Assembly (NCBI GenBank): GCA_019096065.1
Contig: JAGUCH010000006.1
Coordinates: forward strand, 392,001-456,000
From: Paracyclopina nana
Lineage: Eukaryota > Arthropoda > Copepoda > Cyclopoida > Cyclopettidae
DNA length: 64,000 bases
Direction of reading: 5' to 3'
The notes under the pieces are model-generated. The model saw nothing but the letters and a program-made list of their open reading frames with translations, did no database searches and had not been told where the DNA came from. This document shows, piece by piece, positions 1-64,000 of the stretch (its first letter is position 1; each line of letters starts with the position of its first letter). Made by a program: the position numbers and the translations under genes.

Positions 1-2254
1 AAACCAATCCAGTTATATCTCTCAACTATGAAACGAAGCAGCTGCTTTGCTTTGAAAGTCGAGCGTTTGCTTAGCTTTTTGAGATTTGCTTTGCTGTTTC
101 TCGCAATATGAAAACGACCTATTACTGAATAAATATTTTATCAAGAGCTACACTATCACAAAAGGCGTAAATTCATAACCAAAGAAAATTTACTTTAAAG
201 CTGATTTTACCAGGAAAAAACCTAATAAGCTTGATATAAGAAATCTGATGTTTTTTAATAATTTAATTTTTGCTCATTCTTGGGTGAAAAAACTACGAAA
301 ACGTAGTTTTACATTGGATAAGAACAACATATTAAATTGTCACTACTCTGGGGTTTCCATCCGGACTTCCACTTTCTCAAGATGAATTCTTCTTAGCTAT
401 AGAAAACCTCACCAAAAATGTCAGAGCTGCATTCAAATCTGGCAAATCATGCTTAAAAGTTTAAAAATCAGCACACTCCAATCCAATTTCTCTCTTGCGA
501 AACGCTCCAAAAAATCTATCGCATAAAACAAATACATTTCAATTTGCTCATATTGGCTTTAAAATTGCAGTAAAATGTGGGAGATTTCAACGCGCGGTTC
601 TTCTAAGGTTAAAATTGGTTAATCCTACCAAAAGAATGCAGCAAGCAAATTGGTGGTTTTGCCACTGAAGTAGAACAAAGCCACAATTACGAGCCCCGAA
701 ATTGTCATGAAATGACGCAGAAATGACGCAATAAATTGCGTCGCCATCTTCTGAAATGAGGATCTTCCATCAAATAAAAGAGACCACGCGCAGCCAGCAC
801 AGCGGGGAAGATCACCGAAAAATCCCATATACTACAAATGCTACTTAGAAATCCATTGAAACCTGTGGATTTTTCAGCGATGATGTAGGTTTTGACAATT
901 ACAGTTTTGAAGCAGTGAAAACCGAATTATCATTACTAATTCAGGTAATTTAAGAATAAAAACGGGTGAAAATAATTAAATAATCTTTTACAAGCATTAG
1001 TAAAAAATACGGGTGTAGAAATCTGTGGAAGTATCAGCCGTTGCGATGAAGATTTTGGAACATGATGAGGATTTCCCATTTTCCTTGGTTTATCTGATGA
1101 CATTTGAGATTTTCTTGGCCTTCGTCAAAACAAACTTTTCCAATCACCGACATTTGACCTCTCATTATTTTCACAATCCATCTTCTGTCGTCTTATCACA
1201 TCACTTTTGAGTAATAATTCAACAAGCAGAGAAGAAGATGGCATACCATTTTGATAGGCTATTATCATTGATAAGTCAAGCAAAGCTGTAACATTTCACT
1301 CTAAAATTGATGTTCACCCATAATTTGGAGGAAAATAAAAATAAACTTTTAAAGATTTTTTTATGAAAAATCATTATTTTAAATTACCACTAAATGCACC
1401 TAAAACTGCCTCATTTAAAATTAGGTAAAAATTATCGCTTAATAATTAGTTTCATGCTATGGTGATTTATGTATTTATTGTTGTGGGGGCGCGCGCTTCG
1501 CGCGCCCGCTCCCAACAATCATAACAACAACTCAGCACTTTCTGCATGACAAAGAGATTCTCTTTCAGTAATTATGTGACCTTTGCTGAGATTCTCTGAG
1601 GGATCAACCAATCTGTCCATATCCCAAATAGGCGTTTTCCAAGGTTTCTTGGCCAAATATGGAGGCATCAAAAGGCTAAATGTGACCAAATAATATTGAT
1701 GTAAGCAAACTTTGAGCACTTCGCGGAAAATCAAAGAGGGCGGAGAAAATTCGGAAATGCCAATTTTTGCTGAGCTCCAATACAAAATTGATGCATTTCA
1801 GATCTTTGGCTGCGAGCCATAATTAACAAATTCCATTCTGTACATAAAAACAACCATGTAAAGGTGTCCACTTGGCTTTAGAAAAAAGAGCATGGTGATG
1901 ATGCATTGAGTTTCACCCTCTTTCACTTTTTGATGGGTAATTTTTGTAGCAACTCCAAGACATTTTGGCTGATGAGATGGCCGACATTTTTCCATGGATG
2001 AAACGACTCCAAAGAAAAAGCCAATTTCGAGCTTAAAGTTCCGGCAAAAAAGTTGAGATTGACAATCGATGGAAAAGTGCTCTGAATTGCTAGAATCCAT
2101 CAAGCAACGATAAACTGCCACAAAATCAGTTCAGTATATTTCTTTTTTCATAATCGCATATTCATAATATACGCAAACATTATGAAATTAACATTAAAGC
2201 TCGATCCGTTTGCTTTTGTTCAAATCCTCGAAGGTAAAGCTAAACCCGATTTAA
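1..2254. other. AT-rich flank, no gene recognised
   Basis: No convincing gene is seen. A 9-bp stem with an AAAA loop lies at 289-310. A strong GC-rich hairpin lies at about 1478-1519. Two adjacent minus-strand open frames (1519-1785 and 1798-2121) have balanced composition but lack ATG starts: the second opens with GTG just after a possible splice acceptor. They could be exons of an unknown gene, but nothing in them is recognised. Confidence 0.4.
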
Positions 2255-2327
2255 GTAGTTTTGGTAGAAAAACCTCGAGGTTTGGTCATTAACTTTGAAG
2301 TTCTGTCCTTATCCTTAAGGTTCTATC
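2255..2327. repeat. left remnant of the CCTTAAGGTTC minisatellite
   Basis: Degenerate copies of the same unit that fills 12007-13320 (CCTTAAGGTTCT-like) lie directly upstream of the 5' LTR. The retrotransposon therefore landed inside the minisatellite and split it. The last five bases, CTATC at 2323-2327, are repeated right after the 3' LTR. Confidence 0.75.
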
Positions 2328-2549
2328 TGTTTGAACTTCATCACCTTCCATCATTTGAATGTTCCCGCCCATTATTCAGTATTCAGTATTGTCAGCTGAC
2401 GGCTAATAAAACCTCAGTTACTTCCTTGCATTCATCGTTTACACGTCTTTATTGAAAACTTCATCGTTTCATAAAAACTTGAACAATACTTCATAGTCTT
2501 CCGCAATTCTCTCAAAGGCCTTAGTACTTTTGCAGCGACATTGCGTACA
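2328..2549 (+). repeat. 5' LTR
   Basis: 222 bp starting TGTTTGAAC and ending GCGTACA, matched base for base by eye to 11785-12006. An AATAAA polyadenylation signal lies at 2405-2410. No clear TATA box precedes it, so transcription may start from an initiator. The primer site abuts it without a gap. Confidence 0.95.
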
Positions 2550-2563
2550 TGGCGCCCAACGTG
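2550..2563 (+). promoter_or_regulatory. primer-binding site for tRNA-Lys(CUU)
   Basis: TGGCGCCCAACGTG starts at the base after the 5' LTR. It is complementary to the 3' end, with CCA, of animal tRNA-Lys(CUU), which ends in CACGTTGGGCG plus CCA. The match covers 14 nt and then breaks. This is where minus-strand DNA synthesis would be primed. Confidence 0.8.
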
Positions 2564-2593
2564 CACGGGACAGACTCAGCCCCCGTGTAACCG

Positions 2594-3193
2594 CAGGTAA
2601 GTATTGAATGCAGTAGCTCTTGGGGCTCAAATAAAACGGCATCAGAAACCTCGTGTTGAAATCCCGTTTGTTTCAGCTAACGGCAATCTCTTTCACGGCA
2701 TCAGAAAACACGCTGAAAAGCGGCGTCGAAATCCCGTGATTGGCGAAAGCTATTCAAAACCGATCCTCGCAAACGGCATCAGAAAACACGCTCTAAACAA
2801 GCGGCGTCGAAATCCCGTGAGCCAAGGATCAAAAACCACGTGGAAAACCCAGCTTTAGGTGGTCCTCAGACAAGTGAAATCCCACAGCATTCGTATAATC
2901 CTGTGGCATCAGAACTTCGAAAGCACCATCAAACCTGAGCTTCCATCTGGCATATGACCATCAGACGAGCGAAATCCCCCGGCATTCGTATAATCCCGAG
3001 GCATCAGAGCTCTGAAATCGTCATCTCCTTCAAAACCTTCCTTTTCTAAACAAAACTTTTCTATCAACCCCTTCTAAAAACTTTCCTTACAGTGAACCCA
3101 ACCCAGGCAATCCCCACACTCAAAGGATTGTCAACTTCCATCTATATCTGTAAAACTATTGACTACTTGTCACTCAAAACTTCTTCTCTACAG
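2594..3193 (+). other. leader with splice donor, acceptor and repeated GGCATCAGA motif
   Basis: A consensus 5' splice site CAG|GTAAGTA lies at 2594-2601, about 45 nt after the LTR. A strong acceptor with a pyrimidine tract ending CTACAG lies at 3188-3193, just before gag. The putative 597-nt intron (2597-3193) holds five copies of GGCATCAGA (first at 2638-2646, last near 3000), each next to AAATCCCG-like words, plus two copies of ATTCGTATAATCC. Only unspliced RNA would keep these repeats, which is the layout of a retroviral packaging signal. Splicing and packaging are inferred. Confidence 0.55.
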
Positions 3194-3259
3194 TTATTCG
3201 TGTCTATACGAAAATAAAAACTTACTTGTGATAAAACCTTGTTTCATTCACGCGTCAAA

Positions 3260-5722
3260 ATGGCCTCTAACTATCCAAAAACCAGCACGGATTCCGAAGA
3301 AGATACGAGCCAGCACTGGAAAGATGCCATAAAGGACATTGAAGACGATCTAAAACGAGTCGCTGAGGTATTCATTGAATGGCGAAGAACACCCGTAGCC
3401 TTCATGAAAAGCGATATCAAAAAGAAAATCAGAACCTTAAAAGAGCTCAAACCTGACTTAGCTGTCCTCCAGGAACGAATCAACTCGATCTACAAAATGG
3501 ACTATGTTGATTACGATGATGGAACAGAACGAGACGAATGGGCTAGAGCTCTCGATGAAAAGCTAGACAAATTGCTCCTCAAAAGGCGAGCCTGGTTCGC
3601 CCAATTCAAGGTTTACCAGGCTGAATACGAAAAACTTCACCCGGATGAGTCTCAACTATCACTTGCAGAATCATCATATGTCTGTGAGTTCAAAGACTTG
3701 GATTACTCGAAACTTTCGAACCTGGGCAACAAAACCAGGGACGAAATGCTTGAAAAACGAGAAGCTCTCCGTGATGAAAACGAAAAAGAGGAATCGCTGC
3801 AAGCCAGCAAAGACTCCCCTGAACCTGATGATGACAACAAACCTTTCGATCTATCCATTCCGGAAAACGCAAAAGCAAATGAGCTGTACAAGCAGCTGAA
3901 GTGCTTCATTGCTGACCTGAAAAACAAGATAGAAACTTACGGAAATGACCCAAATCCGGACTTGTACCAGGAACGAAAACAAGTACTGGATGAATTGGAA
4001 TCAAAAATTGCGTTAAAAGCTCAAGAAGCAAAGGACGCTTTCAAACTAGCCAAACTGGACAAACGTCAAATCAGCTCATTCCAAGGGCATATCACCCGCC
4101 ACCGAAGCAGCTCAGGAGCTTTATTGAGGACCTTGAAATTACCTCAGCCTAAACCTCAAGCTCCAGCTTCTAAACCCACTCAAACTTCACAAATCCCGAC
4201 TTCAACCCCAGCTCCCTTGAAACAAGCTCAAAAAGAACCTGAAGTGTCCAATCCAGACGAAAAGGACATGAAAAGTTTCGAAAAAAGAGCTTTTGAGGAC
4301 CTGGAAGCCACAATTATGAAACAAAACATGAAAGCTCCTAAATTAGAGCTAACCCCAAACCCTCAACAAAATGAAAACTGGCCAGTGTCCAATATCAAAG
4401 GACCAAACCCGAATGCCAATGGCAACGGCAATGCCAATGGCAATGAAAATGGCAATGCCAGGCCAGTCAATTTTCATCGAAGTCGAAGTTCCAGAAACAG
4501 ATCACGTTCGCCTATAGATGAAGATGACGATGAAGAATTCATCACCATCAAAACTGACCGAAACGCGATCCTCAGGAAAGCTGAAAAAGACCCGATAACA
4601 AAGTGGTCTGACCTTTACAAAAAGGCCTTCAAACTCAGCCAAATATTTGACCCGAAAAAAGAGAAACTGCCTAAGGACACTGACACCTTAAAGGTGAAAT
4701 TCACGGGCAACATGGGAGACTATCCGGACTTTACAGACAGGTTCTTTCTGAAAGTCATCAAAAACACCACGATCTCCCCGGCTAATAAGCTTATGATCCT
4801 GGCTGACTGCGTTGAAGGTGAAGCTCTCACCGAAGTAAAAGACTGCAAACCTCTCAACCTGAAGAACCTGGCAAATGCAATAGAAAGGCTTGACCTTCTC
4901 TACGCCGATCAAAAAGGCCGCACAGGTTACTTGATGAACAAACTATGCAGTCTTCGCCCCTTGGATCACTCAAACAAAGACTTACTAATTGAGTACAAAG
5001 ACGTCATTTATGCTCTGAGAAAACATTACAGAGATGAAGGACAAAGGCTCAATTGCGACCCGGACATGGGCATCCAAACCATCCCATTTGGCATCCAATG
5101 GAAAGAGTCCTCCAAAATGGCATTCGAAACGTACATCGAGTCCAAAAACCTGAAATTGAACACAGAATCAGTGTTACAGTTCATGGAGTGGCACATGTCA
5201 CTCAATCGACTCAACGCTTATGAAAAAACTTTAAAAACCGAAAACACGGGCGCAAAAACAAAAAAGAAAGCAGAGCCCACTTTGCTAGTCAACTCTGACT
5301 CAGACACCGAAGTAGAATCTGATTACTCGTCTGACTTTTCAGAGACTTGCTTAGCTACTGCCACACGAGATGAAACCTTGTCCTCATGCCCAGTCTGTAA
5401 CAAAGACAACCACACGCTGCCAAAGTGCAGGAACTTCTACAAAATGGCAGCAAAGGACAAATACGAAAAGTGCATTGAAAAAGGGGTCTGCATGCGCTGT
5501 CTTACATCGAAACACAGACGAAATACTTGCAAAGCCCCAAAATGCAAGGCTTGCAATGGCCCGCATCACGGCCTCATGCACAAGCATTTTGACAATCGAC
5601 AGAAAGAATCGATGTCACGAAACATTGACAAAAAACTGGAGAAAATAGAAACCACGCTAGCTACGCTGCTCGAACGAAACAGTTTTTTAGAAAGCAGCGA
5701 ACCCAGCGCAGCGATCACATAG
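3260..5722 (+). CDS. gag: BEL/Pao Gag (820 aa)
   Basis: The retrotransposon capsid and nucleocapsid protein, which assembles the particle and binds the RNA. The frame is open seven codons further upstream (from 3239), but the first ATG is at 3260, so 820 residues are predicted. The N-terminal half is charged and probably helical, followed by a Pro-rich linker, an Asn-Gly run and an Arg-Ser segment. A DUF1759-like core follows (motif GNMGDYPDFTDRFF, then ADCVEGEALTEV), typical of BEL/Pao Gag. Three zinc-binding clusters lie near the C terminus. Two are CX2CX4HX4C knuckles, the first starting at Cys710, and the third is a Cys/His-rich partial cluster. The last codons before the stop carry a T TTT TTA slippery heptamer (5683-5689) that would pass ribosomes into pol. 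Confidence 0.92.
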   Translation: MASNYPKTSTDSEEDTSQHWKDAIKDIEDDLKRVAEVFIEWRRTPVAFMKSDIKKKIRTLKELKPDLAVLQERINSIYKMDYVDYDDGTERDEWARALDEKLDKLLLKRRAWFAQFKVYQAEYEKLHPDESQLSLAESSYVCEFKDLDYSKLSNLGNKTRDEMLEKREALRDENEKEESLQASKDSPEPDDDNKPFDLSIPENAKANELYKQLKCFIADLKNKIETYGNDPNPDLYQERKQVLDELESKIALKAQEAKDAFKLAKLDKRQISSFQGHITRHRSSSGALLRTLKLPQPKPQAPASKPTQTSQIPTSTPAPLKQAQKEPEVSNPDEKDMKSFEKRAFEDLEATIMKQNMKAPKLELTPNPQQNENWPVSNIKGPNPNANGNGNANGNENGNARPVNFHRSRSSRNRSRSPIDEDDDEEFITIKTDRNAILRKAEKDPITKWSDLYKKAFKLSQIFDPKKEKLPKDTDTLKVKFTGNMGDYPDFTDRFFLKVIKNTTISPANKLMILADCVEGEALTEVKDCKPLNLKNLANAIERLDLLYADQKGRTGYLMNKLCSLRPLDHSNKDLLIEYKDVIYALRKHYRDEGQRLNCDPDMGIQTIPFGIQWKESSKMAFETYIESKNLKLNTESVLQFMEWHMSLNRLNAYEKTLKTENTGAKTKKKAEPTLLVNSDSDTEVESDYSSDFSETCLATATRDETLSSCPVCNKDNHTLPKCRNFYKMAAKDKYEKCIEKGVCMRCLTSKHRRNTCKAPKCKACNGPHHGLMHKHFDNRQKESMSRNIDKKLEKIETTLATLLERNSFLESSEPSAAIT
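5683..5689 (+). promoter_or_regulatory. candidate -1 ribosomal frameshift site (T TTT TTA)
   Basis: In the gag frame the codons are AGT TTT TTA GAA, so the heptamer T TTT TTA is exactly in register for simultaneous slippage. A -1 shift enters the frame of pol. That frame has no stop from the heptamer to the pol ATG at 5731 or beyond, so a continuous Gag-Pol results. Gag ends 33 nt after the heptamer. I could not see a clear stimulatory hairpin or pseudoknot downstream by eye. Confidence 0.7.
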
Positions 5723-5730
5723 CAACTAAA

Positions 5731-8700
5731 ATGCCTGAAGCAGTCGCCCTACAAATGATCGAAATAAAAAGACAGCTAGACTTACCTAAACTGACCACAA
5801 ACAAGTGCTTTAGAGTAGTCCCTGTCATTGTTTCTAATGGCGACAAACAAGTTAAAACTAACATGGTGTTAGATGAAGCTTCAAGTAATACCTTCATCAG
5901 CACTAGTTTACACAAAGCTTTAAACCTTCAAGGCCAAAAAGTTAACTATTCGGTTTCAACTATAAATGACAAAGTCCAAGACATGAAAAGCTACAGATGC
6001 AATGTCAATATCAGACCAGTCTTTAAAACGAGGCAAAACTTTGACATTCAAGCTTACACGTCTGACGGCATCAACAAACTAATAAAACTGCCTAACTACG
6101 AAAAACTTAAAAGGCAATTTGATTTTTTGAAGCCAATTGACTTCCCAAAACTGCATAATGGACCAGTTGAAATCCTTCTAGGAATCAACTATCCAACTTT
6201 GCATACAAGTTTCAAAGACATTTCATCCGGAATGGAAAACTCGCCACTAGTCAGAGAAACTGTTTTTGGCAATACACTGACTTATTCAAATCCGGATTCA
6301 AAACAAAATTCAAGTGCAACACTGCTAACTCACGAAATTGTGCAAAACGAGTGCCCAGAACTGAAAGAGATCATGTACGCACTTTTCGATGATGACAGTC
6401 AAGGCCTGAAACTAATCGAAAGTAACGAATACTTGACCGCAGACGAGATCAAAGCCAGAGACATCATCAAAGGCAGCATCCACACTAATGCCAAAGGCAA
6501 CAAAGAAATGGATGTCCCCTGGTACTCATGGCCTGATCCACCTCCTCTGCCAAATAACTACTATCAAGTCTACACTTTTGAAAAGAAACAAGAGGACAAA
6601 TTGGGTCCTGAAAACATGAAACAAGTGGACAAAGCCATAGATGACATGGTCAAACACGGAGCATTAAGACTTCTTCGAGATGACGAAGACAAGCTCATTG
6701 GCTTTTACATACCTCGAGTAATGGTGGTCAAACTTGACAGACTAACTATGAAAGTTCGAGTTTGCATGGATGCAGCTCGTCCATTTGGCAAAAACAAAGT
6801 CTCTTTAAACTCGCAAGTTATGACTGGCCAAAAACTTCAAGGCGATATATGGTCAATCTGGATGCGATTCCGGATGGGACTAAAAGGCTACATAGCTGAC
6901 GCCGAAAAAATGTTCTTAAACGTCCACCTTAGTGAAAAGGACAAGAAATTTCATAGACTAATTCATAGAGGCCAAGCTTATCAATTTGAGTCTTGGGTCT
7001 TTGGAAACGCAGCCTCGCCTTACGCTGCTTTATACACTATGAAAGAGATCTCTAAAGAAGGCAATTTGCATCCATTGACCGAATACGTGTTCAATGAATG
7101 CCTTTACATGGACGATATTTTGTTCAGCTGCGACAAAACGAGCGATGCACTTGCAGTTTACAATGATGTAAAAAACGTCCATGCAAAATCCAAAATGGTC
7201 TTTAAAAAGTGGGTCAGTAATGACAAAGACTTCATGTCCAAAATAGAAACTTCAGACTGGCATCCCACGTTTGACCTAAAATCAAAAACCCCAGATGTCA
7301 AAGCTCTAGGCATCAAATGGATCTCGAGCGATGACACTATTAGCTTTCAACCTTTGAAAACAAAACTTACTGATGATGACCTCAAAATCGTGACCAGACG
7401 ATACATCACATCAGTAGTGGCTCAAATTTTTGACCCCCAAGACTTATTGGCCCCATTTACCTTAAAAGGACGCCTAATAACTCAGGAAGTTTGGGGCTTA
7501 AATGATACTTTAAAACTTGGCTGGGATGACAAACTCGTAGACTATAAGGAAAAAGACGAACGAATCGAGCCAATCCTCAAAGCTTTTCAAAACTATGTAA
7601 ATGACGGGTGCAGAATAAACGAAATCACTTTACCTCGATACATTTCTGTCAATCCGGAATCAATTACAAAACGTGAAATACATGCTTTCTGCGATGCCTC
7701 TCGTAAAGCTTATTGCGTCACGGTCTACATTAGAACCTTTTATAAAACTGACGATGAAAACGAGCTTATAAAAGCTCATCTTATTGTAGCTAAAAAGAAA
7801 CTGATCTCATTTTCAGGGAGATCAATTCCAAAAGCTGAACTAATGGGAGCAGTCTGCGCTGCCCAAATAGTTCCAAACGTGGTCAAAAACTTAAAACTGG
7901 TCAATTACGAAGTGCCCAAAGAAAACATTCATTACTATCTCGACTCACAGTGCACCTTACAATGGATCAAGTTCACAAGCAGACGGCTTGAACAATTCAT
8001 TGCCACGAGGCTTGCACTAATAAGAGAAACAACTGAAAAAAGTCAATGGCATTACGTAAGGACCAATAAAAACCCAGCTGACCTTGGCACTCGATCATTG
8101 ACACTTGACGAATTCCTCAGTCAGCAAAACTTCTGGTTCAAAGGCCATAACCTCGAAAGTCCGGATTATGACTTCGATGAGGAGAACTTTGACGAAATGC
8201 CTGAAGAAGACCAAAACGAAATGAGGAACTCATTCGCAAGAATTTGTCTTTTCAGTCATCTAAAACTCAAAAACTATACTCCGTTCATGTCTTTTGACAA
8301 TATACGAGCTCTGTTCAAATTAGATGCCTCTTGGCCTGAGAAACAGCCAAATGACCTAATAAAAACTGTATCAAAACGTCCAATCATTTTCACCGAAACG
8401 TACTTAAAAACTCACTTCAATGACCTTAGCAAACTGTTAAAACGAGTCTCTACTCTAGAAAATGGAAAATTCAGACTTTGCGCAAGACGCTTAGCAAGTC
8501 CGGATTGCACTGGAGAAACTCGCAAAAAGCTGGAAAGCTTTAACCTAAAGGCCAAGCGCCCACTACCTCAAAAGCTTCGCTCCGCTCTGATTTTTATCAT
8601 AAAAGAAGCACAAACAGCAGCTTTTTCTCGTGAAAGTTCTAACCTAAAGGCAGAACTGGCCAGCTTCAATGCCAAGCTAGATGCAAACGGCATCGTACGC

Positions 8701-9921
8701 GGGGAATCACGAGTAGAAGACTTCGCAGCACTGTCTGTATACCAAAAACGGCCAATTATACTTGACAAAGACTGTCATCTCACAAAACTTTTAGTACAAA
8801 ACGTTCATGAAGTCAATCATGCACCTTTAAAAGAGACAATAATGGAAGTCAATCGATTCTTCCAAATAAAAGGACTACGTGTGCTTGCTAAAAACGTAAT
8901 CAGACACTGTCTGATATGCAACTTAACAAAAGGTAAACCATATCAAAGTCAGCACATGGCTCCGCTTCCGGATTCGAAACTCGAAACACTAAAACTTTTT
9001 GAATCCATCTCAATTGACTTTGCGGGCCCAGTCAAAGTAAAAATTGGACGCGCAATCCATAACTACTATTTGCTGATCATAGTCTGCCAACAAACTCACG
9101 CTTTTCACATGGAAATCACGGAAAGTATGGCAACTGAACATATTATAACTGCTCTACAAAGGTTTTGCAGCAAACGAAGGATCCCGAAAAATGTCAGATC
9201 TGATAACGCAGCTCAATTTTGTTGCGCCAAGAAACTATTGATACCTGACATGAAGACAATACAAAATACCTTAAACATTGAAAACTGGGAATTCTCACCT
9301 GTTTACAGTCCTCAAAACAATGGACTCGCTGAACGAATGGTAGGCTTAGCGAAAGCTAGACTTCCATGTCTAGAAAGCCACGAATTCTCCCATGATGAAC
9401 TATTGACGGCTTCTGAAATGATAATAAACTTAATAAACAATAGACCCGTCAATCCAATTACAACTGACGAAATAGAAGGCATTTTATGCATAAATGACTT
9501 GATAAAAGCAGGTCTAAACTTTGACAACAGCGTCCTTGAAGTAAAGGACGAAAACAGATTCACAAACCTCTATTTAAACATACGTGACGTAATCGATACT
9601 TACTGGCATCAATGGACAACTGCCATAATCGATGACCTAAAAAAGTTTCCTAAATGGACAAAATTTAGAGACAACCCAAAACTCGGTGAACTTTGCCTCA
9701 TAATGCAGTCTCCGGATGCAAAAAAGACATGGCAAGTTGCACCTCGCTATGACTGGAAATGGGGTAGAATAACAAAACTCATTCCGGACAAAGACGGATT
9801 AGTTCGAAAATGCGAAGTCCTGATTGCTCAGGACCAAAGTAAAACTAAAAAGTATAAAATAAAACCCGCGAAACTTGACATCTATTCTATTCGTCAATTG
9901 ATTCCGCTAAATATACTTTAA
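5731..9921 (+). CDS. pol: BEL/Pao Pol polyprotein (protease, RT, RNase H, integrase)
   Basis: A 1396-residue polyprotein that copies and integrates the element. In order: an aspartic protease with LDEAS in place of LDSGS (Asp48); reverse transcriptase with the first catalytic Asp in IADAEKMF and the YMDD box at residues 459-462; RNase H starting HAFCDAS (His651) with DSQ and NPADLGTR; an integrase zinc site (HX4H then CX2C); a DDE core of Asp1096 (IDFAGP), Asp1158 (RSDNAAQF) and Glu1201 (GLAERMV); and a DUF5641-like C-terminal domain with WGRI and GLVRKCEV. No stops or frameshifts interrupt it. The ATG at 5731 lies 8 nt after the gag stop, but translation as a Gag-Pol fusion by -1 frameshift is more likely. 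Confidence 0.95.
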   Translation: MPEAVALQMIEIKRQLDLPKLTTNKCFRVVPVIVSNGDKQVKTNMVLDEASSNTFISTSLHKALNLQGQKVNYSVSTINDKVQDMKSYRCNVNIRPVFKTRQNFDIQAYTSDGINKLIKLPNYEKLKRQFDFLKPIDFPKLHNGPVEILLGINYPTLHTSFKDISSGMENSPLVRETVFGNTLTYSNPDSKQNSSATLLTHEIVQNECPELKEIMYALFDDDSQGLKLIESNEYLTADEIKARDIIKGSIHTNAKGNKEMDVPWYSWPDPPPLPNNYYQVYTFEKKQEDKLGPENMKQVDKAIDDMVKHGALRLLRDDEDKLIGFYIPRVMVVKLDRLTMKVRVCMDAARPFGKNKVSLNSQVMTGQKLQGDIWSIWMRFRMGLKGYIADAEKMFLNVHLSEKDKKFHRLIHRGQAYQFESWVFGNAASPYAALYTMKEISKEGNLHPLTEYVFNECLYMDDILFSCDKTSDALAVYNDVKNVHAKSKMVFKKWVSNDKDFMSKIETSDWHPTFDLKSKTPDVKALGIKWISSDDTISFQPLKTKLTDDDLKIVTRRYITSVVAQIFDPQDLLAPFTLKGRLITQEVWGLNDTLKLGWDDKLVDYKEKDERIEPILKAFQNYVNDGCRINEITLPRYISVNPESITKREIHAFCDASRKAYCVTVYIRTFYKTDDENELIKAHLIVAKKKLISFSGRSIPKAELMGAVCAAQIVPNVVKNLKLVNYEVPKENIHYYLDSQCTLQWIKFTSRRLEQFIATRLALIRETTEKSQWHYVRTNKNPADLGTRSLTLDEFLSQQNFWFKGHNLESPDYDFDEENFDEMPEEDQNEMRNSFARICLFSHLKLKNYTPFMSFDNIRALFKLDASWPEKQPNDLIKTVSKRPIIFTETYLKTHFNDLSKLLKRVSTLENGKFRLCARRLASPDCTGETRKKLESFNLKAKRPLPQKLRSALIFIIKEAQTAAFSRESSNLKAELASFNAKLDANGIVRGESRVEDFAALSVYQKRPIILDKDCHLTKLLVQNVHEVNHAPLKETIMEVNRFFQIKGLRVLAKNVIRHCLICNLTKGKPYQSQHMAPLPDSKLETLKLFESISIDFAGPVKVKIGRAIHNYYLLIIVCQQTHAFHMEITESMATEHIITALQRFCSKRRIPKNVRSDNAAQFCCAKKLLIPDMKTIQNTLNIENWEFSPVYSPQNNGLAERMVGLAKARLPCLESHEFSHDELLTASEMIINLINNRPVNPITTDEIEGILCINDLIKAGLNFDNSVLEVKDENRFTNLYLNIRDVIDTYWHQWTTAIIDDLKKFPKWTKFRDNPKLGELCLIMQSPDAKKTWQVAPRYDWKWGRITKLIPDKDGLVRKCEVLIAQDQSKTKKYKIKPAKLDIYSIRQLIPLNIL

Positions 9922-10252
9922 ACGCGGGGAATGACGAATACTTAAAACAATCTAATACTCTGCTAGATGCGGGGAAAACAGCACTAAAAACTGCCCCGCG
10001 GAAAAATCGTCAGTGACGTAAGTTTTCATCGCAAAGCGCAAGTTGCGGGGAAAAGCCGAACGGCAAATCGCGCGGCGATCACCCGTAAACAAAGAACTTG
10101 CACGGAAAACTTCGCGGAAAACAACGAAAACCTCTAAGTCCCAAAGTACGAATTAGAGGCCGATCAGAAAACGGTGAACAGAAAACCAATGACGTAGACA
10201 AACCTCATTGCACGCGGACTTACTGAGACACTTCTCGGAGCCGGCTGAACAC
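9922..10252 (+). other. pol-ORF3 spacer with repeated polypurine-like motif
   Basis: Between pol and the ORF3 promoter the words GCGGGGAATG (9924-9933), GCGGGGAAAA (9969-9978) and GCGGGGAAAA (10045-10054) recur. The first is identical to the tract that abuts the 3' LTR (11777-11786). Related CGCGGAAAA words also occur. They may be duplicate or central polypurine tracts, or traces of how the third gene was acquired. Confidence 0.45.
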
Positions 10253-10260
10253 TATAAATA
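10253..10260 (+). promoter_or_regulatory. internal TATA box for ORF3
   Basis: TATAAATA lies 113 nt before the ORF3 ATG, in a GC-richer stretch and followed by CACGTGGG. A start site about 30 nt downstream (near 10285) would give a leader of about 90 nt. This is a textbook Pol II core promoter layout inside the element. A possible splice acceptor (ATAGCAG at about 10305-10311) offers the alternative of expression by splicing from the leader donor. Confidence 0.5.
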
Positions 10261-10372
10261 GCTCACGTGGGACAAGGTTCGATCCCCATTGTGATTCAAA
10301 ACTCATAGCAGTCCACGTCCACCACGTTGCCCAAGTCCTCGTTCAACCAAAACTTTTCTGAAAAAGAAGAAG

Positions 10373-11791
10373 ATGGCTCAACAATTGTCGCAACCTACCA
10401 TCAACCGTAAAAGGAACTATCAATTTAAGTTCAATAAACCCACCTTCTATAGCGACCTCAAAACGAAAGGTAGCGGCATAGCAGAGGTTTTGCTCAACCC
10501 CATGAACCGGATCCTTGGCTCCAAACTTCAGGAAGGCCACATATCCAGGATCCCCATGGAGCACCTTCGAAAACGGTTAGACTGGCTTAAACTGGACAGT
10601 CTTAGACTCTTGTACTTGAGTCGAGGAAACGTAAAGGATGCGATTCATGTATTTAGCGAGTTAGGCCAGATCTACGATGAGTCCATGAAACTGTTTAGCT
10701 CCGCAGATCCTTACCCGATTCACAGAACCATGCAAAACGATGAAACTCGTAGAATCGCCCTCCGTAACTATAACGAGCTCCAGCGCGAAAAGGGCGGCAT
10801 TGAAGACCTTGTTCGTCAAACCTCTGGAGCTCCAACCCGAAACCAGCCGCGAAACCAAACTTCCACGAGATCTGTAAACGTAAACCGAGTTAGTAATGCC
10901 AGCGCTAGAAACAAGGGAAACGAAATGATCGCGAACTTCGCGCAAACCATCATGTTTCGTGACCCCCGCACCGATCCAAAAGGTCTGGCTTGCTCACTCT
11001 CTAGCGATAAAGTTGTCCTCGTACCTATCTCGGCCATCAACTCCATCTTGAACCAAAACCCTCACATATCAGTCAAAACCTTTTTCGAAACTAATAATGA
11101 TTTTGTGAGGCGAGATAGGCGATGGGAAATTCGAACCGAGGAGGCTAACTTTGTCTCCCACTTACGTAAAACGTCAGGGCAAGCCCCTGACACCGTGGAC
11201 TTGGTCTCGCCATCTTCGTCTGCCTCGGCTTCAGTGGAGGGAGCTTCGGATGCATCATATCAGCCCATTCCAGCTACGATGACATCTTCCACCACCTCCA
11301 CTACTTCGCTCGAGCCAGGCTCCGAGCCCTCTATGACTTCGGGGCCCACTACCACACCATCTGGAAGCGATCCCGAGTCAGCCCCGTCCTCTGATCTGGA
11401 GACAGCAAGGCAGCGTATTTTGCCATTTGAGCAATTGCTGCTGAAGATCGACGACTCGCCTCCTTCCACCTCGGCTTCCGTTGCCCCACTGGCTCCGGAA
11501 ATAGCCCCGCTGGCCCCTATAAAGGTGGAAATTCCTCCGCCCTTGTTGATGGCACCGCCCACTCTGGCGCAAGTCTCGGCGCAAGCCCCCTCGCAACCTC
11601 GACTTGCCACCCCGATTCCGCCGCCCCCAGGTGCAAACGCGGGCCCCCGACTGCTTGGCGAAGTCCCGGAAGACCTCTTGAAGAGAGAAGACGACGAGGA
11701 CGACGACATCGATATGTCTGATGCCCATGACTTGATGTTCGGCGACGAAGAACAAGATGGTGGCGAAGCGCCCCCAGCGGGGAATGTTTGA
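10373..11791 (+). CDS. third ORF of the retrotransposon, unknown function (472 aa)
   Basis: The ATG at 10373 has a good context (AAGATGG). The product is in the position of an envelope gene but shows no signal peptide, membrane segment or glycoprotein-like cysteine pattern. Residues 1-250 are basic and look globular, with conserved-looking motifs such as DWLKLDSLRLLYLSRG and a second block around FVRRDRRWEIR. Residues 260-440 are Ser/Thr/Pro-rich and low in complexity, and the C terminus is acidic (KREDDEDDDIDMSD). The TGA stop lies inside the 3' LTR, seven bases in. I recognise no family. A nucleic-acid-binding or assembly accessory protein is possible but unproven. It is intact in an element whose LTRs look identical, so it is probably maintained. 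Confidence 0.8.
   Translation: MAQQLSQPTINRKRNYQFKFNKPTFYSDLKTKGSGIAEVLLNPMNRILGSKLQEGHISRIPMEHLRKRLDWLKLDSLRLLYLSRGNVKDAIHVFSELGQIYDESMKLFSSADPYPIHRTMQNDETRRIALRNYNELQREKGGIEDLVRQTSGAPTRNQPRNQTSTRSVNVNRVSNASARNKGNEMIANFAQTIMFRDPRTDPKGLACSLSSDKVVLVPISAINSILNQNPHISVKTFFETNNDFVRRDRRWEIRTEEANFVSHLRKTSGQAPDTVDLVSPSSSASASVEGASDASYQPIPATMTSSTTSTTSLEPGSEPSMTSGPTTTPSGSDPESAPSSDLETARQRILPFEQLLLKIDDSPPSTSASVAPLAPEIAPLAPIKVEIPPPLLMAPPTLAQVSAQAPSQPRLATPIPPPPGANAGPRLLGEVPEDLLKREDDEDDDIDMSDAHDLMFGDEEQDGGEAPPAGNV
11776..11784 (+). promoter_or_regulatory. polypurine tract
   Basis: AGCGGGGAA abuts the 3' LTR and would prime plus-strand synthesis. It overlaps the end of ORF3, so the third ORF and the tract evolve under joint constraint. 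Confidence 0.65.
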
Positions 11792-12006
11792 ACTTCATCA
11801 CCTTCCATCATTTGAATGTTCCCGCCCATTATTCAGTATTCAGTATTGTCAGCTGACGGCTAATAAAACCTCAGTTACTTCCTTGCATTCATCGTTTACA
11901 CGTCTTTATTGAAAACTTCATCGTTTCATAAAAACTTGAACAATACTTCATAGTCTTCCGCAATTCTCTCAAAGGCCTTAGTACTTTTGCAGCGACATTG
12001 CGTACA
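11785..12006 (+). repeat. 3' LTR
   Basis: A 222-bp copy matching the 5' LTR (2328-2549) with no difference seen by eye. It carries the AATAAA polyadenylation signal and is followed by the CTATC target duplication. Confidence 0.95.
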
Positions 12007-13320
12007 CTATCCTTAACATTAAGGTTCTATCCTTAACCTTAAGGCTCTATTCAAAACCTTACATTCCTTACCCTAGCAAATGTGTGGAATCAGATCAATT
12101 GCTTTAGAACTATTGAGTCTGTGTCCTAAGCCTTGAGGTTCTGTCCCAAACCTGACAGTTAAGCCACAGCAGATCAGGTTCAGGGTATGCCCTAGATCAG
12201 AGGCTTTGTCATAAACCTTAGTTGCCTCTATTTAGGGCAGCAACTCAAGTTCTCAATAGACAATGAGTCCTAAACCTTGAGGTTCTGTCACAAACCTTGA
12301 GTTCTATTCTAATGTTCAGTTCTGTCTTTTAAAACCTTGCCATTGGCTTAGTCTCTTCTGGAGATTTCATAGTGACCAAGCCACGGTCATTATCGATTCT
12401 TATGTAGTTCCATCGCAACCTACTCAGTACATAAGAAACGATAATGACCGTGGCTTGGTCACTATGAAATCTCCAGAAGAGACTAAGCCATTATATGTGC
12501 CATCGGATCAAGTTCTTTATAGACACTGAGTCTTTTTCCTAAACCCTGGGGTTCCTTCCTTAACATTGAAGTTCTTTCATAAACGTTGAGGTTCTGTCCT
12601 AAACCTTGAGGTTCTATCATAAACCTTGAGGTTCTATCTTAAACATTGCTATTATTTGTCACAGCAGATCAGTTTCTTTATTGACATTAAGCCAATTTCC
12701 TAAATCTTGAGGTTCGGTCCTAAACCTTGAGGTTCGGTCCTAAACCTTGAGGTTCGGTCCTAAACCTTGAGGTTCTGTCCTAAACCTTGAGGTTCTGTCC
12801 TAAACCTTGAGGTTCTGTCCTTAACATTTAAGGACTCTCCTAAACCCTGAGATTATATCCTTAACATTTAAGGTCTCTCCTAAACCTTGAAGTTCCCACC
12901 TAAACCTTGAGGTTCCCACCTAAACCTTGAGGTTCCCACCTAAACCTTGAGGTTCTGTCCTAAACCTTGAGGTTCCCAACTAAACCTTGAGGTTCCCACC
13001 TAAACCTTGAGGTTCCCAACTAAACCTTGAGGTTCACACCTAAACCTTGAGGTTCCTACCTAAACCTTGAGGTTCCCACCTAAACATTGAGGTTCCCACC
13101 TACACATTGAGGTTCTGCCCTAAACCTTGAGGTTCTGCCCTAAACCTTGAGGTTCTGTCCTAAACCCTGAGGTTATATCCGGTTATATCCTTAACATTTA
13201 AGGTCTCTCCTAAACCATGAGGTTCCCACCGAAACCTTGAGGTTCCCACCTAAACCTTGACGTTCTGTCCTAAACCTTGACGTTCTGTCCTAAACCTTGA
13301 CGTTCTGTCAAAAACCTTAT
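12007..13320. repeat. 20-bp minisatellite (CCTAAACCTTGAGGTTCTGT family)
   Basis: Tandem 20-bp units of CCTAAACCTTGAGGTTCTGT with variants ending GGT or CCA; the cleanest run is 12700-13100. Each unit holds the imperfect palindrome AACCT-TG-AGGTT. The array continues the remnant left of the retrotransposon and contains a long hairpin at 12344-12490. Confidence 0.95.
12344..12490. repeat. 63-bp-arm hairpin (foldback) inside the minisatellite
   Basis: Arms 12344-12406 and 12428-12490 are inverse complements over 63 bp with one mismatch, separated by a 21-nt loop. The sequence is unrelated to the minisatellite unit. It encodes no protein. It could be a small foldback element or the product of a snap-back repair event. 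Confidence 0.9.
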
Positions 13321-13954
13321 ATTATAAATGGCATCGGATCAAAGTTCTTTATTGACATTGAGTCTACCTCCTAAACATTGAGATTTTTTCTTAAACCTTG
13401 AAATCCTGTCCAAAACATTCGAGATGTGTGACATATAATCAATTTTAGGCATGAACCTTCTTGAAGTTTTGTCCCACTTAGTCAAGCTCTATCAAGCCTG
13501 CTTAGCATCTCTCAGGATGCTGCGAAGACCCTTCAAATTGCTGGGTTTTTTGAATAAGGCAAAAGATAAGATGATCCATCTCTAAAGCACAATATGCGCA
13601 AGTAATAATAATCGGTGATGATGAGAAAGACTTCTGAGCTTGACAAGAGAAAGTGAGCTGACAATTTGCCAACTTTTGATTGGTCGCCATTTTCGCCGAA
13701 AAAACGCCACAAAGCGAAATTCCAGGCATTTTGTCAGCTTTCCATTGATCAATGCTAACGATTCTTTAATTTGTATGCTCAGACTATTGAATGAGCAAAT
13801 GGGCGGACGTACGACTATTAGCAGTTTGCGGCCATCAATTTTTCCCTCAAAATCGGGCTGAAATTTATTACACCGATAACTACCTTGGCATTATGATTGT
13901 TCGTCAAAAATGAATGCAGCGCGTGACCTCTGAGCCCAACTTTATACCTATATA
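13321..13954. other. unique sequence, no supported gene
   Basis: Decayed minisatellite copies fade out by about 13480. A minus-strand open frame with an ATG (13502-13729, 75 aa, seven cysteines) has no signal peptide and no recognised homology, so I do not call it. Confidence 0.4.
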
Positions 13955-14343
13955 CAGTCTGACCGTTCAAAATTGAACGGTACGGGAATCTAAATTTTTT
14001 GTCACATATTCAAGAAATTAAGGACTTTTAAATGATATCGTTGGAAAGATTGAGCCTATTTCCATCTTTTTTTAAAAGTAGAAAAAATCAATTTAAAGAG
14101 GAAAAAACGGGGAAAATTGAATTTTCGCTATAGGCAACCCAGAACATGGTCAGGAAAAAATTGATGCAACATTTATTTTTGCTGTCACGCGGAATTCATA
14201 ATAATATTTTTCATTTTGTCAGAAAACAAAAAAGATGCCCTAAGGTTCAAGCTTTCCATCGATACCCATTAAGCCTCAAAATTCATGAATTCATAACACA
14301 AACTTTTGATTCCCGCACCGTCCAATTTTGAACGGTCAGACGG
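13955..14343. mobile_element. TA-flanked mariner/Tc1-type MITE
   Basis: A 389-bp element with inverted ends: CAGTCTGACCGTTC on the left, and a near-identical inverse on the right (CCGTCTGACCGTTC when reversed). Similarity extends about 35 bp. A TA dinucleotide flanks each side. The outer part of each end holds a near-palindrome around ACCGTTCAAAATTGAACGGT. There is no transposase, so it is non-autonomous. Confidence 0.75.
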
Positions 14344-16189
14344 TATATAAACATTTCCTGCTGGTGAAAAATTGCTGAATTTAAGTTAAAAAATGGTACA
14401 TTATTTAATTTTGTCAAATGTGCATTGCAATACAGATTGAATGGCAAAATACTGAAAAGTATTGAGAATGAATTTTTTTTTTAAGAGGATACTTAAAAGT
14501 GAAGGTTCCCATTGAGAAAAGCTTTATAATATTCCCTTAGGTGAATCATCTCTTTTGTTTTGACGAGATAAAGATGATGTTTTTTCCATGATTAATAGTC
14601 AGCCTCTCAGTGGCTCAATTAGCCTGCAAAAAAGGCCATTTTGAAAGGAAGTTGCCATTTCTTTTTAAATAGCAAACTAATCACAGTCCAACTTCTTTTG
14701 TTTCCAATCAACAACTGATTGAAGCACAAATTTTAAGGCCAAATGTTGGCTTGAGGCCAATTCCGATAAAATTGAAACATTTGGGAAAAAATCGATTCGT
14801 TTTTATCTGCAACCTTTAAAATTTAAATTTAAATTTCATGTTTATAATTTGCCATCAATTAAGGAAAGTTTGACTTTTTTGGGGTCAGCCTACTTTTCAT
14901 TACTTCAAGTTTCATTTTTTTCGAACCAGCCTTTAAAAGCTAAATTGAAATTGAATACTTATTAGATTGTGAATAAAAAAAAATATATGGCTACTTGAGC
15001 CATAATCGAATACAAGTTTCATATTGTTTAGGTCAGTCTTTATATTGTATTTATTGATGGATAAGTGCAATCAAATGTGTATGGGGCAACCTTAACCTTT
15101 GCTGCTCATCTTGCCCAGCTATTTTGCATAATGAGCGAATTTGACAAATGCTCCAATATTTTTGGGGGCCTCCACTCAAAAGATTTAACAAAGGGCAATT
15201 GTCAAATTTTGGGTAAATATTTGTGTGTTGTTCACGTAGATCACTATCTTTTTGACTTCGCAAAGGAATTTTACGTCAATTTGAGCATTTCAAACTTGCC
15301 GCACTCTTAATTGGGCAAAGTTGCTCAATTTAAGCGACTTTTTTGTAGTTTTTTTCCAAATTTATTAGAGACTGACTCTGAAAAAAGGAAACTGCCTAAG
15401 AATAGAGTTTTAATAAATAATTATAATTGAAAATGTAGCCTTTTTGCAATATTTAAGGAAGAAAACGCAAAGTTTGCTTTTTTATGCATCACTCTCTAGT
15501 TTCTTTTATAGGAAATTGGCAATTTTGCATTGAGGGTGATGCAAAATTAATGAAACTGGCTTAAATCCATTGAATTCGAATCTAATACAAATTTTGCTGA
15601 GACAAAACAGCTTGAAATTCTGCGAAAAAAAGTGGATGAGTCCCAAAAGTTTTTCACATTTTTCACAATTTCTTTTAACTAATTAATAAAAAAAATATTT
15701 TTTGCAAAGTTGTCAGCTTTTTGGAAATGCCAATAAATGCTGTCTCTCATTTATGGCCATTCATATTCATATAGTTGAAAGGTCACTCACATTGTGAAAG
15801 AGGAGGAAATAAATGAATTTTGGCGAAAAAAATTCGTGGCGCGCGCGCGAGTTGCAGAGTTCCGTCATTTATCAAGAAATGCGCACCAAAAACAAAAATT
15901 GACGGGAAAAAACGCCCACGTGGCCGAGCCATTTATCAATTACACTTGAATCTTCGACTTCACGACTTTTGGAGCCTCGTCGGCAATCGGCCATTATCAT
16001 TGCCATTATTTTGGGGTTTGCGGTACAAGCCGAAGTTGATTAGGAAGTGTAATCAACAATAATTGTTGGCTTTTAAAATTATGGCTCAATTGCAAAGCTC
16101 ACAACACAAAGGTTGCCATTTTTGACTCAACGAATGAAAAGCTATTGTTTTTAGAGAAAACATCTGACTCAAGGATCAACTCATGGAGA
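14344..16189. other. AT-rich intergenic DNA
   Basis: No gene, RNA or clear repeat was recognised. Open frames here are short, use atypical starts and match nothing known to me. A run of alternating GC (GCGCGCGCG) lies near 15840. Confidence 0.4.
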
Positions 16190-17125
16190 CTCAAGGAACA
16201 TTAGACTCATGGAACATTAGGCACATGGAACATTTGACTTAACGAACATTTGACTCATGGAAATAAGACCAATGAATTTAAACATTTGACTCATGGTTCA
16301 TTTGACACATTAATCATTTGACTCATGGATCATTTGACTCATGGATCATTTGACTCATGGATCATTTGACTCATGGATCATTTGACTCATGGATTATTTG
16401 ACTCATGGATGTCATTTGACTCATGGAACATTTGACTCATGGAACATTTGACTCATGGAACATTTGACTCATGGAACATTTGACTCATGGAATATTTGAC
16501 TCGTGGATCATTTGACTCGTGGATCATCTGACTCATGGAACATTTGACTCATAGAACATTTGACTCATGGAACATTTGACTGGTGGAATATTTGACTCGT
16601 GGAATATTTGACTGGTGGATCATTTGACTCATGGAATATATGACTCATGGAACATTTGACTTATGGAATATTTAACTAGTGGATCATTTGACTCGTGGAT
16701 CATCTAACTCATGAATCATTTAACTAATGGAACATATGACTCATGGAACATTTGACTCATGGAACATTTGACTCATGGAACATTTGACTCATGGAATATT
16801 TGACTGGTGGAATATTTGACTAGTGGATCATTTGACTCGTGGAATATATGACTAAAGAAACATCTGACTCATGGAACATTTGACTCATGGATCATTGTAC
16901 TCATGGATCGATCATTTGACTCATGGATCTTTTGACTCATGGATCATTTTACTCATGGATTGATCATTTGACTCATGGATCTTTTGACTCTTGAAACATA
17001 TGACTCAATGAGCAGTTGACTCATGAAGCACTTGTGACTTATGCTCATGGAACATTTGACTCATGAATTACTTGTGACTCTTGGAACATTTGACTCATGC
17101 AACATTTGACTCATGGGTCACTTAA
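16190..17125. repeat. 16-bp minisatellite (GACTCATGGAACATTT)
   Basis: Tandem 16-bp units GACTCATGGAACATTT with variants GGATCATTT and GGAATATTT. It encodes nothing. It shares the period and the TGGA(A)CATTTG core with the array at 19145-21410. Confidence 0.95.
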
Positions 17126-17780
17126 AACGAATAATAATATTCGACTCTTGGAGCCAATTTACGCGAGGCATGCTTAGCTCAAAAGAGATTTAATCTCATT
17201 TCATTTTCGAAATGAAACTTTTCTCATAGAACATTCGATACAGTAAAAACAAACTCACTGAATTAACATTATTTTCTTAAAGCATGCTAGGATCAACTGT
17301 ATTGCATAATTGGGCTCATCACAAAAGTCACCTTGATGGCAGTTCACTCCACAAATCAAACAAACCAAAGGCATCATTATCAAAATTGGCAAAGCTTGAC
17401 ACTCAGCTGATGTCAAAGTAGGTGTGGGCTTTTGTTGTTGTTGTTGTTTCCGACAAGACTCAAATCAATGATTTATTTGTCCTTGTGCGTAATAGCAATT
17501 TTTCATACTATAAAGGTCGATTTCCCTGCTGGTGTCGTCATTTAGCAAATAGGGATCTTGAAGATCTGCATATCCACCATAAATCACATATTGCTCTATA
17601 GTTGAGGATCGTGCACAGTGGGGAGCAGTCAATGAAACGGCCGCGTGGAAGAGCAGGAGAGACGCGAGTAGCGCGCACACTGTGGAATCGTGGCTATTGT
17701 GAAATCCACGTCGGCCGCATCAATTATTGAATATTTGATGTATCCTCCAAATAATCATGGGAGGAAATGATGATTGACTC
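17126..17780. other. intergenic DNA with a short GTT microsatellite
   Basis: Contains a (GTT)n run near 17432-17450 and the doubtful exon described separately at 17465-17719. Nothing else was recognised. Confidence 0.35.
17465..17719 (-). CDS. possible exon of a small secreted protein
   Basis: A minus-strand open frame ends with TGA at 17465. It begins with a hydrophobic stretch (ALLASLLLFHAAVSLTA) followed by a polar, Tyr-rich tail with two Cys. That resembles a signal peptide plus a short mature peptide, but no ATG exists in frame before the upstream stop. It would have to be a downstream exon, for example after the acceptor-like TTTCACAATAG. No homology is recognised. A chance open frame is a real possibility. 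Confidence 0.2.
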   Translation of the reverse strand, partial: CGRRGFHNSHDSTVCALLASLLLFHAAVSLTAPHCARSSTIEQYVIYGGYADLQDPYLLNDDTSREIDLYSMKNCYYAQGQINH

Positions 17781-17807
17781 CATGTAAGTCACTCAAAATG
17801 GAAAACT

Positions 17808-18330
17808 AGACAAATTTTTCCATTCTAAAAGTAAACTCATTAATTTTTAAAAACAAATAATCAAAATTATTCAAAAAATTAAAATAGACTATTTTTAAAA
17901 AACTAATTTTTGTTGGCATACATTTTATGATTTATAGTGTTTAAAATAACTACTTCTGGCAATTTTATTATATTTTATGTAATTACAAATTTTTCCATTC
18001 AAAAAGTAAACACATCATCTAAAAATAATGAAAATTATTCAAAAAATTAAAATTGACCTTTTTTAAAATAAAAACTAGTTTTTGTTGGCATACATTTTAT
18101 GATTTATATTGTTAAAAGTTAATACTTCTGGCAATTTTATTATATTCTACATAATTACAAATTTTTCCATTAAAAAGTAAACACATCATCTAAAAATAAT
18201 GAGAATTATTCAAAAAATTAAAACGGACTTTTTTAAAATAAAAACTAGTTTTTGTGGGCATACATTTCATGATTAATAGTGTTAAAAATAAATACTTCTG
18301 GCTATTTTATTATAATTTTATAAAATATAT
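17808..18330. repeat. ~175-bp AT-rich tandem triplication
   Basis: Three diverged copies of a roughly 172-176-bp unit, each starting near ACAAATTTTTCCATT (about 17810, 17985 and 18157) and holding TTTTTGTTGGCATACATTT. The period is nucleosome-sized, like a small satellite. Confidence 0.85.
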
Positions 18331-19144
18331 ATTTTTAAGGGATTCAATTTTGGCACTGAGGATCATAAGTTACCAATTTTCTTGGTAAATGGAGTCAAGG
18401 AGACGAAGCCAAAGGGCTTGTAATTTCCATAATGAACCCCATTCAACATGCCACACTAGCAATCAGGGGGTGAAAAAGCACTACACTTCCATAGAAGTGC
18501 ATAGCTCGCTTTTTATAGGTTTTTTATGGCAAATGTGCCCAGTGTGGCTTGTTTACCATTTTTAAAGGGGGGAGTTCAAGCCTAATTGAAAAGACAGGAA
18601 ACTGTTGGATTTAGTGCTTATTTTTCCATTTTTTTTTTCAGCTATACAAATAGATTTTTTTTATTTGAAAAATATAAAAATGTGACAAGATTTTGTATAC
18701 ACACTTAAGTTCTTAATTTTTTACTTTCAAAAGTTAAGTACAATTCATTAGACTTTAATTATCAATTTAGGCATGTAATAGTAGAAAGGGACCAATTTCT
18801 AGTTAGCAAGATTAAAATGGCAAAATTAGGCTTTTTTTGAGGATGAGCTTTATTTGAGGTGCGACTTGAAAATGGTTTTACTGCGTCAACCTCAATGGAA
18901 TCACGATTCGGAAATATGTGAGCACAGCTGGAGCATATAAAAAAATGCTCCATTCCGAAACAAGCCTCGCATTTATGCTATAATCAGTGCGTAATAATAA
19001 GCGAAAGATCCTTGAACCGCAAGAAACTAGCAAGATTTGCCTCTTCAGAAAAATCAGCAATAAAATATGGATAGTCGCTTTTAGGCAAGTTCACTGCTTT
19101 GAATGGTTGTAATAATTATTAATGTACATTTGCCTTACTCAACA
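18331..19144. other. AT-rich intergenic DNA
   Basis: No gene was recognised. Minus-strand frames at 18762-19060 overlap each other in different frames and match nothing. Confidence 0.4.
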
Positions 19145-21410
19145 ATAAACATTCGCTGTATTGGACATTGGACACTTGCCCTACTGGACATTCGGACATT
19201 TTGGACATTTGCCTTACTTGACTTTCAGATATATGACGTTTGCAATACTGAATCTTGCCGTACTGGACATTTGCTGTTCTGGACATTCACCATACTGGAT
19301 ATTCAAATATTGGACATTTGCCGTAATGGACTTTTACCATGTCAGACATATGCTGTACTGAACATTTGCCATACTGTACATTCGCTGAACTGGACATTAG
19401 CTGCAATAAACAATTGCCATACTGTACATAAGCTGAATTGGGCATTTGCCGTTCTTGACATTTGTCGTAATGGACGATTGCAATAATTGAAAGCCGTACC
19501 AGACACTTGTCATACCAGACATTTGACATTTGCCATAGCAGACATTTGCTGTACAGAACATTTGCCCTGCTGGACATTCGCTGAACTGGACATTTGCTGC
19601 AATAGACAATTGCAATACTGTACATACGCTGTACTGGACATTTGCCGTACTGGACATTTGTCATGCTCGACATTTACCTAACTTGACATTTGCCAAACTA
19701 GACATTTGCCGTACTGGACATTTTCCAAATCAGACATTTGTTGTTCTGGACATTTGTATGACTGGACATTTGCACACATTGACTTGAAGGAGGTCCTAAC
19801 CCAAACTCTTTACAACACCCAAAAAATATATATTTTCTGAAAGCTTATGTCCCAAGGGTTCATTTGGTAGTAATTTAAAAATCCTGGCCTATGGCTTCCC
19901 AAAACATAAAATTTTCACTAACGTCTAGCACCTACAGTTTAATATTTTTAGAGATTATTAATAGCAATGACCCCCTCTGAAAAATGAAGGTCTAACTTTT
20001 TTAATTTCATAAGCAAGTCTGTAAAATGCACTCAAATTGAGATATTTGCTACCACACTTATTATACAAAATTAATCAAGTTGGCAGTAATCTACTTTTAG
20101 CATCGCTATATCTCCCTTTCTGTTCATCCTAGCGATTCTACTATGAAGTAACTTAAGTTTTATTTTTGAATTTTAGTGGGGGTCATTGAAGCAAATTATC
20201 CCCCAAAAATGAGCCATTTTTGCGCAAAACGTTTTTAAAAATTTTATGTTATGGGAAGCCATATGCCAGGATTTTTAAATTACTACCAAATGAACCCTTG
20301 GGACATAAGCTTTCAGAAAATATATATTTTTTGGGTGTTGTAAAGAGTTTGGGTTAGGACCTCCTTTAAGTCAATGTGTGCAGTACTTGACAAGTGCTGT
20401 ACCAGACATTTATCATACTGGACATTTCAATACTGGACATTTGCCGCGCTGGACATTTGTGGTACTGGACTTTCGCCGTAATGGACATTCAATATTTGCC
20501 GCACTGGATGTAGGCCGAATTGGACATTTGCTATACTGAACATTTGACGTTCTGGACATTTTCTGTTCTGGACATTCATTGTAATGGAAGTTTAGTCTCA
20601 TGGAAGTTCAGTGTAATGGATGTTAGCCATTCCAAATGTTAAACATACTGGACATGTTGCTGCGCTTAATGTACACTAAACTGCACATTCAACAAGACTG
20701 GATAATCACGTTGAAGTTATGGCATTTCTAGACCTTGGCTGTACTTAAAAGTCTAGTGTTTAGGTGTACTCAACATTTGCCATACTGGACATTTGCTGCA
20801 ATGGACAATTGCCATACTGTTCATAAGTTGTATTGTGCATAAGCTGTACTAGACATTTGCTGTACTGAACATTTGCTGAAGTGATTGCCATACTTGACAT
20901 TTGCCATACTTGACATTTGCCATACTTGAAATTTGTTGTATTGAACATTAGTTGTACTGAACATTGGCCGTTCCGGACATTCGCCGTAATGGACATTCAA
21001 GACAAAGTTCTTTAAACTGTACTTTCAGCAAAACTGGAATATCACGTTGTAGTTATGGCCTTTTTAGACTTTGGCTGTACTCAATATTTGCCATACTGGC
21101 CATTTGACACTGGCTGGCCATTTGCCACACTGGCCATTTGCCGTACTGGACATTGCTAGACCTTTGCTTTACAATACATTTGCCGTACTAGACATTTGCT
21201 GTACTAGACATTTCCAGTACTGGACATTTGCTGTTCTGGATATTTGCCAAACTGGACATTTGCCCTACTGAACATTTGCCGAACTAGACATTTGCCAAAC
21301 TAGACATTTGCCATACTAGACATTTGCTGTTCTAGACATTTGCAGTACTGGCCATTTGCCGTTCTGGATATTTGCCAAATAGAACATTTGCCGTACCGGT
21401 CAACGGCCGT
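19145..21410. repeat. 16-bp minisatellite (GCCGTACTGGACATTT), interrupted
   Basis: Degenerate 16-bp units GCCGTACTGGACATTT with variants CCATACT, CTGTTCT and CTGAACT. Both strands stay open by chance, giving Cys/Tyr/His-rich pseudo-proteins that should not be annotated. A 612-bp inverted-repeat element splits the array at 19771-20382. Confidence 0.95.
19771..20382. mobile_element. 612-bp inverted-repeat MITE within the minisatellite
   Basis: Arms of about 143 bp (19771-19913 and about 20238-20382) are near-perfect inverse complements, starting TGCACACATTGACTT. The outermost TGCA is self-complementary, so it may be a 4-bp target duplication around an element that starts CACACATTGACTT. No coding capacity. 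The transposon superfamily is not determined. Confidence 0.85.
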
Positions 21411-21453
21411 ATCCTGGGTTATTTTTTGCCGTTTTTCATTACGGTCGTTTTAA

Positions 21454-24400
21454 CAGACTGATTTTTTTGGCCAGGGCTTCGTTTGATACATCGATTCGGG
21501 TTTGATTTTTCAATTTTGGGCCCAAACCCCTTGTCACCATGTGGTTTGATGGGGTTTCAAGTTTGGCGGCCCCCAGGATGCTCTAAGGGGGTCAAATGGG
21601 GGCTGGTCTTATCAGCTGATCGAAACAAGGCAAATCTTTGCGGGGGCATGGCTGGAGGAGTGGAGGGCAGCCAAAATCAACTATGCCCCAATTCTTGAGG
21701 CCCCTGGGGGGTGTCCAGATGTCAGGGGAAAAAAGTTGGAAAAAGTCCTCGGCAAGGCCAAAAAAAGCCAAAATTTGCGTTTTCGGACCCAACTTTGAGG
21801 CCGATTATCTCCAAAGGCCACGGATGGATTTGGATTTTTTTGCTCCAAATGGCAGATAAAGATCCAAATTAGTACCAAGAAAAAATTTGGGAGGGTGTTA
21901 TTCCTCGTTTGTCCGCTACGAGCTCTCAAAGTTGGACAAAATTCACTTTTTCACAGTAGTAACAAAATGGCTACTTTTCTTCTGTCAAAAATTCTCGATT
22001 GGTCACAGTGGCCAAGTTGATGGCTGGAGTGTGGGCCATTTGGTCTGGAGGACACCTCTAGGGTCTCAGTGGTTGGTATCAGGTCCAACTTCCTTGGTAG
22101 GGCTAGGCCAGGCCCAGCCAGGAGCCTTGGAGCCGAGCCATCGCGACGGCCATTTCGATTCAGTGGCAATTCCAAGGGCCTTGCTGCCAATTCTGGGGAC
22201 AGATTGTTGACCATTTGGCCTTGATCACTCCTTTAGGGTCCCAACAGATGATTTCAAGGCTAACAGTCAAGGTACAGCAAGGTCAGCTTGATCCAGGGGG
22301 CTCGGAGTTCACTTGTGGCATTGGTGATTTGGCTACAGAAAGTCTTCGAGGGCCTCGATGGCCAAGTTCTCTGATCAGGTGAGGATTTTTTGAGCTGTAT
22401 CACTCCTTTGGCATCCCATGAGATGATTTCAAGTTCAACTTTGATGGTGATCATCAGCTGACTGCTTCCAGGGCTACCAGAGCTTATTTGCCAACTCAGC
22501 TGCCAATGGTTCAATGAAAGGCAGCATGGATCACAGCCAAGACCAAGGCTGGAGAGTGGATTTTTTAGGCTGAATCAACTCAAATGGAAGCAAGGAGATG
22601 AAAGACAGTCTATTTTTCATGGTGTTATGCTCCCTTCTTCAACCAGGAGTGCCAAAGCTTCATGGGAACAAAAGTCGAAAATGGCTTCAATAAAGAGCTC
22701 CATTGATTGCAGCCAAGACGAGCGATGACAAGTCACTTTTTTGCTCCAGCTCAGCTCAGGGGGTGCCAAAGAGAATTTAGAAGGTGTAAACTTTCAGGTG
22801 TTGTGCACCTTTCATGGTTCTGGATGCGCAAAACTTTCATGTGATAGCCAGAGCTCAAATAATAACAACTGCTACTCACGGATGAAAAAGGCTCGCGCTC
22901 GACAAATCGCGGATTGAACTTGACTTTTTTGGTCCAGCTCAACTTCAGTGGTGCCAAAGAGGCTGTGGAATGTGAAAAATTTCGGGTGTTCTCCATATTT
23001 CATGATTCTGGACTGGGCTAAGTTTTATGGAGTGACAGCCACTATTATGCCAAGTGCTGCTAGTCGCGGATGAAAATGGGCTCGCGCACAGCAAATCGCG
23101 TGTGGAATGCAATTTTTTTGGTCCAGCTCAACTCCATTGGTGCCAAAGAGGCTGTAGAATGTAAAAAATTTCGGGTGTTCTCCATTTTTCATGATTCTGG
23201 ACTGGGCAAAGTTTTATGGAGAGAGGCGTTTTCCGTTTGCGAGTATGCAGTATATTTATTATTATAGGAGCAGCAGTGCCAGGAAAGTTTTGCGCATCCA
23301 GAACCATGAAAGGTGCACAACACCTGGAATTATACACCTTCTAAATTCTCTTTGGCACCCACTGAGTTGAGCTGGGGCAAAAAATTCTCATTTTATCGCG
23401 GACTTTTTTGATCTTCAGCATATATATATTGTGGCCCTATAAATATGGCTGAAGAAAAAAGTTTAGCACATGTAAAATCGCGATAGGTGCATAACACCTG
23501 AGATTTTACACCTTCTAAATTCTCTTTGGCACCCACTGAGGAGATCCAGGCCAAAAAAGTCGAGTTCCATCCGTGAATTTTTGATCGCGAGGCATTTTCC
23601 GTTTGCGAGTAGCAGTTGCTACTATAGGAGCAGCAGTGCCAGGAAAGTTTTGCGCATCCAGAACCATGAAAGGAGCGCAACACCTGACAGTTTGCACCTT
23701 CTAAATTATCTTTGGCACCCACTGAGATGAGCTGGGGCAAAAAATTCGCATTTTATTGCGGACTTTTTGAGCGAGAGCCCACTTCTTCGGCATATATACT
23801 ATTATTTTGGCCCTCTATATAAATGGCTGAAGAAAAAAGTTTAGCACATGTAAAATCGCGATAGGTGCATAACACCTGAAATTTTACACCTTCTAAATTC
23901 TCTTTGGCACCCACTGAGGAGATCCAGGCCAAAAAAGTCGAGTTCCATCTGTGAATTTTTGAGCGCGAGGCGTTTTCCGTTTGCGAGTAGCAGTTGCTAC
24001 TATAGGAGCAGCAGTGCCAGGAAAGTTTTGCGCATCCAGAACCATGAAAGGTGCACAACACCTGACAGTTTGCACCTTCTAAATTATCTTTGGCACCCAC
24101 TGAGGTGATCCAGGCCAAAAAAGTCGAGTTCCATCCGTTTTTGAGCGCGAGCCTTTTTCATCCGTGAGTAGCAGTTGTTATTATTTGAGCTCTGGCTATC
24201 ACATGAAAGTTTTGCGCATCCAGAACCATGAAAGGTGCACAACACCTGAAAGTTTACGCCTTCTAAATTCTCTTTGGCACCCCCTGAGCTGAGCTGGAGC
24301 AAAAAAGTGACTTGCCATTGCTCATCTTGGCTGCAATCAAAAGAGCTCTTTATTGAATTTATTTTCAATTTTTGTTCATACGAAACTTTGGCACTCCTGG

Positions 24401-25591
24401 TTGAAGAAGGGAGCATATCACCATGAAAAATAGACTTTCTTTCATCTCCTTGCTTCCATTTGAGTTGATTCAGCCTAAAAAATCCACTTTCCAGCCTTGG
24501 TCTTGGCTGTGATCCATGCTGCCTTTCATTGAACCATTGGCAGCTGAGTTGGCAAATAAGCTCTGGTAGCCCTGGAAGCAGTCAGCTGATGATCACCATC
24601 AAAGTTGAACTTGAAATCATCTCATGGGATGCCAAAGGAGTGATACAGCTCAAAAAATCCTCACCTGATCAGAGAACTTGGCCATCGAGGCCCTCGAAGA
24701 CTTTCTGTAGCCAAATCACCAATGCCACAAGTGAACTCCGAGCCCCCTGGATCAAGCTGACCTTGCTGTACCTTGACTGTTAGCCTTGAAATCATCTGTT
24801 GGGACCCTAAAGGAGTGATCAAGGCCAAATGGTCAACAATCTGTCCCCAGAATTGGCAGCAAGGCCCTTGGAATTGCCACTGAATCGAAATGGCCGTCGC
24901 GATGGCTCGGCTCCAAGGCTCCTGGCTGGGCCTGGCCTAGCCCTACCAAGGAAGTTGGACCTGATACCAACCACTGAGACCCTAGAGGTGTCCTCCAGAC
25001 CAAATGGCCCACACTCCAGCCATCAACTTGGCCACTGTGACCAATCGAGAATTTTTGACAGAAGAAAAGTAGCCATTTTGTTACTACTGTGAAAAAGTGA
25101 ATTTTGTCCAACTTTGAGAGCTCGTAGCGGACAAACGAGGAATAACACCCTCCCAAATTTTTTCTTGGTACTAATTTGGATCTTTATCTGCCATTTGGAG
25201 CAAAAAAAATCCAAAATCCATCCGTGGCCTTTGGAGATAATCAGCCTCAAAGTCGGGTCCGAAAACTCAAATTTTGGCTTTTTTTGGCCTTGCCGAGGAC
25301 TTTTTCCAACTTTTTTCCCCTGACATCTGGACACCCCCCAGGGGCCTCAAGAATTGGGGCATAGTTGATTTTGGCTGCCCTCCACTCCTCCAGCCACACC
25401 CCCGCAAAGATTTGCCTTGTTTCAATCAGCTGATAAGACCAGGCCCCATTTGACCCCCTTAGAGCATCCTGGGGGCCGCCAAACTTGAAACCCCATCAAA
25501 CCACATGGTGACAAGGGGTTTGGGCCCAAAATTGAAAAATCAAACCCGAATCGATGTATCAAACGAAGCCCTGGCCAAAAAAATCAGTCTG
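21454..25591. mobile_element. 4.1-kb TTAA-flanked element with giant inverted arms
   Basis: The ends are CAGACTGATTTTTTTGG and its exact inverse, each bordered by TTAA (21450-21453 and 25592-25595). That fits a TTAA-targeting transposon such as the piggyBac or Kolobok groups. Arms of about 1.48 kb (21454-22930 and 24115-25591) mirror each other closely, and open frames in one arm recur exactly in the other (21887-22210 with 24833-25156; 22260-22514 with 24529-24783). The middle holds several diverged tandem modules around GCGCATCCAGAACCATGAAA. No transposase is visible, so it is non-autonomous. Confidence 0.9.
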
Positions 25592-25595
25592 TTAA

Positions 25596-27519
25596 GGCAG
25601 ATCTGCTTTGGCAAAAAGCAACCATTTGGAAGTGGAAACCCCCAGAAATTATTCAAAATGTTCTAAATATTCTTCCTATGCGTTCACGGTCGAACCGAGC
25701 ACGAAAAATGAGTTCAAGTGTCAAAAAGGCAAAATTGCACTTTGTCACTTTAATTCAATTTTTATGCTCTCTCAGCGAGAAATGTAAAAAACCTTGGAAA
25801 TATAAAGCTCGAAATGCGCTCATTTTACTACGCCTCGAATATGAAAAATCGGATTTAGATTGAACTTGTTGATTTTGAAATTTGAACGTGCACCGAGGGC
25901 GAAAATCCGTTAAAACGGCCGCTTTGATGGCGCGTTTTTTCAAACGCTTTCGGCCCAGTGTGTGATTTTACCGACGAAATTCCGGATAAAAAAGCGGGCT
26001 TACCTTGATCAAGATTTTGTCACCTCGAGCTGAGTTTCCAAAATTCACTATTTAAAGATTTAGCCGATTAGCAGCCGACGGAATTCTTTCGCCTACGTCG
26101 ATTTCGCGAGTTTTTTGTTTTCTTTTACTACTGAGAATATTCGCGTTTCCAGATGTTGGCAACTTTTGACCAATTTCGTTTCTGGTTTTTTTAAAAAAAA
26201 ACTTGTTTGGAATGTTACTTTAAATATTCAAAATTCTTTAAAAAAACTAGATTATAATTTAATTCGGGTCACGTTTCCAGATGTTGGCAATTTTCGGCCA
26301 ATTTCGGACAAAATTGTTTTTGGCTTTTTTAAAAATAATCTATGAAAATTGTAATTTTGCTTCTAGAATCAAACTTCTTAAAAAAACTAAATTATTATTC
26401 AACTCGGGTCAAGTTGAGGGCAACTTAGTTAAGAATGCAAACTTTTCTCCACTTTTCTCATCAAATTACTCCGACTTTTTGCCTCTCAATGGTAATTACA
26501 CCCAAGGTGGTATTAAAAACAGTCCCCACAATTAAAAAAAGTGGAATGTGCGCAGTAATTTCAGCCCGAGAGTAATAGCATTTTTATTTGGCTTTGTTGT
26601 AATTTAACTCATTCAAATTCAGAAAGCATCCAAGTGATAATAAAACTGCACTTGTTTACCTTCTCAGCATTTTTTTAAAAAAGCCCGCCAAAATTTCTGA
26701 AGGCAAGCAAAGTGAGCAAAACAATATTTACAAGGTTTTTAATAAAGCGGTGTTTTTTTTTAAACTTTGGCGCCAGTGTGCATCAATTGTGCCAAGGTGA
26801 GAACTCCAACTGAGTCAAAATAGCCAAAAGGTTGCTGATATAAAAAAGTAGTGCAACACTTACTCTAAAGAACCTTTGAACAAGTCAATTTTAAAATTGC
26901 CAATCTAAATGCAAAAAGCTCGTATTTTTTGTTGGCGTACACGCATTCTTATTAACACTAATGGGACTGTGAGTACCAAAAGAGTCTTAAAAAATCGTAA
27001 ACTTAAGTCAAGGAAATAGTGATAATTTGAGGTGAAAAATACCTCTGAGTTATCAAAAAATGCCAAAATTATTTTTGAAAAAATCCTTTCAGCAAAAAAA
27101 TTAAATTGTAGCTTTGGTGAAATTAAAAGTGACCCCCTTTTTCTTGATTTAAGACCTGAGAAATGGAGCTAAGCATTTAATGATTTTATAAAGCCGTCAT
27201 GAAAAAGGAGATTAGGAAGGCGCGGTGGACACGCCCATGTGTTTGTCTGGTGTGACCAATTCGATTTTCGTGATCATCGCACATTTTTCTAGATTAATAT
27301 CATTTATGCCTCTCAAAAAAGTTGATTCGCCATAAGAAAGTGAACTACAGTGGTATAAGAATGATCAACTCTTAAAACACCAAAAAGTAAGTTAAGATAT
27401 CATTTCAAAAGAACATTTTTTCAAAGGAGTTGTTTTGAAATGCAAGTCGTTCAAGCCCATATGGATCATGGAGGGCTTATGTGGGTGCTTTAAAAGTCTC
27501 AAGTCCACCAAGAACATCC
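25596..27519. other. AT-rich intergenic DNA with one tandem duplication
   Basis: Two diverged copies of a ~135-bp unit lie at about 26140-26272 and 26273-26410, both starting near GTTTCCAGATGTTGGCAA and ending near TTCAACTCGGGTCA. No gene was recognised in the rest. Confidence 0.5.
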
Positions 27520-28200
27520 TCTGCGGACTTGGAGTCCTTTGTGGACTTGAGAGTCCTCTGCGGACTTGAGAGTCCTCTGCGGACTTGAGAGTCCTCTGCG
27601 GACTTGAGAGTCCTCTGCGGACTTGAGAGTCCTCTGCGGACTTGAGAGTCCTCTGCGGACTTGAGAGTCCTCTGCGGACTTGAGAGTCCTCTGCGGACTT
27701 GAGAGTCCTCTGCGGACTTGAGAGTCCTCTGCGGACTTGAGAGTCCTCTGCGGACTTGAGAGTCCTCTGCGGATTTAGGATTCCAGTCCAGTAAGAACTG
27801 TCAGGTCAAGGAAGAACTTTTAGGTGAAGAAAGGACTTTCTGGTCCATGAAGGACTTTTTAGGTCAAGAAAGGACTTCCGAGTCCAGGTAGGACTTTTAA
27901 TGTCCAGGAAGGACTTCCAAAGGACTTCCAAATCCAGGATGGAGTTCCAAGTCCAGGAAGGAATACCAAGTCCAGGAAGGACTTCCAACTCCAGGAAGGA
28001 CTTCCAACTCCAGGAAGGACTTCCAAGTCCAGGAAGGACTTCCAAGTCTAGGAAGAAATTCCTAGTCCAGCTAAGACTTTAGTCAAAAAGGACTTTAAGT
28101 TAAATAAGAATTCATTGGTCAAGTAAGGACTTTTATGTCAAGTAAGGACTTTTTAGTTCAGTAAGGATCGACTTTCAAGTCCAGTTGAGACATAAAGTAT
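27520..28200. repeat. 19-bp minisatellite grading into a GGACTT array
   Basis: About twelve near-identical 19-bp units TTGAGAGTCCTCTGCGGAC at 27548-27775. They are followed to about 28200 by degenerate units built on AGGACTTCCAAGTCCAGGA. The second half holds the palindromic core GGACTTCCAAGTCC. Confidence 0.95.
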
Positions 28201-28974
28201 TTTTAGTCCAATAGGGGCTCTTATGTCTCTTACTCAAGATTTTGCCTAGTTAAGCTGAACCACCAAAGAAAATCAATTGTGAGTTTAACAGCTTTAAACT
28301 CAATGTGCGCTAGTGGATTGCACAATCATTATTCAGCTTATGGGTAACTGGTAAAAAAGCCAAATTAACCAGAGTCACTCTGTATTTGATGCAAATTTAT
28401 TTTGCTCTAGCTCATATTTGCCAGCCTTTGCCAAAAAATGATAATTAGTCACGCGCGCGCTCAGCAAAAACTTTGATGCTTGCACACTGGGCCAAAGTTG
28501 CGTAATTTTCACACCATTTCACGTCGTTGACAGGGCCTTGACCACGTGTGTCATCTTTAATGCATTTTTTGCCGCCCATTCTTGACGCAAAACTCGTGAA
28601 AATCCCTCAGGGTGAGCATAGCTGCAGTCAAGTTGAATTTGAAAAAATGACCCAATTTCGCAGAGAAATGACCCCAATTGCCAAAAAGAAGGCAGCAACC
28701 CCCGAAAGTCGCATAACTGGCTTTCAATGAGGCGTGACTCAGTAAAAGGGGGCCAAAAAATAGCAAAGAAAACAGAAGGACAATAACTTGCTTTAGCTGA
28801 CTTTTCTACATGATTTATCAGCTGATGTTGAAGAGTGGCAAAAAAGCACAGTTTCAGTCTTGTTGTGAGAATTGCCAGACTCATTTTGAGTCTTTGAAAA
28901 ATTGGACAAAATCTCGGTTCAATTGCGGAGCTGAACGATTTGACACCGCTTGCTGAAAGAGTGCTTGGCTTCAT
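28201..28974. other. intergenic DNA with an uncalled 151-codon frame
   Basis: The minus strand stays open from an ATG at 28974 to a stop at 28519 (151 aa). The product is Phe/Ser/Leu-rich with no recognised domain, and other frames are also open here. I judge it more likely to be chance than a gene. A CGCGCGCGC run lies near 28452. Confidence 0.35.
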
Positions 28975-29460
28975 GAGTGACTATTGATGAGAGACTTAAT
29001 TGACTTGCGATTGAAACAGTGACTTGATGAGTGACTTCCATGTCATGTTATTCATGAGCATTATATGTGACTTGATGGACAATTTAAAGTGACTTATTTT
29101 GTGACTTGATGAGTAACATTTTGAGTGACTTGTTGAGTGACTTAGCGAGTGACTTGATGCGTATTTCGACTTGTCACTTAATGAGTGACTTAATGAGTGA
29201 CTTAACGAGTGACTTAATGAGTGACTTAATGAGTGACTTAATGAGTGACTTAATGAGTGACTTAATGAGTGACTTAATGAGTGACTTAATGAGTGACTTA
29301 ATGAGTGACTTAATGAGTGACTTGACAGGTGACTTGACAGGTGACTTGACAGGTGACTTGACAGGTGACTTGACAGGCAACTTGACAGGTAACTTGACAG
29401 GTGACTTCACTGGTGACTTGACAGGTGACTTGACAGGTGACTTGACAACTGACTCTTACT
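28975..29460. repeat. 12-bp minisatellite (GAGTGACTTAAT then GGTGACTTGACA)
   Basis: Clean 12-bp units GAGTGACTTAAT change at about 29320 into GGTGACTTGACA. Because 12 is divisible by 3, a chance open frame of repeated Met-Ser-Asp-Leu spans it; it should not be called a protein. Confidence 0.95.
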
Positions 29461-29734
29461 AATCTGATGACTTCATGAGTGACTTGATTGGTAAATTGAA
29501 ATTTGATTCGGGACTTGATTTGCCTAGTTTCTCAACTGGTGACATTTATCTCTGGGTTATGCATCTTTTAGCAAGCTGTGCTCTACTGCTGCAGAGCAGG
29601 GGTGGAAAAAGCATTCAAAAGTGCAGCAGCTCCAGTAGAAATCCTGTTGCAAAACTTGATGTTTGAAACCGGATTTTTTGCAGCAATCACAATTTTTCAA
29701 GTGCAACAGCATCAGCAATGTGATCTCTTTGACA

Positions 29735-32700
29735 ATGAGGGCATTAAGATTATTTTTGTCTGTGGGACTCTTCTTAGTGCCACTATTTATGAAAAGCTTG
29801 GCTGCAGAAGAAGAAGATAATGAGGAATATTATGATGAGACAGTTGAAGAGTACTCAGATATTTCAGGGTCAGGAGATGACCAAAGTGATTACCAATACT
29901 CATATTCATACCAGGTGCACATTTAAAAAGTTTCATATTATTTACTTTGTGTTTGATATGTATTTTAAGGATTATAAGGATGTTGAGTCTGAGCTGGATA
30001 TCTTGCCACAAATGATCTCTTTGAGCCAATCAATAATAGTCAAAAAAGGTGAAACTGCCAAATTACCATGCCAAGCCACAGTAAGCATATTTTATGCACT
30101 GAAGAAAGGGTGACTTCAATTTTCTTTTGTTTCATTCAATAAGGATTCCTCACAGTTGGTCAGAATTTGGCAGAGGGATGATGGAAATGTCATATTTACT
30201 GGAAATGTCAAAGTGTCCAGACAGGAAAATCACCACTTAGACACTGAGCAAAATACCACTTTGGTGATAACTGATGCCCAACCACACGATGCTGGTAGTT
30301 ACACTTGCAGGGTCATGATCAGGGCCAGAGATGAAATTTCAGTCTCTCATCGACTGATAGTCAACACACAGGCCTTCCTAATTACTCCAGTGAGTATTTT
30401 TAAGTCTTTAAATTCAGCAACATCAATTAAAAAAGGGTAGAGTATTAGTATTTACAAATAAATTCAATTGTTACTTTTGGAAATCCTCCTGTAAGTCCTT
30501 TAACATAAAGGTCTGCTAAAAACCTATCTTGATAATTTCATACTACACTTTGTCCTTAAATGAAAAAGTAAAGAAAATTTACCTTACAAATACATGCAAA
30601 TAATACCTCCCAACTACCATTGTCTTATTTACCATTTTTATGATAAGTCTCCTGTAAGTCATTTTAGGCCTTGACGATTAATATTAAGTTATAATACTTT
30701 TGAAGGTACCAGAAGATGGCTTACTAAATGTTGCAGAAGGTGAAGATATTCTGATTCAATGCAAAGTAACAGGGGAAGAAGTTCCAGAATCGACAAATGG
30801 AACTATTCGATGGAACAAGGAAGGATCTCGATTCAGGGATGGTTCTTACACCTTGACTGGAGACCTTGAGTTGCCAATTGAGAATGTGACCAAAGCAGAT
30901 GCTGGAAAGTACTTTTGCACTGCAGCTTCAACCAAAGGTGCTTTCCTTATAAATCCCTTAGAAAACTCTCATAATTACATTTTTTTAGGTGAAGCAAAGT
31001 CAACACATGTTGAAGTCATAGTGCAGTTCAAGCCTGAAATTGTTTCTTTGACCAAAGCCAAAATGGAAACTGGAAGAGGACTCGAGGGTGAATTAACCTG
31101 TTTGAGTGTTGGTGAACCAGCCCCTAAAGTGACCTGGTACAAAGGCCATGAAGTGGTGCAGCTTGATGACAGGAAGAGTTACAAAAGTGCAGGATACAGA
31201 CACATTTTGCTCATAAAAAGAATGAATCCTGATGACATTGGAACTTACATGTGTTACACCATCAATGAGCTGGGATCAGCCCAAGACACCATAGAAGTGT
31301 CAATGGAAGATCTGAATGACATCCCAACTGGTCTGAGTGATGCCAATGTCAAGTAAGCATTTACATGTGTCTATTCTTCTATTTTCTTACTTAATAGTAC
31401 TTTTCAGGTCTTTTGATGATTATTCCAAGAAGGAAACTATTGGCATCAATTTAGAGGTGATTGAAAGTTTTAAAGAGAAAATTGAGAATGACTTAGCTCA
31501 GCTGAGAAATTTGACTTACTCCTTGAAAAAAGGATCAGAAAGTAAGATACATTTATTCTCTTGCAATACATTAATGAACTAATTTTCATAGAGGGAGACT
31601 CAACTTTTGATGCATCAGTGTTTGGAGACTTACAGAGACTTCAATTGGAACTCAGACAATTCCAAACAATTAGTGAGGCTCATGCCAAAGAAATCAAAAC
31701 TTTTGAGAGGACTGCTAAAGATGACTTTCAAAGAATTTGGGATCATGTCAATGAATTGCAAGAAGTGACCAATATCACAACCAAGCACATGGAGGATATC
31801 TATGATAAAGACATCTTGCCATTGCAAAACTTCAAAGCTTTGGCTGAGGCCAAACTCATCAAATTAAGAGAAGATGTTGACGAGTCAATGAAGTCTTCTT
31901 TTAATTCACCATCAACATCAAATACTTCAGAGGTGGCTTTAATAATGACCAAAACAAAGAGGATTTTAGATCACCTTGAGGAAGAGCAAATGAGACAAAA
32001 AGTTCAACTGGAAAAGCTGACCGAGTCTCAGACTTTAGGTGGATTTCAATGCATATTTATAATGTGCCATGACTAATAAGTTGTACTATAATTAACTTAT
32101 CTAGGCCTGACAAGGCATAGTTGTCTTAACCAGACTAAAAAGTCCCAACTAGGCTATGAAGTAAAACAAGGATAACAAAGTCTTGACTAGGGTTTCAAGT
32201 CTTAACTAGGTTCTCAGTCTTGGCTAATAAGTCTTGTAATAAGTGTGCTTAAGAATATAATCTATATAACTAAGTCTTACTTTAGCTTGGAAGTCTTAAC
32301 TAGGTTCAAAAGCCTTAACTTGATTGAGAAGTCTTAACTTGGCTTAGAAGTCTTAACTTGCCTAAGAAGTCTTAATTAGGCCTAGAAGTAATAACTTGGC
32401 TGAGAAGTCTCTACTAAGTTCAACCATGGATAAAAAGTCATGCTTAGAAGTTATCACTAATCCAAGCAGTCATGGCTAAGTAGTCTGGACTTTAATAAAA
32501 GTCTTAAAGCTGATATGTGTTAAATAAAAGCACATGAGTCTGGAATCAGGCTAAGAAGATCTTTTTACAACTTATGAGGCATTCCAGTCATTAGAAAGAA
32601 TTCTTTTTTTAACTTTTGAAGGCATGAATGTATCATTTCTTCATGACTGTATTGAAATCCACACTTTTAGTAAGGGGTGAAATCCAAAAGATTTTTCAAG

Positions 32701-34293
32701 ACATTGACAGCTTCAAGAAGCAATCAGCTTTTCAGTCTCAAGACACTCTAATGCTCCAAAGGGAGCTTCAAGGCCTACAAAGTGGGACAATTACAGACTT
32801 GTCTCATAAGCTGGAGTCTCATGCAAGAAGACTAGATGATTTGGATCATCACAAAGAAAAGTCTTTGGAAGACTTGAAAGATAACTCGGTGGAAACTGAC
32901 CAAAAGTTCTCCATCATGGTGAAAGAAATGCAGGCAGTCAAAAGTCAAATTTACTACTTGCAGCAGTCAATTTTGCAATTGAGAGGAGCCATAAAATCAT
33001 CTTCATCTGGTGGGGAAACTTCACTGGCCCCTTTGCCACCAACTTTTGTCAGTCCCAATGACATCACTGAGTTGCACTCAAAAGTAAACAGTTGTGCTCA
33101 GCAAAATGACATGGAGAGGATTCAAGCTTTAGTTGACTCAAGAAGTGCTCAGTTCAAAGATGCACTGAGTCAAGTGAATGCTGAGTTGAACTCAGCCAAA
33201 GAGAATGTGATTGAAATCCTGACCAAAAGTGAAGCTGAGATCAGAGCCAATGCTGAGAAAATCCAAGACATTGAGACTGCTGAGAGGAAGTACAACCTTG
33301 TCATCAAAGGTTTGCCACAAGAGAGGAAATTGGAGAGGCCAACTCACCTTGAGATGCTGGTGAAGAAGTTTTTCAGGCAAACTTTGAGACTAACCGGTCT
33401 CAACTTTGAGGAGGTAAACAAATCTAAAAATTCAGTATAAAATATGGAGCTGACTTTTTAAAGTGTTTGCCATAATATTTTATAATCTTCAGAACCATTA
33501 ATTTTTTTCCAAAAAAGTTCTTTGAAGAAAAATGTTTGCTAAAAACAACTAATTCTTTTTTTGTTAACAAATAAACAGCTGACTCCTTTTTTTGGAAAAG
33601 AAAATAATCAGCTGATTCATTTAAAAAAATAAACAAACAGTTGATAACTTCTTTTGAAAAACAAATAAACAGCTGACGTACTCCTTTATCAAAAAAATAA
33701 ACAAACAGCTGCACAGCTGATGACTTTTTTGAAACACTCAAATAGCTGATTCCCTAACTCAAAAAACCAAACAAACAGCTCATTCTTTTTATATATAAAA
33801 ACCAGCTGATGACATTTTTGAAGAACAAACAAAGCAGCTGATTTTTTGTGCTAGCTGAATGTTGTTTATTTTTGTTGTTCCAATGAGTTCACTTTGCATT
33901 TGTTTCAGGCTGAAAGACTCAGTTGCCCCCAGGTTGAAGGTGAAGATGCAAAATGTGCCATAAAAGTTAGATTCTCAAGTGTGAGGGAAAAGATAAAAGT
34001 TTTACAAGCCGGCAGAATTGCTGCAAATAACCTGAGAAATAAGGGAATTACACTCATCGAGGACTTCACAGATAAGGTGAGAATTTCTGAAGGATTTTCG
34101 TTGCTCGAGTAATCCACGGCATTCTATTTTTTTTCAGGTGCTGCAGCATAGGCAATCTTTGGCCCTTTTTGCTCGGAGAAGGGCGCGAAAAACCAAGAAA
34201 AAATGGGCGCTCAAATACAACGAGCTCTATTTTGATGGCAAAATCTTCATTTGGAATGATCAAGCCAAGAAAGTTGAGGAAAAGCTATCATAA
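29735..34293 (+). CDS. secreted three-Ig coiled-coil protein with LINE-1 ORF1p-like C-terminal domain (926 aa)
   Basis: Ten exons, all GT-AG and in phase: 29735-29914, 29970-30080, 30144-30389, 30706-30937, 30989-31352, 31408-31541, 31592-32038, 32671-33413, 33909-34076, 34138-34293. The start is an ATG opening a signal peptide (residues 1-24), then an acidic Tyr-rich stretch. Three Ig domains follow: Cys94-Cys152 with Trp106, Cys198-Cys250 with Trp215, and Cys294-Cys345 with Trp306, the last two ending DAGKYFC and DIGTYMC. A long coiled coil spans about 385-770. Residues about 778-926 (NLVIKGLPQE, then CAIKVRFSSVREKIKVLQAGR, then a basic tail with KYNELYFDGKIF) resemble the RRM and C-terminal domains of LINE-1 ORF1p-type proteins. 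No TM segment is seen. Extracellular or ER-lumen location is inferred; the function is unknown. An alternative acceptor at 30156 would drop four residues. Confidence 0.8.
32100..32560 (+). repeat. degenerate AAGTCTTAACTAGG repeats in intron 7
   Basis: The 632-nt intron between exons 7 and 8 of the Ig gene is filled with imperfect units such as GAAGTCTTAACTTGGCT. It is the same kind of short-unit expansion seen in the intergenic arrays. Confidence 0.75.
33414..33908 (+). repeat. intron 8 with repeated AACAGCTGA motifs
   Basis: This intron of the Ig gene carries about ten copies of the palindromic E-box word CAGCTG within AAATAAACAGCTGAT-like units (33575-33845). The stretch also leaves a minus-strand frame open by chance. 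Confidence 0.7.
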
Positions 34294-34337
34294 AGCTCAA
34301 TAATTCAGAGATGCCGTCAATCAGTCATTCAAAATCA

Positions 34338-34343
34338 AATAAA
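34338..34343 (+). terminator. polyadenylation signal of the Ig gene
   Basis: AATAAA begins 45 nt after the TAA stop at 34291-34293, a normal short 3' UTR for a compact gene. Confidence 0.6.
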
Positions 34344-35394
34344 TGACATTTTGTAAGAGATCTGTCACAATAATAGAATTTTGTACACAAGAAAATTGCC
34401 AAAACTGCCAAATTATCAAGAATAACAAAAATGATTTATAAAAGTTTGTATAGCACAAAGAATTTCAAAAATTCAATAATACATTTGATACAATGTCAAA
34501 ATTGTTGAATTTCTAGTGGAAATTGCAGCCTTTGTCCACTTCTTGTCAAAATTGCAAACCTGGCCAGTAATTTGACACCTACTCAAGATTTGGGCTCTTT
34601 TCTGCTCAGGGAGTCTGGTAGCTCTGCAGCGACCAGATGTGGCGCATAAATTTCTCATGTAGTTGGATATGTAATCAAACATTTGCTAAAAGGGTAGGTG
34701 TAACCATAAATCACACACTGGCCCATAAGGGAAAAAAGTGAGACCACCTAGGAGCCAAAAAAAATTGTAATTACCCTGATTTATGTGATTTTCTCCTCAT
34801 CTTCGAATTCGAGTTTTTTTCACGTGAAATTGTCAGGTTGTACTACATCAATAATTTTATTTGACCACATGAGGGATCAACTTTCATTTTTCCATCAATC
34901 AGCTGAATTTATGCAACTTTCAGTGAAATTATACATTTGGAATTACAAAAGACTTCTTTCTATATGTTCTTGCTATGCTGCATTAAGAAGCTAAGCGAAG
35001 CTAATCCAATTTTTGCAAGAAGCCATGCCAAATTGGGATTTCCTTTGGATCTATGCGAAATGGGGAGACGGTCAATAACACACTAAACGTGAGCTGAAAC
35101 GGCCACTGTGCAAAGAGATGTCTAATGCTTGATTAAGGAGCCAGTTCCTGCGAAGGAAGGCCTACATACCAAAACCTCAAGGGTGAGACATTAATAACGA
35201 AATTGACGCACTAGCCCTTATCAGAAAGTGTCAAAGTGCCACTAGAATGTCGCACTGTGAGAATGTCATGGCTTATTAATTGAAAAAATAAATCAATCCT
35301 TAGCTCAAAAACCAGGATATTTTGTGTTACTGCTTCTTATTGAAGGCTCAGAAGACTGAAGCATCTCAGCTCAAATTGTTTAATAATTAGTAGT
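34344..35394. other. intergenic DNA with a doubtful minus-strand exon
   Basis: A minus-strand frame at 34473-34682 starts with ATG just after an acceptor-like CCCTTTTAG. It encodes 69 residues with four Cys (CATSGRC and CQITGQVC). It could be the last exon of a small secreted peptide gene, but no upstream exon was found. The rest shows no gene. Confidence 0.3.
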
Positions 35395-35900
35395 GTGGTT
35401 GGGTCTCAGTTTATCAGGGTCTCAGTTTACGTGGATCCTTATTCAGAAAGTTCTTGATTTAGAATTGTCTCAGTTTGGGACTGTCTTAGTTTGGGACTGT
35501 CTCAGTTTGGGACTGTCTCAGTTTGGGACTGTCTTAGTTTGGGACTGTCTCAGTTTGGGACTGTCTCAGTTTGGGACTGTCTCAGTTTGGGACTGTCTCA
35601 GTTTGGGACTGTCTCAGTTTGGGACTGTCTCAGTTTGGGACTGTCTCAGTTTGGGACTGTCTCAGTTTGGAACTGTCTCAGTTTGGGACTGTCTCAGTTT
35701 GGGACTGTCTCAGTTTGGGACTGTCTCAGTTTGGGACTGTCTCAGTTTGGGACTGTCTCAGTTTGGGACTGTCTCAGTTTGGGACTGTCTCAGTTTGGGA
35801 CTGTCTCAGTTTGGGACTGTCTCAGTTTGGGACTGTTTCAGTTTGGGACTGTCTCAGTTTGGGACTGTCTCAGTTTGGGACTGTCTCAGTTAATTAAAGA
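35395..35900. repeat. 16-bp minisatellite (GTCTCAGTTTGGGACT)
   Basis: About 26 highly homogeneous 16-bp units GTCTCAGTTTGGGACT between 35470 and 35890, with degenerate units on both sides to about 36090. Three overlapping chance frames arise because 16 is one more than a multiple of three. The high uniformity implies recent expansion. Confidence 0.95.
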
Positions 35901-36199
35901 ATCTCTGATGAGAATTATCTTAGGCTTGATCTGCTAGCAGGGTCTCAGTTTGTATTTCAGAAAAATAAAGTCTCAGAAAACAAGTGTCTCAGCTTATTAG
36001 TGTCTCAGTTTGGTACTGTCTCAGAGCCGAAGCATCTCAATTCAGAATCATTTTACTGGAAAAGTGTCCCTGCTGAGAAGCTGTCTCAGGTTGGAATTGC
36101 TAGACTTTTTTTAGCATGAGTCTCATCTTTCAGCTTAGCTAGGATTACGCTCAGCTCGGAACATAGATACACAAATGAGTGGGTCAGCGATCAGACCTC

Positions 36200-36950
36200 A
36201 CACGTCGCCGACCGGGAGCGAGCGTGCAAAAGAAGGGCACAATTTATCGGCTCAACGTGGCCAAGTCATTTGAAACAGTGTCAGCGTTTTGATCGTTGTT
36301 ATTATTTACTGAGTGTGGCTTGCGACGCGTGGCGATCATAACTTGTCCACTGAGTGGAAAACAGTTCCGAAAAATCTGTTGGCTATCAAAGAAGTCAATC
36401 TGAAGTCAAAATGCAAATATTTTTTACTGAGGCTTGTGTTTTGCATTTTTCAACTTTGGCAATCTTGATATAGCCAAAAAATGGCCGCTCGTGCATAAAC
36501 ACTTTGTCAAGTTTATGCACACAAAGACAAATGGCCGGTTCAAGTACTAGGTCAAGCTTTCGTGAATATCGTATCTGACTTTTGAATATAAAAAAGAGGA
36601 ACCTCCAGTAGGCCTGAAAACCTGCTGTGCACAGTGGGCCCAAAGCTCCCATAAAGTGGCCAATTTGTTGACGACGAATTTCTACTCACCTATAAATATC
36701 CGTGGACGTCCCACAGATTCTCAAATTATGTATGCATCTTTAGCTCTTTTTACTTCCAACGCACTCTGGGCCGCCACAAAATATTTGGACGCAACGTTTG
36801 CCGCACAGTGGACAAGTTATGATCACCACGCGCATCAAGCCACACTCAGTAAATTATGAGAATGCTCATTACGCTGACACTGTTTCAAATGACTTGGCCA
36901 CATTGAACCGTTCAAAGTACGAAAATTGTGCGAAGGCGTCCAGTGTGGAA
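36200..36950. mobile_element. foldback/MITE-like inverted repeat
   Basis: Arms of about 115 bp (36245-36355 and 36795-36905) are inverse complements at roughly 85-90 percent by eye, sharing GTGGCCAAGTCATTTGAAAC and GATCATAACTTGTCCACTG. The 440-bp centre has no gene. Exact ends and target duplication are unclear. Confidence 0.65.
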
Positions 36951-37953
36951 TTTTTGAATATGGAACCTTAGTCATACTGGAAAACAGTTGGACATCTTTG
37001 GCCGCCAAAAAATTATGTGCATACTTAACTAAGTTTGGAAATGGGAAAAGAGTTGAAAGATTATCTTCATGAGTTGCCATTTCTTAATCTCCCAATTTAA
37101 ACACTATGGCATGTGCCACTGAAAAGTTTGGAAAAATTGGACCTTACAAATCAGCTGATTGGTTTGCTTGCCAACACCGAATAAATTAGTTCATAGTTTG
37201 AGCTGATGATTGCTGAGCAATTGTAAGGCTTCTTAAGCCATTAAAATAAATAGAGTCATTCATTTTTCATAACTCTCTGCACAAGTGAACTGTCAAGTCA
37301 TTATTTTTTCAGGGCCAAACCTACCTTGGTCATCTTCTTCTTCTTCTTCGTCAAAAAATCCAGCCAATTAGGCGCATATTTTTTACTTAAGGTCATGGCT
37401 TTGAAAAGAGAAATTAAGAAATAAGTGGTTATTTATGAGGCCAGATAAAGAAGCTCAGGCTAATTAGAGGGAGTGGTAATTTTCCCTGATTTTTCTTAAT
37501 GATACCTCTGAGCTCATCATCAACTGTTTTCTTTTCCACCTAGATCCCTTGCACAATTTCATTTAGGGTGACACCTAAATAATTTAGCACAACAACAATT
37601 GCCACTACTGATAAAAGCCATTGTACAATTCTGCTACCAAGTGAATAGTAGCTAAACAAGCCTTTCTTGCCAACAGACCAGAATAAAATTGTGATTGAAA
37701 ACATGACTGATTACCCTCATCAATGGGCGTGAGCATAATGACACCACGAGGGCAAAAAAGGCTTAATCCAAAAGGTAATTTCAGGCCCTTGCACAAAAAA
37801 GAGGTTGCATGATTATCCATCCCTTTTGGTTGCGCTGTGTAAGAAGTTTCTTTCATTTCCAAGTCAAAGTAATTAACTAAGACTAAACTAATCCATACTT
37901 TATGGTCTGGCCTTTTATGAAGAAATCAAAGAATTGTTCATGTTGAATTGGTT
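36951..37953. other. intergenic DNA, possible unidentified minus-strand exons
   Basis: A minus-strand frame at 37605-37862 looks codon-like (LPFGLSLFCPRGVIML) and ends in a donor-like GAGG|GTAATC near 37711. A 24-codon ATG exon at 37325-37396 ends in a consensus donor AAG|GTAGGT. Neither is recognised, and I could not join them into a gene. Confidence 0.3.
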
Positions 37954-38847
37954 TCATTTGTTAGTGATTGAGTACACTTCAAATGAATGGTTGAGTCCTT
38001 GCACAGTTTGCAACTTGGCTAGGCTGCAAAGTCCACCTTTAGTCAGATTGGCCTTGGAGAAAAACACTCTTCCCACACGCGAGTGGACTAAGGCCATGGA
38101 GCACATAATGCAAGGCTCGTGACTGAGGTAAACGTCACACCCAGTCAGCAAATAGGCCTCACTGTCTGGCCTTTCTGCTTCAAAGGCCTTGTTTGCGGGC
38201 CAAGCTCCACCTCCATGCGCATGGGCCACACAATCGATCAAGTTCATGGCACAATGTTGTAATGGATGCAAGCTTTTTGTCTCAAAGGCCTCGGCGACTT
38301 TCGCACCTGCTGCATTGAAGACCATGCCAAAGGCCATTGGTGTGGCCTTTTGCAGCAATGCTTTCATCCGAAGGGTGTGAAGCTGAAACAATTCCTCACT
38401 CCAGATCTCTGGAAGTGTTTGAGCTAATATGGCCTCCAATCGATGATTTTCATGGAAATGACATGGCCAAAGGCTGCGAGCTTCATTGAATTGCGCCCTT
38501 GATTGAGGTGGCCTTGAAGGAACTTTTTTGCTGCATAATGCCGAAGAAAGGCCGATTGCCTCTGGTGGCAGCCAACTTTTGCCAGGTTCCCCAATGGAAA
38601 TGATTATTTCAGCACCTGCTTCAACAGCCCTGACACGCTTCAGAAAAAGGTACTTTGGGTGTAAAGGCCAATTTTCTCCCAAATACTTGACAGCCTTGGA
38701 AATGTTCCTTTTCTCAGCAACAAAAGCAACATTGGCCTCAACTGAAGGGACTTCTTCTCGTGTGTAGGACTCGTCAAGGATGGCAGTGATATTCCAGTCT
38801 TGCCTCAAATCCAATTTGGCTTTCTTTGAAAGATGGCATCCTCCCAT
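37954..38847 (-). CDS. ADAT3: tRNA-specific adenosine deaminase subunit 3 (297 aa)
   Basis: The non-catalytic partner of ADAT2. The heterodimer converts A34 to inosine at the wobble position of several tRNAs. A single exon with an ATG at 38847. The N-terminal 150 residues are the variable ADAT3-type tRNA-binding part. The deaminase fold follows, with zinc ligands His198 in HPLQHCAM and Cys246/Cys249 in EPCIMC, then the family signature SMALVHSRVGRVFF and the C-terminal NHSFEVY. The catalytic Glu of HAE is replaced by Ala200, as expected for the inactive subunit, where Val is usual. Length is slightly below the human protein. It is not an ADAT2, which keeps Glu. It lies in the same orientation as the next gene downstream in coordinate. 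Confidence 0.93.
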   Translation of the reverse strand: MGGCHLSKKAKLDLRQDWNITAILDESYTREEVPSVEANVAFVAEKRNISKAVKYLGENWPLHPKYLFLKRVRAVEAGAEIIISIGEPGKSWLPPEAIGLSSALCSKKVPSRPPQSRAQFNEARSLWPCHFHENHRLEAILAQTLPEIWSEELFQLHTLRMKALLQKATPMAFGMVFNAAGAKVAEAFETKSLHPLQHCAMNLIDCVAHAHGGGAWPANKAFEAERPDSEAYLLTGCDVYLSHEPCIMCSMALVHSRVGRVFFSKANLTKGGLCSLAKLQTVQGLNHSFEVYSITNK

Positions 38848-39205
38848 GATAATTTAGAGGCCTATAAGGAAGGTAGATAATAGCATGTCATTTCTGGTCT
38901 TTCTTATCCACAGTTGCACTTTTTTGTCATGTATTAAAGCTAAGAGAAATAGCATAATGAAAAAGAATATGGCATATGCTAAGCAAAAAAGGAAATGTTG
39001 AATAATTAATATCAACCAATTGACATCATGAAAACCAATTACAATCGATTTTCATATCCGACTTTTGTAACTGAATTCTTCTTTTCTTAATGATGTTGAC
39101 TCCTATGTCACAAAATAACACACAAATGCTCATCTGGCATTGGGAAGACAGATGTGCTTTCACAATCACACTCTGATCTGCGAGTCTTTTTCTTCTTCTT
39201 CTTCT
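38848..39205. other. spacer between ADAT3 and the PKD membrane-protein gene
   Basis: 358 bp holding the ADAT3 promoter and the 3' UTR of the minus-strand gene beyond it. A CTT run (39191-39206) lies next to the stop of that gene. No other feature was seen. Confidence 0.5.
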
Positions 39206-40700
39206 TCATGAGATGCTCCCATAGTGGATACTTGTGACAGGATACTGAATGCTTCTAGAAGCCACAGAAGATACATGTGAGACATCATCATTTGAGTTGT
39301 GACCAAAAGCGATCATCATCGAGTCTCTCAATCGTTCCCAAAAGGACTTGTATTCAAATTGCTCTTCCGGGCAGTTGAAGTCAAAGTCTGCAGTCTCAAC
39401 AGACATGTTGGTACGATAGTAGTAGAGCATCATTGATCCAATTCCTATCACCAAAATACCCATCAAGCAGGAGATCACAGGTATTATCACTATTCCTAGG
39501 CTAGGTATAATGACAACATCGTAGATGAAGGCATCAAGGACCATGACACGTTTCGAGATCCCATTGTCCACAATTGTCAAAATGTCATGTGTGCCAGGAT
39601 CTCGAAAGTACCACATGATTGGGAATGAACAATTGTCTGCCAAGAGAAATGTGTCAGTGCCACAAGTCTCATTGCCAGTTGCATTGTAGGGCTGTGGCAA
39701 GACTTGCCAGCAAGCTTTCCATGGACCTGAACCATCACAGTCCATTGTCACTTCCAGGAGTTTCCCAGACCGCACAATGAGATCATCCTTGTTGGTGAAA
39801 TTGAACTTTGTCATGGGAGTTCTTGATTCAACAGTGGCTCGAAAGACTCCAGTTTTCAAGTGAGGAGGTGCATTTCGCTGAAGCTCTGAAGCAGACAAGG
39901 ACCTCAACTTGTCATTGGTTGACATGGACCTCATTGAGGCGACAGCCTCAGATGTGCCAGCAATTTGTGCCATTACAATTGTTTCAATGGTGTACTTTCC
40001 AGGATTGGAAAAGGAGAACTTGAACGAGTTGTTCTCTGATGGACCATAATTTGTGTCATTGACAAACCAAAAGTACTGGATGGCCGCATTGGTTAAATAT
40101 CCTATACAAAGAATCATTGATACTCTTCAGCTTTTCCATTTTAACTTATCATACCTGAAGGGTCATGAAACTTGACGCTAAGCTCTGTTTCTTTTTTGGT
40201 ATTGATTAGCTGACCTGTAATGTCAACTGTGTCCTGTGCTACAGCAACTTGCCCATTGAGGTTTTTCGTGACCTTGTACAACACTGAGGATTCTGCAATT
40301 TTGTCACGACCAAAGATGCCTTGGTAAAAGACACGAACAGTCATTTTATACTGGCGCTCCTCATACTTGAACAGGGATGCATAGGTCACATTCCAGAATG
40401 AGGTAGTTGAACTGATTTCCTGCTCATTCCAATGCCCAGGGCTGGCATCATCATCTAGAGTAGAAAAGATTAAAAAAGGCTCAAAGCGTAAAGCCAAAAA
40501 ATTGACTTACTCCAAGCGAAGTAGAATGGCGGATCATAATCTTGGACGTTATGCAGCTCAGCCTTGAATGTTATCACGGCATCAAGGATGACTGGGCCAT
40601 CAGAGGTCAGCTTAAGAAATGCGCTGTCTTCTGCCAAGGCCACATTGAATGAAAAAACCAGAAAAAGGACAGACATTTGCTTCATTGCCAAGCCCGCCAT
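39206..40700 (-). CDS. TMEM130/PMEL-family PKD-domain membrane protein (461 aa)
   Basis: Three exons on the minus strand, 40700-40511, 40454-40155 and 40101-39206, with GT-AG introns of 56 and 53 nt and matching phases. The frame is open further upstream, but the first ATG is at 40700 in good context (GCCATGG). A signal peptide (about 1-23) precedes KLTSDGPVILDAVITFKAEL, a motif shared by TMEM130, PMEL and GPNMB. The middle holds a PKD-like domain (NPGKYTIETIV) with several N-glycosylation sequons and paired Cys. One transmembrane helix (about 361-390) is followed by a 69-residue cytoplasmic tail with Tyr motifs near the end. A type I secretory-pathway protein; exact role unknown. TMEM130-like is my best assignment. 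Confidence 0.75.
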
Positions 40701-41888
40701 GGCTTTGTTTACATTTTCACTTTGTGCACTTTGTTTTCGCGACTTTTTCGGCACTAGCTTTTTTAGCCCCTTGGAATATTTTCTCCACCACAGCTGAATT
40801 TTAACTAAGGTTACTCAATACTCAAGCTCTCGAAGAAGCTCAAACAAATTTTTTGAGAGTAGCGAGCAGCGTTTTTTAAGGCAACTAATCATGTCAAAAA
40901 GCATTATACTTTTTGAAAATCTGTGAAACATCTAGAAATTAAAATATAATTATTCTTTCTTTAAATTTGGCTCTATTCAATGATTTATGTTTTCTTTGTG
41001 ATTTTTGTACTATTTCACTGTATATTTCCAAGATTTTTTGAAGAAACAAAGATTGACATAGACTCGATCCATTGAGCAATTTCGAGCATCACAAGCCTCT
41101 ATTTTTAGGGCTAATTTTGAATAATTCTGCTTCTTCTTAGATTACACTATTAAAACTATAGATTTACCTAATGTCACCATTTGCAATTTATTTCACATTT
41201 CCTCTAATTTTGATGTTTATTTAATACTCAACGTCGAAAAACTTTTATTTTTCTCTTAGAGCTGTGAACCGACTTGAATTCGATCCGTTTTTCTCATTCC
41301 TCTAAATCTGAAATCAGAAATTTGAATCGGCGCGGCCAGATTTGAAATGGCTCTTTTTTTCTTCTTCTGTGGCTCTTTAAAGTAAATTTTTTGGGTAAAT
41401 GAGAAAAAACCCGGAAAATATCGAATATTCGAAAAGACGAAAATTGAACTTAAGGTTTTTTGGGGATCAATTTCAACTGCAAGACTTGATTTTCAACCTT
41501 TTTTCAACATTAGGCCATAATTAAGGCATTTTTCATCATTATAAGCAACTGCCAACTTGTATGGCTATTTCTTCAGATTTTTTTGCTCGCTTTTCCTAAA
41601 AATCCCTGGTTTGCCTGAACCAAGTGAGAGAGAAATAGTTGATTAATAATTACAATTTTTAAGCTAGTGTCAAATTCAAATCTTTTTGCCCAAATTGTTC
41701 AATTTTGAGCCCAGTTCAGCCAAAAAACAAGCTAAAAATGCATTGTCACTGTTTTTGGCCTTGCCATTTGAGCATAAACGAGAACAGTCCCTTTTGGCAC
41801 TTTTTCACAATAAATAGCCAAAGAGTCGCGCTGCTCCCCAATCAAAACAATAACAAACTCATGTGCGCATTGCTGACATTCAGTGGAA
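40701..41888. other. divergent promoter region between the PKD gene and DDX49
   Basis: 1.2 kb of AT-rich DNA separating two genes that point away from each other. It must contain both promoters. No TATA box, repeat or RNA gene was recognised. Confidence 0.5.
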
Positions 41889-43329
41889 ATGTCAGAATTC
41901 AAAGAAATCATAGGGAAACAATGGATTTTGAAGCAATTGCAGTCGATAGGTGAAAAAATTCATTTTTTATTGATTAGCTTTACTTTGAAAAAAAATACTG
42001 TTCAATGCAGGCTTGAAGAAGCCCACTGAAATTCAAGAGAAGTGCATTCCTGAGATTCTCAAAGGCCAAGATGTGGTGGGCTGTGCCAAGACGGGCTCAG
42101 GCAAAACCTTGGCCTTTGCTCTGCCAATCTTGCAAACCTTGTCAGATGATCCCTATGGAATCTACGCTTTGATCCTCACGCCAACCAGAGAATTAGCCTT
42201 TCAAATTGCTGACCAGTTCAGAATAATGGGCAAACCAATTGGCCTCAGAGATGTTGTGGTCGTTGGAGGTCGTGACATGGTCTTCCAAGGATTTGACCTT
42301 GCCGCAAGGCCACATGTGGTCATTGCCACTCCTGGCAGGCTGGCAGACCACTTGGAGTCTTGTGACACCTTCAGCCTGAAAAAGATCAAATATCTGGTGC
42401 TTGATGAGGCTGACAGGCTCCTGGATGGAGGCTTTGAGGGCCAGCTCAAGGCCATTTTTGACAGCCTGCCCAAGGCCAAGCAGACTCTCCTATTTTCAGC
42501 CACAATGTTTGACAGCTTAGCTGACATCCAAGCAAAGGTGGACTTGAGTGACCAAGTGTTCATCTGGAGGAAGGATGACCAGGAAGAGGTAGAAAAGACT
42601 GTGAAGCAGCTGAAACAAAGCTACATTCTGACTCCAATTGATGCTAGAGATGCCTACTTAGTGAATGTGATCAAGAACTTTGTGGAGAAGCAGCCGAGAG
42701 CATTAGTCATTGTCTTCACCAAAACGTGCAAAGCTGCCCAGCTGATTAGTATGACGTTATCCAGTCTTGGATTTCCAGCCGAAGCCTTGCACTCCATGCG
42801 ATCCCAAAAGGAGAGAATGGCAGCCTTGCAAGCCTTCAAGTCAAGCCAAGTGAAGATTTTGGTGGCCACTGATGTCGCTTCGAGAGGTCTGGATATTCCA
42901 GAGGTTGAGTTGGTCATCAATCACAATGTGCCCAGCGTGACCACGGATTACATCCACAGGGTTGGCAGAACTGCCAGAGCTGGCAAGCAAGGCCAATCCG
43001 TGACCTTGATCACCCCCAATGATGTGGAGTTGGTCAAGGCCATCGAGGAGATGGTTGGCATCGGCATGACTGAGTATGACGCCATCAAGGATGAGGAAGT
43101 GGCTGAAATCCATGTTCAAGTTGGAGTGACCAAGAGGGAGCAGGATATCAAATTGAGTGAGATGGATTATGATGAAAGGAAAAACATCAACAAGAGGAAA
43201 AAGTTGATCAGCAAAGGCCTCGATCCGGATGAGGTTGAGGCCGAGAAGAAGAAAGCTTGGAAGCAAAAGAAGAGATTGCAAGAAAAGCAGAGGAAAAAAG
43301 CAAAAATGATGCAGCAACAGAGCAAATAA
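41889..43329 (+). CDS. DDX49: ATP-dependent RNA helicase DDX49 (459 aa)
   Basis: A nucleolar DEAD-box helicase (yeast Dbp8 orthologue) of small-subunit rRNA processing. Exon 1 is 41889-41949, a 61-nt intron follows, and exon 2 is 42011-43329. The right start is the ATG at 41889: its frame runs into exon 2 and rebuilds the family N terminus (EFKEIIGKQWILKQL, then the Q motif KKPTEIQ). An ATG at 41921 is in another frame and would not join. Motifs: AKTGSGKT (46-53), PTRELA, TPGRL, DEAD (152-155), SAT (183-185), ATDVASRGLDIPE and HRVGRTARAG. The C terminus is Lys-rich, as usual for nucleolar helicases. An AATAAA signal lies at 43536-43541. Confidence 0.95.
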
Positions 43330-43970
43330 ACTTGATATGGTTGAAATGGCAAAGCAACATCACTCCCTGTCAACTCTCACTAGCTAGGTGTCCAAGGCTT
43401 CACTGACTTGGATTATTTGAGTGGAGCACAACTCGCTTATTAATCAAGGTGGAATATTGACAATTGGTAAATTGGTCACGCGTGTAATGGAGCCATGCTT
43501 GCAAATAGCGCATTTTCAGGGACGAGCTTTCAAGCAATAAAAATAAACTGGCTCATCATTTGTCAGACTGCTTATGAATGTTTCAATATTATAATATTCA
43601 CCATTTTGTTAGCCATCTCTGTCATGTAAAAAGATTGAAGACAGCCAAAAAATCTAGCTCAAAGTGGCATCAAACATTAAAAGGAGACTGATCAGAAGAA
43701 TGCACTACATTTTTCAGTTATAAAAATAAAAGCAACTAGAAGATAGTAGAAGAGACTGTAAAAAGCTGAATAGCTTTCTGTTTTCACCTTTGGGAGCTGC
43801 TAGGTATATAAGTTTGGGGAAAAGTTTTCCCTTTGCACTAGAAAAGTAGGTTAGGACACTAAAGAAGAAGAGACTTGAGGAGTGGAGTACTTAAAAAACC
43901 CCACAAGAAATGATCAAAGGGATTTCAAGCTGAATAAGTGTCAGAGCTCTTTATTCACCAGTGGTTGCTA
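43330..43970. other. convergent 3' flanks of DDX49 and the small membrane-protein gene
   Basis: Holds the DDX49 polyadenylation signal AATAAA at 43536-43541. It also holds, on the minus strand, an AATAAA (TTTATT on +) at 43950-43955 only 16 nt beyond the stop of the facing gene. Nothing else was recognised. Confidence 0.55.
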
Positions 43971-44586
43971 CTATTGTTGGTGGTTTGTTGATCTTGATAT
44001 CATATTGATCAAGTGCCACTTCTGATCCAGCATGATGTACAGATAAAGGCCAAGAAAGGCCATGGCTGATATGCCCATTGCCACCACACAGAGTCGACAC
44101 AATGTCACTGTCACATCCTCATTTTCAGCCTAAAAAAAAAAAAAAAAAAAACATAAAACATAAAAATTATTTTAAAGTCCATTGAGGAAATATTTAAATA
44201 ATAGTCTCTTAGATGAACACCACATAAACAGCAGGTAATCTGGACATAAATTGCAAAGTGTAAGCAAAAAATTGGCAGAGTTGGCTTTTTTTGGCCATTA
44301 ATGGCACTCATTGGTTCCAGACGGGTTAAATTACCTTTTGGTTGATTGCCATTTTCCGTCTGTGTAATCTGGCCATTTTTGGCCCCAGTTTTTCTGCTGC
44401 TGGCATCGCGCTCTCCATGCGCGCTTTTAGGCTCATTGCTTTCATATATTTGTTGTGCACAGCGGGGTCAAAGCAGGGGTCAAACGGGGGCAATGTGTAC
44501 ACACATTTGTCCGAAGTGATCACATGCTTGGACCGATTTTGACGAGCCCTTTTATTGGCAGCCATCTGACTAATGATGGCCGCCAT
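43971..44586 (-). CDS. small single-pass membrane protein, unknown (136 aa)
   Basis: Two exons on the minus strand: 44586-44335 and 44129-43971, with an intron whose acceptor follows a long T run (GT-AG, phase 0). The ATG at 44586 opens a basic N-terminal part (NKRARQNRSKH), then VYTLPPFDPCFDP and a Lys/Arg/Met-rich helical stretch. Exon 2 encodes a hydrophobic helix (about 98-118, LCVVAMGISAMAFLGLYLYI) and a short tail ending NHQQ. No signal peptide precedes it. The tail-anchored or single-pass layout resembles small mitochondrial or ER membrane proteins, but I recognise no family. The clean splicing, open second exon and polyadenylation signal support a real gene. Confidence 0.65.
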
Positions 44587-47500
44587 CTTGATTTTATCTT
44601 ACTGTGGCACAAATCTGCAAAGCAGTGGCGCAACTCTTTTTTTTTGACGCGTGTATCGCTTACAACGACCCGAAAGTAAATGGCATCACCAAAGTTGGCA
44701 CCTCACCTCATATCCAAATTCACTTGGAGGGAACAAATGCTAAAATATTCAAAGAGCCCAGATAAATTCACCTTATATTTTGATAAGTAGTTCAAGTGGG
44801 AAAAAGTGGGTTTTTAGGGGACAAAGGCCCCAGTGTGAAGTGTCTTGGGAACTGGGCATTAACAGCACCATATGCAAACTGCTGCTGCTGCTACATTTGC
44901 AACGACTTGACTCCTTTTCACACAAGGTCTTTTCACACATTTTTTTCCCGGGGAAAAATGGCTACTGCAGCTTTTGTTCACGAGGTTTTGACCATGCTGC
45001 AAAGTATATTAGATGGAAGATTTTGGCAGGAGTTTTATCAGGGAAATTCACTATATTCTAAAAGGTCTATTAGAGCTCCTTTCATGATTATCTTAATGAA
45101 GAGTAAACAAGGCAAAAAGAAGAAATGTGAGAATAAGGAGCCCCCAACACTTAGTGTTTAGTAACCAAACCAGCTAAGCTGAAGCTCTATTGTTTCAGTT
45201 GCGGAACTTTTTGAACGCATCGTCACGCAACCTCGAAAAAGCTCTAATTTGAATTTACCTATTAACTAACTTTTATTTCGTAAACAAAACAACATTTATC
45301 TTCAAAATTAGATTTATTTTCTTTTTCTGAATTATAGCCCTCTTTTTCAAGCTGATTTTTTTTAACTTAAGGCTCCCAACAAGTAAATGGAAAAGTTGAA
45401 AAATAACATTTTTGTGCAAATGACATAGGCCAAGAATTTGCTTTTATTTCAAAGCCTTTTCTTTCTTCTTGATCCCTAGAAAAAAGAAAGCCAAGATAAA
45501 CTTCACTGGAAGATGGAGTTACGTAATCTCCATGCTTTATTTTGCGCAAAAAAATAAAAAAAAACCTTATGTTAGACTGGTTTAGGCTTTGCGCATTTTT
45601 GTCAACTAGCTTGCAAAAAATGGGGATTCAGCCTTATTTTTAGCAGGTCTGTGCAAGTTGCTTGCTATCTTGATGAGCTTAGCTTGCACATTTTGGCTAC
45701 TTTTGTCATCTGGAATCAGCTCTGACACTCGAGCATTTATCACCCCAGCCCTCCTTCGCTCTGGGAGTCGCTTCGCTCAATTAAAAAAGGCATTTTTCTC
45801 AAGTTAGCAGAATCTCAAGGAAAGTACTTTTAAAAGGGGTCATAATTGGCTGATTTAGGGGTTTGTGGCCTTTTTTGAAGAAAAAAAGCCTCATTTTGCC
45901 AGAATGGAAACTTTATACTGCTTTTGTGCTTTTCTTGTACTTTCTTGTTCTTTCAGCTGTATTTTGACACCAATCAAATAAAGTGGAACGGCTACACTTT
46001 CTGCAAACTGAGTAAGCATCACTTCCACTTCCTTATGAGTTTTTTGGCCTTGAGCCTTTTTTTAAAGGCCAATTTTTATGCAAACATCAGCCCTTTTCTC
46101 GGCTCCGTTTGGCAAAGAAGAAGATTGGCACCTTTGCCTATTTTTGAGTGAAAAGCAGATAGAAAATATTCCCATTTCTTGAGCTCAATTTGAAGTGTGA
46201 AAAAGCAGCTTTCTGACAAAAAGCTCTGACACCTTCTTAATTTCGGCTCGATTTTGCTTGGAAAGAGACTTTTCTTTTAAGATTCGGTTCACTTGTTCCT
46301 ATTTACTGAGATGGAAAAACAAAGCAAAGAAAGAAGAATTGGGGAAAACTTTGCTAAACTACCAAGGGAGAAACTTTGCGCAAAATGTTGTCTCTGCTGT
46401 TGTTTGTAGTTTCCCGCCCTCGGGAAAACCGTTATTTGTTTTTGTTTTGATGACCAGTGTGAGCGCAGCGTACTGTCACGCCCGCGCGGCTTCGCTGAAG
46501 TTTGTTTTCATCTCAAAATTGAATGAAAACAACCATTTTGATAATCCCAGTAGCAAAATTATCTCAAAAAGGCAATTTAAAAATTGTACTCAATATTTGC
46601 TGGCTAAAAAAGTGAATAGTAAAATTATTGAAGAATTTGGTTAGTTTCTTTTTAAAATCCCCTTTGATAAAATCAAAGGCTTCCAGTGTATTCCCCAAAC
46701 ATTATAGCATTTCATGTAACTCATCTGCCATTTGGGAAGGTAATTTCCCCCCTGTCAGATTTTCCCCCTCAGGGGCTCCCTCATGGAGTGGATAGATTTC
46801 CACTTTCTTGGTTTTTCACTCTCATACTTTCTGAACTCTTATTTTTGTACTTTGCTACAAATAAGTTGAAATCAGCCTCAAGAGAAAGTGAATAAGGAGC
46901 ATTGTATTTCCTTTCGGAAAAATATTCAGCAACCATTACAATACATTTTTATGATTCTAACAGTGCAAAAATGTAAGATGCAGCAGGTGGAAATACTATG
47001 CAACTTTTTCTGTTTGAGCAAATGTATTCCTTACAATCACACTTTTTTAGGCTACTAATTTTGGTAATCAGTTATCAGACTCTATTTGGAACTCGGTTCA
47101 CTTTTTGAAAGTCAGTCTCTACTATACAGTGTGCTTTTATGTGCATTTTCTTATAAAGCACGTAATCTACTTTGAATACATCCAAAAGGAAAATACAGCT
47201 GCCAGCTGTCCAGTCACATACTATGTGTATAAATAATGGCTGAAGAATTTTGGCAATTTGTCAGATTCAATAGATGTAAGAAAAGGCTGTAAGAAGCATC
47301 TGATTTGGCCTTGTTTTGCCAATAGGAGAAGCGGAAAATTGCTGTCCTATCCTTCAATAAATTCTCTATTGTAAAAGTTTGCAGCAGCTGGAAGATCCTT
47401 TCAAGTCTACTCTTGATCACAGCGTGGCCTGAGTAGAAAAAAACCAAAGCAAATTGGCAATAATTTTTTGCTCATCACCAACCAAGGTGGTGGTGAAAGC

Positions 47501-47825
47501 AGCAAGTTTCCTACAACTTGTAAAGTGGACTTTTTTGGCCCCAACACAAAAGAAGAAAGTTAGATGGTATTGGAAAAAAATAGCAGTGTGTGTGTGCAAA
47601 AAAGCAGCTATTTAGGCTCCCTTCTTGGTCCAGTGTGTACGTTTGTGTGGCTCAATCTTGATAGAGCTCATTTAGCATTCCAAGAACCTCCATATATGCG
47701 TGCTTGTTGCATTCAAATAAGATGATGACTTTGTGTTATTCATGGGGGATTGCCTTGACAACATTAGATGGATTAACCGATCAGTGCTATCAGAAGAAGA
47801 AGAAAAACTTAACTTGCCTTTCTTC
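44587..47825. other. AT-rich intergenic DNA, no gene recognised
   Basis: About 3.2 kb. Open frames near 44796-45161 and 46258-46644 begin with non-ATG codons or overlap in several frames. A small stem TTTCCCG-CCCT-CGGGAAA lies at 46410-46427; its left side reads as an E2F-type site (TTTCCCGCC). Confidence 0.4.
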
Positions 47826-48000
47826 CCTCAGAAATTGTCGTTTAAGTTAAAAAGAGTCAGTGAATTCCCATCGTCAAAGACCTGACAATGTATTCATCAT
47901 ACATTTTTATTTCTCCTGTAATGGACACAAATCAAGTTGCCTTCTAGATCCTATGCTTGAAAGAGCTGCCGGTCAACTCCTTTAATCAAAGAGCCGACAG
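47826..48000. repeat. outer inverted repeat, left copy
   Basis: About 175 bp whose inverse recurs at about 57450-57640. Shared stretches include TTTTTATTTCTCCTG and ATCAAGTTGCCTTCTAGATC. The copies differ at roughly one base in four to five. They bracket the two-gene transposon at unequal distances. Confidence 0.7.
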
Positions 48001-48193
48001 CCTAGTGTCATTCTTTGAATTCTGAGTTACTTTTCGCAATCTATTTTTGTCAGTTTCTAAAACTGACTTTGCTCAATATCGCGCTTAATGTATCGGAACA
48101 GAAACTTGTGCCATTCTCAATTAATTTCATTGATGATTCATGCAGTAGAGATTATTCCCAACGAGAACTTTTTCAGGAAAATCGTAAAAGAAC

Positions 48194-48236
48194 CGGGAAC
48201 TATTCAGGGACTCCATGGTGCCCTGAATAGTTCCCG
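48194..48236. repeat. left subterminal 16-bp perfect hairpin
   Basis: CGGGAACTATTCAGGG (48194-48209) and its exact inverse (48221-48236) are separated by 11 nt. The same GAACTATTCG word recurs at about 51886 and 56431. It may be a binding site for the element's own protein. Confidence 0.8.
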
Positions 48237-48749
48237 ATTAGGGGTTAAATCGGTGACGGAAATAAAAGTTGAGTTCCTTATTTATCACTGGTAGTTTCAT
48301 TAATTTTGTCAATGATTATATACCGAAAATAAACTTAACTAAAGTTCTTTTATAGTTCCCGAATATTCGGGTATTATATGTTTTATTTGGTATTGTATAC
48401 ACTTGTTTGAATCCTGTTTGATAACTGTTTAGTTCTTGATTCATGAATCATTAAGTACATTAATATTGTGCTTATATGCTTGACTTCTTCATTAAAAGTC
48501 TCTTTTAGTTACTCATATTTTTAGGCCGAATAGTAGTTGTGTGCGTATTCATGGATTATTTCCGAAAGTTTACTGTTTTTAATGCGCGTTTTTTGCCTGA
48601 ATCATTAATAATTTTTATATCTAATTATATTATTAATTCACTACTATATATATACAAGATTTCTTACCTTTTCGTTGCAGATTTTCTCTCTATGATTGGT
48701 TCTCGTTTTATCAATGGAGATGGTTGCTCGATTTTGTACAGTATTCGCC

Positions 48750-48905
48750 ACAATTGTTAGTCAACGATTTGTTGCTGATTACTCCACGAATCAACAAGAA
48801 TGATTTGTTGCTGTAAACTCCACGCATGAACAAGAACGATTTCTTTCTGAAAACTCCACGAATCAACAAGAACGATTCCTTCCTGAAAACACGACGAATC
48901 AATGA
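48750..48905. repeat. left subterminal ~40-bp tandem repeats
   Basis: About four diverged copies of a ~40-bp unit containing ACTCCACGAATCAACAAGAA and CGATTTGTTGCTG-like words. They lie between the left end and the 3' end of the minus-strand gene. Confidence 0.75.
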
Positions 48906-49102
48906 CAATACTTGAGCGTTAAAATTATAAGGTTTTTTATTTTCATTACCTTCATAAAATATATGCATCTATCGTTTACGATAATATGCCGAATAATAAA
49001 AAGTTCATGAAAAGACGAAATAAAAATGTTACTAGATTTTTCTTTGAATTTTCTAGCATGATCATTTGAGATGAATGAATGTTGAATATATCATGATTCA
49101 AA

Positions 49103-52100
49103 TTACTCTTTTTCTTGTTGCTCCTCATTGGTTGGTTCATGATTATCATCCGATTCATTACCTTCATCTTCAGTATCATGCATTTCCTCATGATCACCCT
49201 AAAATAAGAAAAAGGAATTAGGATTCAGGTGCAATTCGTGTAAGTATCAGGGCTTACAGGTGGATTAATTTCTGGGGGCTGTTCATTCTGTTGAACCATA
49301 GGAGTTTCCTGCATCAGTTCAGCTCCACCAATCGACTCGTTGCTCTTCTTTTTCTGGATCAATTCTGCCATCTTTTTGGCATGAGCAATAGCATCATTGG
49401 CTTCTTGCTCATCTTTGTTGACATTCTCTTCTTCAGACTCTGATTCCATAAGGAAAAGTCTCCGTTTCTGTTTCTTGCCGGATGCTTCCTCTTTATCTGC
49501 TGGTCGCTTTTTTCCCTTTTTCTCCATTGCGACTGATTTACCTCGAGTAAGTGGTGGTGAGGGTTGATCACTGCTGGCATTTTCAGATGATTTTTCAGTG
49601 GATCCATTGGCTGAGCTTGTATTGCCAGAAGTAGATGGAGTACCCGATTCGTTAGGGTTTTGAGTAGGTTGCAGGGACATTCCTTCTGCTCTAGCCTTTT
49701 TGATTCCTTTTGAGGATGTTGGAGCTGGTCCACGTTTCTTCTTTGATCCAGGTTCAGAAGAGATTACTTGAAATTCATCCTCAGAGTCTTGAGTTTCTTG
49801 AACTCTTTTGGCTGGCGTTGTTAGTGTTGATTGAAGCCATTTCTCAACCACGTTTGCCATTGAATCTTTGACGTTTGCCAACGCATCATCCACTTGTTCT
49901 TGTAGCTGAAATCATTATTGATTAGTACACGATTAATTAACGATTCGTATATAACTTACATTCGGTATGGCCTGCATGTGATCGAAGTAAAGCTTTGGCA
50001 TATCCTTTCCAAGCGTGCTCGTAGCTGTCACAATCAACTCTACTGCATCTTGAACAGTCTTGAGTGGCTGTCCTTGTCTTGCCTTCAAGTTGTCAAAGAC
50101 ATGTCCAGGTTGAGGATAAACCTTCTTCTTTTTTGAAGGGTTGACTGGTCCACGCTCTTCTTCCAGCTCGAATAGTTTACGAATCGGAACCAATTTCTTA
50201 GCTTCTTTGAAATACTCCTCGTAGGATGGCTTTTCATCACCAATGACATGCTGAAAAAGATAAGCAATGTGCTTAACTCGGAATGTTATCGTTAATGTTT
50301 ATTTTACCCTGTTATCGTCATAAAAGCGGCAGTCCTCATCATACAATGCTCTGATTGCTTCCTCTCCAGTGCGGCAAGCTGCTGCTGCTCTTTTCACAAA
50401 AGCAGTCCGATCTCCGCAAAGAGTGACTTGCATTCGACTGGTCACCTCAGAAACATTTTTCTGGATAATATGGTCTCGAGCATCACTTTTGAGCTTCTTG
50501 CTCAGATAGGGCAAGACAAGGCTATCAATAACATTGATGCAGAAGTTAGGCAGTGGTCTCTTGCACCACATTTTGTTTGCCAGACCACTAAAAGTCTATG
50601 ATTACTCTACGATTCGTAAATATTTCAATTTTAACTTACGCATTAGTTTCTCCCACAATGAGATGAGCCCGGCAATTTTGCGTGAACATCTTTGTTAAAA
50701 TTGCCTCAGATATTCCTTTATCCAGTTTGTGATAGTCAATGCCATCAATGGAAGGCTTCAGATATTTCAGGATCATCTCCTGGACGTAGGTGTTGGAGAG
50801 AAAAACATCCACAGCAGCATTCAGGCAATCAATAGGGAAGATTCGACTTATGATCCTCACAGACATGGCCTCTTTTTCTGCCATTGTGTAGCCTAGTTGA
50901 TGTAACTTCTTCTCAATCTTTGCTTGGCCATCCATGATTCGGCCTATCTCCGCAGCAAAATCGTTCTTGTCTTTTGTTGATTTCTGAAATTAGGTACATT
51001 TGAATTACAGCTTAGATTTGATTCGTTGTCTATTTGGTACTAAACTATTTATGAAACTTACCTGAGTTACAGTGTAGACAGCAGCCAGCTTGGTGTCTAG
51101 TTTTGCAATATCCTTCTTTAGGCCTTCAATATCAGCACGGATGACATCAAATGCCTCGCCATGCTCATCCTTGACAGCTCTTCTGGTTTCGTCATAAAGG
51201 AGATTCATCAAATCAGTAAGCATTTGTTTGATTTCAGTGACTGCCTCAGAGTTCCTATCCAAATTGCCTGCAACAATCTCTGATGGAGCCTCGCTTGGTT
51301 CCCTCGATTCTCTCTCGATTCGTTCTCGATCCCGGGTGGCCACATGTTGACTTGCAGATTGTCGAGTCGTCCTTTGATCTTTGGTCTTTGCTGGTGGCTT
51401 AAAGGCCGTTCCAGCGGATTTGCTCGTTCCAGGCATTGGAGTTGTCTCTCTTGAAGTGGCCGGAGTTGATGTGGCAATTACTGGATTCAGTCCGATTAAA
51501 GGCTGAGATCGAGAAGCAGTAGCTGCGGCCGAAGTTGCAGCAGCGGCCGAAGTGGCAGCAGCGGCTGAAGAGATCGAGATTGGCATCAACCTGTGAACCA
51601 TGGCGCTGAGAGAAAGCTCCTCGTCCTCAGTAACAAAGATGTCAGTTTGCCTGCTTCTCAAGCTGACTTTATCATAGGGCTTCCAATGAAACTTATCGGT
51701 CCTAGTATTTTTCGGGGGATAATCGAGGTGCATGACCATTTTTTCAAAATACATATCGACCAAATAGTTGTAAACATGCTGTTTCGCCTCAAGAGTTTTA
51801 GCACGCTTGAAGAAGCCATTCAAGTCGGCCAGTTCATAGCTCAGCCGTCGAGGAGTTACATCTAAAATGAAATTTCATGATTCGGGAACTATTCGAGGTG
51901 AAATCGTATACTTACTCTCTTCGATCCGGCAGAAAATGGCGACTTGCAATTTGCCATCGTTGGTCTCAATATCCTTACGAAATTTTCGATTTTTGTTGAG
52001 CAATTTTGTGTCAGGAGGAAAGCCAAAAATCTCCTCAAGGTTTCGGCCGTGAATGTCCTTGAAATCCATCCGATAAGTCATTAGAGGTGGATTCTCTCCA

Positions 52101-52192
52101 GAGTCAAAAACTATGACCCGATCGTAGACCCCTTTCAACATTGGGCCCGTAGCATCGGATTTGGTTGCCGACTTTGACGCTTCTGATGCCAT
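49103..52192 (-). CDS. transposon accessory protein, unknown (911 aa)
   Basis: Seven exons on the minus strand join in phase with GT-AG borders: 52192-51916, 51861-51062, 50983-50640, 50587-50308, 50250-49960, 49905-49258 and 49198-49103. The ATG is at 52192 and the TAA at 49105-49103. The N-terminal ~110 residues look globular (YDRVIVFDSG, then DGKLQVAIFCRIEE). An Ala-rich linker, a helical charged segment and a mixed helical domain (exons 3-5) follow. The C terminus is Lys/Glu-rich, with basic clusters such as KKRGPAP and KKGKKRP that suit nuclear import. I recognise no domain. By position and company it may play the DNA-binding role of TnpA in En/Spm, but that is inference. Confidence 0.75.
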
Positions 52193-52306
52193 TTCACATG
52201 AATTTCGAGTTCGTTTTTCCTAAAATCGTCTTTCCTGGACTGTTTGTTGTGGCTGACTGAGCGCGACAGTTGATTTTGTGCTAGCTGGCTGGCGAGCGCG
52301 TGCGGG
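52193..52306. promoter_or_regulatory. bidirectional promoter of the transposon
   Basis: Only 114 bp separate the two divergent ATGs. The stretch is GC-richer than its surroundings (GAGCGCGACAG, GGCGAGCGCGTGCGGG) and has no TATA box. It must drive both genes, which keeps the two proteins co-expressed. Confidence 0.6.
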
Positions 52307-55300
52307 ATGACGCTGATGCTACTTGATGCGGTGACTCAGCTTAATTTCGGGCTGGCGCCGGAAACACCATCTGATTTGACAACAAAAAAAAATGATGACG
52401 TGGAATTTAATTTAAAAATTCGCAAGTTAAAAAATAGCCTTGTTTCAAAAATGAGTGAATTAATTTCCACACAAGAAAATGAAAAAAAGAAGAATCAGCC
52501 AAAATTGAGAGCCCGATTATATCGCGAACGAAAGAGAAAAATGAGACAATTGAACCTTTTTTTCTCACAAGAGGAGATCGACGACGAAAATATCTTCATC
52601 CGTCAAAAAAAGAAGGTAAAACTCGATGATGAATCAGTCCAATTACTTGCTGAAGGAAGTTGTGCCAAGAGCAGTGATTCTGAAAATGAGGTAAACGATA
52701 ATCGACTCATTGCAAATTCGAGAACATCTTTGGGACTGGTACGAAGCCGATGCAAGCTTGAAAGCACTGCGACCTCTGGAGCCTTTGAACAACAACAATA
52801 CGTTGAGTACTTCGAGCCAAGCATTGATATGTTTGCCGAGGTTGACAATGGTAATACATTAGAAGCTGCCGACAGTCAAGATCTGTTCTCTACACAATTC
52901 GAGTATGAAGCTGCCGACAGTCAAGATTTGTTCTCTACACAAATCGAGAATGAAGCTGCTGTCAGTCAAGATCTGTTTTCTACACAATTCGAGAATGAAT
53001 CGGGGACTCAACGTGAGGAAATCTCTGACGTCACATCTGATCGTTTCATATACTATGTGAGTGGCGAAGATCATGATATGAGCCTCAGTCAGAGAAATAT
53101 ATCTGTGTACCACTCCCAAAGCAAGGATCACAGTATAGATGATGAAAAGAAATGTCCACGGTCTCCACCAAGAGTAGACACAAGGCGAATTGATGATATT
53201 ATGTCAAATGATTCGGCAATTATTCGGGCTGAACTCGAGGAAAGTGGATGTTTAATGCACATCACATCAGATGAGGAAGAATCACAATCACCAGAACAGT
53301 CATCAAATGAGCAGTCAAACGATGAGCAAGTTTCATCAAATGACTCTTTTGAACAGAGAGCTGCTGCTTATGCATCCACTGGAAAATATCATCACCTAGA
53401 TGTATACGAAAAGTCACTGAACAAGGATTGCACTGTTGAAGATTTTATTAAGTATTTTGAGGAAGAAGAATTGGTGGATGACATGACTGAACGTGATCGA
53501 AATTTGGAAAAGATGTTCCTCATCTTTTACAATCAAATAGGGATGACTGAACGACAAGCCAATTGCACTTGGTCACTGATCAAGGCAATATTCATAAAGA
53601 AAAGGCCCAAACTGCGATGTCTCAAGCAAATACGCAAGTCATTCTACAAGGATTTGCCAAAAATTTGGATCGACTTCCAATTCAAGCACCGAAAAACGAA
53701 GGAGACAATTTCAATAGAAAAAGTTGCCGAATACCCTAGAAAAAAGTACAGCAAAAGGTTCTACGAAATTTTGTCGGAATGGACTTATACGACCCTTGAA
53801 GAGATCTTTGTCTACCATAGAAAAATACACAAAAAAGAGGCTGGATCAGCACCATATCATATTGAATTTGATGTCAGTGTAGATGGGGTGCCAGTAACAG
53901 TTTCGGGAGTTGACAAAGTCAATGTGGTCTGTGTACGCTTCCATGAATGTGCTAAAAACATATACGTTTATGGCATGCATAAGTACAGGTAAAATGAAAA
54001 TCTAAGACTTATTCGTGTACTTTTCGGCAACTATTTGTATTTACAGAAAAGGAAACACTTTGTGCGTGTCAAAACTGATCGGAAAACTTATTGACGAGGC
54101 ACTGGAGCATGGTTTTCATCTTGGTGTGGTAATTGCCGACGCACCAATGAGGGCTCTCCTTAAGAACCTCAAAGGCCATTCAGGGTTCTGCTCCTGCGAT
54201 GTTTGCTATGCAGTTGGCGAAAATGCTGTTGGCAAAAGAAAGTCAACAGAGAAAGAAACAGAACTTCATGATCCGGCTAACATTCAGGAACGTTTCAAGA
54301 AGAAGACAACGAAGAAAAATGATGAAATTAAGAAAAGGAATATCATCTACCCAGCAAATACAGTCAATTATGAACGGCGCACTCATGATGAGTGGCTGGA
54401 TGCGGTTGAGTATATCAAGAACCACAATGGTCAATATTCGGATGGCAAAACGTTTGGAATTAAGGGTTCTTCTGAGTTACTGCGCATTCATGACTTCAAC
54501 ATTGTATTGGATGTGCCACAAGAACCTATGCACATGATCTCGTTGGGTGTTGCCAGAGCTCTAATCTATCTCATGCTTGACTACAAGGGCACATCTGAGG
54601 TTCCAGCAAGAGTGTCATCTATTTTGGAGAAGTAAGTTTTGTCTCTATTTTGTTCTCGAATAAAGTACTTTTCAGTGATTAATTGTAGGTTTGATGAAAT
54701 CTGGATGGACACAAGGCTACCTTCAGAGTTCTCAAGAAAACCCCGAGAACTCACCAAATCGTTAAAACATCTTAAAGCTGAAGAGTTTCTTGCCATTACT
54801 AGTGTAGCCTTCCTACAATGGGCTGAAGTATTTGAAGGACCCAGGTACAGTGACCACAGAACAGTGTTCATTCTTTTTGGTTACCTTGTTAAAGCCGCAT
54901 TACTTGGCGACAAAATGTACGCTATGTTCACTGAATTGGCTAATCATCGGGGACTTCACGTGGAGTGGTATACGCTATTTGAGAAAACATTCACAAAGGC
55001 CAAGTGCACTTTTAACGTCCATGCCTTCTCGCACCTATGGGAGATGAGACGACTGTATAACCTCGATGATATATCTGCCGAGCCATTTGAGGATGCCTAC
55101 AGTTACCTCCTTTATCATCTCAAAAACAACACCGATTCGTACTGCAAACAGTCTATGCAAAAGGCATTTCTTAGAAACATGCGCGATCATCACTGCAGAA
55201 GGACTATCAGAATCACATCACGTCAGGGTCGAAAGGACAGCAATGATTCATTAATCTTGTCTGACGACTTTGAATTTTACGAAGTTGTAGATGACGACTT

Positions 55301-55511
55301 ATGGACATACAAGTGTCACAAAGTGAAAACGAGTCGGTATACTTCCGTGGATGCACCGGCATTAGACTTTGAAGCTATAGGAATTCGCAAATTCGAAGGC
55401 ATCATCTATAGTGACGAGTTGATTGAAATACCAAAGCCGCATGTCATTGCCAAAGCAGCAGTAATTGGAGACATTATCAATGCCATTTCGTTTTCAACAC
55501 TTTACATGTAA
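52307..55511 (+). CDS. CACTA/EnSpm-like DDE transposase (1029 aa)
   Basis: Three exons: 52307-53988, 54047-54631 and 54689-55511, GT-AG and in phase. The first ~350 residues are acidic and Ser/Gln-rich, with three 45-bp repeats (52862-52996, each encoding QDLFSTQ). The catalytic part follows: SVDGVPV (Asp526), then VIADAPMRALLKNLKGHSG with FCSCDVC (Asp592), then VPQEPMHMISLGV. After these come PSEFSRKPREL, LKAEEF and FNVHAFSHLWEMRRL. This series matches the Transposase_21/DUF4218-type proteins of invertebrate CACTA-like elements. The third acidic residue was not assigned with confidence. It cuts and rejoins transposon ends in the nucleus. No internal stop or frameshift. Confidence 0.8.
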
Positions 55512-55869
55512 TTTTCATAAGAAAATATGTCCGATTTCAATATGAAACATTGATCATTTTATAAGGAAACAACTCTCAGATCATTTCCTAGAAAAAACGG
55601 AGTTATAACGTAAATCGCTAAAAATAATATAATCAGCACAAATTAAGCACGATTTCATCATGTATAGCAAATTTAAAAAAAGGGAAAAAAATCATTTCCA
55701 ATCAGTAACATTACGGATCAAAATAATGGCTGATAAAGAAATAACGAAATATGTATGAAATGTACATATCAAGTGGTTAACAATTTATTACTAGAATTAC
55801 AACGATCAAATTAGTCTATAGAAGGATAATTCCAACCAAGGCACATTTTATTGCTGAATATATACAAGC

Positions 55870-56400
55870 AAAAATATCTATAAAAAGTCACCGAGGAATC
55901 GGCTTGAAATCGTTGCTGAAAATACACCAGCAATTTGGTCCAAGAAAAATCCACTTTGACTCGGTTAAAAATCGTTGCTGAAAGATAAACAGAAAACAGA
56001 TAATGATTACTCCTTGATGACTCGGATTAAATTCGTTGCTGAATGATTCATAGTAATTTGGCTTCTAAAAAATAAGTGAATATTTGGATAGAAATTGTTG
56101 CTGAAAAGTTATCCTAAATTTAGTTCCTATAAAGTCCTTGAAGGCTCGGTTTAAATTCGTTAACAAAAGGTTAGCAGCAAAGTAGACCTCGAAAATCACT
56201 CGAATAATCAGGATAAAATCAAGTACAAAAATAATCTGATTGCTGACTCAATGAAAAGTTACCAAACATTCGAGTAGAAATCAATGACAAAAATAAACCG
56301 AGAAAAAACATAACAAAAATTGGACGAACATTCGGCAATAATTCATTAATGAAAAGTTACCGATAAAAAAATTGTAGTTAAATCGGTAATAAATCGTATA
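55870..56400. repeat. right subterminal repeats
   Basis: Repeated units of the form TCGG-TTAAA-TCGTTGCTGAAA appear about every 60 bp (near 55900, 55970, 56030, 56095 and 56150) and decay towards 56380. They resemble the TTGTTGCTG words at the left end, as expected of transposase-binding subterminal repeats. Confidence 0.7.
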
Positions 56401-56479
56401 CTAAATAGTACCCGATTAAACAATTTTATTAAGTCGAGAACTATTCGTACTTGAATCGGGCACCAAAGTTCTCGTTGGG

Positions 56480-58355
56480 TTTGTCAGTTGATGAATTGGA
56501 CCTTGCGCAACAAAAACAACAGCAGAGGCTGATTTGAAAAACGTCAGCTTTATGTTCTTTGGCTATACATGGAAAAGCAACAATGCTTTGCCTATGTGTT
56601 AATGAACCTTTTTGTTTCCACTGAAAAGCAATTTCCACTGCTTCCTATATGCACTTTTGTGAAGGTACTGAGCATTTCTTAATGATCCACTCATATTTGT
56701 TTATGCAGATTATCATAATTTTTTATTTCAGCCAACTCCTTTCAGCCAAAGAGTTGACAATCTAAAATAAATAGGAATTCTTAGTCAGCTAAACAAAAAA
56801 TATTTATTCATTAATGATAATACTTAAACTTTTAGGCGTGAAAATATGAACCTTATCACAGTTCTAAAAGGCCCCACTCTAGTTAGTTTATAATTGAGAA
56901 CTACAGGAAACAAATCACAAAAGATGGATGGAAGATGAAGAAAAAGCAAAGCAACAAAAGAAGAAAAAACAATAATTGCAGAAACTCACGCGTCGTTAGT
57001 TGAAAATACACACACAGATGACAATAATGCTTTTTCTGGGAAAGTCCTCAAATAAACCATAATTGATTGGGGGAAGGCAAAGTCCTTTGGGGCCGACGAA
57101 AAAAGTGTGCCTCAACTCTATTCCTAATGTTGCATGCAAAAGTCGGCGAAAACAAGTTGCTTTCCCTCAAAAATAGATAAAAAAGTATTTTTTTCTGGTA
57201 ATATAATTAGGGAGATAGCAGCAGCTCAACTTCCAAATTCTGTCGTTTTTGTCACATTGGAGTTTCGTCTTCAACTGACAAATAATTTCAACTGCATTAA
57301 TTGTAGATGAAAGATATTGAAAATTGTGCAAGTTAATTTTCCGATACACTAAGCTTTCACAATTCATTGCTCAGTGTTGCTTAAGAATTTGCAAGCTATT
57401 CTGAGGATGCCTGAAAACTACAATCAAACATCTTCGAAAGCACCTCAGTTTGTGTGCGTTGCCAGCTCTTTGGTTAATTGGAGTTTGTGACAGCTCTTTT
57501 AAGCATCGGATCTAGAAGGCAACTTGATTTGCATCCGCTGCAGGAGAAATAAAAATAGATGATAAATACATTGTCAGTTCTTCGACTATGGGGATTCGCT
57601 TACACTTTAACTAAACGATAATTTCTTGCACCACACCGAGATTGTCTTAATGTTCTGAATTTATAATGCTATCTTCTCTCGGGCCTTTTCGGTGGAAATT
57701 ATGCAGATGATGATCATAACACTGGTCCACTGTGCTGCCATTTTGGAACTGCCCATATTTTTATCTAATGAAATTACATTTTCTGCACATAACAATGTAT
57801 TTTTAGGGAAAAAAGAGAGGATAAATTACACTAATAAGTGGTAAAAAAACCTAATGTAATCCCCAACTTTTCCCATTAGCACATTAATGGATCAGATTAT
57901 TTCTGTATTGGGACAGAGCAAGTTTTTTCATTGTTGTACTCTATGTAGTATTTTGTCAGAAAATACAGGCATGTATCCATCTTGAGTGCTGATACAGGCT
58001 GATGTAAGCTTTTGATAGCAACAATTAATCAATACAATACAGACAAATACTTCTTCTTCTCCAAGTCTGTATTCAACACCTGCTTTTCTTTCTCTGCTTC
58101 TGTGGCACAGTTTGGCACACTAAACTGGGACTTTCTAGTAACGCGTTGAGGCCGACCTCGTGGAGCAGCCTCAGCCGCGGCCTCGCTTTGCTGAGAGCCA
58201 CTACAACTGAGAGGGGCGCTCATTTGGGCTCAGTCCACGACCAAGATTCAGTTTGTGTGCTCATCAGTTGTTGTATCCGAAAGTGTAAGATACATAGATA
58301 CTTTGGTGTACCTGAAAAACTACTGCAAAGGCTAAAAATCATGGACTATGAGTAA
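56480..58355. other. spacer with the right outer inverted repeat
   Basis: Contains the inverse copy of 47826-48000 at about 57450-57640 and a shorter direct copy of its AACTCCTTT-AAAGAG hairpin at 56741-56775. A minus-strand ATG frame (57756-57664) encodes 30 residues with a hydrophobic stretch and is not called. A uORF-like ATG GAC TAT GAG TAA lies at 58341-58355, just before the channel gene's start. Confidence 0.45.
58029..58223 (-). CDS. possible short AT-hook-like protein or first exon
   Basis: A 64-codon minus-strand frame with a true ATG at 58223, diverging from the channel gene 132 bp away. It encodes an Ala-rich stretch, the AT-hook-like PRGRPQR and a Lys-rich tail. A donor-like AAGAA|GTATTT near its end would allow it to be a first exon. 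The stretch is GC-richer than its surroundings. It could also be part of the 5' UTR of the channel gene on the other strand. Confidence 0.3.
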   Translation of the reverse strand: MSAPLSCSGSQQSEAAAEAAPRGRPQRVTRKSQFSVPNCATEAEKEKQVLNTDLEKKKYLSVLY

Positions 58356-61300
58356 TATGTCAAAGCAATCTAGCAGAATGTGGCAAATGCCTTTGATCTT
58401 GGTGATCATCATCACTACACAGTAAGCAAATACATCTGAATACATTTCTTGCTACAGTCGCTGTATTTTATCCTTACAAATGCTATTGCAATAGATACTT
58501 GTATTTTTTATTTTTTTCTCTGCAATCAACTTACAAAGTAAGGTTTTTGTATTTGAATACATTTAACGAAATGTATTCTGAGATACTGAATGTACTATTA
58601 TTTCACTTTATTGTTTTGGGGGCATGAAATGATTGGTAGGATTAGGATCATGTCATTTCTAATAGATATTGATGGAATGTGAGACTTTCCTTAGGCATGC
58701 ACCACCACTGTGCCATACAGTGTAAGGTGAATACTTCCATGTGTGGACCAATGATCGATTTTGCCATATATGTATTGGTCAGATGCATCAATGTCGTTGA
58801 CATATCCAGGCTCAATATTATTATAATTTTTTCCCCTTTCTCTACCATTGTCTCTTACATGCACCATATGCATAACACATGGTGCATATTGAAATCATTG
58901 CTTTTTGAGCTATTAGTTCATTTGCAAGGGAAAACATTTAAACATGATGTGAAATTGTACTTGAGTAGCTTTCAGTTTAACAAGATTTGTATTTGCAGAG
59001 AATTAATGATAATTGTGTTATGTACATATTTGACCAAAATACATTGAATACTTTCATTAAGGTCATTCATCAGAACAAATCATATTTTTAATGAGACATG
59101 ACCTACTTCATTACAAGTCACTAGTCTAAGTGTCATGCTATAGACAATCCTACCACAAAATAATTAACAGCGATGCATATAACAAGTTTTGGTAAGCTTT
59201 TACCACATTTTACAGCAAAAGCATGATCACATTTGGAATAAACTTTGATTACTTGGGAATCAACTTGGTGTGAAATACCCGAGCAGTTTTTGAGCCAGTC
59301 CCTCCAGATTTTTCCATTAAATGTTGGAAAGCTTCTTGATTCATTCAAGGACTCGGCTATGTCATGAAGGGCTTTGATGCAGGCAATTTCATTCAAAAAA
59401 GGCTTTATGATAAAAAACAACAACACAGCCTAGTTCAGCTGTTTTTCAGCAGCCTCCTTATTTTTTGCTGAACCTGAGCTGGCTTTGTGCAGAGAAATTC
59501 CAACTAATGAAATTGCCTTCAGGTCATATTAGCCTGAAAGATCAAAAAGGATGTAGAAAGCAGTTAGGGGCACAATTAACTAGTTGTGCCATTTTTTGCT
59601 TCAGTGGAGATAACGAAGGCAACTCAATTTGAAGTCAGCAGAAAGCAGCATATCAAGGGTGGCAAAATATATATAGCATGGTGTGCAAGAAGTTACTTCA
59701 GCCATTCTGCTGTATTGCTAGGCTAAAATAACGAATATATATTGCTTCCACGTTCAAACTTTTCATGCTTTTGCTGCCAGCAGCTTTCACTTTTTTGCTA
59801 TGCTCCATACAAAAGTCGAAACTGGAGAAATGGCAATTTATGAAGCAGTGTGAAAAAGGCAACTTATTTCTTACTGCATCACTAGTGAAACTAGTGCTTG
59901 CGGCAAACAGAACAACAATATGTGCTCTTGTCTGCTCTTGAAAGCTCTAAACTAGTGTACTGTAGCCAAAATGGCATACACTGAAATCCAGCAGAGGTCA
60001 GGCAACAAAATAAAGCCAAATTGCGTAACTGGAATGTGCAAATAGAAGAGAAATGACCACGTAATGGAATTTTCAAGGCAGAAGCAGCAAAAATGCACGC
60101 AATTTCAAAAATTGCTTTTAGATTGAGGTCACGTGTTATGCAATATTGTAGGGAAAAATACCGCGGGACTTTTTGAAAAATTGCTGGGGCATTTCATGCC
60201 AATGTTGAACTCAGACAATAAAAGTTTATTGCAACTGAGATCATGCTTTCGTTGTCGTATGTGGTAAAAGCTTTTTTATGCTTTGATCCTTTCGCTGTTT
60301 GTTAGCTTTATGATATAACGCTAATTTCCAATTGATCAGTTAAAGAAGGAATATATTTATTAATAATATACGTCAAAATACAATTTGCTCGTTAATTGAC
60401 ATTTCTTACAAATCTGAGCCAACTGAAGATACTTCAATTACAATATCACTACATACTTGAATGTTTTCCCTCATGAATGTTGCCTTTGATGGTGGATACT
60501 GAGTTGCATGTATTTGCTGAAAAAAACAGACCAGTGAGAAATTCTCGTCAAAGTGAGTGACACATCTGTAGCTTTCTGCCACCATTTTAAGCTCACTTTA
60601 TTGCATCCAATCGCCTCCGCAACAATAATGTAAAGAAGTCTGCAGAAGATGCATATTGTGAACAGCTGTACTGTAATACATTGGGGATATAGTAGAAATA
60701 CACTGAAGCCAACTTCTTTTTCTGGCCCGAAAAGATAATATCTGAATGCATAAATATGAAGTGAGCTGGAGATTCCACCGTTTTGGCAGCTCAGTTTACA
60801 GTTCATACAGATTAGGCCTAATTCAGGTCTCAAAGGAATTGCATTTGCCTAAAAAGAGGAAGAAGTGCCTTGAAAAAGCTGGGTTTCATTTCTGAAGGGA
60901 GCATCAAAGCAATTTAATTCAAAATGGCTCTATCTAATTTGCTTCCACTTTTACAACCATGAAAAGAGGAAATGCTAACTTCATTTTGCAATCCTGTTGC
61001 ATAAAACATGGGTAAATTGTCTACTTTGCAAAATTGAGGTATTTAGTTGTCCCTTGGGACCAGTATCAGTGGACATTTCAAAGCATAAATTAGTCTATTT
61101 CATATGCTTTTTCATCACCTTCAAAATCGGGGAAATGTGCATTGAAAATTCAAAAAGGACCTCAAAAGGTCGAAAGGACCTGAAAAAGGCCAGATGCAAT
61201 CAACATAAGAGCTTTTTTACTGGGTACACAACAAACATCCGAGTTCGCTAAATTAATTATCATTAGTGTTCTAGCTGTAGCGCAGAGACAACAACAAACC

Positions 61301-63704
61301 CACGTGGGTTTGTTTATTTGTTTACATTTCGCCGCGCGGCTTTTTCCCCTCTTTCTATGCCTTGACATTGCATAAAATTATTTTTCCATATAGTTCAAAA
61401 GCCTTTTGCCATACTCTCAAAGGATCTTTACATATTTATTGAGAACGTTTTGCAGAGTGGGTCTTTTTGAAAACCAGAATCAGGATCTTTTTATGGGAGA
61501 ATATATATCTGAATGGTATCAAGGCCTAGTCTGCCAGCTTCAAAGTTGTATTTATGTAAGCACACACATGCAGCAGTGTATTCAGGATACAGAAAAGAGG
61601 TTCCTTCTACTTTCCTGAATGGCAGCTAGGATGAAATACCAAAGAAAAGAGAAGCTAGACTTTTGCTCTTCCTCTTCTTTTTGCCAAATGGTGCAACTTG
61701 AAAAGTTTTCAACAAAACTTAAAGTTGAACTCTAGCCTTTTTATCTTGTTGCCTTCAGGCAAAAAAGCCCATTTTTTCTTCAAGGAAAGAAAACAAATTG
61801 TGCAAAATAAATAACATCAGATACTTCCTCTTCTATATCACTTTGACTGAAGGAAGGTTAATCCAAAAAAAAATAGTCAAAGTTGTTTACAAAAAAAAAT
61901 TTACAAGATTGCTTCTGCATCCAATTTTGCCATGGAGGCAACAAACTTTTTCCACGTTTTAATATGGGTTTTGGACATGGCAGCACAAACTAGTTTTAGT
62001 TGCCCTTCCCATTTAGTCATGATGTGCAACTATAAAACAAAGCTATTACAGCAGTAGAAGTGGAGGACAAAACTTTTATTATTACCAACCTCATCAGCTT
62101 CATGCTAGCCAACTTTCCTCTCCAACTTTTATATATCCTTTCTTCCCTAAAAGATGCCTTGAAAACTTCTCAGACTTCTGCTAGGCCTTTAATTCGATTT
62201 TTAAAGTCACTTTGGCATATGTCACTTGCACCCAGCCCCCAATTATGAGGGAATTTGCAATTTCTTCACTCTTCCATCTAAAAAGTTAGCCCCAGGTTCA
62301 AAAGCCTGAATTTTAAGAGGCCCAAAAGATGTTTTTAAATTCAAATACTCAAAAAAAATTTAATTTAATAAGAATGTCAGGATGGCCGAGCGGTCTAAGG
62401 CGCCAGACTCAAGGTTGCACCTTACTCTTACAAAGGGAGTTTTCTGGTCCTCGAATGAGGGCGTGGGTTCGAATCCCACTTCTGACAAAAACTTTTTTCC
62501 TTTTTCTCCTAGTCCAGTTTTGATTAATTCCTAGCTATTAAAACGTTAACTTAGCATTCATGAAAGTACAATGTAACATTAATTTCATTATAATAGTTTA
62601 AGGTAAGTGTCCCGAAAATTCAATTATGGTTGCACAATGAAAGTATTGGAAAAATTACCTCAAGGGAAGCTTGATTGCATACCATAGCCATATTAGTATA
62701 GCCTAATTTATGGGTTAAAAAAGGTGTGCGTAAACACGCATGCATGCAATTGAGTTGCTGTAGTTCACCGCAGCATTTTTTAATATGTACGAGTAGCGCC
62801 ACCTAGCGTCGAAACTGAGCATTTATCGATATTGTACGCGAGTAGCCATTTCATTTTTTGTAAGTAGAACACTCGTGTTATTCGCCTTACATTGCAATGG
62901 CCTTGGTTGTCTAGAAATAGGAGCATTTCTGGCCATAGTAATTGGCGTAACCCTTAAAAACACTTATTTTTTTCCTTTGTCACAAGAAATAACCAAAAAT
63001 TATTATAATACAGTATTACGTATTGGGGTACAATTCTTCTTTACTATGCCACATTACGATAACTATTTTTCACACAAAAAAATAATCATTACATTTCTAA
63101 AAAATGGTCTTAATTTCAGCAGATGTATCCATGATGTGTTTGGATACATCATCTGATATTCAAACACAAAAATACGATTCACTTTCGTATAGTCTGCTAT
63201 TTAAATACAGCAGATGTATTCCGATACATTTGTACTACTACAGAGACATGGAAATGCACATTTTTGCTCCCTTTCTCACCTGAAAATAATTATTTTTGTC
63301 GGTCAGAGGAAACCCAGACATATTTATTGGTCAGAAAATGGAGAAACTGAGCATATTTTCCTACGTAGTACGTAGCAGTATTTGGATACATTTCGGGGCC
63401 AATACTTTTCGGACATAGTACTACAGTAGAATGTGTGCATTATATGTATATTAGGTCTCGAATGGCATGGAGGAATTTTGGTGGATGTTTTTCTGTTGGT
63501 GTGTGTGTATGTATTCGATATCCTTTTGACCTATTTCCATGCATTTGGGTCGTCATCGCTGTAGAATAAGTCAAAAGCTCTTTTCATTTCCCACTTTTCT
63601 CCTCTATTTCAGAACGACCAGATGTCAGGATGAAAAACCACTCGAATTTGAGGACATTGTGGACAAAAAAACCTATGACAAAATGAGGCCGCCCAAACCA
63701 GAAG
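58356..63704 (+). CDS. Cys-loop ligand-gated anion channel, 5' part (partial)
   Basis: Exon 1 (58356-58420) encodes a signal peptide (MWQMPLILVIIITTQ) and ends CA|GTAAGC. Exon 2 (63613-63704) begins after TCTATTTCAG and completes the codon as Q, giving TTRCQDEKPLEFEDIV and DKKTYDKMRPPKPE before the donor G|GTAAAT. The YDKMRPP segment is the start of the extracellular ligand-binding domain in arthropod glycine/GABA/pH-gated chloride channel relatives. Phase (2 then 1) matches exactly across the 5.2-kb intron. The rest, with the Cys loop and four membrane helices, lies to the right of the window. The family call rests on a short segment, so the ligand cannot be named. Confidence 0.65.
58421..62375 (+). 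other. large intron 1 of the channel gene, left part
   Basis: No certain gene. Repeated GTATTTGAATACATTT-like words lie at 58400-58600. Two minus-strand frames look partly coding but lack ATG starts. One at 59133-59428, after the acceptor-like GAACTAG, includes IWRDWLKNCSGISHQVD. The other at 60471-60856, after CTTTTTAG, includes RPELGLICMNCKLSCQNGG. They may be exons of an unidentified gene nested in the intron. A 22-bp perfect palindrome centred on CACGTG lies at 61293-61314. Confidence 0.35.
61293..61314. promoter_or_regulatory. 22-bp perfect palindrome centred on an E-box
   Basis: Eleven bases AACAAACCCAC are followed at once by their exact inverse, with CACGTG at the centre. CACGTG is the site of bHLH factors (Myc/Max, USF, Clock type). 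A minus-strand ATG frame rich in Arg/Lys starts 54 bp away (61368), so this could be a promoter element. Confidence 0.5.
62376..62487 (+). tRNA. tRNA-Leu: tRNA-Leu(CAA) with intron
   Basis: Acceptor GTCAGGA pairs with TTCTGAC (one G-T), and the discriminator is A at 62487. The A box TGGCCGAGCGG and B box GGTTCGAATCC are intact, and a long variable arm is present as in all tRNA-Leu. Anticodon CAA is at 62410-62412. A 28-nt intron (62414-62441) follows base 37, the canonical position. CCAGA and TCTGG form the anticodon stem once it is removed. A TTTTTT Pol III terminator lies at 62493-62498. It is transcribed in the same direction as the host channel gene. Confidence 0.97.
62493..62498 (+). terminator. 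Pol III terminator of tRNA-Leu
   Basis: A run of six T starts six bases after the tRNA end, the usual stop signal for RNA polymerase III. Confidence 0.85.
62794..62831. promoter_or_regulatory. CTCF-like site and DRE box
   Basis: TAGCGCCACCTAGCG at 62794-62808 fits the CTCF core (AGGTGGCGC on the other strand). TATCGATA at 62824-62831 is the full DRE palindrome bound by DREF and BEAF-32 at insect housekeeping promoters and domain borders. They lie 300-340 bp from the tRNA gene, inside the big intron. An insulator or an alternative promoter is a reasonable inference. Confidence 0.5.
62832..63612 (+). other. large intron 1 of the channel gene, right part
   Basis: AT-rich. A 10-bp stem (63122-63131 with 63141-63150) and several GGATACAT/ATGTATCC words between 63115 and 63395 resemble those near 58400-58600, so one repeat family probably occupies both ends of the intron. 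The region ends in a good acceptor, TCTATTTCAG. Confidence 0.45.
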
Positions 63705-64000
63705 GTAAATAACGCAAAGCTGCCCATCTGGCAGCAATAATAAATAAAAAAGGCTCGGTACGTACTCGGCTCTTTGGTAATTACCCCATAAATAATGTTA
63801 CGAAAAAAAGCACATTCTCAGTGATAAGTATCGTTGGAAACTGCTTTTTTAGCACATTTGGCCTGAATTTAGCAGGTTTTTTATGAATACTTCGTTTTTT
63901 AAACGTATTTTTGAATACAAAATAAATTACATTAAAAATGTCTTTAATAAAAAATATTCCCATTTTAAAGAAGCATAAATCATGCCAATAAGCTGATAAA
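63705..64000 (+). other. start of intron 2 of the channel gene
   Basis: AT-rich sequence after the donor GTAAAT, running off the window. No exon was recognised here. Confidence 0.5.

Follow-up and report, generated by a model that had tools for sequence, protein, structure and literature searches.

The window analyzed here is a stretch of 64,000 nucleotides from the copepod Paracyclopina nana. Between positions 29735 and 34293 of its forward strand lies a predicted gene of ten exons with GT-AG introns, whose splice sites we picked by reading the sequence and which joins into a single open frame of 926 residues. Exon 1 (29735..29914) contains the start codon, with A at -3, a signal-peptide-like segment (residues 1 to about 24) and an acidic, Tyr-rich stretch, which by eye is a candidate site of Tyr sulfation. 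According to Pfam, the first part of Ig1 is encoded by exon 2 (29970..30080) and the remainder by exon 3 (30144..30389), while exon 4 (30706..30937) contributes most of Ig2 and exon 5 (30989..31352) the end of Ig2 and the whole of Ig3. A coiled-coil region begins in exon 6 (31408..31541) and extends through exon 7 (31592..32038) up to residue 571, with N-glycosylation sequons at residues 483 and 533. Intron 7 (32039..32670), which is 632 nt long and includes a degenerate 19-nt repeat, is followed by exon 8 (32671..33413), which comprises a second coiled-coil region and the first half of an RRM (from about 33270, residue 772). The second half of the RRM and the start of the CTD, with R822, R840 and R855, are found in exon 9 (33909..34076), and the rest of the CTD, with R880, the basic stretch ARRRARKTKKKW and the stop codon, in exon 10 (34138..34293). 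An AATAAA hexamer (34338..34343, same strand) 45 nt past the stop codon is the likely poly(A) signal.

The signal peptide and three Ig domains of the original prediction are borne out: hydropathy analysis reveals a signal-peptide-like N-terminus, and a Pfam scan of the 926-residue protein detects three I-set Ig stretches (PF07679, E 1.4e-38). No membrane segment was found after the N-terminus (the best 19-residue hydropathy mean beyond residue 40 is 1.0), and because of this the product appears to be secreted but not a receptor, so that of the "secreted Ig receptor" proposed earlier we retain the first term and abandon the last. The last of the six N-glycosylation sequons is at residue 533, and the C-terminal half is therefore devoid of any sign of passage through the ER. 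The three Ig domains following an N-terminal signal resemble the layout of IgLON, Lachesin and DIP proteins, and over its whole length the trio aligns with the three-Ig chains of neurotrimin, OBCAM, IgLON5 and DIP-theta, although Robo and titin score higher. IgLON, Lachesin and DIP proteins end in a GPI anchor; here, in contrast, the coiled coil and the ORF1p-like module continue past the Ig trio, and the C-terminus of the 926-residue protein is charged, with neither a GPI anchor nor a C-terminal membrane segment. A close donor of the Ig domains was not found among the places scored in the genome, the best other place (E 1e-16) being, by eye, a Robo-like run of Ig domains.

A coiled-coil region is indeed present downstream of the Ig domains, but not as the one uninterrupted rod of about 380 residues that had been envisaged. 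A home-made heptad score weakens near residues 475-535 and 676-710, and structure models of exons 7 and 8, folded as single exons, break at about 493-497, 527-532 and 682-699. Upstream of the RRM, the same score picks up heptads from residue 711 to 787, whose register shifts once, near 746. The low-confidence model of exon 8 likewise places a helix there, and draws the first residues of the RRM as a helix instead of a strand.

Sequence profiles show the C-terminal module to be related to the LINE-1-like (Type II) ORF1p. Its last 155 residues alone, compared with PDB sequences, gave three matches at E<=10, all of them to LINE-1 ORF1p (E 0.13-0.18). An eight-member profile, built from the module and seven relatives found in the same genome, matched four LINE-1 ORF1p sequences (2YKP, E 2.7e-7; 2YKO, E 2.9e-7; 2LDY, E 3.1e-6; 2W7A, E 7.6e-4), and the next PDB match followed at E 1.4. 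A profile of the relatives only reached LINE-1 ORF1p at just E 0.08, but retrieved the module at E 1.8e-19 over residues 766-924, across both internal introns, scoring 66.7 bits where none of 200 shuffles exceeded 12.5 bits. In this alignment the CTD that follows the RRM extends to residue 924, whereas the alignment of the eight-member profile (169 positions) to the PDB chains ends at position 129-130 and thus covers no more of the CTD than its first part. The motifs quoted in the original prediction (NLVIKGLP, CAIKVRFS, VLQAGR and KYNELYFDGKIF) are all present in the translated frame, and the proposed order of coiled coil, RRM and CTD with an ORF1p-like C-terminus agrees with these profile matches. 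That the module resembles ORF1p by chance, without being related to it, might be argued from Pfam, where Transposase_22 matched neither the window pieces, the 926-residue protein, the module nor the relatives (a genome search with this family detected 0 of 14 controls and is uninformative on absence). LINE-1 ORF1p, however, ranks first in every PDB search with the module or a profile, and the eight-member profile nearly refutes this explanation, to which we assign a negligible probability.

The seven relatives are further loci of this genome with an ORF1p-like module, and introns cut the module at all eight loci. In six of the seven a 2A (NPGP) motif lies upstream of the coiled coil, whereas the NPGP codon pattern has 0 matches in the window; such a 2A feature was reportedly described for APE-type non-LTR elements, to go by the title of a 2013 paper by Odon. 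The relatives-only profile shows that the RRM/CTD sequence is common to the module and to this 2A-bearing ORF1p family. Since Type II ORF1s are described from L1, CR1, L2 and R1 elements (PMC4120745), and in view of the 2A motif upstream in 6/7 relatives, the earlier label of LINE-1 ORF1p stands as far as homology to ORF1p is concerned, while the source was not necessarily LINE-1 itself.

No Ig domain was detected in the flank examined of the seven relatives (best E 1.9), and none of the 49 candidates scored (of 141) was another copy of the fused gene. LINE copies with the same ORF1 were not found either: queries with the module returned only the eight intron-cut loci and one further locus (L011, E 0.76), rejected as a probable false match after inspection of its ORFs. 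PF14529, the one endonuclease family covered, had no match in the genome with 2 candidates scored, in a search whose three responding controls were prokaryotes, so that its sensitivity to LINEs is not established. With introns inside the module and PF14529 unmatched, what we see is thus a derivative, not an ORF2-bearing mobile element. The earlier proposal of a domesticated host gene is supported by the introns in the module, the lack of a second copy in our search and the seven intron-cut relatives. Introns at 8/8 loci, the 2A motif in 6/7 of the others and the lack of Ig in their flanks together suggest what looks like a domesticated ORF1p-like family, in one gene of which the module has been fused to an Ig protein. 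Among other observations, RVT_1 matched at all 150 places scored (out of 658 candidates), which from their long open frames we take to be LTR-type; a single-protein scan of viral contigs matched six pattern stretches, none of them a relative; and the telomere repeat of this genome is TTAGG.

Whether the Ig part and the ORF1p-like part belong together is decided at intron 7. That exons 1-7 and 8-10 form one transcript and one chain is supported only indirectly, by three features that favor it. The heptad register is unchanged over residues 529-612, through the junction 571/572, for which the chance is about one in seven; the modelled helices extend to the junction from either side, with low to moderate confidence; and codon scores are exon-like inside and intron-like just beyond the splice sites (over 12 and 15 codons only). 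The matching phase at this junction was dropped as evidence of fusion, because 12 of 44 nearby GT/AG pairs preserve the frame. This uninformative match leaves room for two neighboring genes, one for a secreted three-Ig/coiled-coil protein (exons 1-7) and one for a domesticated ORF1p (exons 8-10) starting near 32628, where an in-frame ATG upstream of exon 8 could open the latter. No other intron of the gene is as long as intron 7, which contains two AATAAA/ATTAAA hexamers, and the relatives do without Ig in the flank examined. Nevertheless, intron 8, inside the module, carries four such hexamers, the alternative ATG has T at -3, and both the continuous register and the intron-like scores past the two splice sites speak for one gene, so that we consider two genes improbable. 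The same ATG could also serve a second product of one locus, an intracellular coiled-coil/RRM/CTD protein made from an internal promoter or alternative first exon beside the secreted form, and acting on RNA or retroelements in the manner of L1TD1; as PF14529 is unmatched in the genome (2 candidates scored), no LINE target is seen for it, and we regard this variant as very improbable.

The residues of the RRM and CTD may be compared with those of human ORF1p, in which R261 is a key arginine for RNA binding. Four of the eight mapped arginines are kept (R822, R840, R855 and R880 align with human R202, R220, R235 and R261), and the equivalent of R261 is invariant across all eight modules; in place of R206, R210, R211 and R262 we find P826, G830, E831 and Q881, and with these losses binding is possibly weak or gone. 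Of all eight modules, the Ig-linked one has also diverged furthest (its identities are 26-28%, while the others share 34-50%), and it is missing the loop motif that 7/7 relatives have, G[PS]xx[RK]G. These three features would suit a protein that is fused and secreted, but in which the ORF1p-derived part is only an oligomerization or spacing device that has lost the binding of polyanions or nucleic acid. Given the retained and invariant R261 equivalent and the net charge of the CTD (+9; +14 for the ORF1p end), we hold such a scaffold to be a plausible but rather unlikely outcome.

Our preferred reading, to which we give a probability of about one half, is that one host gene encodes a secreted chimera. 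The sequence itself shows a signal-like start, an Ig trio of the I-set type, a long but interrupted coiled-coil region, and an ORF1p-related RRM plus CTD that is now divided among host exons. LINE-1-like ORF1ps are trimers, and the coiled coil may oligomerize this chain as well, gathering the Ig domains into a cluster at one end, with the basic RRM/CTD heads clustered opposite. The Ig end would bind a cell-surface or extracellular partner and the ORF1p end, with its net charge of +14, polyanions, for instance sulfated glycans or nucleic acid outside the cell. The protein would then be a bridging or opsonin-like factor in adhesion. It is conceivable, but in our estimate doubtful, that the captured RNA-packaging head of a LINE ORF1p holds nucleic acid extracellularly, for sensing or opsonizing foreign RNA or for carrying RNA between cells, as has been reported for the Gag-derived protein Arc.

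Several known systems share parts of this architecture. The LINE-1-like (Type II) ORF1p (human; PDB 2YKO, 2YKP, 2LDY and 2W7A) has the same succession of coiled coil, RRM and CTD and the four arginines listed above, but here a signal-like start and three Ig domains precede the module, introns interrupt it, no ORF2 is seen, and the other four human arginines are absent. Snail FREPs, which consist of IgSF domains, an interceding region and a fibrinogen domain, are also secreted Ig proteins with a C-terminal binding domain; the analogy is of layout only, since in a Pfam scan the fibrinogen domain is missing here. L1TD1 is likewise a host gene built from ORF1p, with RRM and CTD, and is not known to possess an Ig domain or a signal peptide. 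It has two ORF1p-like regions, is LINE-1-derived almost throughout, and was called in 2014 the sole known domesticated gene of almost entirely LINE-1 origin, to which later additions are possible (PMC4161310). Domesticated LINE ORF1p genes thus seem rare, and the pairing of an Ig protein with an ORF1p module looks new; by title, no such fusion was found among the matches listed from open-licence PMC papers. Here one animal genome contains eight intron-cut ORF1p-like genes, one of them apparently combined with a secreted Ig protein. Should this be confirmed, the reach of transposon capture would include extracellular recognition, and the gene makes it directly testable whether an ORF1p head binds nucleic acid outside the cell.

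The gene at 29735-34293 on the forward strand of the window comprises ten exons separated by GT-AG introns, the splice sites of which were picked by reading the sequence; joining of the exons yields a protein of 926 residues. The start codon has an A at position -3, and an AATAAA hexamer lies 45 nt 3' of the stop codon. As the original prediction had it, the N-terminus (residues 1-24) is signal-peptide-like by hydropathy and three Ig domains follow. The acidic, Tyr-rich stretch at residues 24-66 (net -16) precedes three I-set stretches (Pfam PF07679, E 1.4e-38), which together possess six cysteines, two in each domain. Past residue 40, no 19-residue segment has a mean hydropathy above 1.0, which is less than a membrane span needs. 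The Ig trio can be aligned end to end with three-Ig chains such as neurotrimin, OBCAM, IgLON5 and DIP-theta, with Robo and titin scoring above these. Intron 4 (30938-30988, 51 nt) is in frame and stop-free, and its retention would insert 17 residues between the second and third Ig domains.

The window corresponds to C6:392001-456000 of a 92 Mb genome in ten contigs, in which a six-unit (TTAGG)n pattern has 4337 forward and 3631 reverse matches and the reversed control has 0; telomeres of this kind typify arthropods, so the source is probably an arthropod. Minisatellite-like arrays were noticed by eye near the gene (29100-29460, 35460-35900 and 27400-28080), their units resembling TGACTTAATGAG and GGGACTGTCTCAGTTT. 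A pair of ORFs is present both at 21860-22574 and, on the other strand, at 24469-25183, suggesting a long inverted repeat whose arms are separated by approximately 1.9 kb. Two long open frames of 834 and 1430 residues (3218-9918) look LTR-retrotransposon-like by eye, and an ORF with DEAD-box helicase motifs (41989-43326) is, also by eye, probably a neighboring host gene.

When the genome was searched with the C-terminal RRM-CTD module (residues 771-926, net +14), six further loci with relatives emerged; one of these relatives, used as query in turn, brought in a seventh (contig and position: C8:1.66M, C7:0.49M, C8:1.95M, C9:2.59M, C4:7.41M, C2:4.16M and C8:3.10M). Three tests indicate, at the sequence level, that the module is a relative of LINE-1 ORF1p, in agreement with the likeness initially proposed. 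With the window module alone, all three PDB sequences found by phmmer at E<=10 are LINE-1 ORF1p (E 0.13-0.18). A profile of all eight modules matched four LINE-1 ORF1p entries of the PDB (2YKP 2.7e-7, 2YKO 2.9e-7, 2LDY 3.1e-6 and 2W7A 7.6e-4), the sole other match having E 1.4; with a profile of seven members, four of them imperfectly joined, 2LDY was matched at 4.4e-6 and 2W7A at 0.0011, the next match being at 0.098. A profile built from the seven relatives only aligned with residues 766-924 of the spliced protein (E 1.8e-19 in a small local database, 66.7 bits), against a best score of 12.5 bits for 200 shuffled modules. Scored singly, the open frames of exons 8, 9 and 10 reached 15.5, 8.7 and 34.7 bits, so that joining raises the score somewhat, in support of introns 8 and 9. 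Two results tell against the relationship: in the PDB the relatives-only profile detected LINE-1 ORF1p at E 0.08 only, albeit as the first of six matches, and not one of the eight modules has a Pfam Transposase_22 match. Type II ORF1s are described, in PMC4120745, in L1, CR1, L2 and R1 elements, thus there are several possible donor lineages.

The coiled coil of about 380 residues predicted between the Ig domains and the module held up in part: heptads run over residues ~385-770, but by our home-made score they fade near 475-535 and 676-710. Single-sequence AlphaFold models of exon 7 (mean pLDDT 73.9) and exon 8 (59.6) are mostly helical and lend weak support to it; the latter draws, at low confidence, the first RRM residues as a helix rather than a strand.

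Whether exons 1-7 and 8-10 form a single gene, as had been claimed, depends on intron 7 (32039-32670), which includes a degenerate 19-nt repeat. A single heptad register holds, by the same score, in every window spanning residues 529-612, through the junction 571/572, a constancy expected by chance about one time in seven. Codon scores average +0.34 and +0.27 over the last 15 codons of exon 7 and the first 15 of exon 8, and beyond the splice sites they fall to -0.24 (12 codons) and -0.34 (15 codons); the reference means are +0.33 for exons and -0.19 for introns (intron maximum 0.41), the windows being short and the gene itself part of the training set. The helices of both AlphaFold models extend to the junction from either side. 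Together, register, codon scores and helices favor one chain. The phase match, on the other hand, is no evidence for fusion, since 12 of the 44 GT/AG pairs near the junction keep the frame. The alternative start ATG at 32628 has a T at -3, and AATAAA/ATTAAA hexamers number two in intron 7 and four in intron 8. On this reasonable though indirect evidence, we put the probability of one fused protein at a little above 0.8.

A full-protein search of the whole genome (49 of 141 candidates scored, 57 matches) gave no second copy of the fused gene among the scored matches; the best other place for the Ig part (E 1e-16) reads, by eye, like a Robo-type Ig run. Phmmer searches of the relatives' flanks with the Ig pieces yielded no significant match, the best having E 1.9. 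In all seven relatives a GT-AG intron within the module restores the conserved reading, although the exact sites are provisional, several GT/AG pairs being possible at most junctions and the best family fit having been taken. The single stop codon in some raw matches is taken to sit at an intron edge. The 11 introns mapped in the eight modules occupy nine alignment columns; two positions are each common to two of the relatives, and the two introns inside the window module are found at positions not used by any relative.

Six of the seven relatives carry a D(V/I)ExNPGP 2A motif upstream on the same strand, five of them within the 10-kb locus; at C8:1.95M it lies 4.4 kb upstream of the module, in a putative part of the same gene. 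No 2A motif was found at C7:0.49M in the stretch read, nor an NPGP motif in the window. In several 2A-bearing relatives the CTD is also followed, by eye, by a shared Ser/Pro-rich stretch that contains an SP.K-type motif. Work by Odon in 2013, cited in PMC12846837, is said to have described 2A motifs in APE-type non-LTR retrotransposons. In cellular genes StopGo (2A) use is only rare, according to PMC12846837. The LINE-type endonuclease PF14529 had no match in the genome, with 3 of 14 controls matched, all prokaryotic. Of the reverse-transcriptase matches in the genome, 150 were scored, mostly in long open frames. The introns within the modules and the absence of PF14529 matches lead us to read these loci as probable host genes rather than active element copies, in line with the domestication originally suggested, and the elements from which the ORF1p-like genes derive may have died out before them.

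The sequence evidence for polyanion binding by the ORF1p-derived end is mixed, and such binding is plausible. In the phmmer alignment of the window module with the PDB sequences, numbered with an offset of 154 that we deduced from human residue numbers, human R202, R220, R235 and R261 correspond to arginines 822, 840, 855 and 880; R206, R210, R211 and R262 correspond to P826, G830, E831 and Q881. The R261 equivalent is invariant in all eight modules. The CTD contains ARRRARKTKKKW, which in addition conforms to a heparin-binding pattern. LINE-1-like ORF1ps are trimers with a distinct RRM, as stated in PMC3905857, and L1TD1 (PMC4161310, PMC11925450) and the FREPs serve as comparisons. The anatomy, the homology and the introns within the module are shown by the sequence, and secretion of the whole chain, its oligomeric state, ligand and purpose are what we infer from here: the product would be a secreted oligomer, the Ig end of which would recognize a partner, while the ORF1p-derived end would gather polyanions.
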